Below are positions 1 through 64,000 of a stretch of DNA of 64,000 bases, one piece after another (position 1 is the stretch's first letter; each line of letters starts with the position of its first letter). Position numbers and translations under genes: made by a program. The stretch is taken from positions 2,604,001 to 2,668,000 of the forward strand of contig NZ_CP151657.1 of assembly GCF_038405225.1 (NCBI RefSeq), read 5' to 3'. Source of the DNA: Arthrobacter citreus (GTDB lineage Bacteria; Actinomycetota; Actinomycetes; Actinomycetales; Micrococcaceae). The notes beneath the pieces were generated by a model. That model saw only the letters and a program-made list of their open reading frames with translations. It was not told the origin of the DNA and ran no database searches.

Positions 1-244
1 CATGGCCCGCGGCGACGGTGGCCTCGAACTGCTCGGGGAAGGTCTCGATGGAGTGGCCCGGCCAGAACCAGGTCACCGGCATTTCCCGGTCCTGGGCAAG
101 CTTAAGCAGGCGCGGAACGCCAACCTCGCCGGCAAAGATCCCGCGTGAGATGTCACCGGGTGAGTCCTCACCGCCGTAGGAGCCAAGCCAGCCGCCTACT
201 GCGTCGACGTCGATTCCAACTGAAACCTGAATTTTCTTAGCCAT
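1..244 (-). CDS. Polysaccharide deacetylase-family protein (N-terminal part, runs off the window)
   Basis: The first 81 residues of a minus-strand gene are visible, beginning [19 protein letters not shown], and the gene continues beyond base 1. The pattern VGIDVDAV early on, followed by a region reading [14 protein letters not shown], resembles the NodB-fold deacetylase group that includes allantoinase/PuuE-like and peptidoglycan deacetylases, in which an early Asp contributes to metal binding. The start has a good ribosome binding site (AGAAGGAAC) upstream. It lies 57 bases downstream of the asparaginase gene on the same strand, so the two are probably cotranscribed; an amide or amino-sugar hydrolytic role would fit that partner. 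The catalytic half is outside the window, so the substrate cannot be assigned. Confidence 0.6.
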
Positions 245-301
245 GTTGCTGTTCCTTCTGGAGAGTGTTGCGTGGATAGAGCGGGATTTGTTCGAAAGTA
301 T

Positions 302-1270
302 CTAGCTGTAAGCCGTGAAACGCTCGGCGAACGTTTCCGTGGCGGGGTCCAGCGCCAGCAGCAGTGCTGCCAGAATCCGCGACTGGAACGGATTCAGATC
401 ACGCGAGCCCACAGCGCCTGCGCGGATCAGGTCTTTGCCGCCGCCGTTGCCGTAGGTGGGAACCACCGGGCCCCACGGGGCGCGGCTGCTCAGGATCACA
501 GGTACTCCGTCCGCACTGAGGTCTGCCACCGCGTCGGCAAAACCAGGCCCGGCATTGCCGATCCCTGTACCGGCAAGCACCACAGCCTTGGCACCGTCCG
601 CCGCGGCGTGGCGCAGCAGCGCCGGGGTGGCGCCGGGATAAGCGGTGATTATTTCCACCCCGATGCCGCCAAAGACGTGGCCGGGGAACGGCAGGGGCGG
701 CCGACGCTGCGGGCGGGCAGTGACAACAACTTCGTCACCCAGCAGGTGCGCCACCTGCACACCGCCGGCGAAGGGGCTGTCCGCGGTCGTTTGCGCCTTC
801 CGTGCTCCGCGGGCTGTGAGGACCGTCCCGGAAAAGGAGATCAGCACGCCGGTGTCCCGGAGCTGTTCTGTGGCGGCAGCCGCCACGGCATCTGCAATGT
901 TGCCCGGACCGTCCGGAGCGTGACTGTCGGCCGCCCGCTGGGCGCCGGTGAAAACCACCGGTTTCGAGCTGGAGTGCAAGAGGTCCAGCAGGAAGGCTGT
1001 CTCCTCCATGGTGTCGGTGCCGTGCGTGACCACCACGCCGTCGACGTCGTCTTCCGCCAGCGCGCCATGGACCTGTTCGGCGATGGCGCGCAGGTCCTGC
1101 AAATCCAGCCGGTAGCTGCCCGTCGTCAAAATATCCCTGGACGTGAACGTGTGCTCATTGCCGAGCGATGCCGTCAGCGATTCCGTCGTGTCCGAGGCCA
1201 CGGAACCGGACTCGCCCTGTCCGCGTGAGGCGATGGTGCCGCCTGTTCCCAGTATCCGAATGTGCGCCAC
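302..1270 (-). CDS. ansA: L-asparaginase
   Basis: A 322-residue protein with the two hallmark threonine motifs of bacterial L-asparaginases: GTGGTIAS near residue 8 and VVTHGTDTMEETA near residue 100. These hold the nucleophilic Thr and the Thr-Asp pair. The length fits the type I/II family (about 320-350). No signal peptide is visible, so it should be cytoplasmic, hydrolysing asparagine to aspartate and ammonia. The start is GTG, chosen because the GTGG motif normally lies 5-10 residues in. It is divergent from the LacI gene at 1447 and shares a 165-bp intergenic region holding a perfect inverted repeat, so control by that regulator is likely. LacI control is unusual for an asparaginase and suggests the real inducer may be another metabolite. 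Confidence 0.85.
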   Translation of the reverse strand: MAHIRILGTGGTIASRGQGESGSVASDTTESLTASLGNEHTFTSRDILTTGSYRLDLQDLRAIAEQVHGALAEDDVDGVVVTHGTDTMEETAFLLDLLHSSSKPVVFTGAQRAADSHAPDGPGNIADAVAAAATEQLRDTGVLISFSGTVLTARGARKAQTTADSPFAGGVQVAHLLGDEVVVTARPQRRPPLPFPGHVFGGIGVEIITAYPGATPALLRHAAADGAKAVVLAGTGIGNAGPGFADAVADLSADGVPVILSSRAPWGPVVPTYGNGGGKDLIRAGAVGSRDLNPFQSRILAALLLALDPATETFAERFTAYS

Positions 1271-1316
1271 TGCTGGTTCCGTTCAAAAGTTCTGCGTACG
1301 GGTCCGGGTGACCAAT

Positions 1317-1348
1317 CGTTTGCTGCAAACGTATGCAGCAAACGTTTG
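1317..1348. promoter_or_regulatory. LacI-type operator with 11-bp perfect inverted repeat
   Basis: CGTTTGCTGCA at 1317-1327 is the exact reverse complement of TGCAGCAAACG at 1334-1344, separated by 6 bases. The right arm runs into an AAACGTTT palindrome (1340-1347). It lies between the asparaginase and LacI genes. LacI-family proteins bind such palindromes with a central CG, so autoregulation and control of the asparaginase operon are inferred. Confidence 0.65.
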
Positions 1349-1446
1349 TGTACGTGTTGGAAGCGATACTATGGGGGAACTGATGTGAAGCGCAACACAT
1401 TCACACACTGTTAATATTCGGCGACACAATGACACGAGACGGAAAC

Positions 1447-2448
1447 ATGCCCAGCGCTGCACCCATCACCCTCAAGCTCCTTGCCCAGGAGCTTGGCCTG
1501 AATATCTCCACCGTGTCCCGGGTGCTCAATGATCCGGCAGGGCTGCAGTCCAAATGGGCCGCGCCTCAGACCACGGAGCGGATTCTGACCTTGGCCCGGA
1601 AACGGGGTTACACGCGAAATCCGCATGCGGCGTCGCTGCGGACTTCCCGTTCCGACACCGTGGGCGTCGTTGTGCCGCGCCTGCAGGACTTTGTCCTGGC
1701 CACCATCTATGAGGGCATTGACGAGGCGGCGGGCGAGAACGGGCTCTTCACCGTTGTGGCTAACTCCCTGGACGATCCGGCAAAACAGCGCGCAAAGGCT
1801 GAGATGCTGTTGGGCCGGCGGATGGATGGCCTCATCTTCGGTGACGGCAAGCTCGAGGATCCGTATTTGGATGAACTGGCGGGCCGGAAAGTTCCGTTGG
1901 TTCTGGTGAGCCGGTCATCCGGGGACCACGTCAGCGTGACCTGTGACGATTACGCCGGGGGGCGGCTCATGGCCGAGCATTTCCTGGCATCCGGGCGACG
2001 GTCATTTGCCCTGATCGCCGGATCTTCGGCCACCTCCACCTCAAGGGACCGCTCCGCCGGCTTTCTCGACGTCCTGACCAGTGCCGGTTTCGACGTACCC
2101 CCGGAGTGGATTATCCACAACGGCTTTGATGCTGCCGCCGGGCAGGAAGCCGCCACACGGATCCTGGCTTCGGGCCGGGTGCCGGAGGCCGTTTTTGCCG
2201 TGAATGACTTCGCCGCCATCGGTGCCATCGGCGTGTTCCGGGAACAAGGACTGCAGGTGCCGGGCGACGTTGCAGTGGGAGGGTTTAATGACACTCCTCT
2301 GGCAGGCGGCGTTAACCTCACCACCATCCGCTCCCCCATGCACGAAATGGGCCGCCAGGGGTTGCAGGCGCTGCACCAGCTGATCGGCGGAGGATCTGCC
2401 GAAAGCGTCAGGTTGGCCCCCGAGCTGGTGGTTCGGGCCAGCAGCTAA
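1447..2448 (+). CDS. LacI-family transcriptional regulator
   Basis: About 333 residues. The N-terminal helix-turn-helix reads KLLAQELGLNISTVSRVLN, the family signature, followed by the hinge and a periplasmic-binding-protein-like effector domain (DTVGVVVPRLQDF onward, to a GGFNDTPLAGG segment near the end). The start at 1447 is preferred for its position relative to the helix-turn-helix and a weak GACGGAA; an in-frame ATG at 1429 would add six residues. It is divergent from asparaginase across the inverted-repeat operator, so it is predicted to repress that operon and itself. The effector is unknown. Confidence 0.88.
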   Translation: MPSAAPITLKLLAQELGLNISTVSRVLNDPAGLQSKWAAPQTTERILTLARKRGYTRNPHAASLRTSRSDTVGVVVPRLQDFVLATIYEGIDEAAGENGLFTVVANSLDDPAKQRAKAEMLLGRRMDGLIFGDGKLEDPYLDELAGRKVPLVLVSRSSGDHVSVTCDDYAGGRLMAEHFLASGRRSFALIAGSSATSTSRDRSAGFLDVLTSAGFDVPPEWIIHNGFDAAAGQEAATRILASGRVPEAVFAVNDFAAIGAIGVFREQGLQVPGDVAVGGFNDTPLAGGVNLTTIRSPMHEMGRQGLQALHQLIGGGSAESVRLAPELVVRASS

Positions 2449-2485
2449 CCCTCGGGACACAGCCTGCTCAGGGCGCGCTGTGCTT

Positions 2486-3319
2486 TCAGGCTGTGGCCCC
2501 GGCCCCAGCCCCGGCCCCGGAAAGCACATGGTGCCGCCCCAGCGGCAGCATCAGCGGCTTGCCGGAGGACGGGTCTGTGATCACCCGGTTCTCCATGCCG
2601 AAGACGGTCCGCACGGTCTCCTCGGTCAGCACATCCTCGGGCCGGCCCGCGGCGTGCAGCTTTCCGCCGGCCACGGCCACCAGGTGGTCGGCGTAACGGG
2701 CGGCCAGGTTCAGGTCATGCAGCACCATCACAATGGTCGTGCCCCGGGACCGGTTCAGGTCGGTCAGCAGGTCCAGCACCTCAATTTGGTGGCTGACGTC
2801 CAGGAACGTGGTTGGCTCGTCCAGCAGCAGCAGGTCGGTCTGCTGCGCCAGCGCCATGGCAATCCAGACGCGCTGCCGCTGCCCGCCGGAGAGCTCATCC
2901 ACGGCCCGGTCCGCCAGCACGGCGGTCTCGGTGGCATCCAGCGCGGCGGCCACGGCGTCGTCGTCGTCCCTGCTCCAGCGCGCAAAGATGCCCTGGTGAG
3001 GATGCCGGCCGCGGCCCACCAGGTCCGCAACCGTGATGCCCTCGGGCGCGATGGGCGACTGCGGCAGCAGCCCCAGCGTGCGGGCCAGCTGCTTGGCGGG
3101 AATCGAGTGCACCGCCTTGCCATCCAGCAGCACGTGTCCGGCGCGCGGGGCGAGCAGCCGGGACATCGAGCGCAGCAGCGTGGACTTGCCGCAGGCATTG
3201 GCACCGATAATTGCGGTGACCCTGCCCGGCGGAACCACCAGGTCCAGGGAGTCGATGACCGTGCGGTCGCCGTAACCCAGCGTGAGGTTTTCGACGTTCA
3301 GGGAATGGGTTGTGGTCAC
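2486..3319 (-). CDS. Iron-siderophore/heme-type ABC transporter ATP-binding protein (FecE/FepC-like)
   Basis: A 277-residue single ABC domain. Walker A is GANACGKST near residue 39, the signature loop ELSGGQRQRV near 142, and Walker B LLLLDEPTTFLD just after; the H-loop is VLHDLN. This spacing is typical of the FecCD-type importer ATPases. It starts with GTG inside a four-base overlap with the upstream permease stop, so it is translationally coupled as the last gene of the four-gene iron operon. The C-terminus ends in a short Gly/Ala run (GAGAGAGAT) from a CCGGCC-type microrepeat, which is probably unstructured. It powers uptake of a ferric chelate delivered by the lipoprotein encoded at 5525-6547. 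Confidence 0.9.
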   Translation of the reverse strand: MTTTHSLNVENLTLGYGDRTVIDSLDLVVPPGRVTAIIGANACGKSTLLRSMSRLLAPRAGHVLLDGKAVHSIPAKQLARTLGLLPQSPIAPEGITVADLVGRGRHPHQGIFARWSRDDDDAVAAALDATETAVLADRAVDELSGGQRQRVWIAMALAQQTDLLLLDEPTTFLDVSHQIEVLDLLTDLNRSRGTTIVMVLHDLNLAARYADHLVAVAGGKLHAAGRPEDVLTEETVRTVFGMENRVITDPSSGKPLMLPLGRHHVLSGAGAGAGATA

Positions 3320-4425
3320 AGCGATGCTCCTGCGCGGTTGACGCGGACAATGAGGTAAACGAGGAACGGGGCGCCGAGCACCCCGGTGATGATGCCCACC
3401 GGCATCCGCGTGCCGAAGGCATACTGGCCGCAGAAGTCGGCCACGAGCACCAGCAGCGCCCCGACAAGTCCGGCGGGAATCAGCAGCGACGGGCCCGGGC
3501 CCACCAGCCGGGCGGCGATCGGCCCGGAGAGGAACGCGACAAAGGCGAGGGGTCCGGCGGCCGCGGTGGCAAAGGAGATGAGCCCGACGGCGGTCACGAT
3601 CACCACAATCCGGGTGAGGTTCACCCGCACGCCCAGGGCGGACGCGGCGTCATCGCCCAGCCGGGTCACGGCCAGGTTCTTGGACTGGGCCAGCAGCACC
3701 GGCGTCAGCACGATCATGGCGGCGAGCACCGGCAACACCTGGTTCCAGGACGCGCCGTTGAGGCTGCCGGTCAGCCAGCGCATAGCCTCCTGCAGTTCCC
3801 ATTCCGGCGCCTGGTTCAGCACGTAAGCGGTGACCGAGTCCAGCATCGCGGCAATTCCGATGCCCACCAGGATCAGCCGGGTGTCCGCCACTCCCCTTTT
3901 ATAGGACAGCGCGTAAACGGCCAGCGCCACGATGAGTCCGGAAACAATGGCGAAGGTGGACACCGCAGCGCCGCCGAGCCCGAGCCCAACAATGGCAAAG
4001 GCAGCACCGGCTCCGGCACCGGAGCTGATGCCGATGATGTCCGGACTGGCCAGCGGATTGCGCAGCATGGTCTGGAACGCGACGCCGGCCAGGCCAAAGC
4101 ATGCGCCGGTGAGCACGGCCAGCACCGCGCGCGGCAGCCGCAGCCGCCCGACGGCGAAGGAGGCGCCGGGCACATCCTCGCCGAGGATCACGTGCAGCAC
4201 GTCGGCCGGCGCGTAGAAGGTGCGTCCGGCCATCAGGCTCAGCGCGAAGACGGCCAGGATGCCGACGGCGAGCAGGGTCACCACGAGCCGGTAGCGGCGG
4301 GTGGCGCCGGAGCGGACGCGGGCGACGGCGGCGCGGGTGGTTTCGGGGCCGGCTGCGGTTCCCGGCGCGGTGCCGGTGGGCGTGGCCGGGGCGGTGGCAG
4401 CGCCGGCGGGGCTTGCGGGGTTCAC
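3316..4425 (-). CDS. FecCD-family iron-chelate permease (second subunit, FepG-like)
   Basis: A 369-residue polytopic membrane protein. A hydrophilic Ala/Thr-rich N-terminus of about 45 residues precedes the first helix (VVTLLAVGILAVFALSLMAG). The conserved FecCD segment LRLPRAVLAVLTGACFGLAGVAFQ appears near residue 90, followed by RNPLASPDIIGISSGAG, the classic motif of BtuC/FecCD permeases. About ten helices are expected. It overlaps both neighbours by four bases (GTGA junctions), so it forms a heterodimer with the product of 4422-5528 and is coupled in translation. Confidence 0.9.
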   Translation of the reverse strand: MNPASPAGAATAPATPTGTAPGTAAGPETTRAAVARVRSGATRRYRLVVTLLAVGILAVFALSLMAGRTFYAPADVLHVILGEDVPGASFAVGRLRLPRAVLAVLTGACFGLAGVAFQTMLRNPLASPDIIGISSGAGAGAAFAIVGLGLGGAAVSTFAIVSGLIVALAVYALSYKRGVADTRLILVGIGIAAMLDSVTAYVLNQAPEWELQEAMRWLTGSLNGASWNQVLPVLAAMIVLTPVLLAQSKNLAVTRLGDDAASALGVRVNLTRIVVIVTAVGLISFATAAAGPLAFVAFLSGPIAARLVGPGPSLLIPAGLVGALLVLVADFCGQYAFGTRMPVGIITGVLGAPFLVYLIVRVNRAGASL

Positions 4426-5528
4426 AGGGCACGCACCTTTTGCCGGCGGACGATGTAGATGAAGACGGGGGCGCCAATCAGCGCGGTGAGGATGCCGACG
4501 TCGATCTCCGCGGGCCGGGCGATGACGCGGCCGAGCACATCCGCCGCGGTCACCAGGGCGGCACCGGCGACGGCGGAAAACGGCAGCAGCCAGCGGTGGT
4601 CCACCCCGGCCAGCAGCCGGCAGGCGTGCGGCACCACGAGGCCGACAAAGGCGATGGGTCCGGTGACCGCGGTGGAGGCACCGCAGAGGATGACGGCGCC
4701 CAGTGATGCGGCGCCGCGGGCCAGCGCAACCCGCTCCCCCAGCCCGGCGGCGAGGTCATCTCCGAGCGCGAGCGAGTTCAAGCCGCGCGCCGAAAGCAGG
4801 CAGATGGCGAAGCCGACCAGCAGGAAGGGCAGGATCTGGGTGATGCTCTCATACGAACCGCCGCCCACCCCGCCGATCTGCCAGGAACGCACGCCCTGCG
4901 CCATGTCGTTGCGCGGCAGCACAATGGCGCTGACAAAGGAGGCCAGGGCGGCCGACGTCGCGGCGCCGGCCAGCGCGAGTTTCAGCGGGGTGGCGGGGCC
5001 GCGGCCGATCGACCCGACGGTGTAGACAAAGACGGCGGTGACGGCGGCGCCGGCGATGGCCAGCCAAACGTAGCTGGAGGCGGCGGCGAGGCCGAAGAAC
5101 GCCATGCCCGCGACGATGGCCAGCGAGGCGCCCATGTTGATGCCCAGGATGCCCGGATCGGCCAGCGGATTGCGGGTCACGCCCTGCATCACGGCACCGG
5201 ACAGGCCAAGGGCCGCGCCGGCGACGACGGCGAGCAGGGTGCGCGGAATCCGCTTGGCGACGGCGGCTTCGTCAAAGCCGTCGGAAGAGCCGCCCAGGGC
5301 GGCAAGAATGTCGTTCCAGCCGACGTCGCGCGCTCCCACGGTGATGCTGGCGAGCATCAGGGCGGCGAGCACGGCGACGGCAATCAGAAGCCACAGTGCA
5401 CGCAGGCGCCCCGGGCGCCGCCGCACCTTGCCGGCCGGTGAAGGCGTGGCTGGTACGGCGGTTCCCGGGGCCTGCGGGGATGCTTCCCCGGCGGGTGCCG
5501 GGGCAGCAGAGGGGTGTTGCTGTGTCAC
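4422..5528 (-). CDS. FecCD-family iron-chelate permease (first subunit, FepD-like)
   Basis: A 368-residue polytopic permease. After a Pro/Ala-rich leader and a basic patch (RRRPGRLRALW) come the first helix and the family motifs KRIPRTLLAVVAGAALGLSG and TRNPLADPGILGINMGAS. The C-terminal segment ending GAPVFIYIVRRQKVR is typical. It starts with GTG overlapping the binding-protein stop. With the next permease it should form the membrane channel of the DtxR-controlled iron importer. Confidence 0.9.
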   Translation of the reverse strand: MTQQHPSAAPAPAGEASPQAPGTAVPATPSPAGKVRRRPGRLRALWLLIAVAVLAALMLASITVGARDVGWNDILAALGGSSDGFDEAAVAKRIPRTLLAVVAGAALGLSGAVMQGVTRNPLADPGILGINMGASLAIVAGMAFFGLAAASSYVWLAIAGAAVTAVFVYTVGSIGRGPATPLKLALAGAATSAALASFVSAIVLPRNDMAQGVRSWQIGGVGGGSYESITQILPFLLVGFAICLLSARGLNSLALGDDLAAGLGERVALARGAASLGAVILCGASTAVTGPIAFVGLVVPHACRLLAGVDHRWLLPFSAVAGAALVTAADVLGRVIARPAEIDVGILTALIGAPVFIYIVRRQKVRAL

Positions 5529-6547
5529 TTCGCTTTGGTGGCTGCGTCGGAGAGCAGGGTGAGGTAGTCATCCAAGATCCACGAGATGGCCAGCGGCGTC
5601 GGGTTCGCGGCGGTGCCCAGCGGGTTGTCCGAGGGCAGGCTGACAATGGCGCCGTTGGCGACGGCGGGCATCTGCGAGAGCAGCGGATCCGATTCCAGGG
5701 CGCTGACCAGTTCCTCGCCGCCGTAGGTGACAATGATGTCCACGTCGCTGAACGCATCGGCCTGTTCGGCACTCTGGGTCAGGGAGAACTTGTCGGTGGC
5801 ATCGGAGGCGGTCTTGACGCTGCCGGCCACCTCCATGCCCAGGTCCTCGAAGAACATGGTGCGGGTGTCGTGAGTGGTGTAGAAGCTGACTTCGCTGAGG
5901 TCGGTCGGGTCAACGTGGGTCAGGAACATGGCGTTCTTGCCCTCGAGCGCCGGGAACTTGGCGGCGGCGTCGGACATTTCAGTTTCCAGACCGGCGATCA
6001 GGTCCTTGGCTTCCTGCTCCATGCCGAGGCCTTCGGCATTCATCTCGATCATTTCGCGCCAGGACGTGCCCCAGGCGGTTTCCGGGTAGGCAACCACGGG
6101 AGCGATTTCGCTGAGCGTGTCGTAGTCCTCCTGGGTCAGGCCCGAGTAGGCGGCCAGGATGACGTCGGGGTTGGTGTCGGCCACGGCTTCAAAGTCGATG
6201 CCGTCGTTCTCGTCGAAGAGCACCGGGGTTTCGCCGCCGAGTTCCTCCAGTTTTTCCTCGACCCACGGGAGGATGCCGTCGCCGTCGTCGTCGCCGAAGT
6301 TGGCCGCAGCCATGCCCACCGGGACGATGCCCAGGGCCAGGGGCACCTCGTGGTTGGCCCAGTTGACCGTGGCCACGCGCTCGGGCTTGGTGTCGATGGT
6401 GGTGGTGCCCAGGGCGTGCTCGATGGTGATCGGCTCAAACGCGGAGCCGGTGGTGTCGTCGCTGCTTGCGGCCGGGGTGGAGCAGGCCGCCAGTCCAGTG
6501 GTGAGCAGTGCTGCCGCGCATACGGCAGTGATACGGGAAAGGCGCAA
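5525..6547 (-). CDS. Iron-siderophore-binding lipoprotein
   Basis: A 340-residue protein with a lipoprotein signal ending in a lipobox (TTGLAACSTP; Cys at about 22). The rest reads as a type III (FecB/FhuD-like) binding protein: KPERVATVNWANHEVPLALG, then DFEAVADTNPDVILAAYSG, and a VDIIVTYGGEEL segment, all characteristic of PF01497. The start is TTG with GAAGGAAC upstream; it is preferred because it places the basic residues directly before the signal helix. It is the first gene of the operon and lies just downstream of two DtxR-type boxes. Iron chelate binding at the outer face of the membrane is well supported; the exact ligand is not. Confidence 0.88.
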   Translation of the reverse strand: MRLSRITAVCAAALLTTGLAACSTPAASSDDTTGSAFEPITIEHALGTTTIDTKPERVATVNWANHEVPLALGIVPVGMAAANFGDDDGDGILPWVEEKLEELGGETPVLFDENDGIDFEAVADTNPDVILAAYSGLTQEDYDTLSEIAPVVAYPETAWGTSWREMIEMNAEGLGMEQEAKDLIAGLETEMSDAAAKFPALEGKNAMFLTHVDPTDLSEVSFYTTHDTRTMFFEDLGMEVAGSVKTASDATDKFSLTQSAEQADAFSDVDIIVTYGGEELVSALESDPLLSQMPAVANGAIVSLPSDNPLGTAANPTPLAISWILDDYLTLLSDAATKAK

Positions 6548-6620
6548 GGTGGTGTTCCTTCGTCATCAGTGGGGGCGCAACCCGGCTGGTAACCGTAGCG
6601 AGCCGGGGGCCACACTGGTT

Positions 6621-6663
6621 TTAGGGTTGCCTAACAAATCAAGAGTAAGGCATGCCTAACCAT
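6621..6663 (-). promoter_or_regulatory. Tandem DtxR/IdeR-type iron boxes
   Basis: Two sequences resemble the 19-bp actinobacterial iron box (TTAGGTTAGGCTAACCTAA): TTAGGGTTGCCTAACAA from 6621 and, read on the minus strand, GTTAGGCATGCCTTAC over 6646-6661. They sit 75-115 bases upstream of the iron-binding lipoprotein start, where promoter elements would lie. Repression by an iron-loaded DtxR/IdeR protein is inferred. Confidence 0.72.
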
Positions 6664-6703
6664 ACTTGTGACAGTTGTTACGCCTGTGACGCCGATGAAG
6701 GAC

Positions 6704-6750
6704 CAAAAAGATCAGTGGAGCCCGGGATGAACCCCGGGCTCCACTGATCT
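6704..6750 (-). terminator. Rho-independent terminator of the GH3 gene
   Basis: An 18-bp perfect stem (6709-6726 with 6733-6750) with a 6-base loop. Read on the minus strand it is followed by CTTTTT. It begins 33 bases after the GH3 stop and separates that gene from the iron operon downstream. Confidence 0.9.
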
Positions 6751-6782
6751 GTTGGCCGTATGACGCTACTGCACGCTCACCC

Positions 6783-9700
6783 TTACTGCACCGTCACCTG
6801 CCCCACGAGGCGGGTGTCCGAGACGGAGCTCCCCACAAAGATGGACAGCGGGCCGGTGGGAGTGACGAAAGCGTCCGCTTCGTCGTCCCAGTACTGCAGC
6901 GACCGCGGGTCCAAGGCGATATTCACCGTTCCCACCCCTCCGGGCCGAAGGGTGATGCTGCCGTATCCGGCCAGTTGCCGGGTGGGCGTCGGAACGTCGC
7001 CGGGCAGGCTGCCCACGTACACCTGCACGGTTTCCTCCCCGGTGCGCGTCCCGAGGTTTGCTATCTGCACGGACACGTTTCCGGTCGGATCAGCGTCATC
7101 CACCGTGTCAGGCAAGGACAGGTTGCTGTACCCGAACTGGGTGTAGGACAACCCGTGCCCAAACGGGAACAGCGGAACCGCACCCCGGGTCACGTAGTTT
7201 TTGTACCCGACAAATACTCCGTCGGTGTAGTCCGCCGTGGGGCTCAGCACGTCGAAAATGTCGAACGGGTTGGGTGGCCCAATAGTGGTGGCCTGCTCGT
7301 CGCTGACCGGGAAGGTAACCGGCAGCTTCCCGGACGGATTCACATCCCCATACAGCACGGAAGCGACGGCCCGCCCCTGCGCCTGCCCGGCGTACCAGGC
7401 CTCCAGGACCGAGGGCACGCTGTCGATCCACGGCATGGTCACCGGCCCGCTGGTGGCCAGCACAACGACGGTGTTGGGGTTTGCGGCCGCCACGGCGCTG
7501 ATCAGCGCGTCCTGGTTCTGCGGCAGCGTCAGCGAACCGCGGTCCGCTCCCTCACCGGTGTAGTCCCGGGCGACGACGACGGCGACGTCGGCGGCCGCTG
7601 CCGCCTGCGCAGCTGCCGTGATGCTTGGTGCCACCACGCCCGCCGGCGGGGTCCAGCCGAGCCGGGCAATGGCGCCGGGCTGGTCATTAAGCCCGCCATT
7701 GAACTGGTTCGGCGCGTCGGTGGTGTATTCCACCCGCACCGGAACCGGCGTCCCGGCAGTCAGGTCCACCGTTACCTCGTCCGTCAACAGGGTGTCCGCA
7801 GGTTCGTTGATGAGCTCCGTTCCGTTGACGTAGAGCCGCGCGGTGCCCAGATGCGTCAGTGACAGGGTGTAAGTTCCCGTCGACGGCGGCACGATGGTCC
7901 CCGCCCACACCGCGGACATGGGTGCCGTGGCGAGTTGGCCGCCGATGCCCGGCACCTGGGACGTGTTGATGACGTCCGCGGAAATGCCGGTGCGCAGGTT
8001 CACCTGCCGCTCGGAGCGGGTCAGCGTTGTTGCACCCGTGAAGTTGTTGACACCCAACCGGTATTCGGCGTTCAGGGCCGTGAGCACGTCACTCGGCACC
8101 GGGAACGGCCCGGGAACCGTGTCGGCCAGGGACACCGGGTCCGTTCCCGGGGACTGGGTGACGGTGGCGCCCGCGGCCCGGGCGGTGATGCCGTCCAGGA
8201 TAGTGGTCAGCTGTGCCGGGTTCTGGACCGCACCCGAGCCGCCGCCGTCGATGTACCAGTCGGCATCGGAGCCGATGACAGCCACCGAAGAAGTGTCAGC
8301 GTTGACCAGCGGAAGCGTGTCACCGCTGTTCTTCAGCAGGACAATGGCCTCTTCGGCCACCTCCTCGGCGATGGCGTCATGGGCTGCCAGCATGTTGTCC
8401 GGAATGGCGACGTCCGTGGGCTGCGGGTTCACAAAGGAGTTCACCGGCGGGTTGTCGATGATGCCGTTCTCGAACATGGCGTAGGCCACGCGCCGGGCGG
8501 CGTCGGTGATCCGCAGTTCGGAGACCTCGCCGGCCTCGACGGCTGCGGTCAGGGCCGGCCCCGAGAACTCGGTCCCGGGACCGGCAACGTCCAGCCCGTT
8601 CGCGTAGTCGGAGAAGGCATGGGCAGCATTAAAGTCCGAGCTGACGTAGCCCTGGAACCCCAGCCTGCCCTTGAGGATCTGGTTCAGCAGCAGGTCATTG
8701 CCGCACGAGTACTCGGCGTTCACCTGGTTGAACGCGCACATGACGGACCCGGCGTTTCCGTTCACCACAACGTTTTCCCAGTTACGGCTGTAGTTCTCCA
8801 GCAGCGGCCGCTCTTCAATGACCACATTGACGTCACCCCGGCGGGATTCAAAGTTGTTCAGGTTGTAGTGCTTGGGCAGGGCAATGATGTCGGGACCCTG
8901 TTCGCCGATCACCTGGGACGCCGCGGTGTCTCCGCTCAGCAGAGGATCTTCGCCCAGGTCCTCCCACATACGTCCGTTGTAGGGGGTATTGATCAGGTCC
9001 ATGGTCGGTCCGGCAATGGAGTTGAATCCGACGGCGCGGGCTTCCTCCCCGGACACCGCACCGTAGGCGCGGGCCAGCGTGCGGTCGAAGGTGGAAGCCA
9101 GGCCCACTCCCACAGGCAACGCGGTGGACGGACCGGTGTCCAGCGCCAGACCGCAGCAACCGTCCTTGCCCCGGATTGGCGGCAGTCCGAATTCCGGAAC
9201 CCCAACCCCGCCCGACTGCACCAGATATCCCACCTTCTGGGTTAGGTTCATCGCGGCAGTGACCCAGTGTGCCCGGGTCATGGCATCCTCATCGCTGCCC
9301 AGCCACGGGTTGCCCGCCGGAACCGGCGGATTACAGCCACCCTCGCTCCCGTTGTACCTGTCCAGGCGTTCCATGAAGGCGGCCATCGCATTACGTTCCA
9401 CCGGAAGGAACGGCCGGTAGGTCCCGTCGGGCCAGCCGGTGGAGATCCCCGCCTCCTTCATCCAGGCAATGTCCCTGGCGAACTGCAGATCCACCGGCAC
9501 GTCAGTGAACGGCGCAGTAGTGGGGGCCGGGAAATCCCGTGCCGCCTCGATGCTGCAGTAGGTCCCGCTGAAGCGGTTCATAAAAGCGGCCATCGTGTCC
9601 CTGAGAACCGGGGCCAGCGGACGGAAAGTCCCGTCCGGGTACCCGTTGGCGATGTCCGTGGAGGCCAGCCAGGTGATTTCCTTGTAAAACTGCGTTTCCG

Positions 9701-10052
9701 GAGTGATGTCGGTAAACGGAGATGTGGCCGGCGCCTCAAAATAGGGCTGCCCGGCCAGCCGGTAAATGAAAGCGGCCATGGCGTCACGGGCAACAGGCGC
9801 CAGTGGGCGGTAGGTGCCGTCCGGAAATCCGGTGGTGATGCCGTTTGCGGCAATAAACAGGATTTCCGCTTCAAAGGGATCTCCGGCAATATCGGAAAAA
9901 GGCGGGGGCTGGACCGTATAGGCGGGATTCGCCTGCAGGGGTGCGGCGTCGTCGGCGCCCACCGCCGCGGGAAGGAAACCGGTAACGGCAAACAGCCCCA
10001 GGAAGGCCACTAAACCGTACCGGCGCGCAGTGCGCCGTTTGGGTGTGAACAT
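6783..10052 (-). CDS. Secreted GH3 beta-glycosidase with N-terminal SLH-like repeats and a PA14 insert
   Basis: A 1089-residue exported enzyme. Residues 1-33 form a Sec signal (FLGLFAVTGFLPAAVGA). Three S-layer-homology-like repeats follow at about 50-100, 112-165 and 180-235, each with a core like NGITTGFPDGTYRPLAPV. The GH3 N-terminal barrel spans about 255-520; the nucleophile Asp should be that of YVSSDFNAAHAF. The GH3 C-terminal domain (LLKNSGDTLPLV) contains a PA14-like insert around 660-790 (STGTYTLSLTHLGTARLYVNG), and a fibronectin-III-like domain closes the protein (TRTGEETVQVYVGS). The domain layout matches beta-glucosidase/xylosidase-type GH3 enzymes; specificity cannot be read off. 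The ribosome binding site is GAGGAG. It is monocistronic, with its own terminator and a long upstream region. Confidence 0.88.
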   Translation of the reverse strand: MFTPKRRTARRYGLVAFLGLFAVTGFLPAAVGADDAAPLQANPAYTVQPPPFSDIAGDPFEAEILFIAANGITTGFPDGTYRPLAPVARDAMAAFIYRLAGQPYFEAPATSPFTDITPETQFYKEITWLASTDIANGYPDGTFRPLAPVLRDTMAAFMNRFSGTYCSIEAARDFPAPTTAPFTDVPVDLQFARDIAWMKEAGISTGWPDGTYRPFLPVERNAMAAFMERLDRYNGSEGGCNPPVPAGNPWLGSDEDAMTRAHWVTAAMNLTQKVGYLVQSGGVGVPEFGLPPIRGKDGCCGLALDTGPSTALPVGVGLASTFDRTLARAYGAVSGEEARAVGFNSIAGPTMDLINTPYNGRMWEDLGEDPLLSGDTAASQVIGEQGPDIIALPKHYNLNNFESRRGDVNVVIEERPLLENYSRNWENVVVNGNAGSVMCAFNQVNAEYSCGNDLLLNQILKGRLGFQGYVSSDFNAAHAFSDYANGLDVAGPGTEFSGPALTAAVEAGEVSELRITDAARRVAYAMFENGIIDNPPVNSFVNPQPTDVAIPDNMLAAHDAIAEEVAEEAIVLLKNSGDTLPLVNADTSSVAVIGSDADWYIDGGGSGAVQNPAQLTTILDGITARAAGATVTQSPGTDPVSLADTVPGPFPVPSDVLTALNAEYRLGVNNFTGATTLTRSERQVNLRTGISADVINTSQVPGIGGQLATAPMSAVWAGTIVPPSTGTYTLSLTHLGTARLYVNGTELINEPADTLLTDEVTVDLTAGTPVPVRVEYTTDAPNQFNGGLNDQPGAIARLGWTPPAGVVAPSITAAAQAAAAADVAVVVARDYTGEGADRGSLTLPQNQDALISAVAAANPNTVVVLATSGPVTMPWIDSVPSVLEAWYAGQAQGRAVASVLYGDVNPSGKLPVTFPVSDEQATTIGPPNPFDIFDVLSPTADYTDGVFVGYKNYVTRGAVPLFPFGHGLSYTQFGYSNLSLPDTVDDADPTGNVSVQIANLGTRTGEETVQVYVGSLPGDVPTPTRQLAGYGSITLRPGGVGTVNIALDPRSLQYWDDEADAFVTPTGPLSIFVGSSVSDTRLVGQVTVQ

Positions 10053-10488
10053 GCAAGCTCCTCAGTTTCGCGGCGGTGCGAATCCCTTCACGCATCACCA
10101 CAGGTGCAAGGGTTGGAGCGCGCCGGCATCATTGCGGGTACCGGGAACAAAGGCAGCGAAATACGCCGGAAACCGTCGGCATCCAGCACAAGCTTCAGCA
10201 GGGATTGTCCGGTGTGGCCGGGTGCGAGCACTTGTGGAGCAGAGCCTACGGATAGGCACCATGCCCTTCAATAGCGCCAAATACGTGAATGGAACCGGGT
10301 ATTGGTGCTAACAATTCCGCCGTGCGACTATCCGCAAGGGTGACAGTGCTTTCCGGGCAGCCGGCATCCAACATTGGGAGAGCCTGTCTGCCGTTTGTGG
10401 AGAATTCCCCTGCGTCAGCTCAAAGACTCCACACAGGCAGCGCCCCACGCACTTCCGCCGGCGGAATCCGGGCTTGCGTCAGGAACCG
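10053..10488. other. Intergenic region upstream of GH3
   Basis: 436 bases with no convincing gene. It must hold the GH3 promoter (minus strand) and lies after the kinase stop at 10489. Apart from the GAGGAG ribosome binding site next to 10052, I see no clear operator, tRNA or terminator with a T-tract. Confidence 0.6.
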
Positions 10489-11904
10489 TTAGCTAAGGGT
10501 TGCGGCCGCAGCGCGGTAGCGGCGCAGGATGTCAGGCGCCGGATCGGACTCCACGGTGCTGGTGCCGGCCTGCTTCCACTCGGGCCAGCTTCCGGTGAGG
10601 ACCCCGGCGGCCTGCCGGGCGGCGCCGTTGGCCACATATTCGTCCGGTTCCGGAACGGTCACCGGCAGCCCGAACACGGCCGAGACGGCGTGCTGCAGGG
10701 CCGCGGAGCGGGCGGCACCGCCCACCAGGATGACCCGGCGGACGTCGGTTCCCACAGCGGTGAGGGCAGCCAGCCCGTCCGCCAGCGAGCAGGCAATGGC
10801 TTCCACGGCCGCGCGGGCGAGGTTTGCCGGGGTGTAGTTCTGCAGGGTGATCCCGTGCAGGGACCCCGTGGCGTCAGGCAGGTTCGGAGTGCGTTCGCCC
10901 TCGAAGTAGGGCACCATGGTCAGGCCGCCGGCACCGTCACCGGCCCCCAGCGCCAGCTCGGTCAGCCCGGGAAGGTCCACGTTCAGCAGTGCGGCTGTGG
11001 CGTCCAGCACCCGGGATCCGTTCAGGGTGCAGACCAGCGGCAGGTAGTGGCCGGTGGCATCGGCGAAGCCTGCCACCAGCCCGGAGGGGTCCGCGGCCGG
11101 CGTCGCGGACACCGCAAACACGGTTCCGGAAGTGCCCACGGAGACGACGACGTCGCCCACATCCGCGCCGACGCCCAGCGCCGCGCCGGCGTTGTCTCCG
11201 CTGCCGGCGGCGATCAGCTGTCCGGCAGGTGTGCGCAGTGCCGTTTCCAGCGGGCCCAGTACGCGGGGCAGCACCGGAAGGTGGCCCAGGGTCTGTTCCA
11301 GCACTGCCGGCAGGTACTCGCCGGTGGACGGAGACCAGTACCCGGTGCCCGAGGCGTCGGAGCGGTCGGTGCACAGGGCCGCCAGTCCGGCGGCTCCGGA
11401 GCCGGGTCCGTAACCGGCCAGCCGCCAGCTCAGCCAGTCGTGCGGCAGGCAGACGGCGGCGGTGCGGGCCGCGTTTTCGGGCTCATGTTCGGCCAGCCAG
11501 CGCAGTTTGGTGGCGGTAATGGACGCCACGGGAACGGTGCCCGTGGACCGGGCCCAATACTCGGCGCCGTCAGTGCCGTCTGCTCCGGCGTCGGCGATCA
11601 TGTCCCGCGCTGCGTCGGCGGAACGGGTGTCGTTCCAGAGCAGGGCCGGGCGCACCACGGCGCCGTCAGCGTCCAGGCAGACCATTCCGTGCTGCTGGCC
11701 GGAGACGGAGATGGCGTCCACGTCCGCCAGTCCGCCGGCCTCCGCCGCGGCTGCCTGCAGCGCTGTCCACCAGGTTTCCGGATCCACTTCTGTCCCGGGG
11801 GCGTGGCGTGCGGTGCCGCGGCGCAGCACGGCGCCGGTGACGGCGTCACGGATGACGATCTTGCAGGACTGTGTGGAGCTGTCCACTCCGGCGACCAGGG
11901 GCAT
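10489..11904 (-). CDS. xylB: FGGY-family sugar kinase, xylulokinase-like
   Basis: A 471-residue kinase. The N-terminal ASKHA motif is [15 protein letters not shown], the substrate-site segment is [13 protein letters not shown] (typical of xylulokinase), and ALLWNDTRS follows. The C-terminal FGGY lobe contains [17 protein letters not shown] and ends PEWKQAG, all matching XylB. Length fits the family (480-500). It should phosphorylate D-xylulose or a related ketose using ATP. It follows the isomerase gene by 144 bases on the same strand, forming a probable LacI-isomerase-kinase operon opposite a ribose-type ABC importer. Pairing with a ManA-type isomerase instead of xylose isomerase leaves the true substrate open. 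The ribosome binding site is AAAGG. Confidence 0.8.
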
Positions 11905-11935
11905 GGCGGGACCTTTCAGGGAAGGCAGGATGGGG

Positions 11936-12000
11936 GAAGGCTAGCGGGAAGGCAGAGGGGCGAAGGCTAGCGGGAAGGCGAGGGGAAGGCAGAGGGCGAA
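11936..12000. repeat. Purine-rich short tandem repeat between kinase and isomerase genes
   Basis: The block GAAGGCTAGCGGGAAGGC occurs twice with a 26-base period (cores at 11941-11953 and 11967-11979), followed by degenerate GAGGGGAAGGCAGAGGG copies. It lies in the leader between two cotranscribed genes. It is most likely slippage-derived; it contains several AGGGG-like purine runs that could act as decoy ribosome binding sites. Confidence 0.6.
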
Positions 12001-12048
12001 GATACGAAGGGCGTAGACGCGGAACTGCCAAACAAGCGGCGGGGCTGG

Positions 12049-13041
12049 TTACGGCTGTGGGGGCCGGCAGCGCACCAGGGACAGGGTGCCGCTGATCTCC
12101 AGCTCGCCGGCAGAAAACGGCAGCAGCACGGTGTCGCCGGCCGCCAGCGGCCAGGCCCCGTCCGCTGTGGACAGGGTTCCGCTGCCGTCCAGCACCACGA
12201 GGACGCTGAACCCGGGCTCCAGGACGGCAGCGCCGTCGACGTCGGTGCGCTCGGCGCGGAAGTAGCTGCGGGAGCCGTCCGCCAGGGTGGCTTCGCCGGT
12301 GCCGCCGCGCACCACCAGCGCGTCCACGCCGGAGGCGCTCAGTGCACCGGTGTCCGTGGCCTGCAGCGCCGTATCGAAGCCCAGCCCGAGGTGCCCCTGA
12401 GTGGTTCCCTCAATGGCGAAGTCTTTCCACTCCAGCAGGATGGAGAGGTCTTCCGGTTCCTGCACCTCCACCAGGAAAATCCCGCTGCCGATGGCGTGCG
12501 GGCAGCCCGGGGGAACGTACACGCTGTCACCGGGGTTGACCTCCACCAGGTGCATGGCGGCCAGCATGGCCTCCACGTCCTGTCCGTCCACCCAGCGGCG
12601 CAGTTCCTCGGAGCTGATGTCCCGGGTGAACCCCAGGTGCACCGAACCGCCCTCCAGGATGTACCAGGCTTCGGCCTTGCCGTGCCGGCGGCCCAGGTGT
12701 TCTGCGGCGAAGGCCTGTTCCGGATGCAGGTGCACCGGCAGGCGCTGGCCGGCGTCGAGGAGTTTGACCAGCAGCATGGTGTCAGCGCCGTAGCGGGCCA
12801 CATGTTCCGGCCCCAGCCATGCTCCGGGATCTGCGCTGATCTCCTCGCGGAGCAGCCGGCCCGCTGCCAGCTCGCTGAGTCCCAGTGCGGATTCTCCGAA
12901 GAGGGTGGTGGTGGATCCTACCCAATCCTCGGGAACCCGTTCCCCGGCGGCGGCCGTGCCGCGGAAGGCGCGGATTTTCCCGCCGCCGCGGTAAAACCGG
13001 TCCGCAGGCTGGTTGCTGGGAAGAAAGATCGGGGCAGTCAC
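12049..13041 (-). CDS. manA: Class I mannose-6-phosphate isomerase-like sugar isomerase
   Basis: A 330-residue cupin-type isomerase. Zinc-binding motifs of the ManA/Firmicutes type are present: LPVHLHPEQAFAAEH (two His and Glu) near residue 110, GKAEAWYILEGG, then YVPPGCPHAIGSGIFLVEVQ with the third His and ligand Glu. The family interconverts mannose-6-phosphate and fructose-6-phosphate, but short versions in sugar operons often act on other aldoses. It overlaps the LacI stop by four bases (GTGA), so it is coupled to the regulator, and precedes the FGGY kinase. The context suggests isomerisation of the sugar imported by the divergent ABC system. Confidence 0.8.
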   Translation of the reverse strand: MTAPIFLPSNQPADRFYRGGGKIRAFRGTAAAGERVPEDWVGSTTTLFGESALGLSELAAGRLLREEISADPGAWLGPEHVARYGADTMLLVKLLDAGQRLPVHLHPEQAFAAEHLGRRHGKAEAWYILEGGSVHLGFTRDISSEELRRWVDGQDVEAMLAAMHLVEVNPGDSVYVPPGCPHAIGSGIFLVEVQEPEDLSILLEWKDFAIEGTTQGHLGLGFDTALQATDTGALSASGVDALVVRGGTGEATLADGSRSYFRAERTDVDGAAVLEPGFSVLVVLDGSGTLSTADGAWPLAAGDTVLLPFSAGELEISGTLSLVRCRPPQP

Positions 13042-14093
13042 TGGATTCCTCCGGTTGGCTCGTTCGCTGGTGCAATGTTGGTGGTGGTGCCGCGGCGGCT
13101 GAGTGCGGTGGGCAGCACAACGGTTTCAGGGTCAAAGTCCTCGCCCCGGATGCGGCGGAAAAGCAGTTCTGCTCCCAGAGCGCCCAGGGCGTAGTTGTCA
13201 TAGCTGACTACCGTCAACGGCCGGGGCATGAGATCGGAAAGGTGGAAGTCGTCAAAGCAGACCAGGGGTTCGGTGCGGCCGTGTGCCCAGAGGGCGCGCA
13301 GGGCTCCCACCCCTGAGCGGTTGTTGCCGCAGAAGAAGGCAGTGGGTGCATGGTCCGCAGCCAGAATGGCGTCCATCCGCCGCGCGGCCTTTTCCGGCGT
13401 GGCCACGTTGTGGACCACCAGGGACTCGTCGAAGGGCAGCCCGCGATCCGCATAGGCCTGCCGGACGCCGTCGAGCCGTTCGCTCATCGTGGGCATCTTC
13501 AGGGTGTCGATCAGGATCCCGATCCGGGTGTGTCCCTCGTCCAGGAGCAGCCCGGTGCCGGCCCGGGCACCGGCGAAGTTGTCCAGCACCACTGCGTCAG
13601 CGGCCAGGCCTTCCGGCCGGCGGTCCAGGAACACCATGGGCGTGCCCAGGTCCATTTCCTTCTGCAGCCCGGCATGGTCGCCGGAGGTGGGCACGATCAA
13701 CAGTCCGTCCACCCGGCGGCGGCACAGGTCCTGGACGGCTTCGAGCTCCTCTTCGGCGTTTTCTCCCGAGTAGGAGGTGATCAGTTGGAAGCCGTTGGCC
13801 CGGGCAACATCCGCCACCGCGCCGGCAATGGTGGCATAGAACTCGTTGCGCAGGTCCTTGGTAAGCAGGCCAATCGTCGCGGTGCTGGAGCCGGAGCGCA
13901 GCACTGCGGCTGCGAAGTTGGGCCGGTAGCCCAGGTCCTCGGCGGCCTGCTGTACCCGGCTCGCCATGTCCGCATCCACGGTCTGTACGCCATTGACCAC
14001 CCGGGACACGGTTTTCAGGCTCACGCCGGCGCGCTCGGCCACGTCCGTCATGGTGGGGCGGCGGGCCGGGTTCTGCTGGCTCTCGGCGACCAT
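13038..14093 (-). CDS. LacI-family regulator of the ribose-type importer/kinase locus
   Basis: 351 residues. The helix-turn-helix reads TMTDVAERAGVSLKTVSRVVNG, and the hinge-to-effector region RPNFAAAVLRSGSSTATIGL is typical. A strong ribosome binding site (AAAGGGGAGG) precedes the ATG. It lies beside two GACAACGTTGTC operators and opposite the importer operon, and it is the first gene of an operon with manA and xylB. It should therefore repress both directions, including itself, until a sugar or sugar phosphate binds. Confidence 0.92.
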   Translation of the reverse strand: MVAESQQNPARRPTMTDVAERAGVSLKTVSRVVNGVQTVDADMASRVQQAAEDLGYRPNFAAAVLRSGSSTATIGLLTKDLRNEFYATIAGAVADVARANGFQLITSYSGENAEEELEAVQDLCRRRVDGLLIVPTSGDHAGLQKEMDLGTPMVFLDRRPEGLAADAVVLDNFAGARAGTGLLLDEGHTRIGILIDTLKMPTMSERLDGVRQAYADRGLPFDESLVVHNVATPEKAARRMDAILAADHAPTAFFCGNNRSGVGALRALWAHGRTEPLVCFDDFHLSDLMPRPLTVVSYDNYALGALGAELLFRRIRGEDFDPETVVLPTALSRRGTTTNIAPANEPTGGIQ

Positions 14094-14140
14094 CGGTACC
14101 TCCCCTTTGACGTGACGCGGCGTGCATGGATGTGTGGTTT

Positions 14141-14186
14141 AGACAACGTTGTCCCAACTGTATAGCATGGCGGGACAACGTTGTCT
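14141..14186. promoter_or_regulatory. Two mirrored LacI operators in a divergent promoter
   Basis: AGACAACGTTGTCCC at 14141-14155 is the exact reverse complement of GGGACAACGTTGTCT at 14172-14186. Each contains the 12-bp palindrome GACAACGTTGTC; their centres are 32 bp apart, about three helical turns. A TATAGC element (14161-14166) lies between them. Cooperative binding of the adjacent LacI protein is inferred. Confidence 0.82.
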
Positions 14187-14298
14187 GAATGGCGTGCGTC
14201 ACTCCACCGGCCCCTGTTTTCCGCGAAGAAGCGGCCGCAGGGGCACAGAGGTCAGCCGCCAGCCGGAGCGTCAGAAGAGACTACAAAGGAGTATCTAC

Positions 14299-15258
14299 AT
14301 GAAGGCACTCAAGAGCGCCGCACTGCTCGGAGCCTTGGCACTGAGCGCCATCTCCCTTTCCGCCTGCACAGAGGACATGAGCGCCTCCGCCGGCGGCGAG
14401 CAGCGCACTGAGGTCAAGGCCGTGGGGCTGATGGTCCAGGACCTGGGCAACCCGTTCTTTAACTCGATGAAGAACGGTGTGGAGGCCGCAGCCAAGGACC
14501 TGGGCGCCACCTTCTCCGCGCAGGACGGCCGCCAGGACCTCGCCGCGCAGAATGACCAGATTGATGCCTTCATCCAGCAGGGCATCGACGTGCTGCTGAT
14601 CAACGCCGTGGACTCCGAGGGTGTTGGCCCCGCCGTCCAGCGCGCCCGCGACGCCGGCATCACCGTGGTGGCCGTGGACGTGGGAGCCAAGAACGCCGAA
14701 GCCACCGTCACCACGGACAACGTGCAGGCAGGCCGCCTGGCGTGCGAAAGCCTGATCGAGCAAATCGGCGGCAAGGGTGAAATCCTGATTGTGGACGGCA
14801 CCCCCACCACCTCCATCCAGGACCGCGTCACCGGCTGCGAAGAGGCCCTCGCCGCAGCTCCGGACGTCAAGGTTTCAGGCCAGCAGAACGGTGACAACGG
14901 CCGCGAAAAGGCCCTGACACTGACCACCGACATGCTCACGGCATCCCCGAACATCTCGGGCATCTTCGGCGTGAACGACCCCACCGCACTGGGCGCCAAC
15001 CTGGCCGCACAGCAGGCCGGCAAGTCCAACCTGATCATCACCGGCGTTGACGGCTCCCCCGAAGCTGTTGCCGAAATGGGCAAGGCCTCCTCCATGTTCA
15101 AGGGCACCGCCGCACAGGATCCCAACCTGCTCGGCTCCACCGCACTGGAAATGGCAGTGAAGCTGCGCGCCGGCGAAACCCTGGAAAATGACACCGTGCT
15201 GGTGCCGAGCTCCCTCGTGGACGCCTCGAACCTCGCCTCGTACAAGGGCTGGCAGTAA
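14299..15258 (+). CDS. Ribose-type sugar-binding lipoprotein (RbsB family)
   Basis: About 319 residues. The lipoprotein signal ends LSLSACTED (lipobox Cys near residue 25). The mature part is a type I periplasmic binding protein: VGLMVQDLGNPFFNSMKNG, GRQDLAAQNDQIDAFIQQG and DVLLINAVDSEGVGPAV are classic RbsB/XylF-like motifs. The start at 14299 has AAAGGAG upstream; a longer frame from 14149 lacks a ribosome binding site and would cover the operators. It is the first gene of an operon with an RbsA-like ATPase and RbsC-like permease. The imported sugar is probably a pentose or hexose monosaccharide acted on by the divergent isomerase and kinase. Confidence 0.9.
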   Translation: MKALKSAALLGALALSAISLSACTEDMSASAGGEQRTEVKAVGLMVQDLGNPFFNSMKNGVEAAAKDLGATFSAQDGRQDLAAQNDQIDAFIQQGIDVLLINAVDSEGVGPAVQRARDAGITVVAVDVGAKNAEATVTTDNVQAGRLACESLIEQIGGKGEILIVDGTPTTSIQDRVTGCEEALAAAPDVKVSGQQNGDNGREKALTLTTDMLTASPNISGIFGVNDPTALGANLAAQQAGKSNLIITGVDGSPEAVAEMGKASSMFKGTAAQDPNLLGSTALEMAVKLRAGETLENDTVLVPSSLVDASNLASYKGWQ

Positions 15259-15261
15259 CTC

Positions 15262-15295
15262 CGACGACGGCGGCCGGCACCGGCCGCCGTCGTCG
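15262..15295 (+). terminator. Intercistronic hairpin after the binding-protein gene
   Basis: A 16-bp perfect GC stem (15262-15277 with 15280-15295) with a minimal loop, followed by TTCTT. It sits four bases after the binding-protein stop and before the ATPase gene. Such hairpins commonly attenuate transcription or protect the upstream mRNA, giving more binding protein than transporter; that role is inferred. Confidence 0.7.
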
Positions 15296-15330
15296 TTCTT
15301 CCCACCGCACCACACAAAGGCTGCATTCCA

Positions 15331-16857
15331 ATGACTAATCCTTTACTGCGCATGAGCGGAGTCAGCAAGAAATTCGGCGGCGCCGTGGCCCTCGAAGATG
15401 TCCACCTGGAGCTGCACGCGGGCGAAGTTCACGCGCTGATGGGGGAAAACGGGGCCGGCAAGTCCACCCTCATGAAGATCCTCTCCGGCGTCTACACTCC
15501 GGACAGCGGAACCATTGAACTCAACGGCGCGCCGATCTCCATCTCCAACCCGCGTGACGCCCTGGCCAAGGGCATCGCCATCATCCACCAGGAACTGAAC
15601 ACCGTTCCGGACATGACCGTGGCCGAGAACCTCTCGCTGGGCAGCGAACCTAACCGCGGCGGCATCCTCAACCGCAGGGAACTGCGCCGCTCCGCCCAGG
15701 AAAAACTGGACCGCATCGGCGCCAACGTCCCGGTGGACCTGCCCATCGGCCGCCTCTCCGTCGGCATGCAGCAGATGGTGGAAATTGCCCGCGCAGTCGC
15801 GGAAAACGCCAAGATTCTGGTCCTGGACGAACCCACCGCCTCCCTCTCCCAGGGCGAGGCGGACCGGCTCTTTGAACTGGTCGAGGACATGCGCGGACGC
15901 GGCATGGCCCTGGCCTACATCAGTCACCGCATGGAAGAGGTCTGGAAACTCTCGGACCGGATCACCGTGCTGCGTGACGGCCGCTGGGTCTCCACCACCA
16001 GCCGCAGCGAAGCCACCCCGGCGGACATCGTGAACCGGATGGTGGGCCGCGACGTCGACAATCTCTACGTCCACCACAACCGCGAGCCCGGCAACACCGT
16101 TTTGTCCGTCCGCGGACTGACCAACGGCAAGGGCATCGGCCCCGTGGACCTGGACCTCCGGGCCGGCGAAGTGGTGGGACTCGTGGGCCTGGTGGGAGCC
16201 GGCCGCACCGAGCTGGCCCGCATGATCTTCGGCGCCGACGCCAAAACCGGCGGCACCATCAGCATGGACGGGACCGAGGTGTCCATCAGCAGCCCCGGCG
16301 ACGCGATTGCCCAGAAGATTGGACTGCTGCCCGAGAGCCGCAAGGAGCAGGCCCTGTTCCTGGACATGTCCATCCGCGACAACGCCGCCATGAGCACCTT
16401 TGGGCGCTTCAGCTCCGCCGGAGTCATCAAGCGGCGCAGCATCCGCGACGCTGTCAAGGGTGAAGTGGCATCCCTGCGCGTGCGCAGCACCTCCATCGAC
16501 CAGCTGGTGGGCGGCCTCTCCGGCGGCAATCAGCAGAAGGTGGTGCTCTCCCGCTGGCTGATGCTCGAACCCAAGGTGCTCATCCTCGATGAGCCCACCC
16601 GCGGCGTCGACATCGGCGCCAAGCAGGAGATCTACCGCATCATCAACGACCTGGTGTCCCGGGGCGTGGCGGTGCTGGTGATTTCCTCCGATCTGCCCGA
16701 AGCCCTGGGAATCAGCGACCGCGTTTTTGCCGTCCGCGACGGCCAGCTGGTCAAGGAATTCAGCCGCGCAGAAGCAACCGAACACTCCGTCATGATGTAC
16801 GCCACCGGCGTTGCCACCGAAGGATCCGCCGAATCCCAGCTCCTGGGGGAAAAGTAA
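15331..16857 (+). CDS. Ribose-type sugar ABC transporter ATPase (RbsA family, two ABC domains)
   Basis: A 508-residue protein with two tandem ABC domains. The first has Walker A GENGAGKSTLMK near residue 38 and Walker B ILVLDEPTASL. The second has the family's degenerate Walker A (GLVGAGRTELARMIFG), signature LSGGNQQKVVLSRWL and Walker B VLILDEPTRGVDIG. This is the standard layout of CUT2 sugar importers. It ends two bases before the permease start. It energises import of the sugar bound by the product of 14299-15258. Confidence 0.93.
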   Translation: MTNPLLRMSGVSKKFGGAVALEDVHLELHAGEVHALMGENGAGKSTLMKILSGVYTPDSGTIELNGAPISISNPRDALAKGIAIIHQELNTVPDMTVAENLSLGSEPNRGGILNRRELRRSAQEKLDRIGANVPVDLPIGRLSVGMQQMVEIARAVAENAKILVLDEPTASLSQGEADRLFELVEDMRGRGMALAYISHRMEEVWKLSDRITVLRDGRWVSTTSRSEATPADIVNRMVGRDVDNLYVHHNREPGNTVLSVRGLTNGKGIGPVDLDLRAGEVVGLVGLVGAGRTELARMIFGADAKTGGTISMDGTEVSISSPGDAIAQKIGLLPESRKEQALFLDMSIRDNAAMSTFGRFSSAGVIKRRSIRDAVKGEVASLRVRSTSIDQLVGGLSGGNQQKVVLSRWLMLEPKVLILDEPTRGVDIGAKQEIYRIINDLVSRGVAVLVISSDLPEALGISDRVFAVRDGQLVKEFSRAEATEHSVMMYATGVATEGSAESQLLGEK

Positions 16858-16858
16858 T

Positions 16859-17848
16859 ATGTCCACACTTACAAAAAACCCGTCCTCCTCCACACCCACA
16901 GCCAAGAAGGGACCGGACCTGCCCTGGCTCTGGGACCGCTACGGCATCCTGGCCGTGCTGGTCATCCTTGTGGTGATGATGAGCGTGTTCGCGCCGAACT
17001 TCCTCAGCGTCGACAACGGCCTGAACGTGGCCCGCGCGGTCTCCATCAACGCCATCCTGGCGGCCGGCATGACCCTGGTGATCCTCACCGGCGGCATTGA
17101 CCTCTCCGTAGGCTCCGTGGTGGCCCTGACCGGTGTCAGCTCCATCCTCCTTTGGACGGCCGGCGCCCCCGCCATTGTGGCGGTCCTTGGCGGCATCCTC
17201 GTGGGTGCTGCCACCGGCCTGATCAACGGCAGCTTGATTGCCTACCTTGGTTTGCCGGCGTTCATCATCACGCTCGGCGCCCTGACCTACATCCGCGGGT
17301 TCTCCTACTCGCTCACGGATGCGCAGCCGCTGATCGCCAGCGATCTGGGCTTCCGCGCCCTGGGCAACGGCGGCATCGCCGGAATCCCGACGCCGGTGGT
17401 TCTGATGCTCGCGGTCTACGCCGTGCTCTGGTTTGTCCTGGAACGCACCACCTTTGGCCGGCACATCTACGCGATCGGCGGCAACAAGGAAGCGGCCCGC
17501 CTCGCCGGCATCAAGGTCAAGTGGACCCTGGTCCGCGTTTACCTGATCATGGGCGCCTGCGCCGGCCTGGCCGGAGTCATCTTCGCCGCCCGCGTCGAAT
17601 CCGGCCAGCCCAAGGCCGGCGAAGGTTACGAGCTGGACGCCATTGCCGCCGTCGTCCTCGGCGGCACCGCGCTGGCCGGCGGACGCGGCCGGATTGTGGG
17701 CACCCTTATTGGTGCGCTCATCATCGGCGTGCTCAGCAACGGCCTGGTGCTGATGAACGTTCCGTTCTTCTACCAGCTGGTGGTCAAGGGCGTGGTGATT
17801 GTCCTCGCCGTGGGCATCGACGGGCTGAAGAACTTCAAGCGCGCCTAG
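16859..17848 (+). CDS. Ribose-type sugar ABC permease (RbsC family)
   Basis: About 329 residues and 8-10 helices. Family motifs include ILAAGMTLVILTGGIDLSVG near residue 65, PAFIITLGALTYIRGF, and YAIGGNKEAARLAGI near 205. The start ATG at 16859 follows the ATPase stop immediately, with GGGGGA in the upstream coding end. It is the last gene of the CUT2 importer operon, which closes with a hairpin terminator. Confidence 0.92.
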   Translation: MSTLTKNPSSSTPTAKKGPDLPWLWDRYGILAVLVILVVMMSVFAPNFLSVDNGLNVARAVSINAILAAGMTLVILTGGIDLSVGSVVALTGVSSILLWTAGAPAIVAVLGGILVGAATGLINGSLIAYLGLPAFIITLGALTYIRGFSYSLTDAQPLIASDLGFRALGNGGIAGIPTPVVLMLAVYAVLWFVLERTTFGRHIYAIGGNKEAARLAGIKVKWTLVRVYLIMGACAGLAGVIFAARVESGQPKAGEGYELDAIAAVVLGGTALAGGRGRIVGTLIGALIIGVLSNGLVLMNVPFFYQLVVKGVVIVLAVGIDGLKNFKRA

Positions 17849-17864
17849 TTCCTTTCGAGCACTT

Positions 17865-17921
17865 CACGGGCCTGTCCCCTGTTCCGGCTGAGCCGGCAGG
17901 GGGCGGGCCCGTGTGTTTTCC
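17865..17921 (+). terminator. Terminator of the RbsBAC-like operon
   Basis: A long GC-rich hairpin: CACGGGCC near 17865 pairs with GGGCCCGTG ending near 17912, with an inner CCGGCtgaGCCGG stem-loop. TTTTCCTTCTT follows. It may also serve the converging LacI gene at 17941. Confidence 0.75.
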
Positions 17922-17940
17922 TTCTTGTCCTTTGTTCGCG

Positions 17941-18963
17941 TCACACCTGTTGGATGGAGTCACGGATGATGACAGGCATTTCAACCAGATGCTCCTCCTG
18001 TTTGGCGCCGCCCAGGAGAAGTTGGACAGCCAGCGCACCCATTTCCTCATGAGGAAGCCCGATCGTCGTCAGCCCCGGCCGAAGGTATGACGCGATCTCG
18101 TCGTTGTCGAAAGACACGAGAGAGACATCCTCCGGCACACGGAGGCCTCGTTCCGCCAACGCCTGGTAGGCACCAAACGCCAGCGGATCATTCAGGCAGA
18201 CGAGCGCACGCAGGTGGGGCGTCTCGTCCAGAAGGGCATTCACCGCGGCGTAGCCGTTGTGCGGCTCCCACTCCCACATCGATTCCTCGCGTTCAAAGGA
18301 CAATCCCCGGTCCTTCATTTCCGCGCGGATCCCGGCCAGGCGGCGCGCAACGGTTGTCGACCGAAAAACGTCCTTCTCCTGCACCGCGTTGTGTCCGAGG
18401 AGAACGATGCCGTCCCGGTGGCCGGCATCCGCCAAGAGGGCAACGGCTGCGCGTCCCCCGCGTTCCTCATCCGGCAAAACCGAGGTTGCGTAATGCTCAT
18501 TTATCGCGTTCAGCAGGACGACGGGCGTGTTTCCCGGCAGGTCCGGAATGAACAGATCACGGGCCCGGGTAGTGGCGAAGACAATGCCGTCCACCTGCCG
18601 ATCCAGCAGGGCCTCAATGGCGTCCGTTTCACGTGAATGGTCCCCGCTGGTCTCGGTCAACAGGATGACGTGGCCCGCCTGCTCGGCGGCGGCCAAGGCT
18701 CCCTTTATAAGTCCGCTGGCAAACCGGGTGGTGGCCACCGTGTCCGAGACAAAACCGATGGTCTGCGTCTTATCCACCCGCAGGCTCCGGGCCGCCACAT
18801 TGGGCCGGTAACCGAGCTCCGCGGCCGCGCGGTTAACCCGGTCGTGCGCGTCTTTGGACAACCTGGTATCCGGGCGCCCGTTGAGAATCATGGACGCAGC
18901 GGAAGTCGACAACCCTGCCCGACGTGCGACGTCGGCAAGGGTCACACGCCTGGTAGTTGTCAT
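17941..18963 (-). CDS. LacI-family regulator of the oligosaccharide importer
   Basis: 340 residues. The helix-turn-helix reads TLADVARRAGLSTSAASMILNG; the SAASMILN form is typical of LacI members controlling oligosaccharide loci. RPNVAARSLRVDKTQTIGFV marks the hinge. GGGGAGGAACC precedes the ATG. It is divergent from the binding-protein gene at 19107 and so probably represses the operon at 19107-24463. Confidence 0.92.
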   Translation of the reverse strand: MTTTRRVTLADVARRAGLSTSAASMILNGRPDTRLSKDAHDRVNRAAAELGYRPNVAARSLRVDKTQTIGFVSDTVATTRFASGLIKGALAAAEQAGHVILLTETSGDHSRETDAIEALLDRQVDGIVFATTRARDLFIPDLPGNTPVVLLNAINEHYATSVLPDEERGGRAAVALLADAGHRDGIVLLGHNAVQEKDVFRSTTVARRLAGIRAEMKDRGLSFEREESMWEWEPHNGYAAVNALLDETPHLRALVCLNDPLAFGAYQALAERGLRVPEDVSLVSFDNDEIASYLRPGLTTIGLPHEEMGALAVQLLLGGAKQEEHLVEMPVIIRDSIQQV

Positions 18964-19043
18964 GGTTCCTCCCCACCTGATGCTAACGCTCTATAACGAC
19001 TTGGCAAATTCACTTGCGGTATTTCCAACTAGGCCACAGGCTA

Positions 19044-19065
19044 AGTGCTGAATGGATTTAGCACT
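19044..19065. promoter_or_regulatory. Possible operator upstream of the oligosaccharide operon
   Basis: AGTGCT (19044-19049) and AGCACT (19060-19065) form an inverted repeat with a 10-base spacer about 45 bases upstream of the binding-protein start. Central CG symmetry is lacking, so assignment to the LacI protein is tentative; it could equally be an mRNA leader hairpin. Confidence 0.35.
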
Positions 19066-19106
19066 GTACAGAATTCCCGAAGAAAATCACCGACAAAGGA
19101 GTCATC

Positions 19107-20465
19107 ATGAGTTCATCACTGCGGCGCCCGGGGCGCCGTCCAATTGCCGCAGTTGCCTTTATGGCCGCCGCCGGCATCGCCCTTGCCGGATGCGCCCCGG
19201 GAAGCAGCGCCCCCTCAGGCGAGTCCTCCGACGCCAACGTCGAAGTGAATACCGAGCTCACCTCAGAGGACGTGACAATCACCATCGCTGATGAAACTGG
19301 CTTCCCCGTGACGGAGGTGCTGGCGGAGGAATTCACCAAGCAGCATCCCAACGTGAAATTCGAGATCACGCGCGACACGTTCCAAAACCTCACGGCAAAC
19401 GCACCCAAACTGCTGGCCGGCGACAACCCGCCCGATCTGATCCGGCTGCCCACCATCGGCGACACCGCCCGGGACGGGCTGCTTGCCAACCTCGACCCGT
19501 ACGCCGAGGCCTACGGGTGGGACGCCTGGCCCGAATCGCAGCTGTCGCCGCTGCGCATGAACGACGAAGGAACGCGCGGTTCCGGCCCGCTGTACCAAGT
19601 GGGCCTCGGCTACAGCGTCACCGGCATCTACATGAACACCGCCATTGCCGAGGAACTGGGCATCGACGCGCCGCCGGCCACCATGGCCGAATTCGCGGAA
19701 GACCTTGCCGCGGCGAAAGCCGCGGGAGAAATCCCCATCATGGCCGGCGACAAGGACGGCGTCGTCAACTTTGCCATCCAGGCAGCCATGAACCAGTACG
19801 CAGACAAGGACGAATTCCTGTCCTGGATGTTCAACGAACCCGGCAGCTCCTACGCCACCGAAGGCAACATCCAAGGCGCCGAGCTGATCCGCACCTGGGC
19901 CGATGAGGGCTACTTCCCCTCCGACATCAACGCCGTTGACTACTTCACCTTTGTCAGCCGCTTCTCCAATGGCGAAGGGCTGTTCACGTTCAACGGCAAC
20001 TGGGAAGCCGCAAACTACCAGAAGGCCCTGGGCGAAAACGTCGAATTCTTCCTTGTTCCGCCCATCGAAGAGGGCGGCGACCATGTTGCCATGGGTGCAG
20101 CCAACTCCTTCTCGGTGGCGGCCGGCTCAGATGACCTCGACACCACCACCTACTTCCTGGACTGGATCCACACGGACCCGGCCGCACGCCAGATCATCAC
20201 CGATGTCACAGGAGCCTCCCCGGGCGGTGACCCGGCACTGGAGCAGCCCACCGTCGAAGAAGGTTCGTTGATCGCCAGCGCACTGGAAATGGCAGCCCAG
20301 ATTGGTGAAGAAAACGGTCAGGTGGACTTCATGTCCAACACCACTGCCGGCATCTACGCGGGATCGATCATCCCCGAGTCCCAGCTGCTCGTCACCAGCA
20401 AAATCACCGGCGAAGAGTTCGTGACCCGGGTGCAGGAGTTCTACGAGAGCGAAGTGGGTAACTAA
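19107..20465 (+). CDS. Oligosaccharide-binding lipoprotein (SBP family 1)
   Basis: 452 residues. A lipoprotein signal ends GIALAGCAPGS. The mature part has the extracellular sugar-binding family 1 pattern: VTEVLAEEFTKQHPNVKFEI near residue 68, then LTANAPKLLAGDNPPDLIRL, and a FTFNGNWEA segment in the second lobe. AAAGGAG lies upstream. It is the first gene of an operon with two permeases, a glycosidase and a serine hydrolase; no ATPase gene is present. Binding of a di- or oligosaccharide released outside the cell is inferred. Confidence 0.9.
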   Translation: MSSSLRRPGRRPIAAVAFMAAAGIALAGCAPGSSAPSGESSDANVEVNTELTSEDVTITIADETGFPVTEVLAEEFTKQHPNVKFEITRDTFQNLTANAPKLLAGDNPPDLIRLPTIGDTARDGLLANLDPYAEAYGWDAWPESQLSPLRMNDEGTRGSGPLYQVGLGYSVTGIYMNTAIAEELGIDAPPATMAEFAEDLAAAKAAGEIPIMAGDKDGVVNFAIQAAMNQYADKDEFLSWMFNEPGSSYATEGNIQGAELIRTWADEGYFPSDINAVDYFTFVSRFSNGEGLFTFNGNWEAANYQKALGENVEFFLVPPIEEGGDHVAMGAANSFSVAAGSDDLDTTTYFLDWIHTDPAARQIITDVTGASPGGDPALEQPTVEEGSLIASALEMAAQIGEENGQVDFMSNTTAGIYAGSIIPESQLLVTSKITGEEFVTRVQEFYESEVGN

Positions 20466-21448
20466 TGAAGGAGGCCACCACCGGCCCTGTCCGCCGAACG
20501 GGGCAGAGCGAGCCAGTAGCCACCGGTTCGGCGCCGACAGGGCCGGCGGTGGCCGTCCCGAAACGGGGCAAGCGGAAGACCCCCGCCCGGGCCGGGTACT
20601 GGGCCTGGCTGATGCTGCTCCCGGCCCTCGCCGTCTATATCGGCTTTGTCATTGTCCCCATGCTCATGGGGCTGCAGTACTCCTTTTATGACTGGAACGG
20701 AGTGGGTGTCTCAACATTCGTGGGAGCAGCCAACTACGTCGAGGTCCTGACCAATCCCGTGCTGCTGGGGTCCATCCTGAATGCCATCACCCTGATCATC
20801 TTCTTCACGCTCATTCCGATCAGTGTGGGGCTGATGCTCGCCAGCCTGATCCGGTCCATGCGTCAGGGGCCCGCCTCCTCCATAGCCCAGACCATCCTCT
20901 TCCTGCCGCAAATCGTTCCCCTTGCGGCGGCAGGCATTGCCTGGTCCTGGATGTACGCGCAGACCGGCACGGTCAACCAGTTCCTCAGCGCCATCGGTCT
21001 CGGCGGCATCACGCGGTCCTGGCTGGCGGATTACAACACGGCACTGCCCGCCGTCGGCCTGATCGGTTCCTGGGTCCTGACCGGCCTGTGCACGGTGCTC
21101 CTGCTCACCGGCATCGGCAAGATCGACGGTTCACTCTATGAAGCAATCCGCCTCGACGGCGCCGGCTGGTGGCGGGAGTTTTTCACCGTGACACTGCCCG
21201 GGCTGCGCCAGGAAATAGCGGTCCTGGCCACGCTTACCATCATCGCCGCGCTGAGCAGCTTCGACATCATCTACACCTCAACACAGGGCGGCCCGGGCCG
21301 GACCACCCTCGTCCCCGGCATCTCGATCTTCCGGATTGGCTTCACCCAAAGCGACGTGGGTCTGGCCTCCGCCTTCGGCATGGTGCTGATGGTCCTTGTC
21401 CTGCTTGTGGTGCTTCCCATCCAGCGACTTTCAAAGGTAAACGACTGA
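20465..21448 (+). CDS. Sugar ABC permease, MalF/UgpA type
   Basis: 327 residues with a charged N-terminal tail of about 40 residues, then six helices starting YWAWLMLLPALAVYIGFVIV. The permease EAA loop reads YEAIRLDGAGWWREFFTVTLP near residue 220. It overlaps the binding-protein stop (TAATG) and the next permease (ATGA), showing tight coupling. It is one half of the membrane channel of a CUT1 importer. Confidence 0.92.
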   Translation: MKEATTGPVRRTGQSEPVATGSAPTGPAVAVPKRGKRKTPARAGYWAWLMLLPALAVYIGFVIVPMLMGLQYSFYDWNGVGVSTFVGAANYVEVLTNPVLLGSILNAITLIIFFTLIPISVGLMLASLIRSMRQGPASSIAQTILFLPQIVPLAAAGIAWSWMYAQTGTVNQFLSAIGLGGITRSWLADYNTALPAVGLIGSWVLTGLCTVLLLTGIGKIDGSLYEAIRLDGAGWWREFFTVTLPGLRQEIAVLATLTIIAALSSFDIIYTSTQGGPGRTTLVPGISIFRIGFTQSDVGLASAFGMVLMVLVLLVVLPIQRLSKVND

Positions 21449-22272
21449 TGCGCACCAGCCGCAGTGAACTGCTTCTTGGCCGCCTGCTGCTGGCGGTGGC
21501 CCTTATCCTCACGCTGCTGCCCCTGATCAGCATGCTCTCAGCAGCGCTGCAGCCGGCGGACCGCAACCCCACCGGCATCGTCTGGCCTTCGGACCCGCAG
21601 TGGGGAAATTTCGTCACAGCGTTCGAGGTGGGCAACGTCTGGCGGCTCATGCAGTCCAGTGCCTTCATCGTGCTGGGAGTGGTGCCGGCGTCGCTGCTCA
21701 TAGCCACGCTGGCAGGATATGCGCTCGGAGCGCTGGCCCCCAAGGGCGGACGCGCGGTCCTGATCTTCTTCGTTGCAGGGCTGACAATTCCCTTCGAAGC
21801 ACTGATCATCCCGCTCTATTACCAGTCACAGGCCATGGGCACGCTCAACACACCCTGGGCGGTAATCCTTCCCCTGCTGGGACTTTTTATGCCCTTCAGC
21901 GTCTTCTGGATGCGCGCGCACTTCATCAACGTTCCGCGCGAACTCTCCGAGGCCGCCCGGGTGGACGGAGCATCGGTCCTGCAGGAATTCCGGCAAATCC
22001 AGCTTCCGCTCGCCGTCCCTGCGCTGTCGGCGCTGGCCATCCTGCTCTTCCTGTGGACCTGGAACCAGTTCCTGCTCCCTGTGGTGCTCATTGCCGACCC
22101 GCTGGACCGAACCGTGGCCGGCGCGCTGACCTTCTTCCAGGGCCAGTACTCCCTGAGCATTCCCCTGCTGAACGCGGGCGCACTGCTCATCATCACTCCC
22201 GCCATCGTGGTGTTCCTCATCTTCCAGCGCCAGTTTGTCCGCGCCCTGCTCCAGGGCGCCGTCAAGGGCTGA
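21448..22272 (+). CDS. Sugar ABC permease, MalG/UgpE type
   Basis: About 274 residues, starting MRTSRSELLLGRLL at the ATG that overlaps the previous stop. The EAA loop is LSEAARVDGASVLQEFRQIQLP near residue 170, a clear MalG-type motif. Six helices are expected. Upstream in-frame codons are read-through of the previous gene region and were discarded. It partners the product of 20465-21448. Confidence 0.92.
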   Translation: MRTSRSELLLGRLLLAVALILTLLPLISMLSAALQPADRNPTGIVWPSDPQWGNFVTAFEVGNVWRLMQSSAFIVLGVVPASLLIATLAGYALGALAPKGGRAVLIFFVAGLTIPFEALIIPLYYQSQAMGTLNTPWAVILPLLGLFMPFSVFWMRAHFINVPRELSEAARVDGASVLQEFRQIQLPLAVPALSALAILLFLWTWNQFLLPVVLIADPLDRTVAGALTFFQGQYSLSIPLLNAGALLIITPAIVVFLIFQRQFVRALLQGAVKG

Positions 22273-22310
22273 CCCGGTACGGCTTTTCGCTTCGACTAAG
22301 GATTTCCACC

Positions 22311-23285
22311 ATGAGCTTCACCCGCACCGACCATTGGGTCTGGGATTTCTGGCACGCCGACGACGGCGTCGAGCACCATCTCTTCTACCTGCACGCGCCG
22401 AAGTCGCTGGAAGATCCCGAGCTCCGCCACCGAAACGCGCGGATCGGCCGCGCGAGCTCCACCGATCTGCACACATGGACCGATCACGGCCTGGTGCTCG
22501 AGCCGGGCGTGGCAACGGCTTTTGACGCCAGCGCCACTTGGACCGGCAGCGTGGTCCGGGCCGACGACGGATCCTGGCGTATGTTCTACACCGGCACACG
22601 CTTCCTCTCCGAAAACGCCGTCACCAATGTGGAGACGGTGGGCCGCGCGGTCTCAGAGGATTTGGCGTCATGGACCAAACACCCGGACTTCCTCCCGGCC
22701 GACCCCCGGTGGTATGAAACCCTCGCTGACGGGACCTGGCATGAGGAAGCGTGGCGGGACCCGTGGATCCACCGCGACGCCAACGGCCTCTGGCACATGC
22801 TCCTTACGGCCCGGTCCCGGGAGGGCACCGGACGGGACCGTGGCGTCATTGGGCACGCTACGTCTGAGGACCTCCAGCAATGGACAGTTCAGCCCCCGCT
22901 CAGCAAACCCGGAGCCGGTTTTGCCCACCTGGAGGTCATCCAGCTGGTAACCATTGAGGGCCGGCATGTCCTGCTGTTCTCCTGCGACACGGCTCACCTT
23001 GCCGGTGAGCGCGGGGCGGACGGAACGCGCGGCGGCATTTGGGCGCTGCCGCTGGCCACGGATTCACTCGACCAGGTCCTCGACATTGCAGCCGCTACTC
23101 AGCTGACAACGGACGAGTTCTATGCCGGCCGCGCGGTCCAGACCCGGACCGGAGAATGGGTGCTCCTGGCGTTTGAGAATGTCGACGGCGGCGGGACGTT
23201 CATCGGCGGCATTTCGGATCCGCACCCTCTGCGGTGGATGTCAGACGGCACCCTTTCACTCGCCGGGGCCGAGGTCAGCGCATGA
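22311..23285 (+). CDS. Five-bladed beta-propeller glycosidase, GH32/GH68/GH43-like
   Basis: About 324 residues without a signal peptide. It begins RTDHWVWDFWHADDG; the Asp of VWDFW is placed like the GH32/68 nucleophile. Later come WTGSVVRADDGSWRMFYTG, the RDP-like motif AWRDPWIHRDANGLWHML near residue 155, and AHLEVIQLV where the acid Glu would lie. These are the three acidic positions of clan GH-J/GH-F propellers. Cytoplasmic location and linkage to an oligosaccharide importer suggest hydrolysis of imported fructo-oligosaccharides or a related sugar. The family sub-assignment is uncertain. It overlaps the next gene by four bases. AAGGAT lies upstream of the ATG. Confidence 0.7.
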   Translation: MSFTRTDHWVWDFWHADDGVEHHLFYLHAPKSLEDPELRHRNARIGRASSTDLHTWTDHGLVLEPGVATAFDASATWTGSVVRADDGSWRMFYTGTRFLSENAVTNVETVGRAVSEDLASWTKHPDFLPADPRWYETLADGTWHEEAWRDPWIHRDANGLWHMLLTARSREGTGRDRGVIGHATSEDLQQWTVQPPLSKPGAGFAHLEVIQLVTIEGRHVLLFSCDTAHLAGERGADGTRGGIWALPLATDSLDQVLDIAAATQLTTDEFYAGRAVQTRTGEWVLLAFENVDGGGTFIGGISDPHPLRWMSDGTLSLAGAEVSA

Positions 23286-24463
23286 ACGGCGAACTGACCG
23301 GCATTCACGGCACTGCCGAGGAACGCTTCCGGCCGGTCCGGGAAGCATTCGCGGCAGCCTTCGAGGGCCGCCCCCGGATGGGCGCGTCCCTGGCCGTGCA
23401 CCATCAGGGGCGCCTGGTGGTCGATCTGTGGGGCGGACTGGCGGACGCCCGCAGCTCCGAACCCTGGGTCCGCGGCACATCCACTGTCATCTTTTCCTGC
23501 ACCAAGGGAATCATGTCCATCCTCGTGGCCCGTCTGGTCGAAGCCGGACGGCTGGACTACGACATGCTCCTCACGGACATCTGGCCGGAGTTCGGCGCCC
23601 ACGGCAAAGGCGCTGTAACTGTCGGAGACGCCCTGGCCCACCGCGCCGGAGTATCGGCGCCCCGGCAATCAGTTGATCTTAAGCAGGCTCTGGACTGGCC
23701 AGCGATGACACGACTGCTCGCCGCGCAGGAACCCCTGTGGGAGCCCGGATTCGGATACGGTTACCACGCGCTCACGCACGGCTGGCTCTCGGGTGAAATC
23801 ATCCGCCGCGTGACGGGCAGCAGCCCGGGTGAATACCTCGCCGAGTCCCTCGCCGATCCGCTGGGGGCAGAGCTGCGTCTCGGCGTCCCGGAGAAACTTC
23901 AGGCAGGCATCGCCCATTTGGAGGCGGGAGAGAGCCTTCATGAGTCCGTCCGGCTGCAGAAAGCCGCGCGGAGTCCCGGTGTGGCGGACTGGCCGAGCGC
24001 TGCGATGACTCTTGGCGGCGCGTTTCCCGAGGAACTTGTGGGCGCGGAGGTCGGGTTTAACCGCACCGATGTCCGTGCCGCTGAATGGCCAGGCGCGGGC
24101 GCAGTGGCCACTGCCCGCGGACTGTCTGCGGCGTGGTCCTCGGTGGTTCACGATTCAGCCACCACCCACCGGCTCGATCCCGAAGTCCTCAAGCGGGCAA
24201 CTATGGTGCGCAGCGAGGGAGAACCGGTATTCCCCGCCCCCGCACCGTGGCCGCGGTGGGGGGCCGGGTTCCAGCTTGATTCAGGTGCGCGGCGCTATGT
24301 CACCGCTGACGGAATGGGGCACGACGGCGCCGGCGGGCAGGTGGCGTTTGCCGAGCCGGCGCTGGGGCTGAGCTTTGCTTTCCTGACCAACTGGATGGAG
24401 GCCGGTGATGATCCCCGGGGCACAGAAATAGTCAATGTCCTCAGGGATGTCCTGGCAAAGTAG
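23282..24463 (+). CDS. Serine beta-lactamase-fold hydrolase (EstB-like esterase family)
   Basis: About 393 residues, starting at the ATG that overlaps the glycosidase stop. The nucleophile motif SxxK appears as FSCTKGIMS near residue 79, the Tyr motif as GYGYHALTHGWL near 160, and a HDGAGG element in the C-terminal part replaces the lactamase KTG triad, as in EstB/class C-like esterases. There is no signal peptide. It is the last gene of the sugar operon. A carbohydrate esterase (deacylase) role on the imported sugar is plausible from context but not proven. Confidence 0.8.
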   Translation: MNGELTGIHGTAEERFRPVREAFAAAFEGRPRMGASLAVHHQGRLVVDLWGGLADARSSEPWVRGTSTVIFSCTKGIMSILVARLVEAGRLDYDMLLTDIWPEFGAHGKGAVTVGDALAHRAGVSAPRQSVDLKQALDWPAMTRLLAAQEPLWEPGFGYGYHALTHGWLSGEIIRRVTGSSPGEYLAESLADPLGAELRLGVPEKLQAGIAHLEAGESLHESVRLQKAARSPGVADWPSAAMTLGGAFPEELVGAEVGFNRTDVRAAEWPGAGAVATARGLSAAWSSVVHDSATTHRLDPEVLKRATMVRSEGEPVFPAPAPWPRWGAGFQLDSGARRYVTADGMGHDGAGGQVAFAEPALGLSFAFLTNWMEAGDDPRGTEIVNVLRDVLAK

Positions 24464-24571
24464 CCTCCGGGCCGGCGTCGGCATTCTGAAATCACGGGAT
24501 AAAGGAATCTACGGTAGATTTCCGCAAGGAGAATGCGCACCGGAATTGCACGAGATTGAGGCCTTGACTAG

Positions 24572-25234
24572 ATGTCCACGTCTGATTACATGAAAACGCC
24601 CAAAAACACGTATGCGCCTCACATCCGGCCGAGACCCGACCGCCAGCCCAGACGTCCCCAATCTGGAAAGCTGCGCCTTCTCTTTGAAGCCGTCCTAATC
24701 CTCATCATCGTTATCCTCCTTGCCGAAGGCGGTAATGACTCAGGTTCCGCTGCGGCTCCGGATGAGGATGCGGTGACCGCCTCAGCAAAGCCCACCGGTC
24801 CGGCTGCGGCGCCCGTTTTTCCCGGTGAGATGCGCGGCGATGTTGTGGGACAGCCCGGCGATTCCCTCACCATCGACGGGCTAAGTGTCACCGCCTCGGA
24901 ACTCTTTGACGGAAAGACGACGACGTATGACGATTCGCCGTCCCTGTGCACGTCCACCACACTGAAAAACAACTCCGGTGCCGTGATTACGTTCGACACC
25001 TTTGACTGAAATCTTCAGACACCCGGCGGGGTAATCAATTACACCGTCCACTACGGCAGCGATAATCAGCTGAGCGGGGGCGGAAAAATAGCGCCGGGCG
25101 GCTCGACCAGCGGCGACGTGTGTTTCTCCAATGATGAAGCCGGTCCGGGGCAGTATGTCCTGCTCTACACGCCCCCTCTCACCTCCGACTATCAGCCACC
25201 TTCCGGCCGTACCGCCTGGCTCCATTTCCGGTAG
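24572..25234 (+). pseudogene. Membrane-anchored extracytoplasmic protein split by an in-frame TGA (DUF4352-like)
   Basis: The frame from 24572 has a Pro/Arg-rich cytoplasmic N-terminus, one membrane segment (FEAVLILIIVILLAEGG, about residues 47-63), a linker rich in Ala/Thr, and an Ig-like domain (LTIDGLSVTASELFDG). At 25007-25009 it meets TGA, directly after ITFDTFD. The same frame then continues without another stop for 74 codons, NLQTPGGVINYTVHYGSDN to GRTAWLHFR, ending at TAG 25232-25234. The continuation is what a DUF4352/telokin-like fold would need, and Trp (TGG) fits well where the TGA stands. Either a recent nonsense mutation, a sequencing error or read-through explains it. The family call is by resemblance only. 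Confidence 0.65.
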
Positions 25235-25287
25235 AGCGGTTTTCCCAGCCTCCGCAGCGAAAAGCGGGGATCACGGGTGCGCCCCGC

Positions 25288-26205
25288 TCAGGCTGTGGCA
25301 GCCGCGCGGGTTCCAGGCACAAGCTGCAGGGCAAACAAGGTATCCAGGACCAGCTGTATCGGTTCGGTGCCGGCCATGCTGCGGCGCACCACCGCATAGA
25401 TGGAACGGACCGGAGCCGGGCGGACCACCGGGATCCGGCGGACGTTGGCCGGCAGCTGCTGGGCGCTCAGCGCCGGCAGCACGGTGATGCCGATGCCGGC
25501 GCTGACGAAGGCAATGGCGGTGGCGTAGTCGTGGGCTTCGATCTGGAAGGTGGGGGTGAAACCCGCGGCCGCGCAGGTGTCCAGCAGGTTCAGCCGGCAC
25601 AGCCCGTGGGCGAAGTCATTGTCCACCCACTGTTCCCCGCCCAGTTCCGCCAGCTCGATCTCCGGCCGGCCGGCAACGGGATGATGATCGGGCAGCACCG
25701 CAACGTAGGGATCGTCCACCAAGTGGTGGGCGTCGAAGCCGCTGCCCGGAGTGATGACCCCCTTGCGTCCGACCACCAGCTGGATATCCGGGCGGTCCTC
25801 CGGGTCGGGAGCGACGTCGTCGCGCAGCTGAAGTTCCAGCCGGACGCCGGGCATGTCCGTGGTTAACCGCCGGGCCACTGCGGGCATCCAGGCGGCGCCG
25901 ACGGAAGCGAAGTAAGCCATGGACAACCGCCCGTTCCGTCCGGTCCGCAGATCGGACAGCACCGCCTCCGCCTCACTGAGCCGGGCCAGGATCTCTTCCG
26001 CCTGCGCCGCCACCGCCAGCCCCGCCGCCGTCGGGCGCAGACCGCGGCCGGCGCGCTCGAGGAGGGTGAGGCCGGTTTCGCGCTGCAGGGCCGTGAGGTG
26101 CTGGCTGACCGCCGAGGGTGTGTACCCGAGGTTGGCCGCGGCGGCGGCCACGGAGCCGCTGGCCACCACGGAGGAGAAGATTCGCAGCCGGTGCATATCC
26201 AACAT
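25288..26205 (-). CDS. LysR-family transcriptional regulator
   Basis: 305 residues. The winged helix reads LRIFSSVVASGSVAAAAANLGYTPSAVSQHLTALQ, the LysR signature, from residue 7. The effector domain begins near residue 90 (GRLSMAYFASVGAAWMP). It is divergent from the EamA exporter gene with an 82-bp gap, the classic LysR arrangement for a target it activates or represses. Confidence 0.9.
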   Translation of the reverse strand: MLDMHRLRIFSSVVASGSVAAAAANLGYTPSAVSQHLTALQRETGLTLLERAGRGLRPTAAGLAVAAQAEEILARLSEAEAVLSDLRTGRNGRLSMAYFASVGAAWMPAVARRLTTDMPGVRLELQLRDDVAPDPEDRPDIQLVVGRKGVITPGSGFDAHHLVDDPYVAVLPDHHPVAGRPEIELAELGGEQWVDNDFAHGLCRLNLLDTCAAAGFTPTFQIEAHDYATAIAFVSAGIGITVLPALSAQQLPANVRRIPVVRPAPVRSIYAVVRRSMAGTEPIQLVLDTLFALQLVPGTRAAATA

Positions 26206-26287
26206 GCCGCTGACTCTACAGCTGGACTGAAGTGTGGATCAAGAATCGGAACTGGTGCTAAAGCCCGGAGCGGGGAAGACTACAGGC

Positions 26288-27265
26288 ATGACATCTACAG
26301 CCTCCCGCAGCATTTCCGTTTCCAGCGGCACCACTCCGCGCCTGTGGGCCGCGATGGCGGTGACCGTGGTGCTGTGGGCGTCGGCCTTTGTGGGCATCCG
26401 GTCCGCCGGCGCGGACTACTCCCCCGGCGCCCTGACGCTGGGCCGGATCGCGGTGGGGGCGGTGGCGCTGATGGCCATTGCCGCGGTGGCGGGACGACGA
26501 CGCCGGGTGGCTGCAGCGGCTTCCACCGGCGGGGCGGACGGCGCCTCGGCGCGCGGACGGCTCCGGGGCCGGATCCTGGCCCTCGTGATTGTCTGGGGGC
26601 TCGCCTGGTTCGGGGTGTACAACCTGGTGCTGAATGCGGCCGAACGGCATCTGGATGCGGGCACCGCGGCGCTGCTGGTGAACCTGGCGCCCATGATCGT
26701 GGCTGTGCTCGCCGGACTGCTGCTGGGCGAGGGCTTTCCGCGGCGGCTGATCATTGGCATGCTGGTGGCCTTCGCCGGCGTCGCCGTCATCGCGGCCGCC
26801 ACCTCCACCGGGACCGTCGATCCGGCGGGCGTGGGGCTCGGCCTTGCCGCAGCCGTGCTCTACGGCGGTGCTGCGACATTGCAAAAGCGGCTGCTGCAGT
26901 ACGTGGACGCGGCCACCATGACGTGGATCGGGTGCCTGGCCGCGGCCGTGGCCTGCCTTCCGTTCCTCCCCGAACTGGTCCGGGAGCTGTCCGCCGCGCC
27001 GCTGTCCTCCACGCTGGCCGTGGTGTACCTCGGGGTCTTCCCCACGGCGATCGCGTTCACTACCTGGGGCTACGTCCTGGCGCGGTTCAGCGCCGGCCGC
27101 ACGGCCGCCACCACCTATGCGGTGCCGGCCGTGGTGGTGCTGCTGTCCTGGCTGCTGCTCCGTGAGGTGCCGCCGGTTGCGGCGCTGTTCGGCGGGGCGC
27201 TGGCCCTGGCGGGTGTCGCGGTGGCGACGCTGCCGCGGCGGCGGCCCGCCGCCGTCGTGCGTTAG
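26288..27265 (+). CDS. EamA/DMT-superfamily exporter
   Basis: About 325 residues with ten predicted helices in two EamA repeats. Typical segments are AVTVVLWASAFVGIRSAGA near the start, DAGTAALLVNLAPMIVAVLAG in repeat one, and TYAVPAVVVLLSWLLLREVPP in repeat two. The ATG at 26288 is preferred with GGGGAAG upstream; a GTG at 26234 would add an 18-residue hydrophilic tail. It is probably an exporter of amino acids or other metabolites under the divergent LysR gene. Substrate is unknown. Confidence 0.85.
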   Translation: MTSTASRSISVSSGTTPRLWAAMAVTVVLWASAFVGIRSAGADYSPGALTLGRIAVGAVALMAIAAVAGRRRRVAAAASTGGADGASARGRLRGRILALVIVWGLAWFGVYNLVLNAAERHLDAGTAALLVNLAPMIVAVLAGLLLGEGFPRRLIIGMLVAFAGVAVIAAATSTGTVDPAGVGLGLAAAVLYGGAATLQKRLLQYVDAATMTWIGCLAAAVACLPFLPELVRELSAAPLSSTLAVVYLGVFPTAIAFTTWGYVLARFSAGRTAATTYAVPAVVVLLSWLLLREVPPVAALFGGALALAGVAVATLPRRRPAAVVR

Positions 27266-27268
27266 TCC

Positions 27269-27308
27269 TTACTCGATCCCGTCCCGGATGATCGGGCAGG
27301 CCCTTCAG
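27269..27308 (-). pseudogene. Relic of the arginine deiminase 3' end (relic A)
   Basis: On the minus strand the bases read CPIIRDGIE then TAA, matching the end of the intact arginine deiminase ([12 protein letters not shown] at 35211-35213). Over about 38 bases I count 7 mismatches against the 35.2-kb gene. An in-frame TGA stands four codons before, where the intact gene has Cys-Met-Thr, so it is not functional. It lies between the EamA gene and the 3' end of the ArcD-like gene. Confidence 0.6.
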
Positions 27309-27327
27309 CACGCGGCCTGTCCTTTGC

Positions 27328-28773
27328 TTAGAGCTCTATCCAGCCTTGGGTCAGGGCCAGCACAGCTGAAACAGCTCCTGCCACTGTCATGAGGAAGAGA
27401 ACCAGCTCCCCTCCACGGAAGACTCGCTGCCCTTGTTCCCGGCGGGCGATCACAAACAGGACGGTGCCGGGGGCGTAGAAGATCATCGACAGCAGCACCA
27501 GTGGCAGGCCGGCGGCGTAGACCAGGAACACCGCGTAAATGGTGGCGATGACGGCAATGGCCAGGTCGACCCGCCGGACGCGGCGCGGGGCTCCTTCATA
27601 CGTTTCCCCGCTCCAGCCGAGCTTGAGGGCGTAGAGGGCCGCGAACAGCAGGGAAAACAGCGTCAGCACAGCGGTCATGTCCAGTGCAAAGTCGAAGGCG
27701 TCCTCGGAGAAGTACGTGATGACCATGACCAGCTGGCTGAGCAGGGTGCTCAGCAGCAGGGCGTTGACCGGGACATCGTCGTCGCTGACCCGGGACAGGA
27801 ACCGCGGCATGTCCTTCTCCGTGGCGGCCACGTACAGGACCTCCGCTGCCATGAGGCTCCAGGCCAGGTAGGCCCCCATCACCGAAATGACCAGGCCGGC
27901 GCTGACGAACACCAGTCCCCAGCTCCCCACTCCCGATTCCAGGACGCCCGCCATGGATGGTTGGCGCAGTTCGGCGAGCTGTTCCATCGGCAGGACCCCG
28001 TAGGAAACGATCGTGACCGAGGCAAAGATGGCAAAGACGCTCAGAAAGCCAAGGATGGTGGCCCTGCCAACGTCCTCCCGCCGTCGGGCATGGCGTGAAT
28101 ATACGCTGGCACCTTCAACCCCGAGAAAAACGAAGACGGTCACCAGCATCGTGTTGCTGACCTGTTCGAACAGCGGCCCCGTGTAGGCCGCCCCCGTGAG
28201 GTTTCCCGCGAAGACGGCGGGGTCGAACAGGAAGACGGCAAACAGCACGAAGACCAGGATGGGCACAACCTTGGCGATCGTGACTATCCGGTTGATGGCC
28301 GTGGCTTCTTTGATGCCGCGTCTGATCAGGAAGAAGAATCCCCACAGCCCGGCCGAGGACAGCACGACGGCGGGAAGGGTGTCCCCTGCGCCCAGCTGCG
28401 GAAACAGGGCTCCCAGCGTGGACATCGTGAGCACCCAGTAGGTGACGTTTCCAACGCAGGCACTGGCCCAGTAGCCCGCTGCGGAGAAGAACCCCACGTA
28501 GTTTCCGAAGCCGGCCTTGGCGTAGGAGAAGATCCCCGCATCCAGCGCCGGCTTGCGCAGGGACAGCCGCTGGAAGACGAAGGCCAGCATCAGCATGCCC
28601 GAACCCGCAATCAGCCAGGCGACCAGCGCACCCCACACCCCGGTTTCCTCGGCGAAGCGCTGGGGCAGGGAAAACACTCCTGCCCCGACCATGGAGCCGA
28701 TCACGACGGTGGTGAGGGTCAGCAGTGAGAGCTTGGCCGTTGGAGCCTTCTCCCCGGAAACAGGAGCAGACAT
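27328..28773 (-). CDS. arcD: Basic amino acid/polyamine antiporter, arginine/ornithine type (ArcD-like APC family)
   Basis: 481 residues with about 12 helices. The N-terminal APC motif is TTVVIGSMVGAGVFSLPQRF at about residues 20-40; YWVLTMSTLGALFP and FVFLGVEGASVYSRHARRR (loop with EGA motif) match ArcD/YjdE-type antiporters. It would exchange arginine for ornithine across the membrane. The intact arginine deiminase gene is 6.4 kb away, but a relic of a deiminase 3' end directly follows this gene, suggesting an older arcD-arcA pair. The ribosome binding site is GGAAAAG. Confidence 0.82.
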   Translation of the reverse strand: MSAPVSGEKAPTAKLSLLTLTTVVIGSMVGAGVFSLPQRFAEETGVWGALVAWLIAGSGMLMLAFVFQRLSLRKPALDAGIFSYAKAGFGNYVGFFSAAGYWASACVGNVTYWVLTMSTLGALFPQLGAGDTLPAVVLSSAGLWGFFFLIRRGIKEATAINRIVTIAKVVPILVFVLFAVFLFDPAVFAGNLTGAAYTGPLFEQVSNTMLVTVFVFLGVEGASVYSRHARRREDVGRATILGFLSVFAIFASVTIVSYGVLPMEQLAELRQPSMAGVLESGVGSWGLVFVSAGLVISVMGAYLAWSLMAAEVLYVAATEKDMPRFLSRVSDDDVPVNALLLSTLLSQLVMVITYFSEDAFDFALDMTAVLTLFSLLFAALYALKLGWSGETYEGAPRRVRRVDLAIAVIATIYAVFLVYAAGLPLVLLSMIFYAPGTVLFVIARREQGQRVFRGGELVLFLMTVAGAVSAVLALTQGWIEL

Positions 28774-28964
28774 GGTTCTTTTCCAATCGGGTGTGGCGGC
28801 CGCTGAGGCAACACGGGTTAGACAACAGTGGAGGGGCGGACCGCTTCCTGTCTGGGATCTTCCGTCGGAAGCCTGACTATTATCCTCCGAATGTCAGCGG
28901 GATCCGAATCGGCAGCCAGCACCTCGAGGCGGTAGCCGGGCGTTCGAATCAGGGAAAGGCCCCG

Positions 28965-29948
28965 CTAGGACCAGTGCACCGGCACGGCCAGCCGGAGCTG
29001 TTCGGGCTGGGCCAGGGCGGGCACGTCGAGGCCGCGCTCCTGCAGCGCCCGGAACTCCAGCAGCTGCAGCAGCAGCCCCACGGACTGCCGGCCGATCGCC
29101 AGGCCGTCCACGTCCACGGAGGGCACGCCGGAGGCGCCCAGGGCCGCCGCGGTCCGGCGGTCTCCGCTGACCACCAAATCCTGCGGCACCCGGACGCCGC
29201 GCAGCTGCAGGGCGTACATCAGTCCCAGCGCCACCGGTGAGGCGTATACCAGGACGGCGGTGGCGCCGGTGGCCAGCACGGCGTCGGCCTGCCGGATCCC
29301 GCTTTCGGCCAGCGGCGGCACCGGGCCCACCACGGTCAGCTCGGCCCTGCCCTGGAGCGCCTGCCGGATCGCGGCGGTGCGCATCTCGTGCGGCCAGGAC
29401 CCTTCCGGGCCGCCCAGATACGCGATCTTCCGGTGTCCGCGGGCGGCCAGCTCCTGCGCCAGCTGGGCAAAGGCCGCGGCGGTGTCGGCGGTCACCGAGG
29501 GCACTCCGGGAAGCTCGCGTTCAATCAGCACCGTCGGCGCCAGCGTGGTGGCGTGCTCCACGATGTCCCGGTTGGCCTGCGAGGCGTTGAGCACCAGGCC
29601 GTCCACCTGCTCGGCCAGCCGTTCCAGCGCCCGGCGGTCCGCGTCCGTCGCCATGCCGTTCACGGCCATGGTCAGGTGGTTGCCGGATTCCTCGGCCGCG
29701 GCCTGCGCGCCCTCGATGATCGGGGCGAAGAACGTGTTCTGGATGCTCGGCAGCACCAGGGTCAGCAGGCCGGTCCGGCCGCGGGCCAGGGCACGCGCGG
29801 TCCGGCTCGGCTCAAAGCCCAGCGCCTCGGCGGCCCGGCGGACCCGGGTAATGGTCTCCTTGGCCACGAGTTCCGGCCGGCCCAGGGCTCGTGACGCCGT
29901 CGCCTTCGACACCCCCGCCGCGGTGGCAACGTCGTCAAGTGTGGCCAT
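28965..29948 (-). CDS. LacI-family regulator of the PotABCD-like/deaminase operon
   Basis: About 327 residues, starting MATLDDVATAAGVSKATASRAL at 29948 with AAGGAAGGG upstream; a longer frame from 30068 has no ribosome binding site. The KATASRALGRPE form is typical of LacI/PurR-like DNA reading heads. The effector domain runs from TGLLTLVLPSIQNTFF. It is divergent from the importer operon with AATCGGTT/AACCGGTT elements between, so it should control that operon. Confidence 0.92.
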   Translation of the reverse strand: MATLDDVATAAGVSKATASRALGRPELVAKETITRVRRAAEALGFEPSRTARALARGRTGLLTLVLPSIQNTFFAPIIEGAQAAAEESGNHLTMAVNGMATDADRRALERLAEQVDGLVLNASQANRDIVEHATTLAPTVLIERELPGVPSVTADTAAAFAQLAQELAARGHRKIAYLGGPEGSWPHEMRTAAIRQALQGRAELTVVGPVPPLAESGIRQADAVLATGATAVLVYASPVALGLMYALQLRGVRVPQDLVVSGDRRTAAALGASGVPSVDVDGLAIGRQSVGLLLQLLEFRALQERGLDVPALAQPEQLRLAVPVHWS

Positions 29949-30056
29949 GTCAGCCCTTCCTTTTTGTTTGACGCTACCGTACGGGCAGCGCGGGGCCGGG
30001 ACCGGCGGGTTGGGCCGGTAACAAACCTGAAATACGGATTCGCTAGGGTAGTCTGC

Positions 30057-30076
30057 AATCGGTTCCACAACCGGTT
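30057..30076. promoter_or_regulatory. Candidate LacI operator (AATCGGTT-4-AACCGGTT)
   Basis: AATCGGTT at 30057-30064 and the perfect palindrome AACCGGTT at 30069-30076 lie between the LacI gene and the permease start. LacI-family operators typically have such central CG palindromes. Whether one or both bind the adjacent regulator is inference. Confidence 0.55.
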
Positions 30077-30134
30077 ACATTCATTGTTGCCTGCTTTTTA
30101 CCTGCCGTCACTTCTGATTCGGGGACACCGCCCT

Positions 30135-30956
30135 ATGCTGCGCAGACCCAAGCTCCTCATCGCGCCGGGAGCACTTGTGCTGGTGCTGGGATTCGCCATC
30201 CCGGCCCTGCTGATGCTCTTCAGTCCGCCGGGCACCGGACCCCTGGAGGTCCTGTCCCGCCTCGGACAAATGCTCACCGACCCGTACGACCTCAAGATCA
30301 TCGGCCGGACCCTGGTGTACGGCCTGACCGTGACCGTGCTGTGCGTGGTCCTGGGCTTTCCGATCGCTTTCCTGCTGGCCCGCTCCACGTCCCGGTTTGC
30401 CGGTATGTGGCTGGCGCTGGCCATTTTCCCGCTGCTGCTGAGCAACGTGGTGCGCACCTTCGGCTGGCTGGTGATGCTGGGCTCCAACGGCGCCATCGGC
30501 AAGCTCCTGGTGGCCCTGGGCCTGACGGACCGCGGTCCGCAGTTGCTCTACACACCGCTGGCCGTGGTCCTGGGCATGCTGCAGCTGTTCCTGCCGCTGG
30601 CCATCATCACCTGCTATTCGGCCATCGCGCAGGTGGATAAAAACCTCGACGACGCCGCCCGAGGCCTGGGTGCCTCCCGCACCCGGACCCTGTGGAGCGT
30701 GGTGGTTCCGCTGTCCCTGCCCGGCATTGTCGTGGCCGCCACCCTGGTCTTCGCCGGTGCTGCCACCGCCTACACCACCCCGTACCTGCTGGGCGGAACC
30801 GGCCAGCGGGTGCTCTCCACCCAGCTGTTCACCTACTCCAGCGTCACCGTGGACTGGGCCGCGGCGTCGGCCACTGCCCTGCTGATGACGGTGCTGGTGT
30901 TCCTGGTTTCCGGGCTGTCCTCCTTCCTTGGATCACGAAAGGGGAAGGTGGAATGA
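30135..30956 (+). CDS. ABC permease, PotB type
   Basis: About 273 residues with six helices, starting MLRRPKLLIAPGALVLVLGF. The conserved loop is DDAARGLGASRTRTLWSVVVP near residue 175, the PotB/spermidine-permease form of the EAA motif. The ATG at 30135 is preferred because it precedes the first helix directly; upstream in-frame codons cover the operator. It is the first gene of a four-gene importer plus a deaminase. It overlaps the next gene by four bases. Confidence 0.88.
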   Translation: MLRRPKLLIAPGALVLVLGFAIPALLMLFSPPGTGPLEVLSRLGQMLTDPYDLKIIGRTLVYGLTVTVLCVVLGFPIAFLLARSTSRFAGMWLALAIFPLLLSNVVRTFGWLVMLGSNGAIGKLLVALGLTDRGPQLLYTPLAVVLGMLQLFLPLAIITCYSAIAQVDKNLDDAARGLGASRTRTLWSVVVPLSLPGIVVAATLVFAGAATAYTTPYLLGGTGQRVLSTQLFTYSSVTVDWAAASATALLMTVLVFLVSGLSSFLGSRKGKVE

Positions 30957-31747
30957 AAACCCGTCCCGTCCTGCTCTCGCTGGCCGTCCTGGGCTACGCG
31001 GTGATGATTGTGCCCATCCTGTTTGTGGTGCTGACGTCCTTCACCGCCGGCAGCACCCTGTCCTTTCCGCCCTCCGGGTTCTCCCTGAAGTGGTTCGACA
31101 AGGCGCTCTCCTACACCCCGTTCATGGAGTCGCTGACGTCCTCGCTGCTGCTGGCCGTGGTGTCCACCGCGCTGGCCCTGGCGCTGGGTGTCCCGGCGGC
31201 ACTGGCCATTGCGCGCAGCCGGCTGGCGCACACACCGGCCCTGCAGACCTTCTTCGCCTCCCCGCTGATTGTGCCGGAACTGGTCATCGGCCTGGCCCTG
31301 TACCAGCAGCTGGTGATCACCCTGCGCGCGGACGCCTTCTGGACCCTGCTGCTGGGGCACGTGATCATCCTGATTCCGTACACCGTGCGGGTCACCGGCT
31401 CCACCCTGGCGCTGAGCGACCTGAGCATCGAGGACGCCGCCCGCGGCCTCGGCGCCTCTCCCCTGCACACCTTCCGCACCGTCACGCTGCCGCTGATGCG
31501 CCCGGGCCTGATTTCCGCGGCACTGCTGAGCTTCATCACGTCCTTCAACAACGTGCCGCTGTCCCTGCTGCTGCAAAGCCGGGATTTCAGCACCTTCCCG
31601 ATCACCATGCTCGACTACGTCCAGCAGTCCTACGACCCCATGATCGCCGCCATGTCCACGCTGATCATGGCCGGCACCGTCATCATTGCCATCATCGCTG
31701 AGCGGACCGTGGGCTTCGCCAGAATCTTCGGAGGTATCAACTCGTGA
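30953..31747 (+). CDS. ABC permease, PotC type
   Basis: About 264 residues, starting MKTRPVLLSLAVLGYAVMI at the ATG overlapping the previous stop. The loop IEDAARGLGASPLHTFRTVTLP near residue 160 matches PotC. The gene overlaps the GTG of the ATPase by four bases. It pairs with the PotB-type subunit. Confidence 0.9.
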   Translation: MKTRPVLLSLAVLGYAVMIVPILFVVLTSFTAGSTLSFPPSGFSLKWFDKALSYTPFMESLTSSLLLAVVSTALALALGVPAALAIARSRLAHTPALQTFFASPLIVPELVIGLALYQQLVITLRADAFWTLLLGHVIILIPYTVRVTGSTLALSDLSIEDAARGLGASPLHTFRTVTLPLMRPGLISAALLSFITSFNNVPLSLLLQSRDFSTFPITMLDYVQQSYDPMIAAMSTLIMAGTVIIAIIAERTVGFARIFGGINS

Positions 31748-32772
31748 GCACGCCCGCAGCAGAGTTCATCAACATCAGCCAGAACTACGGCGCCGCCCTG
31801 GCCGTGGACTCCATCAACCTGCAGATCGAGGAGGGCAAGCTCACCACCCTGCTCGGGCCCAGCGGCTGCGGCAAGACCACCAGCCTGCGGATGCTCGCCG
31901 GCTACCTGCAGCCCACCGGCGGCCGGATTCTGATCGGCGGCTCCGACGCCACCGCGCTGCCGCCGGAGAAACGCAACCTGGGCATGGTCTTCCAGTCCTA
32001 CGCGCTGTTTCCGCACCTGACCATCGCGGACAACGTGGGCTACGGCCTGAAGCTGCGCAAGGTTCCCGCTGCCGAGCGCAAGGCCCGCATTGCCGAATGC
32101 TTGGACATGGTGGGCCTGGGACACCTGGCCGGGCGCAAGCCCAAGGCCCTCTCCGGCGGGCAGCAGCAGCGCGTGGCGCTGGCCCGCGCCATTGCCATCC
32201 GGCCGCGCCTGCTGCTGCTGGACGAGCCGCTGTCCAACCTCGATGCCCGGCTGCGCGTGCAGATGCGGGCCGAAATCCGGCGGATCCAGGCCGAAACCGG
32301 ACTCACCGTGGTTCTGGTGACCCATGACCAGGATGAAGCGCTGGAAATGTCGGACTCGATGGTCCTGATGCGTGCCGGCAGAATCGAGCAGACCGGCGCT
32401 CCGGAGGACGTCTTCACCCGCCCCGCCAGCCGTTTTGTCGCGGACTTCCTGGGCTACGAGAACTTCCTGGAGCTGCCCGGCCGCGGCCTGGTCACCGTCC
32501 GTCCCGAGCACATGCGCCTGGTGGCGGCGGACTCCGCGCCCGACGGCGGCGGGCTGGCCCTGGATGCGGTGGTCACCTCCGTGGCCTACCGCGGCACCGA
32601 CGAAATTGTGACCGCCCTGGCCGGCGGCCACAGCCTGCAGGTCTCGGTGCACCGCAATTCGCAGAATGCCGCCTTGCCGGCCCTGCGTCCGGGCGACGCG
32701 GTCCGTGTGGCCGCCGCCGCCGGGGACATCATCCACCTGCCCGCAGACCCGGTGCCCGCCGCAGCAGCCTAA
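31744..32772 (+). CDS. ABC transporter ATPase, PotA type
   Basis: 342 residues. Walker A GPSGCGKTTSLRML is near residue 38, signature ALSGGQQQRVALARA near 135, Walker B RLLLLDEPLSNLD, and the C-terminal region after about 250 is a TOBE-like domain (RPEHMRLVAADSAPDG). It starts with GTG in the overlap. PotA-type ATPases drive polyamine, iron or other cation/organic importers. Confidence 0.92.
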   Translation: MSTPAAEFINISQNYGAALAVDSINLQIEEGKLTTLLGPSGCGKTTSLRMLAGYLQPTGGRILIGGSDATALPPEKRNLGMVFQSYALFPHLTIADNVGYGLKLRKVPAAERKARIAECLDMVGLGHLAGRKPKALSGGQQQRVALARAIAIRPRLLLLDEPLSNLDARLRVQMRAEIRRIQAETGLTVVLVTHDQDEALEMSDSMVLMRAGRIEQTGAPEDVFTRPASRFVADFLGYENFLELPGRGLVTVRPEHMRLVAADSAPDGGGLALDAVVTSVAYRGTDEIVTALAGGHSLQVSVHRNSQNAALPALRPGDAVRVAAAAGDIIHLPADPVPAAAA

Positions 32773-32885
32773 GCCACCCGTCGTCGTCGTCCCCTTCGAT
32801 TTTTACCCGCACCACCGTCTCATCCGCTGCCCTGAACCTACGCCGCACATCCGTGCCGCGTACCACCGAAAGGAACCGAACCACC

Positions 32886-33965
32886 ATGACCTCCCCCCGC
32901 ACCCGCGCCGCCAAGCTTTCCGCCGCTGCCTCGGTAGCCGTCACCGCTGCCCTGGTCCTTTCCGGCTGCGGCGCTGACGCCGGCAGCGCCGATGATTCCC
33001 AGACCCTGGTCCTGAGCACCTTCGCCTTTGGCGTGGAGGACTTGGAGGAGGCCATCGTGAAGCCGTTCGAAGAGAAGACCGGCATCTCCGTGGAGATCGA
33101 AACCGGATCCAACGCGGACCGCCTTTCCAGCCTGGAACTGGCCGGCGGGGACAGCGGCGTGGACGTCATGCTGATGTCCGATTTCTACGCCGCCATGGGC
33201 GAAGAGAAGCAGCTGTTCCAGGCCGTGGACGCCGACGCAGTGCCGCACCTGGCGGAGATCGCGGACTTCGCGACGTCGGAGGACTTCTCCGGCCCGTCCT
33301 ACAGCTACCAGCTCAACGGCGTGATGTACCGCAGCGATGACCTCTCCGCGGAGCAGGCCGCCAGCTGGGACCTGTACGCGGACAGCAGCTACGCCGGGCG
33401 GCTGGCCTTCCCGGACATCTCCACCACCGGCGGGCAGCTTTCCGTGGCTGCCGTGGCGGACAGCTACGGCTCGGACGCCTATGACATTGACGCGGCGCTG
33501 TCCACGATTGGCGGCTGGAACCCGAACATCCTGAAGTTTGTCTCCTCCTCCACCGAAATCACCAACCTGCTGGTCCAGGGCGAAATTGTTGCCGCTCCCA
33601 CGCTGAACGGGTTCGCCACGGACCTGATCGCCTCCGGCGAGCCGATCGCCTGGACCGCCACGGACACGGGCAAGTTCATGGCCACCAACCGGGTGATGAT
33701 CCCCGCCGGCGCCGAGCATCTGGACGCCGCGCACCAGTTCATCGACTACCTGCTCTCCGTGGAGGCGCAGACCGCCTCGGCCGAGCTGGTGGGTGACCTG
33801 CCGGTAAACCCCGGCGCCGCCGTGCCGGAGAGCCTGACCAACGTGGTGGGCGAGATTGCCGAAGACCCCATTGCCGCCGGGTTCTCCACCCTGGACTTCC
33901 CCACCATCGTGGCGAACTACGACTCCTGGGTTGACCGGTTTGCCCGTGAGGCCTCCTCCAAGTAA
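32886..33965 (+). CDS. Substrate-binding lipoprotein, PotD/SBP family 8 type
   Basis: About 359 residues. The lipoprotein signal ends ALVLSGCGADA. The mature part matches the PotD/Fbp-like fold: VKPFEEKTGISVEIETGS near residue 58, GVDVMLMSDFYAAMGEE, and WNPNILKFVSSSTEITNLL in lobe two. AAAGGAAC precedes the ATG at 32886. The ligand is not evident. The polyamine-binding acidic pocket cannot be confirmed by eye, and the following deaminase suggests an amino-bearing base, nucleoside or amine. Confidence 0.85.
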   Translation: MTSPRTRAAKLSAAASVAVTAALVLSGCGADAGSADDSQTLVLSTFAFGVEDLEEAIVKPFEEKTGISVEIETGSNADRLSSLELAGGDSGVDVMLMSDFYAAMGEEKQLFQAVDADAVPHLAEIADFATSEDFSGPSYSYQLNGVMYRSDDLSAEQAASWDLYADSSYAGRLAFPDISTTGGQLSVAAVADSYGSDAYDIDAALSTIGGWNPNILKFVSSSTEITNLLVQGEIVAAPTLNGFATDLIASGEPIAWTATDTGKFMATNRVMIPAGAEHLDAAHQFIDYLLSVEAQTASAELVGDLPVNPGAAVPESLTNVVGEIAEDPIAAGFSTLDFPTIVANYDSWVDRFAREASSK

Positions 33966-34010
33966 TCCCCGGCGCGTCCGCTGCGGCGCCGCCCTTGAAA
34001 GACAGGAACC

Positions 34011-35138
34011 ATGAATACACCCGCCCAGCCTGCGCCGTCCGCCCTGCAGGAGTTTGCCGCCCGGCTGCCCAAAACGGATCTGCACTGCCACCTGATCGGT
34101 ACCGTCCGCGCGTCGACCTTCGCCGACCTTGCCGCCAAGGCCGGACTGGACCTGCCCGCGGACCCGGAGACCATCTTCGCGAACATCTCCTCGGTGATGC
34201 GGGACTTCACCCCGTACCGCAACGCGCGGATCCCGATCGTGGAGGACTACAGCCTGGACCCGGCCGGCGAGCGGTATTCGCTGTTCCAAGTTTCGGACTG
34301 GGTGATGCAGTCGCTGACCGAACCGGCGGACCTCACCCGCATCACCTATGAAGCGTTCGAGGACGCGCACCGTGCCAGCAATACCCGGCACCTGGAACTG
34401 TTCATTGACGACGTGCCGCCGCGGATGCCGGAGCTGGGCTACGCCGGCGCGGTGGCCGCCTATGTGGAGGGCATCCAGGCCGCGGAGCGGGACTTCGGCA
34501 TGAGCGGGCGGCTGGTGGTCGGCATCGACCGCAGCAAGGACGGGGCCTACGCGGTGGCCCGGGTGCAGCAGATCCTGGACGCGCCCAGCCCGTACGTGGT
34601 GGGCATTGGCCTGGACAACCTGGAAACGGCGGGACCGCCCGAGCGCTTCGCCGAGGCCTACCAGCTGGCCGGCGCGCACGGACTCAAGCGCACCGCGCAT
34701 TCCTCCGAGCACGCGCCGGTGGCCGTTAACACGGTCACCTGCCTGGATGTGCTGGGCTGCGACCGCATTGACCACGGCTACTTTGTAATGGAGGACGACG
34801 CCGTCATTGCCCGGCTGCGGGAGGACCAGACCCCGTTCACGGGCATTTTCACCACCTCCCGCCGGTCCTGGCGGCCGTGGCGGCGAGCTTCCATCAAGGC
34901 CATGATCGACGCCGGCCTGAACGTCATCCTGGCCTCCGATGATCCGGGCATGTTTCCCACCACGCTGGCCAACGAGTACCGGATTGCCGTGGACGAGCTG
35001 GGCCTGGACCGGGCCTGGCTGCGCCGCTCGGCGCTGGCCGGCGTTGATGCGTGCTGGCTGACGGACGCCGAAAAGGCTGCGCTGAAGGCGTCCATGACGG
35101 CGGAGATTGACGCGCTGGAGCAGGAACTGTTCGGCTAA
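34011..35138 (+). CDS. Adenosine-deaminase-family amidohydrolase with divergent motifs
   Basis: 375 residues. The zinc motif HxH is present (KTDLHCHLIGTVR near residue 24), as are a His/Glu motif (TAHSSEHAPV near 230), GCDRIDHGY, and the metal/catalytic ASDDPGMF near 310. Canonical adenosine deaminases read HLDG, HAGE, RIGHG and STDDP at these places. Catalytic His, Glu and Asp residues are kept, so hydrolytic deamination is likely, but the altered HLIG and HSSEH motifs argue for a different substrate. It ends the PotABCD-like operon and is followed by a terminator. Confidence 0.8.
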   Translation: MNTPAQPAPSALQEFAARLPKTDLHCHLIGTVRASTFADLAAKAGLDLPADPETIFANISSVMRDFTPYRNARIPIVEDYSLDPAGERYSLFQVSDWVMQSLTEPADLTRITYEAFEDAHRASNTRHLELFIDDVPPRMPELGYAGAVAAYVEGIQAAERDFGMSGRLVVGIDRSKDGAYAVARVQQILDAPSPYVVGIGLDNLETAGPPERFAEAYQLAGAHGLKRTAHSSEHAPVAVNTVTCLDVLGCDRIDHGYFVMEDDAVIARLREDQTPFTGIFTTSRRSWRPWRRASIKAMIDAGLNVILASDDPGMFPTTLANEYRIAVDELGLDRAWLRRSALAGVDACWLTDAEKAALKASMTAEIDALEQELFG

Positions 35139-35151
35139 TTTCCAACGCCCG

Positions 35152-35187
35152 ACGCCGGTGTCCGCTCTGCGGGCACCGGCGTTTTCT
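35152..35187 (+). terminator. Terminator of the importer-deaminase operon
   Basis: ACGCCGGTG (35152-35160) pairs with CACCGGCGT (35174-35182) around a 13-base loop that can itself form CCG/CGG pairs; TTTTCTTT follows. It begins 13 bases after the deaminase stop. Confidence 0.88.
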
Positions 35188-35210
35188 TTGGGGTGCTTAG
35201 TCGGCGTGCT

Positions 35211-36473
35211 TTACTCGATCGGGTCGCGGATGATTGGGCAGGTCATGCAGTGCCCGCCGCCGCGGCCCCGGCCGAGCTCGGCGCCCACAATCGGAATGAC
35301 CTCGACGCCGGCGTTGCGCAGCGCCGCATTGGTTTGGGTGTTGCGGTCATACGTGAGCACCACGCCGGGCTCGAGCGCGACGGCGTTGTTCGCGCTGTCC
35401 CACTGCTGGCGTTCGGAGGCGTAGTAGTCCCCCGCGGTCTCGACCAGGCGCAGCTGCCGGTGGCCCATGGATTCGGCGACGACGTCGACAAAGCGGCGGT
35501 CCCGCTCGTCGCGCACTTCCAGGCCCGGAGCCTTGTCGGAGGGGTGGATGGTGAAGGCGTGGATGCCGTTCACAATGGCCGGGTGGATGGTGGCCAAGTC
35601 CCGGTCCGCGAAGGTGAACACGGTGTCCAGATGCATCGCGGCGCGCAGCTTGGGCATGCCGGCGACGACGATCCGTTCCGCCGCCTCTTCCTTGAAGAGG
35701 GCCTGCGCGAGCTGGGTGATGGCTTGACGGGAGGTCCGCTCCCCCATGCCCAGCAGTACGGTGCCGTTGCCCACGGGCATCACGTCGCCGCCCTCCAAGG
35801 TGGCCTGACTCCAGTCCTTTTCCGCGTCGCCCCACCAAATCTTCGAGCCGGTGTAGTCCGGATGGAACCGGTAGATGGCCTGCATCAGCAGGGTTTCGTC
35901 GTGCCGGGCGGGCCAGTAGAGCGGGTTCAGGGTCAGTCCCCCGTTGATCCAGCAGGTGGTGTCACGGGTGTAGAGGGTGTTGGGCAGCGGCGGCAGCAGG
36001 TATTCCGGCCGGCCGGTGGATTCGCGAACCAGGCCGACGTAGCCGGAGAGGTAGTCATCGGGAAGGTCCGACGTCGTGAGTCCCCCGATGAGGATCCGCG
36101 CCAATTCCGCGCCGGTCAGTGAATCCAGGAAGGCCCGGGTGCCGGGCACCAGTCCGAGGCCGACCCGGTTGGCGATGATTTTGCGGTCCAACAGCCAGGT
36201 CCGTGCCTCCGGGATGTCCATGGTCTGCCCGAGCAGATCATGGAGTTCGACGACGTCGACGCCGCGGCTGGTCATCTTGGCGACGAAGTCGGCGTGGTCA
36301 CGCTGGGCGTTCTCCACCCACATCACGTCGTCGAAGAGCAGGTCTTCGCGGTTGGTAGGGGTGAGCCGTTCGTGGGCCAGACCGGGAGCGCAGACGAGGA
36401 CCTTGCGCAGTTTTCCGACCTCCGAGTACACCCCGTAGTCGGCGGCGCTTGGTGCGGAGGTGGCGGGAAACAT
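35211..36473 (-). CDS. arcA: Arginine deiminase
   Basis: About 420 residues (family usually 400-420). It starts [20 protein letters not shown] at 36473 with AAGGAG; the frame extends to 36551 but without support. Family motifs: [12 protein letters not shown], the [18 protein letters not shown] region (as [11 protein letters not shown]), [10 protein letters not shown] near 225 with the Glu and Asp of the active site, [10 protein letters not shown] (catalytic His) near 275, and the C-terminal catalytic Cys in [14 protein letters not shown]. It converts arginine to citrulline and ammonia. No ornithine transcarbamylase or carbamate kinase gene is in the window. Two decayed copies of its 3' end lie at 27.27 and 41.72 kb. 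Confidence 0.95.
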
Positions 36474-36561
36474 GTGGTTCTCCTTGGTATTCAGGTGACT
36501 TTCTGCAGGCTCAACAGATGTGGAGGGCGGACTTCCTGTCCATCCCTCCACAGATTAGGAA

Positions 36562-36918
36562 TTAGTGTCCGCGCTCAGCCTGCTGGGCCAGCTTGCGGCG
36601 GCGGAGTGCCTCATTTACGGCCGGGTCATCCAGCGCGCCCAGCCATTTCAGCAGTTCGGGTCCGGCGGCAGGATTGGCGGCGACGGCGGGGCGGGCCTTC
36701 GGCTCATCGGTGGCCAGTTCCTGCAGCCGCAGGCCGGGGGTTCCCGGGTCTTCTGCTTCGGCCAGGATCGCGACTTCGGCCGGATCCACATCCCGCGGCC
36801 TGGCTGCCGATGCTCCGGCGTCGACGATGTCTGCCGCCGGAATGTTCATCAGCGGTGTCGTCCGCTTACTTGAAGGGGCATTCTCGTCAGCGGGATGTTC
36901 CTGCATTTCGTTCTGCAT
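36562..36918 (-). CDS. Small protein with leucine-rich-repeat-variant-like C-terminus
   Basis: 118 residues. The C-terminal half reads LRLQELATDEPKARPAVAAN and then LLKWLGALDDPAVNEALRRR, resembling the short LRV helical repeats common in actinobacterial proteins; the first half is polar and probably disordered. The ribosome binding site AAGGAGAT supports the ATG at 36918. Function is unknown. It lies upstream of arcA on the same strand, 88 bases away, and downstream of the Pel-like operon. Confidence 0.7.
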   Translation of the reverse strand: MQNEMQEHPADENAPSSKRTTPLMNIPAADIVDAGASAARPRDVDPAEVAILAEAEDPGTPGLRLQELATDEPKARPAVAANPAAGPELLKWLGALDDPAVNEALRRRKLAQQAERGH

Positions 36919-36996
36919 CGGATCTCCTTAGTCAGTAGCCTTACTTCCATCCTTGCAGAAGGTGGCGCGGGCTCCGAATCCGGCAGTTCAGCAAGG

Positions 36997-38121
36997 TTAA
37001 GAAGCGCGCCGAAAGAGGACTCCGCGGTGCGGCGGCAAGACGTATGACGACGGCGCGGGGCGGCCGGCGGCGTCGAGCATCCCTGCGGGAACGCGCACAC
37101 GGCGGCGGCGCCTGCCATCACCGTTGAGGTTCACTGCCGCGAAACCGCCGTCGAATTCCCGCCACCATGTGTGTCTGCTCCCCTGCGGCTCACCGAGCGG
37201 ACTGCCCAATTGCCAGTCAAGCTCGGGTGCGTGCTGGATGCGGCTGTAGTCGTCGTGAGCGGTGGCGGAGTAGGCTCCGGCGCCGGCACCGAAGATCCAG
37301 AACGCGGACAGTCCGTACCGGAAGTTGGGATGGCTGTCGTCGCCGTCGGTGGGGACGCGGAGAATGGATAATCCGGGGCCGGCCGCCTGCGGCAGCTGGG
37401 CCTCGGCGGTGACCGGGTCGAAGAGGTTCACCGGGCTGTAGCCGAGCCAGACCTCCTCGAAGCCGCCGCCGTAGGCCGCGTGGGATGCCCAGCGGCCGGC
37501 TTCCCTGCGGGATTCGGCGATATTCGGGACCAGGATTTTCCCGACGCCGTTCAATGCCGTGCCGGCGGCAGCCACCAGATTTCCGAGGGCTGCGCGGAAC
37601 ACGGCCATGTCCGCGGCACCGCGGATCGGCAGGTCCAGCCCGTAGTAGTCGTCAAAAACATCGTTGTCCGCCATCACGCCGTCGAACGGCGAGTCCGCGA
37701 ACTCGGCCACCACGTTGTCCACCCACCGGCGCTGGTAGTCCGGGTTCCAGACCTGCAGCTGCCAGTGTCCCGGGTACCGTTCCCACTCGATGCGGGTGCC
37801 GTCCAGGCGTGTGGCGAACCAACCGGCGTCGTCGTTCCCGGAGCCTCCGGAACTCCCGGAACTCTGGGAACGCCCGGAACCCGCCTCAGCCTCCGCGAAC
37901 GATACGCCCGAGCTGAAGACCGGACCCGGCTCGTAGCTGCGCGCAGAGGAAAGGCACTTGTAGGCCAGGACGGTCATGTCCGGGCGAAGCCGTTTGAGTT
38001 CCCGGGCGGCCCCGGTCTCCCAGGGCTGCAGGATTGCGGCCCGGTAGTGCCCGGCGGCAAAAGCAATCTGCTCTGTTGTCAACGGATCGCCGTACCGGAT
38101 CCAGGCGCCGACTCCGGTCAT
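36997..38121 (-). CDS. Putative glycoside hydrolase, GHL15-like
   Basis: 374 residues without a signal peptide. It opens WIRYGDPLTTEQIAFAAGHY, then RPDMTVLAYKCLSSARSYE, QLQVWNPDYQRRWVDNVV, and DGVMADNDVFDDYYG near residue 165, where Asp residues would sit at the end of a TIM-barrel strand. This pattern resembles the hypothetical glycosyl hydrolase family GHL15 (TIM barrel). A Ser/Gly-rich insert near residues 80-95 comes from a DNA microrepeat at about 37836-37882. It overlaps the PelF-like stop by four bases (ATGA), so it acts with that glycosyltransferase, perhaps trimming or processing the polymer. The reaction is unproven. Confidence 0.65.
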   Translation of the reverse strand: MTGVGAWIRYGDPLTTEQIAFAAGHYRAAILQPWETGAARELKRLRPDMTVLAYKCLSSARSYEPGPVFSSGVSFAEAEAGSGRSQSSGSSGGSGNDDAGWFATRLDGTRIEWERYPGHWQLQVWNPDYQRRWVDNVVAEFADSPFDGVMADNDVFDDYYGLDLPIRGAADMAVFRAALGNLVAAAGTALNGVGKILVPNIAESRREAGRWASHAAYGGGFEEVWLGYSPVNLFDPVTAEAQLPQAAGPGLSILRVPTDGDDSHPNFRYGLSAFWIFGAGAGAYSATAHDDYSRIQHAPELDWQLGSPLGEPQGSRHTWWREFDGGFAAVNLNGDGRRRRRVRVPAGMLDAAGRPAPSSYVLPPHRGVLFRRAS

Positions 38122-39824
38122 GAAACCACCGGTGCGAGGAAGTCCAGTTCCGCGGTGTCCAGCTGGCGCACGTGCGTGATGTTGCCAACGGCACGGTAGA
38201 TCCCGTTGTAGGAAGACATGATCTCGTGCATCTGGAAGAACTCCTCCACCCGGGTCCGGGCGTTGTCCGAGTGGTCAACATAGAGCTCCATGTTGCCGAT
38301 GACGGCCCGAATCTTCTCAGCCATCGTGTTCACATCCCCTGCCGGTACCAGTTCACCGCAGGACCCGACCATCCGCCCGTCGTTGGTGGCCAGTTCATCA
38401 CTGATCAGCTGACGCATGCCGCCGACGTCGGTCCCCACCGTGGGGATGCCTGCCGCCATGGCTTCCAGCACCACAATCGGCTGGCCCTCGTTGTAGCTGG
38501 GCAGCACCAGCAGGTCGAACTGGTCCAGCCGGTCGCGGACATTGACGGTGCCGTGGATGGTGACGTGGTCGTGCAGATCCAGTGCCTCGATCTTGGCCAG
38601 GCAAGCCTCGTAATACTCCGGAACGTGTTCGGTGGGACCCAAGACGTCCAGATGCAGGTTCGGGAAACCGTCCCGGCGCAGCAAATCCATGCTGGATAGC
38701 AGGTCCAGCAGGCCCTTGATCGGCACCACCCGGGCAATGTAGACGAGGTTCCACGTGTGGTTGTCTCCGTTGCGGACCAGCTGTTCCCGGGCGGCGAGCC
38801 GCGCCCGGTACTTCTCCTCGAACTCCTCGATCACCATGGCGTTGGGCACCACCACCGCCTTGTCGATGTCCGTTCCCAGGTGCGCCGCTTCGGTGATCGC
38901 CGTTGGGTAGAGATAGGTAATCAGTGAGGCGCTGGGGTAGCAGAAGTGTCCCATTTCGGTCCACCATGCCATCCAGGCCCGCTGCTCGTGCGTGACGTCG
39001 AAGGTGCGGTAGTCCTCGGAGGTGATGGAAAGCGCCATGTTGCGGTCCAGCAGCGTGTTTACCGTGTCCCGGACGTAGAGGTTGTGCTCGGTAAGGAGGA
39101 ACGAGGTGCCGTGGTCGCGTGCTGCGGCGGAACCCAGGAGCGAGGCGTAGCCGGTGGTGTGTGCGTGGTAAACACTGGCGCGGGGCATGGTTTCGCCGAG
39201 GATGGCGAAGGCCAGCGAAAGGAAGTTCCGCAGCGTCCAGAACGAATTCGCGAGCGAAAGGTTCAGCTGCGGCATCCGGACGGCGAGCGCTTCCATGAAT
39301 TCCCGCGTGCCGAGCAGTGCCCAGAGCGGATAGGTGCGGGTGCGTTCGTTGAACCCTTCGTCAATGAGGTCCCACAGCGGTTCGACCTCGCGGTCTTCGG
39401 ACAGTGCGTAGAGCGCGTCGAACAGCCGGTGCGCCAGGGCGGAGCGCTGGCTGGCATCCATGCCGAGGTCCTTGGCGGATACCTTCATGAAGTCGTGCCG
39501 GTGCTCCTGCATGCTCAAATACACCGGGCGGACCCAAAGGACATTCTCGGGCATGCCGTAGAGGTCTTCGGAGGGCGCGTTGGAGTCCCAGGTGATGTGG
39601 ATGATCCCGTAGGTCAGGTCCGGGTTGTGGGTGACGATGTCGTGCACCACGGCGGAGACGCCGCCCTTGAGGTAGGGGTAGGTGGATTCCATGACAATGG
39701 CGACGTCGACGTCGTCGTATTGGGCCTGCGCTGCGGCTTGGGCGGGGAGCACACCGGCGGTTCCCTGGGCCGTCGTCTGCCCGAGCGGGGCGCGGCGGAA
39801 GAGTTTCTGCTTGATTCCGTACAT
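38118..39824 (-). CDS. pelF: PelF-like GT4 glycosyltransferase
   Basis: About 568 residues, starting MYGIKQKLFRR at 39824 with GAAAGG upstream (a TTG at 39839 is less likely). The N-terminal domain DVAIVMESTYPYLKGGVSAV and IIHITWDSNAPSEDLYG are strongly PelF-like; the C-terminal GT4 motif is SYNEGQPIVVLEAMAAGIPT, containing the E-x7-E pair that binds the nucleotide-sugar. PelF is a soluble UDP-sugar-dependent transferase that polymerises the Pel exopolysaccharide. It sits between a PelG-like flippase and a hydrolase in one operon. Confidence 0.85.
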   Translation of the reverse strand: MYGIKQKLFRRAPLGQTTAQGTAGVLPAQAAAQAQYDDVDVAIVMESTYPYLKGGVSAVVHDIVTHNPDLTYGIIHITWDSNAPSEDLYGMPENVLWVRPVYLSMQEHRHDFMKVSAKDLGMDASQRSALAHRLFDALYALSEDREVEPLWDLIDEGFNERTRTYPLWALLGTREFMEALAVRMPQLNLSLANSFWTLRNFLSLAFAILGETMPRASVYHAHTTGYASLLGSAAARDHGTSFLLTEHNLYVRDTVNTLLDRNMALSITSEDYRTFDVTHEQRAWMAWWTEMGHFCYPSASLITYLYPTAITEAAHLGTDIDKAVVVPNAMVIEEFEEKYRARLAAREQLVRNGDNHTWNLVYIARVVPIKGLLDLLSSMDLLRRDGFPNLHLDVLGPTEHVPEYYEACLAKIEALDLHDHVTIHGTVNVRDRLDQFDLLVLPSYNEGQPIVVLEAMAAGIPTVGTDVGGMRQLISDELATNDGRMVGSCGELVPAGDVNTMAEKIRAVIGNMELYVDHSDNARTRVEEFFQMHEIMSSYNGIYRAVGNITHVRQLDTAELDFLAPVVS

Positions 39825-39856
39825 GGCTGTGCCTTTCAAGACGAGCGTGCGGCGGG

Positions 39857-41329
39857 TTACCAGGAGGTGGCGTGGCGCCAGAAGAGGGTGTATTCGGGCT
39901 GGGACCAGTGGCGTTTGTAGAGCACCCAGGACACGGCGACCAGCAGCACGTCCGCAGCGACCAGTGCCGCGTATGCCAGTCCGGTCCCGTCAGCGCTGCC
40001 TGCGGCATCCAGCAGCAGGAAGACTCCGGCGCAGAGCGCCAGATGGATGCCGCCGAACAGCTGCGGGAGTCCATTGATGCCGATGTAGTCGAGTTCGTAG
40101 CTGAGCAGTGTGAGGAGCATGAAGGCCCAGGACGCCACGCCCACGCTGACGGCCAGCAGCACGTTCGCCGGCTGCATGCCTTCCAAGACCAGGGTGACGA
40201 CGAGCGTGAGCATCATGCCGACGGCGCCGGTGCTGAGGATGGCGCGGTCCACCGTACGGCTGAGCCGTTGGGAGCGGGCTGTCATCACGGTCAGGGGCTC
40301 GTCGGAGATTGCCCGGTGAAGAGAGGCCACGGCTCTGTCCACCCGCGGGGCGAGGTTGACGAAGTAGTAGTTGTAGGCGATCACGGCGGGAAGCATCGCC
40401 ACGAAGATGATCACCACCGGGAAGTCGCCGCCGGTTGCCAGGAACAGCAGGAACTTGTCCGCCCAGAGGACTGCGCCCATGAGAAGGCCACGGACGAGGT
40501 CGGCGCTGAAACCGCGGAGGGCAGGCCGGTTCCGGAAACCAAGGGCCGCCAGGCCGCGTCCCATGGCTGCGATTTGGGTGAGCGCTCCGGCCAGGGGTGG
40601 CAGCCACCAGAGGGTCGGCGCCACGCTGAGTGCTGCGGCGTAGGCCAACCAGGCCAGCGCCCAGAGACCGCGGCGGCTTCCCACGTTGGCCAGTATGAGG
40701 GACTGGACAAAGAGCAGGTGCAGGGCGGCGAGCGCGGCGTAGGTTGCCATGGCGGTCAGAGACCAGCCGGTGGCGAGCCAGAGCGGGATGGCAAACAGCG
40801 CCACCAGCGGCAGGGCGTAGATGAACATCGCGGGCCAACCGGAGCAGAACCGGCGGGCAATAGCCGCCGGGTTCCGTTCCGCCATGAGGTCGCCGATCAG
40901 CCGGTATGCGGGTAGGCAGGCTGCCTGCGCCAGCCAGGGGACGGTGATGGAGGAGGCCAGCACCACGTAAGTGAGCTGGACCCCGCCAACTTGCACGGCC
41001 GCCATCTGCGGGCTGATCAGCGGAAAGACCAGGTTGAGCAGGATGACGGGCGAGAGGTAGAGGAGCAGTCCGGCTCCGGGACGGGCCGCGTCGTCGGCCC
41101 GTTTGCCGGAAGCGGTGGCGCCGTCCGTGCCGGGCCGCACGGGGCGGAGCTGCCGCAGCAGCACCGCCATGACCAGGAGCACTCCGGCCCCCAGAAGGGC
41201 GTACGACCAGCCGGTGGGAAGGATGTTGTCCGCAAACGGGACAGCGGCGGTGAGGAGGAGTGCGGCGATAATTGCCATAGTCCGGTGGCGGACATAGGCG
41301 TCGTGTAAGAGGGCCTGCAGGGATGGCAT
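39857..41329 (-). CDS. pelG: PelG-like polysaccharide flippase
   Basis: About 490 residues with roughly 12 helices, starting MPSLQALLHDAYVRHRT at 41329 with TGGAGAAT upstream. Features like YKYYF-type loops (AYNYYFVNLAPRVDRAV), QAACLPAYRLIGDLMAERNP and FCSGWPAMFIYALPLVA fit the MATE/Wzx-like PelG group. It should move the nascent polymer or its precursors across the membrane. The neighbouring PelF-like gene lies 32 bases downstream. No PelD/PelE equivalent (the c-di-GMP-sensing and TPR parts) is visible in the window. Confidence 0.78.
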   Translation of the reverse strand: MPSLQALLHDAYVRHRTMAIIAALLLTAAVPFADNILPTGWSYALLGAGVLLVMAVLLRQLRPVRPGTDGATASGKRADDAARPGAGLLLYLSPVILLNLVFPLISPQMAAVQVGGVQLTYVVLASSITVPWLAQAACLPAYRLIGDLMAERNPAAIARRFCSGWPAMFIYALPLVALFAIPLWLATGWSLTAMATYAALAALHLLFVQSLILANVGSRRGLWALAWLAYAAALSVAPTLWWLPPLAGALTQIAAMGRGLAALGFRNRPALRGFSADLVRGLLMGAVLWADKFLLFLATGGDFPVVIIFVAMLPAVIAYNYYFVNLAPRVDRAVASLHRAISDEPLTVMTARSQRLSRTVDRAILSTGAVGMMLTLVVTLVLEGMQPANVLLAVSVGVASWAFMLLTLLSYELDYIGINGLPQLFGGIHLALCAGVFLLLDAAGSADGTGLAYAALVAADVLLVAVSWVLYKRHWSQPEYTLFWRHATSW

Positions 41330-41720
41330 GAATTCTCCAGAACCACCGTTGATCGGCAGAGCCGGGCGGTGGGATTGCATGAGACGCGGATGTGGTTAAG
41401 GCTGCGTTTCGAGGACTGGGATCCCTTGAGCAGCCGCAGCGCCCGGAGCAGATTCCGGCTGGTGCCCCGTATCGGGATATCCCTTGCATTGGAGAGAATT
41501 TGCTTCACCGCCGGACTCCGCGGTGAGCACTTCCATCACCGTATGACCGGCGGCCGCTTCGGCTGCGAGTGGAAGGTACGTGACTATTCGTCCGTTTTAC
41601 TTGGTCTGTGTGGTGCTTTACTCCAGCGTGAAAGCGGACGCTACTCGTTACTTTTTGTCCCCTCTTACTATATATTCCGGCGGCTTGGCTCCCGCTGATT
41701 GTCAGCCTGATTCGTTCAAA
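41330..41720. other. Upstream region of the Pel-like operon
   Basis: About 390 bases with no supported gene. It must hold the promoter of the minus-strand Pel-like operon. The stretch 41580-41680 is noticeably AT-richer than the surrounding genes and contains TATATA at about 41670-41676; no operator was recognised. Confidence 0.5.
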
Positions 41721-41880
41721 GACGGTGGGGCCGAATGATCGGACACGCCATACGGTGCCGCGTTCGAGTCCCAATAATTCGGAATGGCCCTGGCAGGGCA
41801 TTGCTCAGCGCCGCGTTGATCCGAATGTCGCGGTCGCAGGTGAGCATCACCTAGGCTCCAGCGCGACGGCTTTGTTCCTG
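41721..41880 (-). pseudogene. Decayed arginine deiminase 3' fragment (relic B)
   Basis: Read on the minus strand, NKAVALEP is followed, after a frameshift, by VMLTCDRDIRINAALSNA, then FRIIGTRTRHRMACPIIRP. These align in order with the intact enzyme's [33 protein letters not shown] and [12 protein letters not shown]. The catalytic Cys position, normal spacing and stop are lost. It is a non-functional fragment of about 50 codons at the left edge of the accessory segment. Confidence 0.85.
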
Positions 41881-42112
41881 CCCGTCCGCGTACCTCCATC
41901 CCCAGAATCGTGTCGGGGGATGGCTAGGGAAGGCATGATGTTCAATCTCAATACGCTCGACATTATCAAGCTTCGGCGTCAGGCGAACCAGAATTTTCAG
42001 CCAGCTCTTCTAGTCGTGTGACGAGCTATGTGAGCATAGTCGCGACACTCTTGGCCCTATTCAGCCCCTTTGCCCCGGTCATCACCAATTACCAAGGTCC
42101 ACTGAACACGAG
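41881..42112. other. AT-richer spacer between the arcA relic and the accessory genes
   Basis: About 230 bases without a supported gene. Composition shifts to roughly equal AT and GC here. No clear repeat, integrase site or terminator hairpin was seen. Confidence 0.45.
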
Positions 42113-43846
42113 CTAGTCAGAATTCGCGTCTAGATAACTCTTGAGGTGCTCCCTCAGGGCGCCGTCGCAGACGTACACATATGTGCCCAAGATTCCCCGG
42201 GTGAGAAGCACGGAGTAGATATTTCTTACGTACTCGAGGATGTCCGAATCCGTATAGGTAATACCAAGTTTAGTATTGTTTTCGCGCCCCTTCACGTCGA
42301 AGTAATTGGTGCGGTCAAAAAATATGCTCCCGCTCTCGGGGTTGTAGCGAATGTCCTTTCCAATGATGACGCCCGCATAGTTGAGGTCATAACCCTGAAC
42401 TGTATGAATTGACCCCACCTCCTTTTCAGAACCGATGCGGTTGATCCAGTCTCTCTGTGTCGAGTTCCATCGAAGGCGTTCACCGTCAATCTCAATATCG
42501 AACGCTTCTTTATCTGTCTTGCTGCGCCAGGGCCAGGCATAGCCTGCTATCAGACGGGACAGGCCGCTCTCTTTTTCTCTATCAAGAATCTCGCGCTTCA
42601 TGTCGCTGAGATCGGAGAAGAATCGCAGGTCGTATCCGTCAAAGCGTTCCGGGGTCTGGGGCGGGCAATCGCTCAGGATGGCCCGAATGTATGCGACGTA
42701 ATCCTGCTCTGCAGAGATTCGCATTTGCGACGACAGCCGGTATAAGCGCCCGTTGACCGCGGCCTCTTCTAAGAGAGATGCCGTCATGCCTGCGGGGAGA
42801 TCCGCAGGTCGTACAGTTTGTCCTGCATCGAGCATGAGGATACTGGTCTTGCTCTGATGCCGAATCCAGTCCAGCTGGGTGTATTGCGGATCATCGCGGC
42901 CAAACAGTTTTTCGTTGATTTCGGCGAACTTCTTATTGAGCGGCCCGGAGGCCTGATTTGCCCGTTGATTCAGGCGGTGGGCCTCGTCGACGATGAGGAG
43001 ATCGAATGGCTCCTTGCTCGCGCCGACGTCGAACGGCGTGAGAACAAGATTCTTGTGGAGTCCAGGCGTACGCGTGAACACCTTGGAGATGGAGTCACGA
43101 AGAGACTGCTGAGGGACCACAACCCCGACTCTGAGCGAAGCTAGCAACTCTGCGTGGCCCGCAGTGAAGAAATCGCTGAAGATCGACTCATGGTCAAGCG
43201 GATTTTTCGGGTCATGGCCAGCTATGTCCATGAGCAACTTCAAGAGGTAGATCGCTACGACCGTTTTCCCAGTTCCGGGAAGTCCTTGGACTACGACGGT
43301 GTTAGACCGGTTGTTTTCGAGATCCTCGAAGAGACCTTCCAGGATATCTTCAACCGCCAGTGCCTGATCATGATTCAGCGCTTTGAAAGGGGAGAGCTTA
43401 AACAGATCACTGTTGATTATTTCCGGAAGGGTGCGTTGGAAGAGGTGTTCCTGGGTCCGCAACTTTTCGAACACTTCGTCGAAGGTCTTTTTGTAAGAGC
43501 CGCGGTCGTAGTAGTCGGCATCAGTAATGCCGGCATTGTGGTTAAGGACTGCAAGCCGGCCTTCGCCGGAGAACATGCGGATAAGGAAGGATTCGAGGTC
43601 CAGGCATGCGGACTTGTTGAATGTTGAGTCCAAAACAACGCGGGCCCACCTCAGACGCCTCTTTTCCTCGGATCCGAGGTGCTGACGCATGCGTCCTTCG
43701 ACGTTGAGCGATTCCCCTACATACACTTCGGTGTCGTTGTTCATCACGTACACAACTGGCCAGTTCCGATGAAGGGGGTCTGCTTCCCCCCACGCCCGCA
43801 CTCTATCGGACTCGAAAGGGAACCGTTCAAGCCTAAAGCCGGTCAT
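42113..43846 (-). CDS. GIY-YIG nuclease-like domain fused to a DUF2075 (superfamily 1-like) ATPase
   Basis: About 577 residues. Residues 30-110 hold a GIY-YIG-like module: VVYVMNNDTEVYVGESLNVE with GRMRQHL. The rest is a DUF2075 ATPase: Walker A QGLPGTGKTVVAIY near 190, Walker B LLIVDEAHRLNQRAN near 285, and the late helicase-type motifs GSIHTVQGYDLNYAGVIIG and SVLLTRGILGTYVYV. The start at 43846 overlaps the MazG-like gene by 14 bases; GTG at 43864 is an alternative. Codon use and GC are lower than the neighbours, suggesting acquisition. DUF2075 proteins with such nuclease modules occur in defence islands, but this protein's activity is not established. Confidence 0.82.
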   Translation of the reverse strand: MTGFRLERFPFESDRVRAWGEADPLHRNWPVVYVMNNDTEVYVGESLNVEGRMRQHLGSEEKRRLRWARVVLDSTFNKSACLDLESFLIRMFSGEGRLAVLNHNAGITDADYYDRGSYKKTFDEVFEKLRTQEHLFQRTLPEIINSDLFKLSPFKALNHDQALAVEDILEGLFEDLENNRSNTVVVQGLPGTGKTVVAIYLLKLLMDIAGHDPKNPLDHESIFSDFFTAGHAELLASLRVGVVVPQQSLRDSISKVFTRTPGLHKNLVLTPFDVGASKEPFDLLIVDEAHRLNQRANQASGPLNKKFAEINEKLFGRDDPQYTQLDWIRHQSKTSILMLDAGQTVRPADLPAGMTASLLEEAAVNGRLYRLSSQMRISAEQDYVAYIRAILSDCPPQTPERFDGYDLRFFSDLSDMKREILDREKESGLSRLIAGYAWPWRSKTDKEAFDIEIDGERLRWNSTQRDWINRIGSEKEVGSIHTVQGYDLNYAGVIIGKDIRYNPESGSIFFDRTNYFDVKGRENNTKLGITYTDSDILEYVRNIYSVLLTRGILGTYVYVCDGALREHLKSYLDANSD

Positions 43847-44153
43847 ACTTCTCACTTCTGCCACGGGCTTTGGCGACCGGGTACTTTCCCCGGGTTATGG
43901 CGAGCTTCTCCATCACGATAGTGTCCGGATCAAGGCCCAGTCGGTCGGCGAGCAGCAAACAGTAGGTCAGCACGTCCGCCAACTCCTCTTTTGCCGACAC
44001 CACATCGGCGTCGCCCCACTGAAAACACTCAAGAAGCTCGGCGGCCTCGATGCTGATACTTTTGGTCAGATTTTCTGCGGTATGGAATTGCCCCCATTCC
44101 CGCTCGCTGACAAACTCCCGCAGAGCGTTGATCACCGTCTTTTCGTGTTGCAT
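43833..44153 (-). CDS. MazG-like nucleotide pyrophosphohydrolase
   Basis: 106 residues, the size of a single all-alpha NTP pyrophosphohydrolase domain. The metal-binding EXXE and EXXD motifs appear as ISIEAAELLECFQW (about residue 34) and SAKEELADVLTYCLLLAD (about 54). Enzymes of this group hydrolyse (d)NTPs to monophosphates. It overlaps the downstream DUF2075 gene, implying coupled expression. Nucleotide depletion or removal of modified nucleotides would fit a stress or phage-response role, which is inference. Confidence 0.88.
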   Translation of the reverse strand: MQHEKTVINALREFVSEREWGQFHTAENLTKSISIEAAELLECFQWGDADVVSAKEELADVLTYCLLLADRLGLDPDTIVMEKLAITRGKYPVAKARGRSEKYDRL

Positions 44154-44335
44154 TCCACGAATTTATCAGCACCGCCTCCCCGCAGCGTTATTACCTGCCG
44201 AGTTGTCCCAAACGCCCGTCTCATTGACAGGGTGCCACCTCGCAGCGAACGGGCGTGGTCGACCCTAATCCGTGGGCAACACCGGCGCCATCTGCCAGGG
44301 CTGCGGCCACGACTGGGCAATCTAGTCTCCAGCAG

Positions 44336-47300
44336 CTACTTCGCCACCGCACTGGCCTCCATATATACGTCCGCAGGCATCGACCGCTGCAGTTTCCAGG
44401 TGATCGCAATCGGCCTTGACCCGGTGTGGTTCATGTAGTCCAGCTGGCCCAGACAGACGTACGGCATCGTCAGACCTGACTCGTCGTTTTCGCGCGCCCG
44501 CGTGAACAGCAGGATCTGCGTACCGGCAGCCTTGTGGTCGAGGTAGCGCTGACCCACCGGACTGCTCGGGGAGGTGCTGTTTTGTGACTCCCAATGGAAC
44601 ACATCCGAGCTCATCGCATAGTCCTTGTACATGATGCTGGCGGCCCGGTCCTTGGCATCCTTTTCCAGCGTCACGAAGAACGCGTCGGTTCGGGTGTCCT
44701 CACACCAGGCCACGCCTTCGCGGTGCCGGGCCTTCCGCCCGTCTAGCGCCAGGTATCCAAGGGCGGCCAATACCTCTTCCCGTCGGTAGGTCGCATGCGA
44801 GTACAGGGGAACGTGTGCCAGTCCGCGGCCCAAACCTTTCGGGGAATAACGCGTTCGCTCGACACCGAGGGCGACCAGTTGGCGGATCTCGGCGCAGACA
44901 ACCGGGAAGCTGCGCAGGAAATCGAAGCCGGCATCGTATGAGGTGAACTTCCTGCCCTCAGGCCACAGAGCAAAAAACAGCATCCGGGCCAGTGTCTGCT
45001 CGCGGGAACCCAGATCCTCGTAGCGTGGAGCATCAGCAGACACCAGCAGTGTGTAGGCCTCGGCGCGTTCGGGGTCGTCGACGCAAAGCAGTGTGGTCAT
45101 GCGGCGGAGCAGCAGTGTCTCCTCCGCGATCGACCGCTGTTCATCCCCGTCCAGCAGAGGCGCCGGACCGGAGCCAGCTTCAGCCAATCCCGCAGCACGA
45201 ATCAAAGAGGTCCAGGATTCCCCGGTTTTCCGGTAGACGTCTTCCAGGTCGCTGCCGGACTTTTGCAGGAAGTTGGCCAGGTTGGTTTCTTGATGGAGGC
45301 GGATGTCGGCGATCAACTGTGGCCGGTTGCTCCGCAGCTGATCACGAAGGCTGTCCGTGATGATCTGCTGGGACACCCGGTCCAGCACGATCTGGGAACC
45401 CGACGGCAGGAAGGGGAACCCCTTGTCAACCGCTTCCTTCAATCCTTTCCGCCGAAGGCCGGTGAGCGCGTGCAGCTTGTTGTCGAAGCGGAACTCGCGC
45501 CGCTGCTGGCCAATGAAGTCCAGGACTGTGAGCACGGCTTTGTCTTTGGCCCGGCGGAGCCCTCTACCCAGTTGCTGCAGGAAGATGGTGGAACTCTGGG
45601 TTGGCCGGAGCAACAGGATGGTGTCGACTTCTGGCAGATCAAGGCCCTCGTTGAAGACGTCCACGGCGAAGATACAGTTCAGCTCCCCCTTCCGCAGCCG
45701 GCTCAGTGCCGCTTTGCGTTCCTCTTCCGGGGTCTCACCCGACACCGCTGTGGAGGGGATGCCTGCCCTATTGAAAACGTCGCCCATGTATTTTGCATGT
45801 TCCACGGAAACGCAGAATCCCAGCGCCCTCATATCCTCAACGCTGGTGACGGTGCGTCGGGTTTCAGCGATGATCTTTGCTGCCCGTGCATCGTTGCCGG
45901 TGTACACATTGCTCAGCTGTGCGGTGTCATAATTGCCGCGCTTCCATTCCAGCTGGGTGAGGTCGACGTCGTCGGCCACCCCAAAGTAATGAAACGGAAC
46001 CAGCAGGTTGGCTTCCAGCGCATCCCACAGCCTCAGTTCGCTGGCCACCCGGCCCTCGAAGAACTGATCAGCAACATTGACCCCGTCACCCCGTTCCGGG
46101 GTGGCTGTGAGCCCAAGCAGCTCTTTCGGCTCAAACCACTCCATGATCCGGCGGTAAGTCGCCGACTCGGCGTGGTGGAACTCATCGATGACGACGACGT
46201 CGAAGTGGTCGGGTGCGAGCGACTCCAGACCCTTCGCGGCAAGAGATTGCACACTGGCAAACACATGCTTCCATTCTGACGGTTTGTGCTTACCGACAAA
46301 GAGCTCACCAAAGTTGCCGTCCTGCATGACGTTGCGGTACGTGGACTGTGACTGGGTCAAAATTTCCTGCCGGTGCGCAACGAACAACAATTTCAGATTG
46401 CGTCCGGCCGCGTCGCAAAGCCGTTTGTAATCCAGGGCAGCGATGACCGTCTTTCCGGTGCCAGTGGCGGCGACCAGCAGATTTCGGTCGTGGCCGTGGA
46501 CCTCTCGGGCCGCCTCCAGTTCCTCGAGCATGCCCTGCTGATACGGGTGCGGCTTAACTTCCAGCCCGGTGGAACCCTTCGGAATTGAGGTCTTCTTACC
46601 GCCATTGGTGGCGAGGGCAGCGTCGAGTTTGTCGCCGTCGCGTTCCGGGTCGTAAGGCTGGAACTCCGGCTGCTCCCAGTAGCTGTCAAAGGTCACTTCG
46701 AACTTCTGCAGCAGCTCCGGGGTTCCCACTGCGGACAGCTTAACGTTCCACTCCAGACCTTCGAGTAGGGCCGGGAGGCTGAGGTTTGAGCTGCCGACGT
46801 ACGCAGTATCGAAACCCGTATTCCGGCGAAACAGCCAGGCTTTGGCATGGAGGCGGGTGGCCTGTGTTTCGTAGTTGATGCGCACTTCTGCGCCGTAGGT
46901 ACGAACCAGCTCATCAATGGCACGCCGCTCCGTGGCGCCCATGTAGGTGGTGGTGAGCACGCGCAGGGGAACCCCGCGCTCCCTGAGCGTTTCCAGGGAC
47001 TTCCCCAGCAACCGCAGACCGCTCCACCGGATAAAAGCACATAGCATGTCAACCCGATCTGCGGACGCCAGCTCGGCGTTGAGCTCGGAAGCAAGACTGG
47101 GGTCATCCTTGCCGTTCGTCAGCAATGCGGGGCGGCTGAAGGACGTGGACGGCCGGAATACCTGACGGGCCGCCAGCCCTTCCGGCGGGAACAGCGAGGT
47201 CAGCTGCTGGGGGCCGGCCTGGATTAATGCCGCGCCCTGAAGATCGCTCAGGATGCTGTTGGCCAACGCCACGCGGTCCGCTGGCGCGGCTGCGGCAAGG

Positions 47301-47485
47301 GCACGCCGTGCCTGATTGGCAATGTGGCTGGCGAGAACATCGGGTGAGAGATCATCCGTGATTGTTTCAAAGGCCGCGTGCAGTTCAGGCTGCGTCTCAA
47401 TCCGCTCCGCTAGTTCCTTCGTGTACAACAGCTCGTAGAGACCTTCAGCCAGAGATTCCGGCTCTCCCCCATTGATGTTCTGCAA
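44336..47485 (-). CDS. PLD-domain/DEAD-like helicase/DUF3427 protein
   Basis: 1049 residues. A phospholipase-D-like nuclease domain lies at about 120-255 (RLHAKAWLFRR, then YVGSSNLSLPALLEG). A superfamily 2 helicase follows: Walker A VAATGTGKTVIAALDY near 335, DEFHHAE (DExH box), LLGLTATPERGD, and the C-terminal motifs AVDVFNEGLDLPEVD and FLQQLGRGLRR. The last 300 residues form a DUF3427-like domain (HWESQNSTSPSS, GQRYLDHKAAGTQILLFTR). The start is TTG at 47485, the only upstream option with the right N-terminus. This architecture is widespread in defence-island neighbourhoods. It lies 180 bases upstream of the MazG-like gene on the same strand. Confidence 0.88.
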   Translation of the reverse strand: MQNINGGEPESLAEGLYELLYTKELAERIETQPELHAAFETITDDLSPDVLASHIANQARRALAAAAPADRVALANSILSDLQGAALIQAGPQQLTSLFPPEGLAARQVFRPSTSFSRPALLTNGKDDPSLASELNAELASADRVDMLCAFIRWSGLRLLGKSLETLRERGVPLRVLTTTYMGATERRAIDELVRTYGAEVRINYETQATRLHAKAWLFRRNTGFDTAYVGSSNLSLPALLEGLEWNVKLSAVGTPELLQKFEVTFDSYWEQPEFQPYDPERDGDKLDAALATNGGKKTSIPKGSTGLEVKPHPYQQGMLEELEAAREVHGHDRNLLVAATGTGKTVIAALDYKRLCDAAGRNLKLLFVAHRQEILTQSQSTYRNVMQDGNFGELFVGKHKPSEWKHVFASVQSLAAKGLESLAPDHFDVVVIDEFHHAESATYRRIMEWFEPKELLGLTATPERGDGVNVADQFFEGRVASELRLWDALEANLLVPFHYFGVADDVDLTQLEWKRGNYDTAQLSNVYTGNDARAAKIIAETRRTVTSVEDMRALGFCVSVEHAKYMGDVFNRAGIPSTAVSGETPEEERKAALSRLRKGELNCIFAVDVFNEGLDLPEVDTILLLRPTQSSTIFLQQLGRGLRRAKDKAVLTVLDFIGQQRREFRFDNKLHALTGLRRKGLKEAVDKGFPFLPSGSQIVLDRVSQQIITDSLRDQLRSNRPQLIADIRLHQETNLANFLQKSGSDLEDVYRKTGESWTSLIRAAGLAEAGSGPAPLLDGDEQRSIAEETLLLRRMTTLLCVDDPERAEAYTLLVSADAPRYEDLGSREQTLARMLFFALWPEGRKFTSYDAGFDFLRSFPVVCAEIRQLVALGVERTRYSPKGLGRGLAHVPLYSHATYRREEVLAALGYLALDGRKARHREGVAWCEDTRTDAFFVTLEKDAKDRAASIMYKDYAMSSDVFHWESQNSTSPSSPVGQRYLDHKAAGTQILLFTRARENDESGLTMPYVCLGQLDYMNHTGSRPIAITWKLQRSMPADVYMEASAVAK

Positions 47486-47610
47486 AGCCCAGCAATCCTT
47501 ATCGTGTACGCCCTGTAGGTCAGAGACCGTTCCGCGTCGAGCATATATGGCTCAGCCCCCGACTGTGGGTTGACTGTTCGGTTCATCTCGCAGGCTAAGT
47601 CGGGACCTTG

Positions 47611-48189
47611 CTAGCCCCAGTCGCTTGGCACCGCCGACACCGCGAGCAACGCGGCCAGCGGAACCTCCACCACCTCGCCGTTCAGCACCCGGGGATAAGG
47701 CTGACCGGTGAGCGCGGAGAGGGTGAGCCTGATCAGGGTGCCGTGCGCCACGGCGATGATTCGCTGGCCGGAGTACTGCTCGGCCACAGCGCGCAGCGCG
47801 GCGAGTCCACGCTGCGCCACGGCGTCCTCCGGTTCGCCGACGCCGATGCCGAGTGCAGCTGTAAGCTGCGGTTCGGTCAGGCCATTGAGGTGCAGGCCTT
47901 CGGCGGATCCGTAGTCCCTTTCGACCAGCCCGGGAACGGTACCGGCAGGCTGCAATTCAGTGGAGTCAGCGATGATTTGTGCTGTCTGCACAGCACGCAT
48001 CAGCGGCGACGAGACGACGACATCCCACTGACTAGCAGCCAACAGCCGCCCTGCCTCACGTGCCTGGGCGCGGCCCACACCATTCAGCGGATTATCGGTG
48101 CGGCCCTGCAGCCGCCGCTCCTGGTTCCAGTCCGTTTCGCCGTGCCGCACCAGGACCAACCGCTGAGTTTGCCTCCGGGCCGCGCTCAC
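47611..48189 (-). CDS. Histidine phosphatase superfamily protein
   Basis: 192 residues. The catalytic RHG motif is RLVLVRHGETDWNQERRLQG at about residue 10; the proton donor Glu should be in LVERDYGSAEG, and the second His in IAVAHGTLIRL. It matches PhoE/GpmB-like broad phosphatases. It starts with GTG overlapping the ATPase stop by four bases and is the last gene of the six-gene transporter operon. Confidence 0.9.
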   Translation of the reverse strand: MSAARRQTQRLVLVRHGETDWNQERRLQGRTDNPLNGVGRAQAREAGRLLAASQWDVVVSSPLMRAVQTAQIIADSTELQPAGTVPGLVERDYGSAEGLHLNGLTEPQLTAALGIGVGEPEDAVAQRGLAALRAVAEQYSGQRIIAVAHGTLIRLTLSALTGQPYPRVLNGEVVEVPLAALLAVSAVPSDWG

Positions 48190-49319
48190 GCCGGCACCAG
48201 TGTGCGGGGAGCTGCTTCCGCCTGCTGACCCGCAGCTTCGGAAGCGAACACGTGGGCCCTCAGCACCTCCGGCAAGACCCGGTCCCCCGGCTTGGGCACC
48301 CAGCCGGTGACATGCGCCCGCAACGTCCGGCCCTGCCAGTCCGCGGAGACGTCAAACCCGTGCGGCCCGTAGAGCGCGGAGGTCACCACGCCGGTCCTCG
48401 ACGAGTCGGAATCGCCGCCGTCACAAGGATGCAGCACCAGGTCCAGCGGCGACACCGCGGCGGTTACCGCAAGCGCGCTGTGCCCCAGACCGCCCACGCC
48501 CAAGCACGGCCCGGCTTCGAGCCGTACGCCGGGGATGCTGATGCCCTCCGCGATCTGAAGCCGTCCCTCCGCCCAGGTCCCGTCCAGCAGCACGGCATCG
48601 TTGACGAAAGACGCCACAAACGCCGAAGCTGGCTTCCGCACCAGCTCCTCAGGCGTGCCGATCTGCTCAATCCGCCCCGCCCGCAGCACCGCCACCCGGT
48701 CCGCCAGGGCCAGGGCTTCCGCCCGGTCGTGCGTGACGTGCACCGAGGTCAGTCCCTGCTCACTGGTCAGCGCCTTCAAGTCCAGCCGGAGCCGGGCCCG
48801 CAGCGGTTCGTCCAGGGAAGACAACGCTTCGTCCAGGAGCAGGGCCTGCGGAGCGCCAACAATCGCCCGCGCCAAGGCCACGCGCTGCCGCTGCCCGCCG
48901 GAAAGTGCAGCCGGCGCCCGCTCCCCCAGTCCGTCCAGCCCGACCAACCCCAGCACACTGCGCACCCGGGCCGCCGCATCTTTTCGGGGCACGCCCGCCA
49001 GGCGCAGCGGATACCCCACATTCCGGGCCACGGACCAGTGCGGCCAGATCGCGTGGTCCTGGAAAACCATGCCCAGGTTCCGTTTCTCCGGCGGAACCCA
49101 GGCGCTCGGGCCCGCCACCGGCGTGCCCCCGAGGCGCAGGGTGCCGCCCTCCGGCCGTACAAACCCGGCGATGCTGCGCAGCAGCGTGGTCTTGCCGGAA
49201 CCCGACGGACCCAGCAAAGCCAGGAATTCGCCGTCGTGCACGTCCAGGTCCACGTCCGCGAGGCCAACATGGCCGTTGGCATAGACGTGGCGCAGATTTT
49301 GGAGACTGATCGAAGACAT
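48186..49319 (-). CDS. ABC transporter ATPase, FbpC/PhnT-like
   Basis: 377 residues. Walker A GPSGSGKTTLLRSI near residue 36, signature ALSGGQRQRVALARA near 135, Walker B ALLLDEALSSLDEP (note DEA instead of DEP), and a TOBE-like C-terminal region (ALAVTAAVSPLDLVL). It starts immediately after the permease stop (TAA-ATG). It resembles ATPases of the iron(III)/2-aminoethylphosphonate/thiamine group. Confidence 0.9.
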   Translation of the reverse strand: MSSISLQNLRHVYANGHVGLADVDLDVHDGEFLALLGPSGSGKTTLLRSIAGFVRPEGGTLRLGGTPVAGPSAWVPPEKRNLGMVFQDHAIWPHWSVARNVGYPLRLAGVPRKDAAARVRSVLGLVGLDGLGERAPAALSGGQRQRVALARAIVGAPQALLLDEALSSLDEPLRARLRLDLKALTSEQGLTSVHVTHDRAEALALADRVAVLRAGRIEQIGTPEELVRKPASAFVASFVNDAVLLDGTWAEGRLQIAEGISIPGVRLEAGPCLGVGGLGHSALAVTAAVSPLDLVLHPCDGGDSDSSRTGVVTSALYGPHGFDVSADWQGRTLRAHVTGWVPKPGDRVLPEVLRAHVFASEAAGQQAEAAPRTLVPA

Positions 49320-51029
49320 TTACTTTCCCTTCCGGAAGCGGGTGCGCGCTGTGCGGCGGGCACCCAGGGCGGCGGTCGCGGAGAGCCCCGCGACGCCGAC
49401 GATCGTGACCAGCAGCGCCAAAGCGGACGCCGAGTTATAGTCCCCGGCCTGCTGGAGGTTGAAGATGACCACGCCGAGTGTTTGGGAGCCGGGCGCCACC
49501 AGGAGGATGGAAATGGTCAGTTCGCGCACGGCGGTCAGCGCCACGACGACGGCGCCGCTCACCGCCGCGGGAACGCTCAGCCGCAGCGCCACGTCGCCCA
49601 GAGCACGCAGCGGGCCGGCCCCGGAGATCCGCGCGGCCTCGTCCAGGGACAACGGCACGGATTCCAGCGGGGCCCGCACGGACTGGACCACCAGGGCCAG
49701 GAACGCCATGACATAGGCGCCGAGGATCACCCAGGGCGTGTTGAAGATGCCCAGCGCCGGGGCAATCAACAGCCAGGCGACGGCCAGGACCAGGCCCGGC
49801 AGTGCCTGCGGCAGCATGGCGGTGACGTCCAGCGCGGCGTTGGAACGGTGCTTGGTGCGGGTCAGGAGCGCACCAGCACCGAGTCCCAGCACGCCGCATG
49901 CCAGCGCGGCACCGAGTGCGAGCAACACCGAGTTCGCGATGCCGGTGAGCGCTCCGCCGCTGGTGACAGCGCGGGTGATGTTGGCCAGGGTCAGGTTCTC
50001 CCAGGTCAACGGCACCCCGGGCGCGGGCAGCAGCGCCTGCTCGGTCAGCGCCAGCAACGGCAGGACGCAGACGACGACGGCGGTGCACCACAGCAGCGCC
50101 GCCACCACCCAGCGGGCGGATCCCAGCTGCAGCGGCAATGCGGCTGCTCCGGAGCCGCCCAGTTCGCTGCCCCGGGGCAGCCGGCGCTGCAACAGCACGG
50201 CGGCCAGGCCCAGCACCAGAAGTACGACGCCGATTGCAGCCACGGCGGGCAGCGGATTGGTCACGGTGCCGGAGGCGAGGTAGCGGTACACCAGGGTGGT
50301 GAGCGTGGTGTACCGCTCGGGCAGGCCGATCAGCGCGGGAATGCCGAAGTCGGAGAGGTTAGCCACCAGGGTGAGCACAAACGCGGCCACCACGGCTGGG
50401 CGCACCAGCGGCAGGGTCACCTGGCAAAACGTGCGCAGCCCGCCGGCACCGCTGATCCGGGCGGCTTCCTCCAGGCTGCCCGGAACCCGGCGCAGCGCGG
50501 CACTGATCACCAGGTAGGCCAGCGGATAGGAGTGCACAGCCAGCAGGAACACCACACCGCCGCCGCCGTAAATATCCAGTATTGGGCGCGTGGATCCGGT
50601 CAGTGACATCAAGGCCTTGTTCACTGTGCCGGTCGGCGCGAGCAGCGCCATCCAGGACATCGCCCCAATGAAGGGCGGAATCAGGAACGGCAGCAGGAAA
50701 ATCCAGCGCAGCACCGTCCGGCCCGGCAGATCGGTCCGGTCCAGCACGACGGCGAGCAGCGCACCGAATGCGGTGGCCAGCGCGGCGGATCCGGCGGCGG
50801 AGGAAACGGAGTTCCACGCCGCCGCCAGCACGTCGGGGTCCGTGAGCACCTCGACGTTGGCCGGCTGGGCCCCGCGGAACACAATGACGCCAAGCGGCAG
50901 GAGCACCAGCACCGCCAGCACCGCCCAGACCGCCAGCCGGAGCCAGTGCAGTCCGTCGCCCCGCGGCCCGCCGGCGGTGGAGTTCCGGCCGGCGGGGCTC
51001 CGACCGGCAGGGCTCTGAGCGGCGGTCAT
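49320..51029 (-). CDS. Fused two-domain ABC permease, FbpB/PhnU-like
   Basis: About 569 residues with two permease domains, each with its EAA loop: SLEEAARISGAGGLRTFCQVTLP near residue 190 and LDEAARISGAGPLRALGDVALR near 480. About 12 helices. The start MTAAQSPAGRSPAG at 51029 is inferred; the repeated SPAGR segment comes from a short CCGGCGGG repeat. Such fused permeases are typical of Fbp/AEP importers. It lies 28 bases downstream of the binding-protein gene. Confidence 0.9.
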   Translation of the reverse strand: MTAAQSPAGRSPAGRNSTAGGPRGDGLHWLRLAVWAVLAVLVLLPLGVIVFRGAQPANVEVLTDPDVLAAAWNSVSSAAGSAALATAFGALLAVVLDRTDLPGRTVLRWIFLLPFLIPPFIGAMSWMALLAPTGTVNKALMSLTGSTRPILDIYGGGGVVFLLAVHSYPLAYLVISAALRRVPGSLEEAARISGAGGLRTFCQVTLPLVRPAVVAAFVLTLVANLSDFGIPALIGLPERYTTLTTLVYRYLASGTVTNPLPAVAAIGVVLLVLGLAAVLLQRRLPRGSELGGSGAAALPLQLGSARWVVAALLWCTAVVVCVLPLLALTEQALLPAPGVPLTWENLTLANITRAVTSGGALTGIANSVLLALGAALACGVLGLGAGALLTRTKHRSNAALDVTAMLPQALPGLVLAVAWLLIAPALGIFNTPWVILGAYVMAFLALVVQSVRAPLESVPLSLDEAARISGAGPLRALGDVALRLSVPAAVSGAVVVALTAVRELTISILLVAPGSQTLGVVIFNLQQAGDYNSASALALLVTIVGVAGLSATAALGARRTARTRFRKGK

Positions 51030-51057
51030 GATCTGCCCCGCCGGCATGGCCACCGAG

Positions 51058-52113
51058 TTACTTGAGGAGGTCATTGAACTTCGCGACGGCGCTTGCCTGC
51101 TTCTCGGCAATCACCGCGAGGTCCGGGTTCAGCAGCTCCACGTCGGCGAGGGCCGGCGCACCGTCCGGGACACCGGCGTCGTCGCGCACCGGGAGGTAGG
51201 ACTGCCCCACGGCCAGCTCCTGGCCTTCCTTCGATACGAGGAACTCCACGAACTGATTGGCGGCGTCAGGGTTCTTCGCATCGGTGAAAACGCCGGCCGG
51301 TTGGGAAACGTACGGCACGCCGTCGCTCGGGTAAGACAAGGCGATCGGTGAGCCCTTCGCTGCCAGTTCGCGGGCCACATAGTCCACCACAATCCCGATG
51401 CTCGAGGTGCCGGCGGCCACGGCCTGCCCCACCGGGCCGTTGCTTTCCAGCACTGTGGGTTCGTTCTTGACCAGGTCCTTCAACCAGTTCTCCCCCAGTG
51501 CCGGAGTCTCGAGCCAGACCGTGGTGTTGAAGGCAGCGGCACCGGAGACGTCCGGGTTCGGCATGGCGATGATGCCCTTGTATTCTTCGTCGGTCAGTTC
51601 GGCCCAAGACTCGGGGGCGTTGTCCACCAGCGTGGTGTTGTAGGCGATGACGGTGGGAATGATGCGGGTGCCAACGTAGTAGCCCTCGGCGTCGACAACA
51701 TCCGGGTTCAGTTCAGCGGTGTTGTCGATGTCCAGGACCTGCAGGTCACCCTCGGCGGCGTACGCCTCGAACGTGGGGACGTCGGCGGCGAGGATCACGT
51801 CCGCCTGGATACCGCCGGTCTCCTTCTCCGTGGCGATCCGGGTCTTCAGCTCGCCGGTGCCGGCGCGAAAGACCTCAACGCTGACCTCCGGATTGACCTC
51901 GTTGTAGGCGGCAACCAGTTCATCGATCTTGGCCTGCGGTTCGGAGGTGTACACCGTGAGCGTGCCGGTGGCACCGGCAGCTGCGCCCGCTGCGGCTGCC
52001 GGGGAGTTTTCGGCGCCGTCGGCGCTGCCGCCGCAGCCCGTCAGGAGAGCAAGCGTTGCCACGGAAGCAAGAGAGACGACGGCGAGGGCGGGGTACTTAG
52101 AGCTGCGCAGCAA
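51058..52113 (-). CDS. Fbp-type substrate-binding lipoprotein
   Basis: About 351 residues. It probably starts at TTG 52113 (AAGGAG seven bases upstream), giving LRSSKYPALAVVSLASVATL and the lipobox ALLTGCGGSA. The mature part reads LTVYTSEPQAKIDELVAAYN, then VSVEVFRAGTGELKTRIATE and VILAADVPTFEAYAAEG, matching SBP families 1/6/8 of the iron/phosphonate type. Tyr-rich iron ligands (YY motif) are not obvious; VDAEGYYVGTRI is the only YY pair. It overlaps the phosphoesterase stop by 17 bases. Confidence 0.85.
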   Translation of the reverse strand: MLRSSKYPALAVVSLASVATLALLTGCGGSADGAENSPAAAAGAAAGATGTLTVYTSEPQAKIDELVAAYNEVNPEVSVEVFRAGTGELKTRIATEKETGGIQADVILAADVPTFEAYAAEGDLQVLDIDNTAELNPDVVDAEGYYVGTRIIPTVIAYNTTLVDNAPESWAELTDEEYKGIIAMPNPDVSGAAAFNTTVWLETPALGENWLKDLVKNEPTVLESNGPVGQAVAAGTSSIGIVVDYVARELAAKGSPIALSYPSDGVPYVSQPAGVFTDAKNPDAANQFVEFLVSKEGQELAVGQSYLPVRDDAGVPDGAPALADVELLNPDLAVIAEKQASAVAKFNDLLK

Positions 52114-53116
52114 GGGGTTCTCCTTGGAACACCGGCAGCAACGGCTGCTGCCGGGAAGGGTGGCCCGGTGCCCGTGCGGGCTCCGGGAGGGGATGGGTGA
52201 AACCGTTAGTGGCGGTGGTGGCCGCGGCTGGGATGACCCCGGGGTGCGGGGAGGAATTGGCGTGCGCTGTGGCATCGGTGCTCACCGCCGCTTTGAGGTG
52301 TGCGGTGGGCCTGCTGAACACCACGGCTTGGGCCCGCTGGAGCGGCACCGGCACGGCACTGAAACTGCCTTCGCCCAGCCTGATGACGGAGAGCCAGCTG
52401 CTGTCCAGGCCCTGGACGGTCTCCGGCGGAGCAAAAAGATCCTGGCCGTAGGACACCGCCGGGCCGGCCCATACCGGCACACCTCCAAGCCGGCCTGACA
52501 GCGCATGGTGGTAGTGCCCGCACAGGACAGCACGGACGTCCGTGCCGGCAAGCACGCCGGCAAGCTCCGCCGGACGGGCCAGGCCGCGGCCAGCCAGCTG
52601 AGGCAGCAGCGAATCGACTGGAGGATGGTGCAGGGCAAGCACAGTGCCGTCGGGGGCAGGATCAGCCAGAACAGTATCCAGCCAGTGCAGCTGTTCTCCG
52701 GTGAGCCGGCCAGCGGGCTGTCCGGGATCATCCGAATCCAGCGTGATAAGGCGCAGTCCGCCCACGAAATGCACGTCATTCCCGGGGCCCGGCCCCTGGG
52801 CTGTGCGCGAACCGGTGAACACTTCTCCCGTCCACGCCCGGGTGCCGGGACCGTCATGGTTACCGGGCAGCACGATCACCGGGCAGCCCAGCTCCCGCCC
52901 TGCCCGGGCGAACATGCCGGCGGCGTCGGCATAGATATCCCGGCCGCAATCCGCGACGTCGCCGGTAACGACGACGGCGTCGGGCCGGTAGCGGCCCGCA
53001 GTACGCAGCGCTTCGGCGGTGCGCTCCCACGTATCCAAGGCGCCGAACAGTAGCTCACCCGGATGTTTCAGATGAGTGTCGGTGAGGTGGATCAGGGTAT
53101 ATCCGAGCCCGGTCAT
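52097..53116 (-). CDS. Calcineurin-like metallophosphoesterase (CpdA-like)
   Basis: 339 residues. All metallophosphoesterase motifs are present: LIHLTDTHL (DxH) at residue 8, VVVTGDVADCGRD (GDxxD-like), IVLPGNHDGPG (GNHD) near 85, and GHYHHA (GHxH) near 205. The family hydrolyses phosphodiesters, including cyclic nucleotides and glycerophosphodiesters. No signal peptide is visible. The C-terminal 60 residues are Pro/His/Ala-rich and overlap the next start. It is the second gene of the operon. Confidence 0.92.
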   Translation of the reverse strand: MTGLGYTLIHLTDTHLKHPGELLFGALDTWERTAEALRTAGRYRPDAVVVTGDVADCGRDIYADAAGMFARAGRELGCPVIVLPGNHDGPGTRAWTGEVFTGSRTAQGPGPGNDVHFVGGLRLITLDSDDPGQPAGRLTGEQLHWLDTVLADPAPDGTVLALHHPPVDSLLPQLAGRGLARPAELAGVLAGTDVRAVLCGHYHHALSGRLGGVPVWAGPAVSYGQDLFAPPETVQGLDSSWLSVIRLGEGSFSAVPVPLQRAQAVVFSRPTAHLKAAVSTDATAHANSSPHPGVIPAAATTATNGFTHPLPEPARAPGHPSRQQPLLPVFQGEPLAAQL

Positions 53117-53892
53117 GCCGTGGGGAGTCCGGTCCCGCGCAACAGGATGCGGGCGTGGTCCAGCAAGTCCTGGCCCAGACCGTGCCGCAGCAGGTACGCG
53201 GCGGCGCCCGTCTCACCCTCGAAGGATTCTGCAGCCAAGTCCTGCAGCGCGCCGTTCAGAACCTCGGGCGGGCTGGCCAGATGCAGCCGGACAGCGGTAG
53301 CCATTTCCGCAGAATCGCTGATCAGGCCGCTGAGCCGGGCCAACACAGCCCGCCGGAAGGAATCGGGAAGGGCTGATTCGGTGCAGGAGTAGTCCTCCAC
53401 AATGGCACTACGCGAGGCCCCGACGGCGTCAAGCACCAGCGCGATGACCAGCCCGGTGCGATCTTTCCCGGCAGCACAGTGCACCAGGACCCCGCCGTTG
53501 AGGTTCCTGATCACCTCACCGACGGCGCTGGTCATTGCCTGGGCGCAGTTCTGCAGCAAATGCCGGTAGACGGTTTCAATCGGTTCGGAGACGGGGATGC
53601 TTCCGCAGTAGAGCGGAACGTTCACCACCCGTATGCCGGCGGGAACAATGTCGGGAGCGGAGGCGACCTCCCCCGGCTCGCGCAGGTCCAAAATTGTGGC
53701 GATCCGTGCTGCGGCCAGCTCAGCGAGGCCTGCAGCGTTGAGGTCATTAAGGGCTCCGGACCGGAAGAGAAGTCCCCTGCGCAGTCCCGGAGTGCCGGTT
53801 ACTGCTGCCGCGTCACGGAAATTGAACAGTCCGGCAACTGAGGGTGGAAGGCCTGCAGATGCCTGCGGACCGGGGTGCAGTTCAGTATTCAT
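53113..53892 (-). CDS. Tyrosine/serine-type protein phosphatase family enzyme
   Basis: 259 residues. The cysteine phosphatase loop HCAAGKDRTG is near residue 138, after GGVLVH; FNFRDAAAV near the start and ATILDLREPGEV complete the Pfam tyrosine phosphatase 3 pattern (PF13350). Members act on phosphotyrosine, phosphoinositides or small phosphoesters. It overlaps the metallophosphoesterase by four bases and is the first gene of the operon. AGAGG precedes the ATG. Confidence 0.9.
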   Translation of the reverse strand: MNTELHPGPQASAGLPPSVAGLFNFRDAAAVTGTPGLRRGLLFRSGALNDLNAAGLAELAAARIATILDLREPGEVASAPDIVPAGIRVVNVPLYCGSIPVSEPIETVYRHLLQNCAQAMTSAVGEVIRNLNGGVLVHCAAGKDRTGLVIALVLDAVGASRSAIVEDYSCTESALPDSFRRAVLARLSGLISDSAEMATAVRLHLASPPEVLNGALQDLAAESFEGETGAAAYLLRHGLGQDLLDHARILLRGTGLPTA

Positions 53893-54390
53893 GGAACCTC
53901 TGGGTCATGCTCGGTTGGGACTCTCCGAGTTCACCCAGCGGAAGTTAATCGACGGTGAACGAGGAGTAGCGGCCAGGCCAACCCTGTCCGAACACCGGAG
54001 GCAATCCAGTAGACAGCCCATTTATCCTGGGGCATTAGGTGAGTCGCCCTCACGGTAATTGCCTCAAATACACTGAGTGACCGCTCCGAGCGATTAGAGC
54101 TGAAGACAATGCCCTTTTTTGCAGGCGACTAACTGTGGCCGGGAGTTCCAATGAACGGGCGGGCAGCGGCAACGGTCGAAGCATCGCCGAATCAAAAGCA
54201 AGCCGAACATGAATCAGCGCAGATCCTTGAATGTCGTTGACGAACTCCCCGTGTTCACGGCCGTTAGACGGCGATTAGTCACAGTCTTCCAGCTCCTGCC
54301 CGCTAGGCTGGCGCTGAAGTACTTCTTTGCCCAGCGTGGGCTTACATCGCAACCGCCGGGACGACGGCATGACCAACAGGGGGAACAACA
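53893..54390. other. Divergent intergenic region
   Basis: About 500 bases between the phosphatase operon and the Pro/Gly-rich membrane protein. No gene is supported on either strand. It contains the inverted repeat at 53929-53960 and must hold both promoters. Confidence 0.55.
53929..53960. promoter_or_regulatory. GTTCACC inverted repeat upstream of the phosphatase operon
   Basis: GTTCACC (53929-53935) and GGTGAAC (53954-53960) are reverse complements, 37-68 bases upstream of the phosphatase start. GTTCACC is the core of streptomycete PHO-box direct repeats, but here the halves are inverted, so PhoP control is only a suggestion. Confidence 0.4.
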
Positions 54391-55107
54391 ATGTCTGAAC
54401 CAACACAGCCGAACAACCCCGGGGGCAACCCCGGGCCGTGGAACACCGGTCAGCCGGGACAGCCGGGACAACCGGGTCAGCCGGGACCGGGCCAGAACGG
54501 CTACGGCTACCCGGCGCCGGCGGGTCCGCCTCAGCCCGGCTACAGCAACTATCCCGGACCGGGCGGCCAACCGCAGGGCTACGCATACCCGGGCAGCCCG
54601 TACGGCCAAATGCCTCAGGCCGAAAACCCCGCCCGCCCCAAGCAGGTGAACATGGGTTTCTGGCTGCTCATTGGCAGTGCCGTCCTGGGACTGCTGACGC
54701 TCCCCTTCGCCATTTCCTTCATGAATTCCCCGGAATTCATCGACAACCTGCAGGGCGTTGCCCGGGAAGCGAATGTGGAGCTTGACTCCGCTTTCATTTC
54801 AACCGCCATCGCCGGCAGCACGTTCTCCACGGTGCTGTCCGGCATCTTCGCGCTTGCCGTCTCCGTGGGGCTGGCCTTTCTGGTCCGTGCCGGGTTCAAC
54901 TGGGCGCGAATCCTCGTCACGATCTTCGCGGCTTTCTCCCTCTTCGGGATTTTCGACCTCTTCTTTACGGGGCCGATAGCCGGCGTCCTGACGCTCGCGC
55001 AGATTCTGGTGACCGTTGGCGCCGTCGTCCTGCTGTTCATGAAGCCCTCGAATGAGTACTTCGCCCGGAAGAAGGCCTTCCGGCAGGCGCAGAAGTTCGG
55101 CGGCTAA
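54391..55107 (+). CDS. Pro/Gly-rich four-helix membrane protein
   Basis: 238 residues. Residues 1-80 are disordered and rich in Pro/Gly/Gln/Tyr, with GQPGQPGQPGQPGPG from four 9-bp CAGCCGGGA-type repeats (54451-54486). Four hydrophobic helices follow: MGFWLLIGSAVLGLLTLP, FSTVLSGIFALAVSVGLAFL, ILVTIFAAFSLFGIFDLFF and GVLTLAQILVTVGAVVLLF. It resembles the widespread actinobacterial membrane proteins with such tails; function is unknown. GGGGGAA precedes the ATG, and a terminator follows. Confidence 0.85.
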   Translation: MSEPTQPNNPGGNPGPWNTGQPGQPGQPGQPGPGQNGYGYPAPAGPPQPGYSNYPGPGGQPQGYAYPGSPYGQMPQAENPARPKQVNMGFWLLIGSAVLGLLTLPFAISFMNSPEFIDNLQGVAREANVELDSAFISTAIAGSTFSTVLSGIFALAVSVGLAFLVRAGFNWARILVTIFAAFSLFGIFDLFFTGPIAGVLTLAQILVTVGAVVLLFMKPSNEYFARKKAFRQAQKFGG

Positions 55108-55125
55108 CAGGCGTAAGCCTCCGCT

Positions 55126-55186
55126 GACCCCCGGACCGGAGGTGGTGCGCCCAGCGCACCGGACACCTCCGCGACGGGGGTCTTTT
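55126..55186 (+). terminator. Terminator after the membrane protein
   Basis: GACCCCCG (55126-55133) pairs with CGGGGGTC (55175-55182); the interior GGAGGTG...CACCTCC and GTGCGC...GCGCAC also pair. TTTTG follows. It can serve the converging LacI gene too. Confidence 0.85.
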
Positions 55187-55233
55187 GCTGCCCCAAACTG
55201 TTCCGCTCCTCCGGCTACCGGGCCGGCCAGTTC

Positions 55234-56304
55234 CTATGTCTCGGGGCCGGCGGCACCCGGGCCGTCGCCGCCGCCGTCGACACCTCGAAACCCCGTGGAC
55301 TCGCGCCGGATAATCCGGAAGCCGGCCTTCACGGTCCGCGGCCCGGAGGGCGCACCCTTTTCCGAGATCCGCTCCACCAGCAGGCTGACGGCGGTTTCGG
55401 CAATCTCGTCCCGGCCGGGGTCCACGCTGGTCAGCGACGGCAGCGAGAAGCGGGCCTCGTCAATGTTGTCGAAGCCGATGACGGCCACGTCGCCGGGCAC
55501 GCTCAGCCCCTCCTCCGCGAGCCGGCGCAGCGCGCCCAGGGCAAGGGTGTCGTTGAGCGCAAACACGGCATCAAACTGCACACCCCGGCGGCACAGGTCG
55601 CGGATGGCCGCGGCACCGGTTTCCCGGCCCCAGCTGCCGCCGCGCACCACCAGCTCCGGATCGGTGTCTATTCCGGCCGCCGCCAGCGCCGCGTGGTAGC
55701 CGCGCTCGCGCAGGCTGGCCGAGCTCGCGCCGTCGTCGTCAGGGCTCCGGGAGGCTCCCACCAGGGCAATCCGGGTCCGCCCGATTTCCAGCAGGTGCTC
55801 GACGGCGGCCCGCGCGGAGGAGGTGTTGTGCATGGTCACGTGGTCGGTGGGGCCACCGAAAATCCGCTCGCCCAGCAGCACCAGGGGCTCGTCCATGGTC
55901 AGGACATCAACGTCCTCCTGGCCAAGCTCCGCGGGGCTGAACAGCATGCCGTCCACAAACCGCAGCGAGCCGCCGGAGAGCGCCGCGAGCTCGAGTTTCC
56001 GCTCCCCGTTGGTCTGTTCAATCAGGACCCGCAGCCCCCTGGTGGCAGCGGCGCGGATCACCGAATCCGCAAGCTCGGCAAAGTAGTTTTCCCGCAGCGA
56101 GGGAACCGCCAGCCCAATAACTCCGGTCTTGCCCGAGCGCAGCCCGCGTGCGGACAGGTTGGGCCGATACCCCAGCTCGTCGATGACCCGGCGCACCCGG
56201 GACCGGGTTTCCGGTCCGACCTTGGGATTGTCATTCACCACGTTGGACACCGTTTTGATGGATACGCCGGCTGCCCGCGCCACATCGTGGATTGTCGGAC
56301 TCAT
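55234..56304 (-). CDS. LacI-family regulator of the arabinofuranosidase operon
   Basis: About 356 residues from MSPTIHDVARAAGVSIKTVSNV; the frame extends far upstream but this start fits the family, with GGAGGGGG nearby (GTG at 56310 is an alternative). The hinge RPNLSARGLRSGKTGVIGLA and effector domain are complete. The C-terminal tail is Gly-rich. It is divergent from the GH51 gene and next to a perfect palindromic operator, so it should repress the arabinoside operon. Confidence 0.92.
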   Translation of the reverse strand: MSPTIHDVARAAGVSIKTVSNVVNDNPKVGPETRSRVRRVIDELGYRPNLSARGLRSGKTGVIGLAVPSLRENYFAELADSVIRAAATRGLRVLIEQTNGERKLELAALSGGSLRFVDGMLFSPAELGQEDVDVLTMDEPLVLLGERIFGGPTDHVTMHNTSSARAAVEHLLEIGRTRIALVGASRSPDDDGASSASLRERGYHAALAAAGIDTDPELVVRGGSWGRETGAAAIRDLCRRGVQFDAVFALNDTLALGALRRLAEEGLSVPGDVAVIGFDNIDEARFSLPSLTSVDPGRDEIAETAVSLLVERISEKGAPSGPRTVKAGFRIIRRESTGFRGVDGGGDGPGAAGPET

Positions 56305-56464
56305 GCTCACGACGTGACCCCCTCCTGCCCCGCAGCATCTCCGTCCGGGCAATGAACAAAGCTTAGCCGCCTCAAAATGCTTCTCCGGCCATGGTTGCCG
56401 TCCCGGCTTTTGGGCGCAAACCACTTGCGTAAAACAACATCTTTCGCTTTTTCCCCAAAAACTC

Positions 56465-56513
56465 TTGACGCCCGAGCCAACGTGCGCATAACGTTCCGGT
56501 ACAACGTTGTACC
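56465..56513 (+). promoter_or_regulatory. Promoter and 16-bp palindromic operator of the arabinofuranosidase operon
   Basis: A -35-like TTGACG (56465-56470) and -10-like CATAAC (56487-56492) are 16 bases apart. Directly downstream lies the perfect palindrome GGTACAACGTTGTACC (56498-56513), over the expected transcription start. The GTACAACGTTGTAC core is a typical LacI/GalR arabinose-type operator, so repression by steric block is inferred. Confidence 0.8.
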
Positions 56514-56605
56514 TACGTTTTATCCACACCATCCCAATGCCGGCCAAATGCTCTCCGGCCGGCCCACTTCTGACATTTCGACGACATTCTGACAACGGAG
56601 TCCTT

Positions 56606-58117
56606 ATGCCCAACGCCCGCCTCACCCTTGACCCACATTTCACTGTGGGACCGGTCAGCCGCCGAGTCTTCGGCTCCTTCGTGGAACACCTCGGCCGCAG
56701 CGTTTATGACGGCATTTACGAACCCGGGCACCGCACCGCCAACGAGGACGGCTTCCGCCAGGACGTCATCGACCTGGTCCGCGAACTGGGAGTGTCCACC
56801 ATCCGCTATCCGGGCGGAAACTTCGTCTCCGGCTACCGCTGGGAGGACGGCGTGGGACCGCGCCAGTCCCGGCCGCGCCGGCTGGACCTGGCCTGGCACT
56901 CCACCGAAACCAACGAAGTGGGCCTGGACGAGTTTGCCCGCTGGATCAAAGAGGTCGACGGCGAACTAATGTACGCGGTGAACCTGGGCACCCGCGGCGT
57001 GCAGGAAGCGCTGGACGTGCTCGAGTACGCCAACATCCCCTCGGGCACCACCCTCTCGGACCAGCGCATCGCCAACGGCAGCGCGGAGCCGCATGCGATC
57101 CGCATCTGGTGCCTGGGCAACGAAATGGACGGCCCCTGGCAGCTTGGCCACGGCACCGCCGAAGAGTACGCGCGGCTGGCGGGGAAAACCGCGCGGGCCA
57201 TGCGCCAGGTGGATCCGAACCTGGAGCTCGTGGTCTGCGGCAGCTCAGGCGCCGGCATGCCGACCTTCGGCGAATGGGAGCGCACCGTGCTGGAGGAGAC
57301 GTACGACGACGTCGACTTCATCTCCTGCCACGCCTACTACGAGCCGCACGACGGCGACGTGGCCAGCTTCCTGGCCTCGGCGGTCAGCATGGACCGCTTC
57401 ATCGATTCGGTGGTGGCGAGCGCCGACCATGTGAAGGCCGTCCGCCGCAGCGACAAGACCATGTACCTCTCCTTTGACGAATGGAACGTCTGGTACCAAA
57501 GCGTTTACAACGACGTCGAGAAGATCACCGATGCCTCCGAGTGGCCACAGGCCCCGCGCCTGCTGGAGAACGCGTACTCGGCGATGGACGCCGTCGTCGT
57601 CGGCGGTCTCCTGATCAGCCTGCTGCGCCACGCGGACCGGGTAACCGCTGCGAGCCTGGCCCAGCTGGTGAACGTCATTGCGCCGATCACCACCGAACCG
57701 CAGGGACCGGCGTGGCGGCAGACCACCTTCTACCCGTTCGCGATCACCTCCCGGCTGGCCCGCGGCACCGTCCTGGATCCGAAGATCGACTCCCCCACCA
57801 TGGTCACTGACGCCTACGGCGAGGTTCCGATGGTGGACGCCGTCGCCACGCACGACGACGACGCCGGCACCGCCTCAGTGTTCCTGGTCAACCGCAGCCT
57901 CACCGAAACCGTCACCATCAGCATCGATGCCGGCCCGCTCGGCGTCGACAGCGTCCACAGCGCGCAGACCCTGCACGATGAGGACTTCTCCGCCGGCAAC
58001 ACCCTCCAGGACCAGGACCGGGTGGTTCCCGAACCCAACAAAAGCGCGCGCATGGAGAACGGAACGGTCACCGTGACCCTTCCGCCCGTCTCCTGGACCG
58101 CACTGGAGCTGCACTAA
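56606..58117 (+). CDS. abfA: GH51 alpha-L-arabinofuranosidase
   Basis: About 503 residues, the size of intracellular GH51 enzymes, starting MPNARLTLDPHFTVGPVSRR at 56606 with ACGGAG. The substrate motif SRRVFGSFVEHLGRSVYDGI opens the (beta/alpha)8 barrel. The acid/base Glu is in WCLGNEMDGPWQLGH near residue 172, and the nucleophile Glu in YLSFDEWNVWY near 292. The C-terminal beta domain ends PVSWTALELH. There is no signal peptide, so it hydrolyses imported arabino-oligosaccharides in the cytoplasm, releasing L-arabinose. It is the first gene of an operon with an ABC importer. Confidence 0.95.
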   Translation: MPNARLTLDPHFTVGPVSRRVFGSFVEHLGRSVYDGIYEPGHRTANEDGFRQDVIDLVRELGVSTIRYPGGNFVSGYRWEDGVGPRQSRPRRLDLAWHSTETNEVGLDEFARWIKEVDGELMYAVNLGTRGVQEALDVLEYANIPSGTTLSDQRIANGSAEPHAIRIWCLGNEMDGPWQLGHGTAEEYARLAGKTARAMRQVDPNLELVVCGSSGAGMPTFGEWERTVLEETYDDVDFISCHAYYEPHDGDVASFLASAVSMDRFIDSVVASADHVKAVRRSDKTMYLSFDEWNVWYQSVYNDVEKITDASEWPQAPRLLENAYSAMDAVVVGGLLISLLRHADRVTAASLAQLVNVIAPITTEPQGPAWRQTTFYPFAITSRLARGTVLDPKIDSPTMVTDAYGEVPMVDAVATHDDDAGTASVFLVNRSLTETVTISIDAGPLGVDSVHSAQTLHDEDFSAGNTLQDQDRVVPEPNKSARMENGTVTVTLPPVSWTALELH

Positions 58118-58157
58118 TCCACTCTGTTTCACCATCACTCATACAAAGGAGTACGCA

Positions 58158-59534
58158 GTGCGAAACACAAAGATCCAAGCAAAGACCCTACTCGCCGCAG
58201 GCATGACAACGGCGCTGGCCATGGCCATGGTGTCCTGCGGCAGTAACGACGACGACGGCGGGGGCAGCGGCGCGGGAGCGAGCAAGACGAACTGCGCCAA
58301 TGACATCGTGGTCGAGGACGCCCCGGTGGTCACCTACTGGGGCTGGTTCGAGGACACCGCGCAGACGGTGGACAAGTTCAATGAGACCCACGACGACGTG
58401 CAGATCTGCTGGACCAACGCCGGGCAGGGCGCCGATGCCTACACCAAGCTGTCCACTTCCCTGCAGTCCAAGTCCGGCGCCCCGGACATCGCCCAGATTG
58501 AATACGACTGGCTGAACAGCTTCCTGATCCAGGGCGGCCTGGTGGACATGACCGAACACGGGATCGAGGAGTACAAGGACAACTTCACCGCCGGCGCCTG
58601 GCGCGATGTCTCCAGCGGCGACAGCGTCTACGCGGTTCCGGTCGACCTCGGGCCCGTGGGCATGTGGTACCGGCAGGACATCTTCGACAAGCACGGCATT
58701 CCGGTGCCCACCACCTGGGACGAGTACGCCGCTGCGGCCAAGCAGCTCAGCGACGCCACCGGTGGAAAGACCCTGATCGGCAACTTTGCGCCGAACGGCC
58801 AGGGCCAGCACTACGCGTTCCTGGACCAGGCCGGCGCCAAGCCCTTCGACTTCGACAACAGCAATCCCAGCGACATCAGCATCAACCACAATGATGAGGC
58901 CAGCAAGAAGGTCTTTGACTACTGGATAGATCTGGTGGACCAGGACCTGGTGGGCACCGACCAGGCCTGGACGCCGGAATTCAGCACCGCACTGGGGACC
59001 GGCAAGTACGCCACGGCCATCTACCCCGTCTGGTACAACGTCCACATCCCCGCACTGGAAGGCGCCGACGCGGAAGCGGTGTGGCGGGCGGCTCCGATCC
59101 CGCAGTGGGATGCCTCCAGCCCCAAGCAGGTGAACTGGGGCGGGAGCACCCTGGCCGTGACGGTCCAGGCCGACGACGCCGCCCTCGCCACCAAGGTGGC
59201 CGCGGAACTCTACGAGTCCCAGGAAACCAAGGAACTCGGCGTCGAGGTGGGCGGACTCTTCCTTGCCTACCCCGAAATGATCGAGTCCGAGTACTTCCAG
59301 AACCGCCCCTACGAGTTCTACGGCGGGCAGCAGCTGAACAAGGAAATCTTCGGCACCGCGGCGCTTGAGTATGAAGGCGTGACGTTCTCCCCGTTCACGC
59401 AGTTCTACTACGACGAATCCCAGCGGCTGCTCTCCGAAGCGATCGAGGGCAACATGACGGCGGCGGAAGCGGCCGACGAACTGCAGGCATCACTGGAAAC
59501 CTACGCCACCGAGCAGGGTTTCACTCTGAAATAA
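58158..59534 (+). CDS. Arabino-oligosaccharide-type binding lipoprotein
   Basis: 458 residues starting at GTG 58158 with AAAGGAG upstream. A signal sequence ends AMAMVSCGSND, a slightly non-standard lipobox. The mature part reads VVTYWGWFEDTAQTVDKFNE, then DIAQIEYDWLNSFLIQGGL and YRQDIFDKHGIPVPTTWDEY: a family 1 sugar-binding protein. It is followed by an intercistronic hairpin and two permeases. Import of arabino-oligosaccharides is inferred from the GH51 neighbour. Confidence 0.9.
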   Translation: MRNTKIQAKTLLAAGMTTALAMAMVSCGSNDDDGGGSGAGASKTNCANDIVVEDAPVVTYWGWFEDTAQTVDKFNETHDDVQICWTNAGQGADAYTKLSTSLQSKSGAPDIAQIEYDWLNSFLIQGGLVDMTEHGIEEYKDNFTAGAWRDVSSGDSVYAVPVDLGPVGMWYRQDIFDKHGIPVPTTWDEYAAAAKQLSDATGGKTLIGNFAPNGQGQHYAFLDQAGAKPFDFDNSNPSDISINHNDEASKKVFDYWIDLVDQDLVGTDQAWTPEFSTALGTGKYATAIYPVWYNVHIPALEGADAEAVWRAAPIPQWDASSPKQVNWGGSTLAVTVQADDAALATKVAAELYESQETKELGVEVGGLFLAYPEMIESEYFQNRPYEFYGGQQLNKEIFGTAALEYEGVTFSPFTQFYYDESQRLLSEAIEGNMTAAEAADELQASLETYATEQGFTLK

Positions 59535-59538
59535 GTTA

Positions 59539-59574
59539 CTCCGTGCGGGCGGGGCAGACCCTGCCCGCACGGAG
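59539..59574 (+). terminator. Intercistronic hairpin after the binding-protein gene
   Basis: CTCCGTGCGGGC (59539-59550) pairs exactly with GCCCGCACGGAG (59563-59574). No T-tract follows, so it is more likely an mRNA-stabilising or attenuating hairpin than a full terminator. It parallels the one at 15262-15295. Confidence 0.7.
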
Positions 59575-59606
59575 GCCACTCCCAATGCGTCCCAAGGAAG
59601 AGACAC

Positions 59607-60548
59607 ATGTCAGCCACCTCAGAGCAAGAAACGCCGGCCCGGCCCCCGGCCGTGCTGAAACGCGGAACCAGCCTGGAGCGCAAAACCGCGCGGTTCGGAT
59701 GGGTGTTTCTCGCCCCGTTCGCGGTTGTGTTTCTGGTGTTCCTCGTCCTGCCCCTCTGCTACGCCTTCTGGATGAGCCTGCACACGAACACCCTCGCGGG
59801 CGGTGAACAGTTCGCCGGCCTGGCAAACTACGCCAAGGCCTTCACCGACCAGCGTTTCCTCTCCGGCCTGACCCGCGTGGCCGGGTTTGCCCTCGTCTTT
59901 GTTCCGCTCCAAATCGGACTGGCGCTGGTCTTCGCGCTGATCCTCGACGACATCCGCAGCCGCCTCTCCCGGTTCACCCGGCTGCTCATCTTCGCGCCGT
60001 ACGCCATCCCCGGCGTGATCGGCGCCCTGATGTGGGGGTTCCTCTACAGCCCGTCCTTCGGACCGCTGGTGGGGTTCTTCGATTTCCTGAACGTGCAGGC
60101 GCCCGATCTGCTGAGCCGGAATTCCATCTTTTGGTCGCTGACCAACATTGTGACCTGGCAGTGGACCGGCTATTACATGATCATCATCTACGCGTCCCTG
60201 CAGTCGATCGACCCCTCTGTGTATGAGGCCGCCCGCATCGACGGAGCCTCCAAACTGCAGACGGCCCTGCAGATCAAGGTCCCCATTGTCACGTCCTCGC
60301 TGGTGCTCACCATGGTGTTTGCCCTGATCGGAACACTGCAGTTCTTCACCGAACCCCAGGTGCTTGCACCGCTGGCCGGCAACGCGATCGACGCCGCCTA
60401 CACCCCCAACCTCTACGCCTACAATCTGGCGTTCTCCTACCAGCAGTTCAACTACGCGTCGGCCATTTCCTTCGCGCTGGGGCTGATGGTCTTCCTCGCC
60501 TCCATCATTTTCCTGATCGCCACCCGCAAGAAGAGCGGACTCAACTGA
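59607..60548 (+). CDS. Sugar ABC permease, AraP/MalF type
   Basis: 313 residues with a short charged N-terminus and six helices from FGWVFLAPFAVVFLVFLV. The EAA loop is YEAARIDGASKLQTALQIKVP near residue 208. The gene overlaps the next permease by one base (TGATG). GGAAGAG precedes the ATG. Confidence 0.93.
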   Translation: MSATSEQETPARPPAVLKRGTSLERKTARFGWVFLAPFAVVFLVFLVLPLCYAFWMSLHTNTLAGGEQFAGLANYAKAFTDQRFLSGLTRVAGFALVFVPLQIGLALVFALILDDIRSRLSRFTRLLIFAPYAIPGVIGALMWGFLYSPSFGPLVGFFDFLNVQAPDLLSRNSIFWSLTNIVTWQWTGYYMIIIYASLQSIDPSVYEAARIDGASKLQTALQIKVPIVTSSLVLTMVFALIGTLQFFTEPQVLAPLAGNAIDAAYTPNLYAYNLAFSYQQFNYASAISFALGLMVFLASIIFLIATRKKSGLN

Positions 60549-61477
60549 TGACAACTTCACCGGCACCCCTCCTCGACGATGCCGTCACCGCCACCGGTCC
60601 GCGCCGGAAACGCGGCGAAAACAAGCCCCGGCGGGAACGCGCCGTCGGCATGCACATCCTCCTCGCCGTCGCATCCCTGTATTTCCTGCTGCCGCTGTGG
60701 TGGCTTCTGGTCGCGGGCAGCAAGAGCACCCAGGGGCTGTTTACCGGCAGCGGAGGTCCGCTCTGGTTCGACTCCAACTTTGCCCTGTTCGACAACCTCC
60801 AGCAGCTGGCCACCTACAACAACGGCATCTATCTGCGCTGGCTGGGCAACTCGTTCCTGTACGCGACGGCTGGCGGTGTGGGCGCCACGGTTTTGGCCGT
60901 GCTGGCCGGCTACGCGTTTGCCAAGTACCGCTTCCGGGGACGGACCGTCAGCTTCATGATCCTGCTGGCCTCGGTGATGGTGCCGGCGACGGCGCTGGTC
61001 ATCCCCACGTATGTGCTGTTCAACAACCTGGGCCTGACCAACACCGTGTGGGCGGTGATCCTTCCGTCGCTGCTGAGCCCCTTCGGCGTGTACCTGATGC
61101 GGGTTTACGTGCAGGATGCCATTCCGGATGAGCTGCTCGACGCCGCACGGGTGGATGGTTCCGGCGAAATCCGGACATTCTTCACCATCGCGCTGCCGTT
61201 GATGCGGCCGGCGGTTGTCACCGTGCTGCTGCTCTCCGTGGTGGGCGGCTGGAACAACTACTTCCTGCCGCTGGCCATGATTTCGGACCAGACGCTGCTG
61301 CCCGTCACGGTGGGCCTGAACGCCTGGCAGGTGCAGTCGAACTCTGCCACCGCCAACGGCCTGATCTGGAACCTGGTCACGAGCGGGTCGCTGGTGTCCG
61401 TCATTCCGCTGATCATCGCGTTCCTGATGCTGCAGAAGTACTGGCAGGGCGGGCTGTCGCTGGGCAGCCTCAAGTAG
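60548..61477 (+). CDS. Sugar ABC permease, AraQ/MalG type
   Basis: 309 residues. A basic N-terminal tail (GPRRKRGENKPRRERAVG) precedes six helices. The EAA loop is LLDAARVDGSGEIRTFFTIALP near residue 195. No ATPase gene follows, so the importer must use an ATPase encoded elsewhere, as in MsiK-dependent systems. Confidence 0.93.
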   Translation: MTTSPAPLLDDAVTATGPRRKRGENKPRRERAVGMHILLAVASLYFLLPLWWLLVAGSKSTQGLFTGSGGPLWFDSNFALFDNLQQLATYNNGIYLRWLGNSFLYATAGGVGATVLAVLAGYAFAKYRFRGRTVSFMILLASVMVPATALVIPTYVLFNNLGLTNTVWAVILPSLLSPFGVYLMRVYVQDAIPDELLDAARVDGSGEIRTFFTIALPLMRPAVVTVLLLSVVGGWNNYFLPLAMISDQTLLPVTVGLNAWQVQSNSATANGLIWNLVTSGSLVSVIPLIIAFLMLQKYWQGGLSLGSLK

Positions 61478-61507
61478 CCGCCGGCCGGGCCTGGCGTCCC
61501 GTCACAG

Positions 61508-61840
61508 CTAGGCGGTGATCAGGATGATCAGGCTCAGAACCCCCGTCAGCAGAACTGCACCGCTTGTCCAGAGGATCGCGTGCACGTCCGCAGGAAAGCG
61601 TTCGGCCGCGATTCCGGTGACACGCGAGGAGTATCGGCGGCGCTGAGTGAGGTAAATGCCGACGGCGAGGGAGCCGGTCAGCACGATCAAAAGGAGAATC
61701 CACGGGCCGTAGTACGGCAGCCAGCGCAGAAAGAGGAGTCCGGCAGCGAAGAGCGCCAGGGCTGTCCTGCCCCAGGCCAGCGTGGTGCGTTCGGGTTGAA
61801 GCCCGGGGTCCTGGTGAGCAGGAACAGGTGGTCTGGGCAT
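61508..61840 (-). CDS. DUF202-family small membrane protein (second of a pair)
   Basis: About 110 residues with three helices. The family motif ERTTLAWGRTALALFAAGLL is near residue 17, followed by two more hydrophobic segments. The ATG shares a base with the upstream stop (TAATG), so it is coupled to the partner DUF202 gene. Function of the family is unclear. Confidence 0.85.
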   Translation of the reverse strand: MPRPPVPAHQDPGLQPERTTLAWGRTALALFAAGLLFLRWLPYYGPWILLLIVLTGSLAVGIYLTQRRRYSSRVTGIAAERFPADVHAILWTSGAVLLTGVLSLIILITA

Positions 61841-62220
61841 TAGTTCAGGAAAATCAGAATAGCCACAACCGCCGCCGTCACTGCCCCGGCCAACCCGAGG
61901 AATGGAACGATCAGGGGTAGAGGCAGCGGCCTTCCGTGACGCATGCTGGATTCGACGGAAATCCAGCGGACTGCCGCCCCGGCGCTGATCAGCATTCCGG
62001 TAGCCACCAGGGTGATGGCCAGGACCTTGCGCAGGGGTTCGGGGAAGGCCTCGACCGCAAATGCCTCCAGCGCCAGTCCGCCTGCGAGGAAGCCCAGCGA
62101 GGTGCGAATCCACGCGAGGAAGGTTCGTTCGTTGGCCAGCGTGAACCTGGGGTCGGGTTCCGTGCCACCGGGAAGTACCTTGCGGGTCAGCCATCCGCGT
62201 TCATGGTCCTGCTCGGTCAT
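61840..62220 (-). CDS. DUF202-family small membrane protein (YidH-like)
   Basis: 126 residues with three helices. The motif NERTFLAWIRTSLGFLAGGL is near residue 29, typical of YidH/DUF202. It precedes its paralogue in a two-gene unit; such tandem pairs are common in actinobacteria. The function is unknown, and it has no evident link to the arabinoside operon that converges on it. Confidence 0.88.
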   Translation of the reverse strand: MTEQDHERGWLTRKVLPGGTEPDPRFTLANERTFLAWIRTSLGFLAGGLALEAFAVEAFPEPLRKVLAITLVATGMLISAGAAVRWISVESSMRHGRPLPLPLIVPFLGLAGAVTAAVVAILIFLN

Positions 62221-62257
62221 TGTTCTCCTGGATCGGTTTTACATGACCGTCCCGAGC

Positions 62258-62343
62258 TTAGCTTTGCGAGTCCTCCGTCTCGATGCTGATCATCCAGCTG
62301 GTGCCGAACTTATCCGTCAGCATGACACTTACGGCAGTCTCGG
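62258..62343 (-). pseudogene. Relic of a glyoxalase/VOC-family protein C-terminus
   Basis: The minus strand encodes VMLTDKFGTSWMISIETEDS followed closely by TAA at 62258-62260. The phrase resembles the C-terminal end of PhnB-like VOC proteins (MxTDKFGxxWMIxxE). Upstream residues do not continue the family and no start is visible, so only about 25-30 codons remain. Confidence 0.6.
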
Positions 62344-62424
62344 TGCACAGCACCAGCCCTTACACCCCACCCCCTCGGAACAGCTTTAGGGGAGCCCTTT
62401 TAACCGGACAGAAACCAACATCGA

Positions 62425-62470
62425 CTAATGCGTATTAGCTTGGGGTATTGACAATGCTAATGCGTATTAC
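62425..62470 (+). promoter_or_regulatory. Paired CTAATGCGTATTA operators flanking a TTGACA element
   Basis: CTAATGCGTATTA occurs identically at 62425-62437 and 62457-62469, 32 bp apart (about three turns). Each is a near-palindrome with central CG. A consensus -35 TTGACA lies between them at 62448-62453. The adjacent LacI gene starts only a few bases after the second copy, so autorepression is likely. Confidence 0.75.
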
Positions 62471-62474
62471 CAAG

Positions 62475-63557
62475 ATGGCTAGAACATCAGCAGTTCCAGT
62501 TCTAGGAGATCCAGCCATCAAGCATCAGCGCATCACTCAGCGGCGAATCGCGGAGCTCGCGGGAGTCAGCCAGGCAACGGTTTCGTTGGTCCTTAACGGA
62601 AAAGCGGACGACGCCGCGAGCCGGATTCCCGAGGAAACCCGCCGCCGCGTCCTGGAGGTCATCCGGGAAACAACCTATGTGGCGGACCCCGCTGCCCGCC
62701 GCCTTGCCGGAGGAAGCAACAAGATCCTCGGCGTCTTCACCTACGAACCGGCGTTCCCCTCCCAAAGCCAGGACTTCTACACCCCTCTGCTGACCGGCAT
62801 CGAAGCCCAGGCGGAGAGCATCGGCTGCGATCTGCTCATGTTCACCAGCGCCCCGGTCACCGACGGACGCCGCCGGATCTTCCACGAGAACAACCGACTG
62901 CGCCTGGCGGACGGTTGCCTTCTCCTTGGCCTGGAAATGGACGACAACGAATTGTCCCGGCTCGCCGCCAGCGACTTCCCCTTCGTAGCCATCGGCCGCC
63001 GCGAAACCCCCGGCGTTCCCTATGTCGGCGCCGACTACGCCGCCGGCACTGCGGACCTCGTCGCCCAGGCCTTGGAGCAGGGCCATGACCGGTTCTTCCT
63101 GCTGGCCCGGAAGTCCAGCGGTGAATCCGTGACCGACCGCCGGCGTGGTTTCCACGATGCCCTAAGCAACAAGCCCGTCAGCTCCGAAACGCGCATCACC
63201 ACCGGCGCCGACCTCCAGGCCGACTGGGCCGCCATCAAGGCCTTCAACCCGACCGTTCTGTTCATCGAGTATCCGGCCCACGCCACCGCACTGTATGCGC
63301 TGGCCCTGGCCGAGGGCCTACGGGTGCCAGAGGACCTGTCCATGGTGGTGCTCGGCGAATGCTCGGCCCCCAGCGACCCGGACATCGACTTCACCCGGCT
63401 CAGCCCCCCACGCACCGCGCTGGGGTCCACCGCGGTCACCCTGCTGGCCCGCATCATCGCCAGCGACGAAGAACTGCCGGACAGCGAGCTACGCACACTG
63501 CTCGACTGCCCCACCATTCCCGGATCCACCCTCACCAAGGCAAGGCGGAAACCCTAG
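62475..63557 (+). CDS. LacI-family regulator
   Basis: About 360 residues. The helix-turn-helix RRIAELAGVSQATVSLVLNG is near residue 24; NKILGVFTYEPAFPSQSQDF starts the effector domain. The start is unclear: ATG 62475 overlaps the expected -10 region, and TTG 62448 or internal codons are alternatives, so a leaderless or near-leaderless transcript is possible. The stop is followed directly by the FAD oxidoreductase start (TAG-ATG), so both are cotranscribed. Confidence 0.88.
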   Translation: MARTSAVPVLGDPAIKHQRITQRRIAELAGVSQATVSLVLNGKADDAASRIPEETRRRVLEVIRETTYVADPAARRLAGGSNKILGVFTYEPAFPSQSQDFYTPLLTGIEAQAESIGCDLLMFTSAPVTDGRRRIFHENNRLRLADGCLLLGLEMDDNELSRLAASDFPFVAIGRRETPGVPYVGADYAAGTADLVAQALEQGHDRFFLLARKSSGESVTDRRRGFHDALSNKPVSSETRITTGADLQADWAAIKAFNPTVLFIEYPAHATALYALALAEGLRVPEDLSMVVLGECSAPSDPDIDFTRLSPPRTALGSTAVTLLARIIASDEELPDSELRTLLDCPTIPGSTLTKARRKP

Positions 63558-64000
63558 ATGACAGATCTGACATGCGACATTTTGGTTGTCGGCGGCGGAC
63601 TCGGCGGTGTGGCCGCGGCCCTCGCTGCCCTCCGCACCGGCAAAACCGTGGTCCTCACCGAAGAATACGATTGGATCGGCGGGCAGCTGACCAGCCAGGC
63701 CGTGCCACTGGATGAACACACCTGGGTGGAACAGTTCGGCGTCACCGCTTCCTACCGGCAGCTGCGTGTCGGCATCCGCGACTATTACCGCTCCTGGTAT
63801 CCGCTCACCGAGCAGGCCCGGGCCCAGACCCATCTCAATCCCGGTGCCGGGCTGGTCAGCCGGCTTTGTGCCGAACCCCGCGTGGGCGTGGCGGTGCTCG
63901 AGGCCATGCTGGCTCCGTTCCGTGCCAGCGGCCGGCTCACCGTTTTGCAGCCCGTCCGCCCGGTTTCCGCCGTCGTCGACGGTGACGTGGTGCGGAAGGT
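63558..64000 (+). CDS. FAD-dependent oxidoreductase (N-terminal part, runs off the window)
   Basis: The visible 147 residues start MTDLTCDILVVGGGLGGVAA, a Rossmann GxGxxG-type dinucleotide motif (GGGLGG), followed by VVLTEEYDWIGGQLTSQAVP, typical of the FAD_oxidored group (PF12831). It is read directly after the LacI gene. Members oxidise or dehydrogenate sugars or unknown substrates in catabolic operons; the substrate cannot be set from this fragment. Confidence 0.85.
   Translation, partial: MTDLTCDILVVGGGLGGVAAALAALRTGKTVVLTEEYDWIGGQLTSQAVPLDEHTWVEQFGVTASYRQLRVGIRDYYRSWYPLTEQARAQTHLNPGAGLVSRLCAEPRVGVAVLEAMLAPFRASGRLTVLQPVRPVSAVVDGDVVRK

What the first reader, a model, noticed from the sequence alone, without database searches (positions are those of the whole stretch)
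41881..47485. Three-gene accessory cassette: PLD-helicase-DUF3427, MazG-like, GIY-YIG-DUF2075
Three same-strand genes combine a PLD-nuclease/SF2-helicase/DUF3427 protein, a small NTP pyrophosphohydrolase and a GIY-YIG/DUF2075 ATPase. The last two overlap, so they are probably cotranslated; the helicase is 180 bases upstream. By eye the 42-44 kb part is clearly AT-richer than the flanks, and it begins beside a broken arginine deiminase fragment. Two nuclease folds, two ATPase motors and a nucleotide-hydrolysing enzyme is a typical toolkit of anti-phage systems, including nucleotide depletion. The helicase and the DUF2075/MazG pair are each known in defence islands; that all three form one system is my inference.
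Basis: partly seen in the sequence, partly recalled or inferred. Interest (0 to 1): 0.8.

Follow-up and report, generated by a model that had tools for sequence, protein, structure and literature searches.

The report
Restriction helicase beside MazG–nuclease pair
An Arthrobacter-like genome carries, at a spot where some related genomes keep other virus-defence genes, an enzyme resembling one that cuts chemically marked foreign DNA, next to a conserved but apparently unstudied two-gene pair (a likely nucleotide-destroying enzyme and a helicase with a DNA-cutting domain) that looks like a separate defence unit.

Summary
The three genes and their domains are real, but look like two units, not one obligate system. 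(1) The PLD/SF2-helicase/DUF3427 protein is SauUSI-like (PADLOC mREase_IV, 1127 bits; PDB 7clg, E 1.3e-92). (2) The MazG-like and GIY-YIG/DUF2075 genes form an overlapping pair: MazG lies beside the GIY gene in 47 of 52 family loci and is found in 77 of 80 named loci. The MazG protein is closest to AF1178 and dCTP pyrophosphatases; the helicase domain is Schlafen group 3. Genome-level co-occurrence of (1) and (2) is at chance (19 of 53 against 121 of 342). At one site the pair has the restriction gene upstream (window), downstream (G003) or absent (G022). Adjacency still recurs: 13 loci, both orders, at least six gains or losses on the helicase tree, and a tight run (NUDIX, helicase, MazG, GIY) on a Lactiplantibacillus plasmid. 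Defence-type genes occupy the same site in at least two other relatives. PADLOC 2.0 has no strong match for the pair, and none of the eight relevant paper searches listed a paper on it. Boldest reading: the MazG protein clears modified dCTP so that modification-dependent restriction spares the host.

The parts
44336..47485 (-). [quoted passage not shown]
   Evidence: PLDc_2, ResIII, Helicase_C, DUF3427; PADLOC mREase_IV 1127 bits; PDB 7clg E 1.3e-92
43833..44153 (-). MazG-like all-alpha NTP pyrophosphohydrolase, 106 aa; closest solved relatives AF1178 and dCTP pyrophosphatases (DCTPP1/RS21-C6)
   Evidence: (PF12643)
42113..43864 (-). GIY-YIG nuclease domain fused to Schlafen-group-3 SF1 helicase domain (formerly DUF2075), 583 aa; probable start ATG at 43846
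43833..43864 (-). overlap of the MazG and GIY-YIG genes (32 nt from GTG, 14 nt from ATG)
44154..44335 (-). 182-nt gap between helicase stop and MazG start; no promoter- or terminator-like site was reported here
47611..51110 (-). right flank shared with relatives: His-phosphatase gene 47611-48189 and ABC transporter genes 48186-51110; anchor of the variable site
41381..42112 (.). AT-richer spacer (GC 0.572) with no recognisable gene

Best explanation
Two defence modules sit side by side at a variable site next to a His-phosphatase/ABC-transporter block. Module A is a SauUSI-like type IV restriction enzyme: its DUF3427 end would recognise modified cytosine (inferred from SauUSI), the SF2 motor would use ATP to sense two sites, and the PLD domain would cut. 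Module B is a conserved two-gene unit. Its GIY-YIG/SF1 protein would load on invader nucleic acid, translocate and nick it; the MazG protein would hydrolyse nucleotides, probably dCTP-like, either lowering the pool for phage replication or removing modified nucleotides. Shown here: anatomy, family assignments, conserved catalytic residues, conservation of the pair, largely separate distribution of the helicase, and a neighbourhood that often holds defence genes. Inferred: anti-phage activity, substrates, mechanism steps and order of arrival.
For: Domain calls. MazG beside GIY in 47 of 52 family loci, found in 77 of 80 named loci, and beside DUF2075-type genes in annotated plasmids of Bacillota and Halobacteria. 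Catalytic or motif residues are invariant in 23 GIY and 20 MazG sequences. MazG model pLDDT 89.8; first Foldseek hits AF1178 and mouse dCTPase. The GIY model hits RecD2 and SLFN11 first. Among immediate neighbours of the pair, PLD/DUF3427-type enzymes (DUF3427 in 3 of 69 upstream and 4 of 68 downstream) are the commonest defence class listed, with mad3, Mokosh, Lamassu, GmrSD and R-M proteins. Same-site comparison in the genus: pair with helicase downstream (G003), pair alone (G022), helicase upstream (window).
Against: No phenotype is known for the pair. PADLOC has no strong match for it (weak hits only: AbiO, Nhi, PDC-S41, PDC-S14), and many immediate neighbours are ordinary genes (9 of 69 upstream are zinc dehydrogenases, several in one Brevibacterium context). 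DCTPP1's cytosine-contacting His38 is a leucine here, so dCTP specificity is unsure. Repeated helicase-pair adjacency argues for more than unrelated neighbours.
Confidence: 0.62

Rival explanations
1. One functional three-gene system: the restriction enzyme cuts invader DNA while the pair depletes nucleotides and processes fragments; genomes with only part hold partial or degraded versions.
For: 13 adjacent loci found, 11 of them co-oriented (binomial 0.011, kinship ignored). NUDIX-helicase-MazG-GIY run on NZ_CP028230 with 17-bp gaps between the last three genes and NUDIX overlapping the helicase. The window's order also in G350, two Nocardioides, Arthrobacter sp. Leaf337 and an unverified virome contig.
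Against: Genome-level co-occurrence is at chance, 19 of 53 against 121 of 342, odds ratio 1.02 (counts by eye). Of 140 helicase-bearing family genomes 5 have the pair adjacent. In 22 named pair-bearing genomes 6 hold a helicase at E 1e-60, and none of those 22 loci has it nearby. At 68 further helicase loci, chosen without the known adjacent ones, no MazG or GIY lies in the stretch held. Both orders and both strands occur. GmrSD is also adjacent to the helicase in 2 of 56 GmrSD genomes, against 5 of 53 for the pair, p 0.26.
Confidence: 0.2
2. The pair is not defensive: a repair or housekeeping helicase-nuclease with a nucleotide-pool sanitiser that happens to lie in variable regions.
For: MazG-type enzymes are described as house-cleaners (title and start of abstract of PMC3855555 in the listing); many neighbours are metabolic genes.
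Against: Patchy distribution (4 of 29 in the genus, 53 of 395 in the family), low GC, broken copies in G022 and some others, defence neighbours, carriage of distant relatives on plasmids.
Confidence: 0.15
3. The adjacency is only hotspot co-location: both modules drift into the same islands with no functional contact. (Compatible with the best explanation; it is the stricter form.)
For: Same-site comparison and chance co-occurrence; the GmrSD control shows similar clustering, and GmrSD_N is in 4 of 126 neighbours of other helicases.
Against: Helicase and pair are adjacent within about 0.6 kb in 9 of 80 named loci, with at least six changes of state on the tree, mostly co-oriented; operon-like spacing in Lactiplantibacillus.
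Confidence: 0.5

Closest known systems
[quoted passage not shown]
   Same: PLD nuclease, SF2 helicase and DUF3427 in the same order; PDB 7clg (recalled to be SauUSI) aligns over window residues 118-725; PADLOC mREase_IV
   Different: Window protein scores 1127 bits with the PADLOC model PDLC03659 and 300 bits with PDLC03658; divergent DUF3427 (75.8 bits); no NUDIX gene beside it
DCTPP1 / RS21-C6 dCTP pyrophosphatase
   Same: Fold, E-x-x-E ... E-x-x-D, and pocket residues Trp47, Trp73 and Tyr102 (window W20, W46, Y64), invariant in 20 relatives
   Different: His38 is Leu; bacterial, 106 aa; here encoded next to a helicase-nuclease gene
Schlafen group 3 helicase domain (PF09848) and SLFN11
   Same: SF1 helicase fold; SLFN11 is the second Foldseek hit
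   Different: N-terminal GIY-YIG domain; no Schlafen core domain in the Pfam result; TM-scores of the structural matches are low (0.34-0.35)
AbiO, Nhi, PDC-S14 and PDC-S41 (PADLOC)
   Same: Weak HMM similarity of the helicase or GIY-YIG part (19-29 bits)
   Different: Far below family level; no PADLOC match for the MazG partner

Membership tests
SauUSI-like type IV restriction enzyme | PLD + SF2 helicase + DUF3427 in one chain | tested here: met
SauUSI-like type IV restriction enzyme | ATP-dependent cleavage of 5mC/5hmC DNA needing two sites | not testable with these tools
   property of SauUSI from passages of PMC3874153
DCTPP1-type dCTP pyrophosphatase | all-alpha NTP-PPase fold and E-x-x-E / E-x-x-D metal site | tested here: met
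DCTPP1-type dCTP pyrophosphatase | base pocket Trp47, Trp73, Tyr102 | tested here: met
   W20, W46, Y64 by the alignment; invariant; residue list from PMC4491611 passages
DCTPP1-type dCTP pyrophosphatase | His38 bonding to the cytosine | tested here: not met
   the profile alignment puts His38 on a leucine position, window Leu11
[quoted passage not shown]
   needs an enzyme assay
Schlafen proteins proper | Schlafen core RNase domain N-terminal to the helicase | tested here: not met
   Pfam finds GIY-YIG, SLFN-g3_helicase and overlapping generic helicase matches only
Schlafen group 3 helicase domain | match over the PF09848 cut-off | tested here: met
   214.5 bits against cut-off 24
Obligate three-gene defence system | three genes occur together in conserved order | tested here: not met
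System known to PADLOC 2.0 (MazG/GIY pair) | strong match of its proteins to a PADLOC model | tested here: not met
   MazG no match at E 0.001, GIY best 29 bits

The most novel reading that the evidence does not exclude
Nucleotide-pool guarding coupled to modification-dependent restriction. The dCTPase-like MazG removes 5-methyl/5-hydroxymethyl-dCTP that arises when modified invader DNA is degraded, or that the phage makes, so that modified cytosine is not built into host DNA and the resident type IV enzyme does not attack the host. The NUDIX gene directly upstream of SauUSI-type genes in Bacillota and Bacteroidota plasmid records would play the same part.
Probability: 0.13. Interest if true: 0.8.

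Novelty: new variant of a known kind. Interest (0 to 1): 0.5.

Why it matters
The MazG / GIY-YIG-Schlafen-helicase pair is found in actinobacteria, Bacillota and Halobacteria, has no strong match in PADLOC 2.0, and no paper on it was listed in the searches made; it is a ready candidate defence module. The recurring company of nucleotide pyrophosphohydrolases (MazG, NUDIX) and modification-dependent restriction enzymes suggests a testable idea about how such enzymes avoid attacking their own host.

Tried and rejected
Rejected: a single obligate three-gene system (chance co-occurrence; no pair in the stretches held around 68 further helicases). Not confirmed: a broken arginine deiminase at the border. 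No tRNA in the window that would mark an island. No near-identical plasmid copy. A NUDIX gene beside the window's own helicase subfamily was looked for and not found: no NUDIX-box ORF near 68 helicases (the pattern is insensitive, since it missed several annotated NUDIX genes) and none among the 25 Pfam families listed, of 93, for 126 neighbours. Promoter and terminator scans gave about what shuffles give. The SRA label that PMC12707154 (passages) gives to SauUSI's C-terminus was not tested.

Led nowhere or misspent: a pattern search of no use; plasmid MazG hits without the pair beside them; record without annotation. Ten paper searches, listings seen: 8, 18, 19, 28, 29, 30, 34, 35, 86, 87; eight of them (all but 19 and 86) bear on the pair. 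Read in passages only: PMC13092281, PMC3874153, PMC12707154, PMC4491611. The SauUSI paper PMC3141236 is not held.

Recalled, from no call: that 7clg is SauUSI; that E. coli NudG acts on 5-methyl-dCTP; GIY-YIG and SF1 motif consensus; the names PelF and PelG.
Full report
What is there. The three open frames are as described, all on the minus strand. Pfam finds PLDc_2, ResIII, Helicase_C and DUF3427 in the 1049-aa protein; MazG-like (PF12643) in the 106-aa protein; GIY-YIG and PF09848 in the 583-aa protein, the family once called DUF2075 and now SLFN-g3_helicase. The helicase-MazG gap is 182 nt. MazG and GIY overlap by 32 nt from the GTG start or 14 nt from the in-frame ATG at 43846; the 'MT' at that ATG is conserved in most relatives. 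GC is 0.537 for GIY, 0.564 for MazG, 0.610 for the helicase and 0.655 for the window. I could not confirm the arginine deiminase fragment.

The helicase. PADLOC places it in mREase_IV (PDLC03659, 1127 bits, residues 109-1047; PDLC03658, 300 bits). The closest solved sequence is 7clg, a 953-residue 'putative helicase' (E 1.3e-92), which I recall to be SauUSI. Passages of the review PMC3874153 describe SauUSI as an N-terminal PLD, middle ATPase/helicase and C-terminal DUF3427 protein, active alone, ATP-dependent, cutting m5C and hm5C DNA and needing two sites. The anatomy is the same here; the specificity cannot be read from sequence.

The pair. In 52 loci with the GIY gene from 395 family genomes (the window not counted), a profile finds MazG beside it in 47; the five others are one locus without MazG, one contig end and three broken or partial GIY copies. 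In 80 loci of named genomes (the best 80 of 554 relatives), MazG is found in 77, and 76 pass my adjacency test; of the three without it one is at a contig edge with a MazG remnant. In a phylum-wide draw the family is rare: 9 of 396 genomes at E 1e-60, several of them partial matches. Annotated plasmids show a nucleotide pyrophosphohydrolase directly beside a DUF2075-type gene in Lactiplantibacillus, Ligilactobacillus (order reversed), Priestia and the archaeon Halalkalicoccus; in Marivirga it lies before an unannotated match, with one small gene between. In Paenibacillus amylolyticus the two are on one plasmid about 10 kb apart, and in L. amylolyticus none is annotated beside it. The invariant columns of 23 GIY proteins include Tyr39, Tyr48, Arg58 and Glu91 of the GIY-YIG part, and G194..GTGKT201, VDE 292-294, Arg382 and QGYDLN 490-495 of the helicase part (the motif reading is recalled).

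What the MazG protein is. A profile of 20 relatives matches AF1178 (4qgp, E 4e-25) and mouse/human dCTP pyrophosphatase (E 1.6e-22), then trypanosomal dUTPases; E. coli MazG is not among the 11 matches at E 0.01. The predicted structure (pLDDT 89.8) has 4qgp and mouse dCTPase, with dCMPNPP, 5-Me-dCMP or dCMP bound, as first Foldseek hits. PMC4491611 (passages) lists the DCTPP1 pocket as His38, Trp47, Glu63, Glu66, Trp73, Glu95, Asp98 and Tyr102, and reports that DCTPP1 hydrolyses 5-methyl-dCTP with higher specificity than dCTP. By the alignments the window has W20, E36, E39, W46, E57, D60 and Y64 at seven of these eight, all invariant; His38 falls on a leucine. So the metal site and hydrophobic pocket are kept and one base contact is not. 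That is evidence for a (d)NTP pyrophosphohydrolase and only suggestive for cytosine.

What the GIY protein is. The model (pLDDT 87.5) matches RecD2 and human SLFN11 best; TM-scores are low (0.34-0.35), through domain movement or true divergence. In the PDB sequence search at E 0.01 there was one marginal match, RecG (E 0.0023).

One system or two? Genus: GIY in 4 of 29 genomes, helicase in 12 of 29. Family: 53 and 140 of 395. Of the 53, 19 hold a helicase; of the 342 without GIY, 121 do; odds ratio 1.02, p 1.0 (counts by eye). Helicase and pair are adjacent in 5 of the 53 (window, G003, G005, G350, G036) and 7.6 kb apart in one (G274). Of 22 named pair-bearing genomes searched, 6 hold a helicase at E 1e-60; none of those loci has it nearby. 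Among the 80 named loci the helicase profile hits 10; nine are adjacent (within about 0.6 kb) and one is 7.6 kb away; four of these ten are the same loci as in the family set. With a Lactiplantibacillus plasmid and an unverified virome contig, MT836409, that looks chimeric because its first 3430 bases match a Sphingomonas plasmid at 98%, I count 13 adjacent loci. Seven have the helicase upstream and four downstream on the same strand; two are on the opposite strand. On a tree of 80 helicases, in which the adjacent ones are over-represented by choice, the adjacent state needs 7 gains or losses, at least 6 forced by well-supported branches (quick method, some long branches; the tree does not say which are gains). 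At 68 further helicase loci, picked without the known adjacent ones, there is no MazG or GIY gene in the stretch held, about 2.5 kb or more on each side for most. As a control, GmrSD, another type IV family, is in 56 of 129 family genomes and next to the helicase (under 2 kb) in 2 (G059, G140), which does not differ significantly from 5 of 53 (p 0.26); it is next to the pair in 2 others (G119, G147) (by eye from coordinates). GmrSD_N is also in 4 of 126 immediate neighbours of the 68 helicases.

Same-site history. The His-phosphatase/ABC block right of the cassette is found with long matches in 10 of 29 genus genomes, own included (the 29 of 29 tally there includes short ABC-transporter matches elsewhere). 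At this block G022 has the pair alone (its GIY gene is broken), G003 has pair then helicase, and the window has helicase then pair. In G010 the place holds a GmrSD protein, an Eco57I-type methylase and an SNF2 helicase; in G004 a helicase copy in two pieces about 8 kb away and a type I restriction subunit beyond it. A PADLOC scan of 104 of 115 genes called in nine such stretches names mREase_IV, methylases and others (25 of 187 families listed, not split by locus); I did not annotate the remaining stretches one by one, and several look metabolic. The helicase's nearest relatives, in G024 and G018, are at other sites. The simplest reading is a variable, defence-rich site at which the pair and the helicase arrived separately.

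Neighbours of the pair elsewhere. PADLOC at E 1e-10 names mREase_IV (PDLC03659) in 3 of 69 upstream and 5 of 68 downstream neighbours; DUF3427 itself is in 3 and 4, so one downstream hit is a related helicase. Next come mad3/mad8, Mokosh, Lamassu, SoFic and R-M proteins, up to three times each among the 25 families listed. Pfam adds GmrSD domains (GmrSD_C in 2 upstream; GmrSD_N in 3 and GmrSD_C in 2 downstream) and NUDIX (3 downstream), but also nine upstream zinc dehydrogenases and many metabolic genes. So the pair is often, not always, in a defence context.

A lead. Of the seven plasmid records that cover at least 80% of the Lactiplantibacillus helicase, five have a gene annotated '(deoxy)nucleoside triphosphate pyrophosphohydrolase' directly upstream: Lactiplantibacillus, Latilactobacillus, a Staphylococcus aureus record, Limosilactobacillus and Hymenobacter (in the Staphylococcus and Limosilactobacillus records the helicase itself is not annotated and matches in pieces). 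The other two are an unannotated Fusobacterium record and a Neotabrizicola record without it. In Limosilactobacillus a MazG-type gene follows the helicase with no DUF2075 gene annotated. In Priestia a mutT gene, a DUF3578 gene, MazG and DUF2075 follow each other; the DUF3578 gene of Paenibacillus has MrcB_N and a weak HNH match. In L. amylolyticus a NUDIX-annotated gene, a GmrSD_N protein and an AspBHI/Mrr-type protein (opposite strand) precede DUF2075. Nucleotide pyrophosphohydrolases thus recur beside restriction enzymes of modification-reading families, which prompts the pool-guard reading in the section on the most novel reading. Against it: no NUDIX was found near the window's own helicase subfamily, His38 is missing, and there are no statistics beyond these few records.

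Literature. No paper held both DUF2075 and DUF3427 or DUF2075, GIY-YIG and phage; five held DUF2075 at all, none on defence by title. A passage of DefensePredictor (PMC13092281) says that MazG and other nucleotide domains are predicted, and none validated, as defensive. The statement that no paper on the pair was found rests on the listings and on PADLOC 2.0 of 2023; later catalogues or papers not held may describe it.

Noticed in passing
window 36997-41380: GHL15 glycosyl hydrolase, DUF3492/GT4 glycosyltransferase (PelF-like, recalled) and a 507-aa protein without a significant Pfam match (PelG-like, recalled) lie left of the cassette: a possible Pel-type polysaccharide cluster in an actinobacterium.
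   Followed up: partly
L325 3607-6844 (NZ_CP077890.1), L262, L326, L260, L256: A gene annotated (deoxy)nucleoside triphosphate pyrophosphohydrolase lies directly upstream of SauUSI-type genes in Bacillota and Bacteroidota records.
   Followed up: partly
L004-L006, G022:C1:3411077-3412814: The orthologous GIY-YIG/helicase gene at the same site in G022 (Arthrobacter sp. ATA002) matches in three pieces, with a stop inside one.
   Followed up: no
L248 3783-13235 (G010): At the same site another genus member carries an Eco57I-type methylase, an SNF2 helicase and a GmrSD protein, possibly a different defence system.
   Followed up: partly
L259 (MT836409.1): A 'Bacteriophage sp.' virome contig carries helicase-MazG-GIY in the window's order; its first 3430 bases match a Sphingomonas plasmid at 98%, so it looks chimeric.
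   Followed up: partly
L255 3522-4802 and L329 1367-2434: DUF3578 (MrcB_N) genes sit just upstream of the DUF2075-type gene or of MazG in Paenibacillus and Priestia plasmids.
   Followed up: partly
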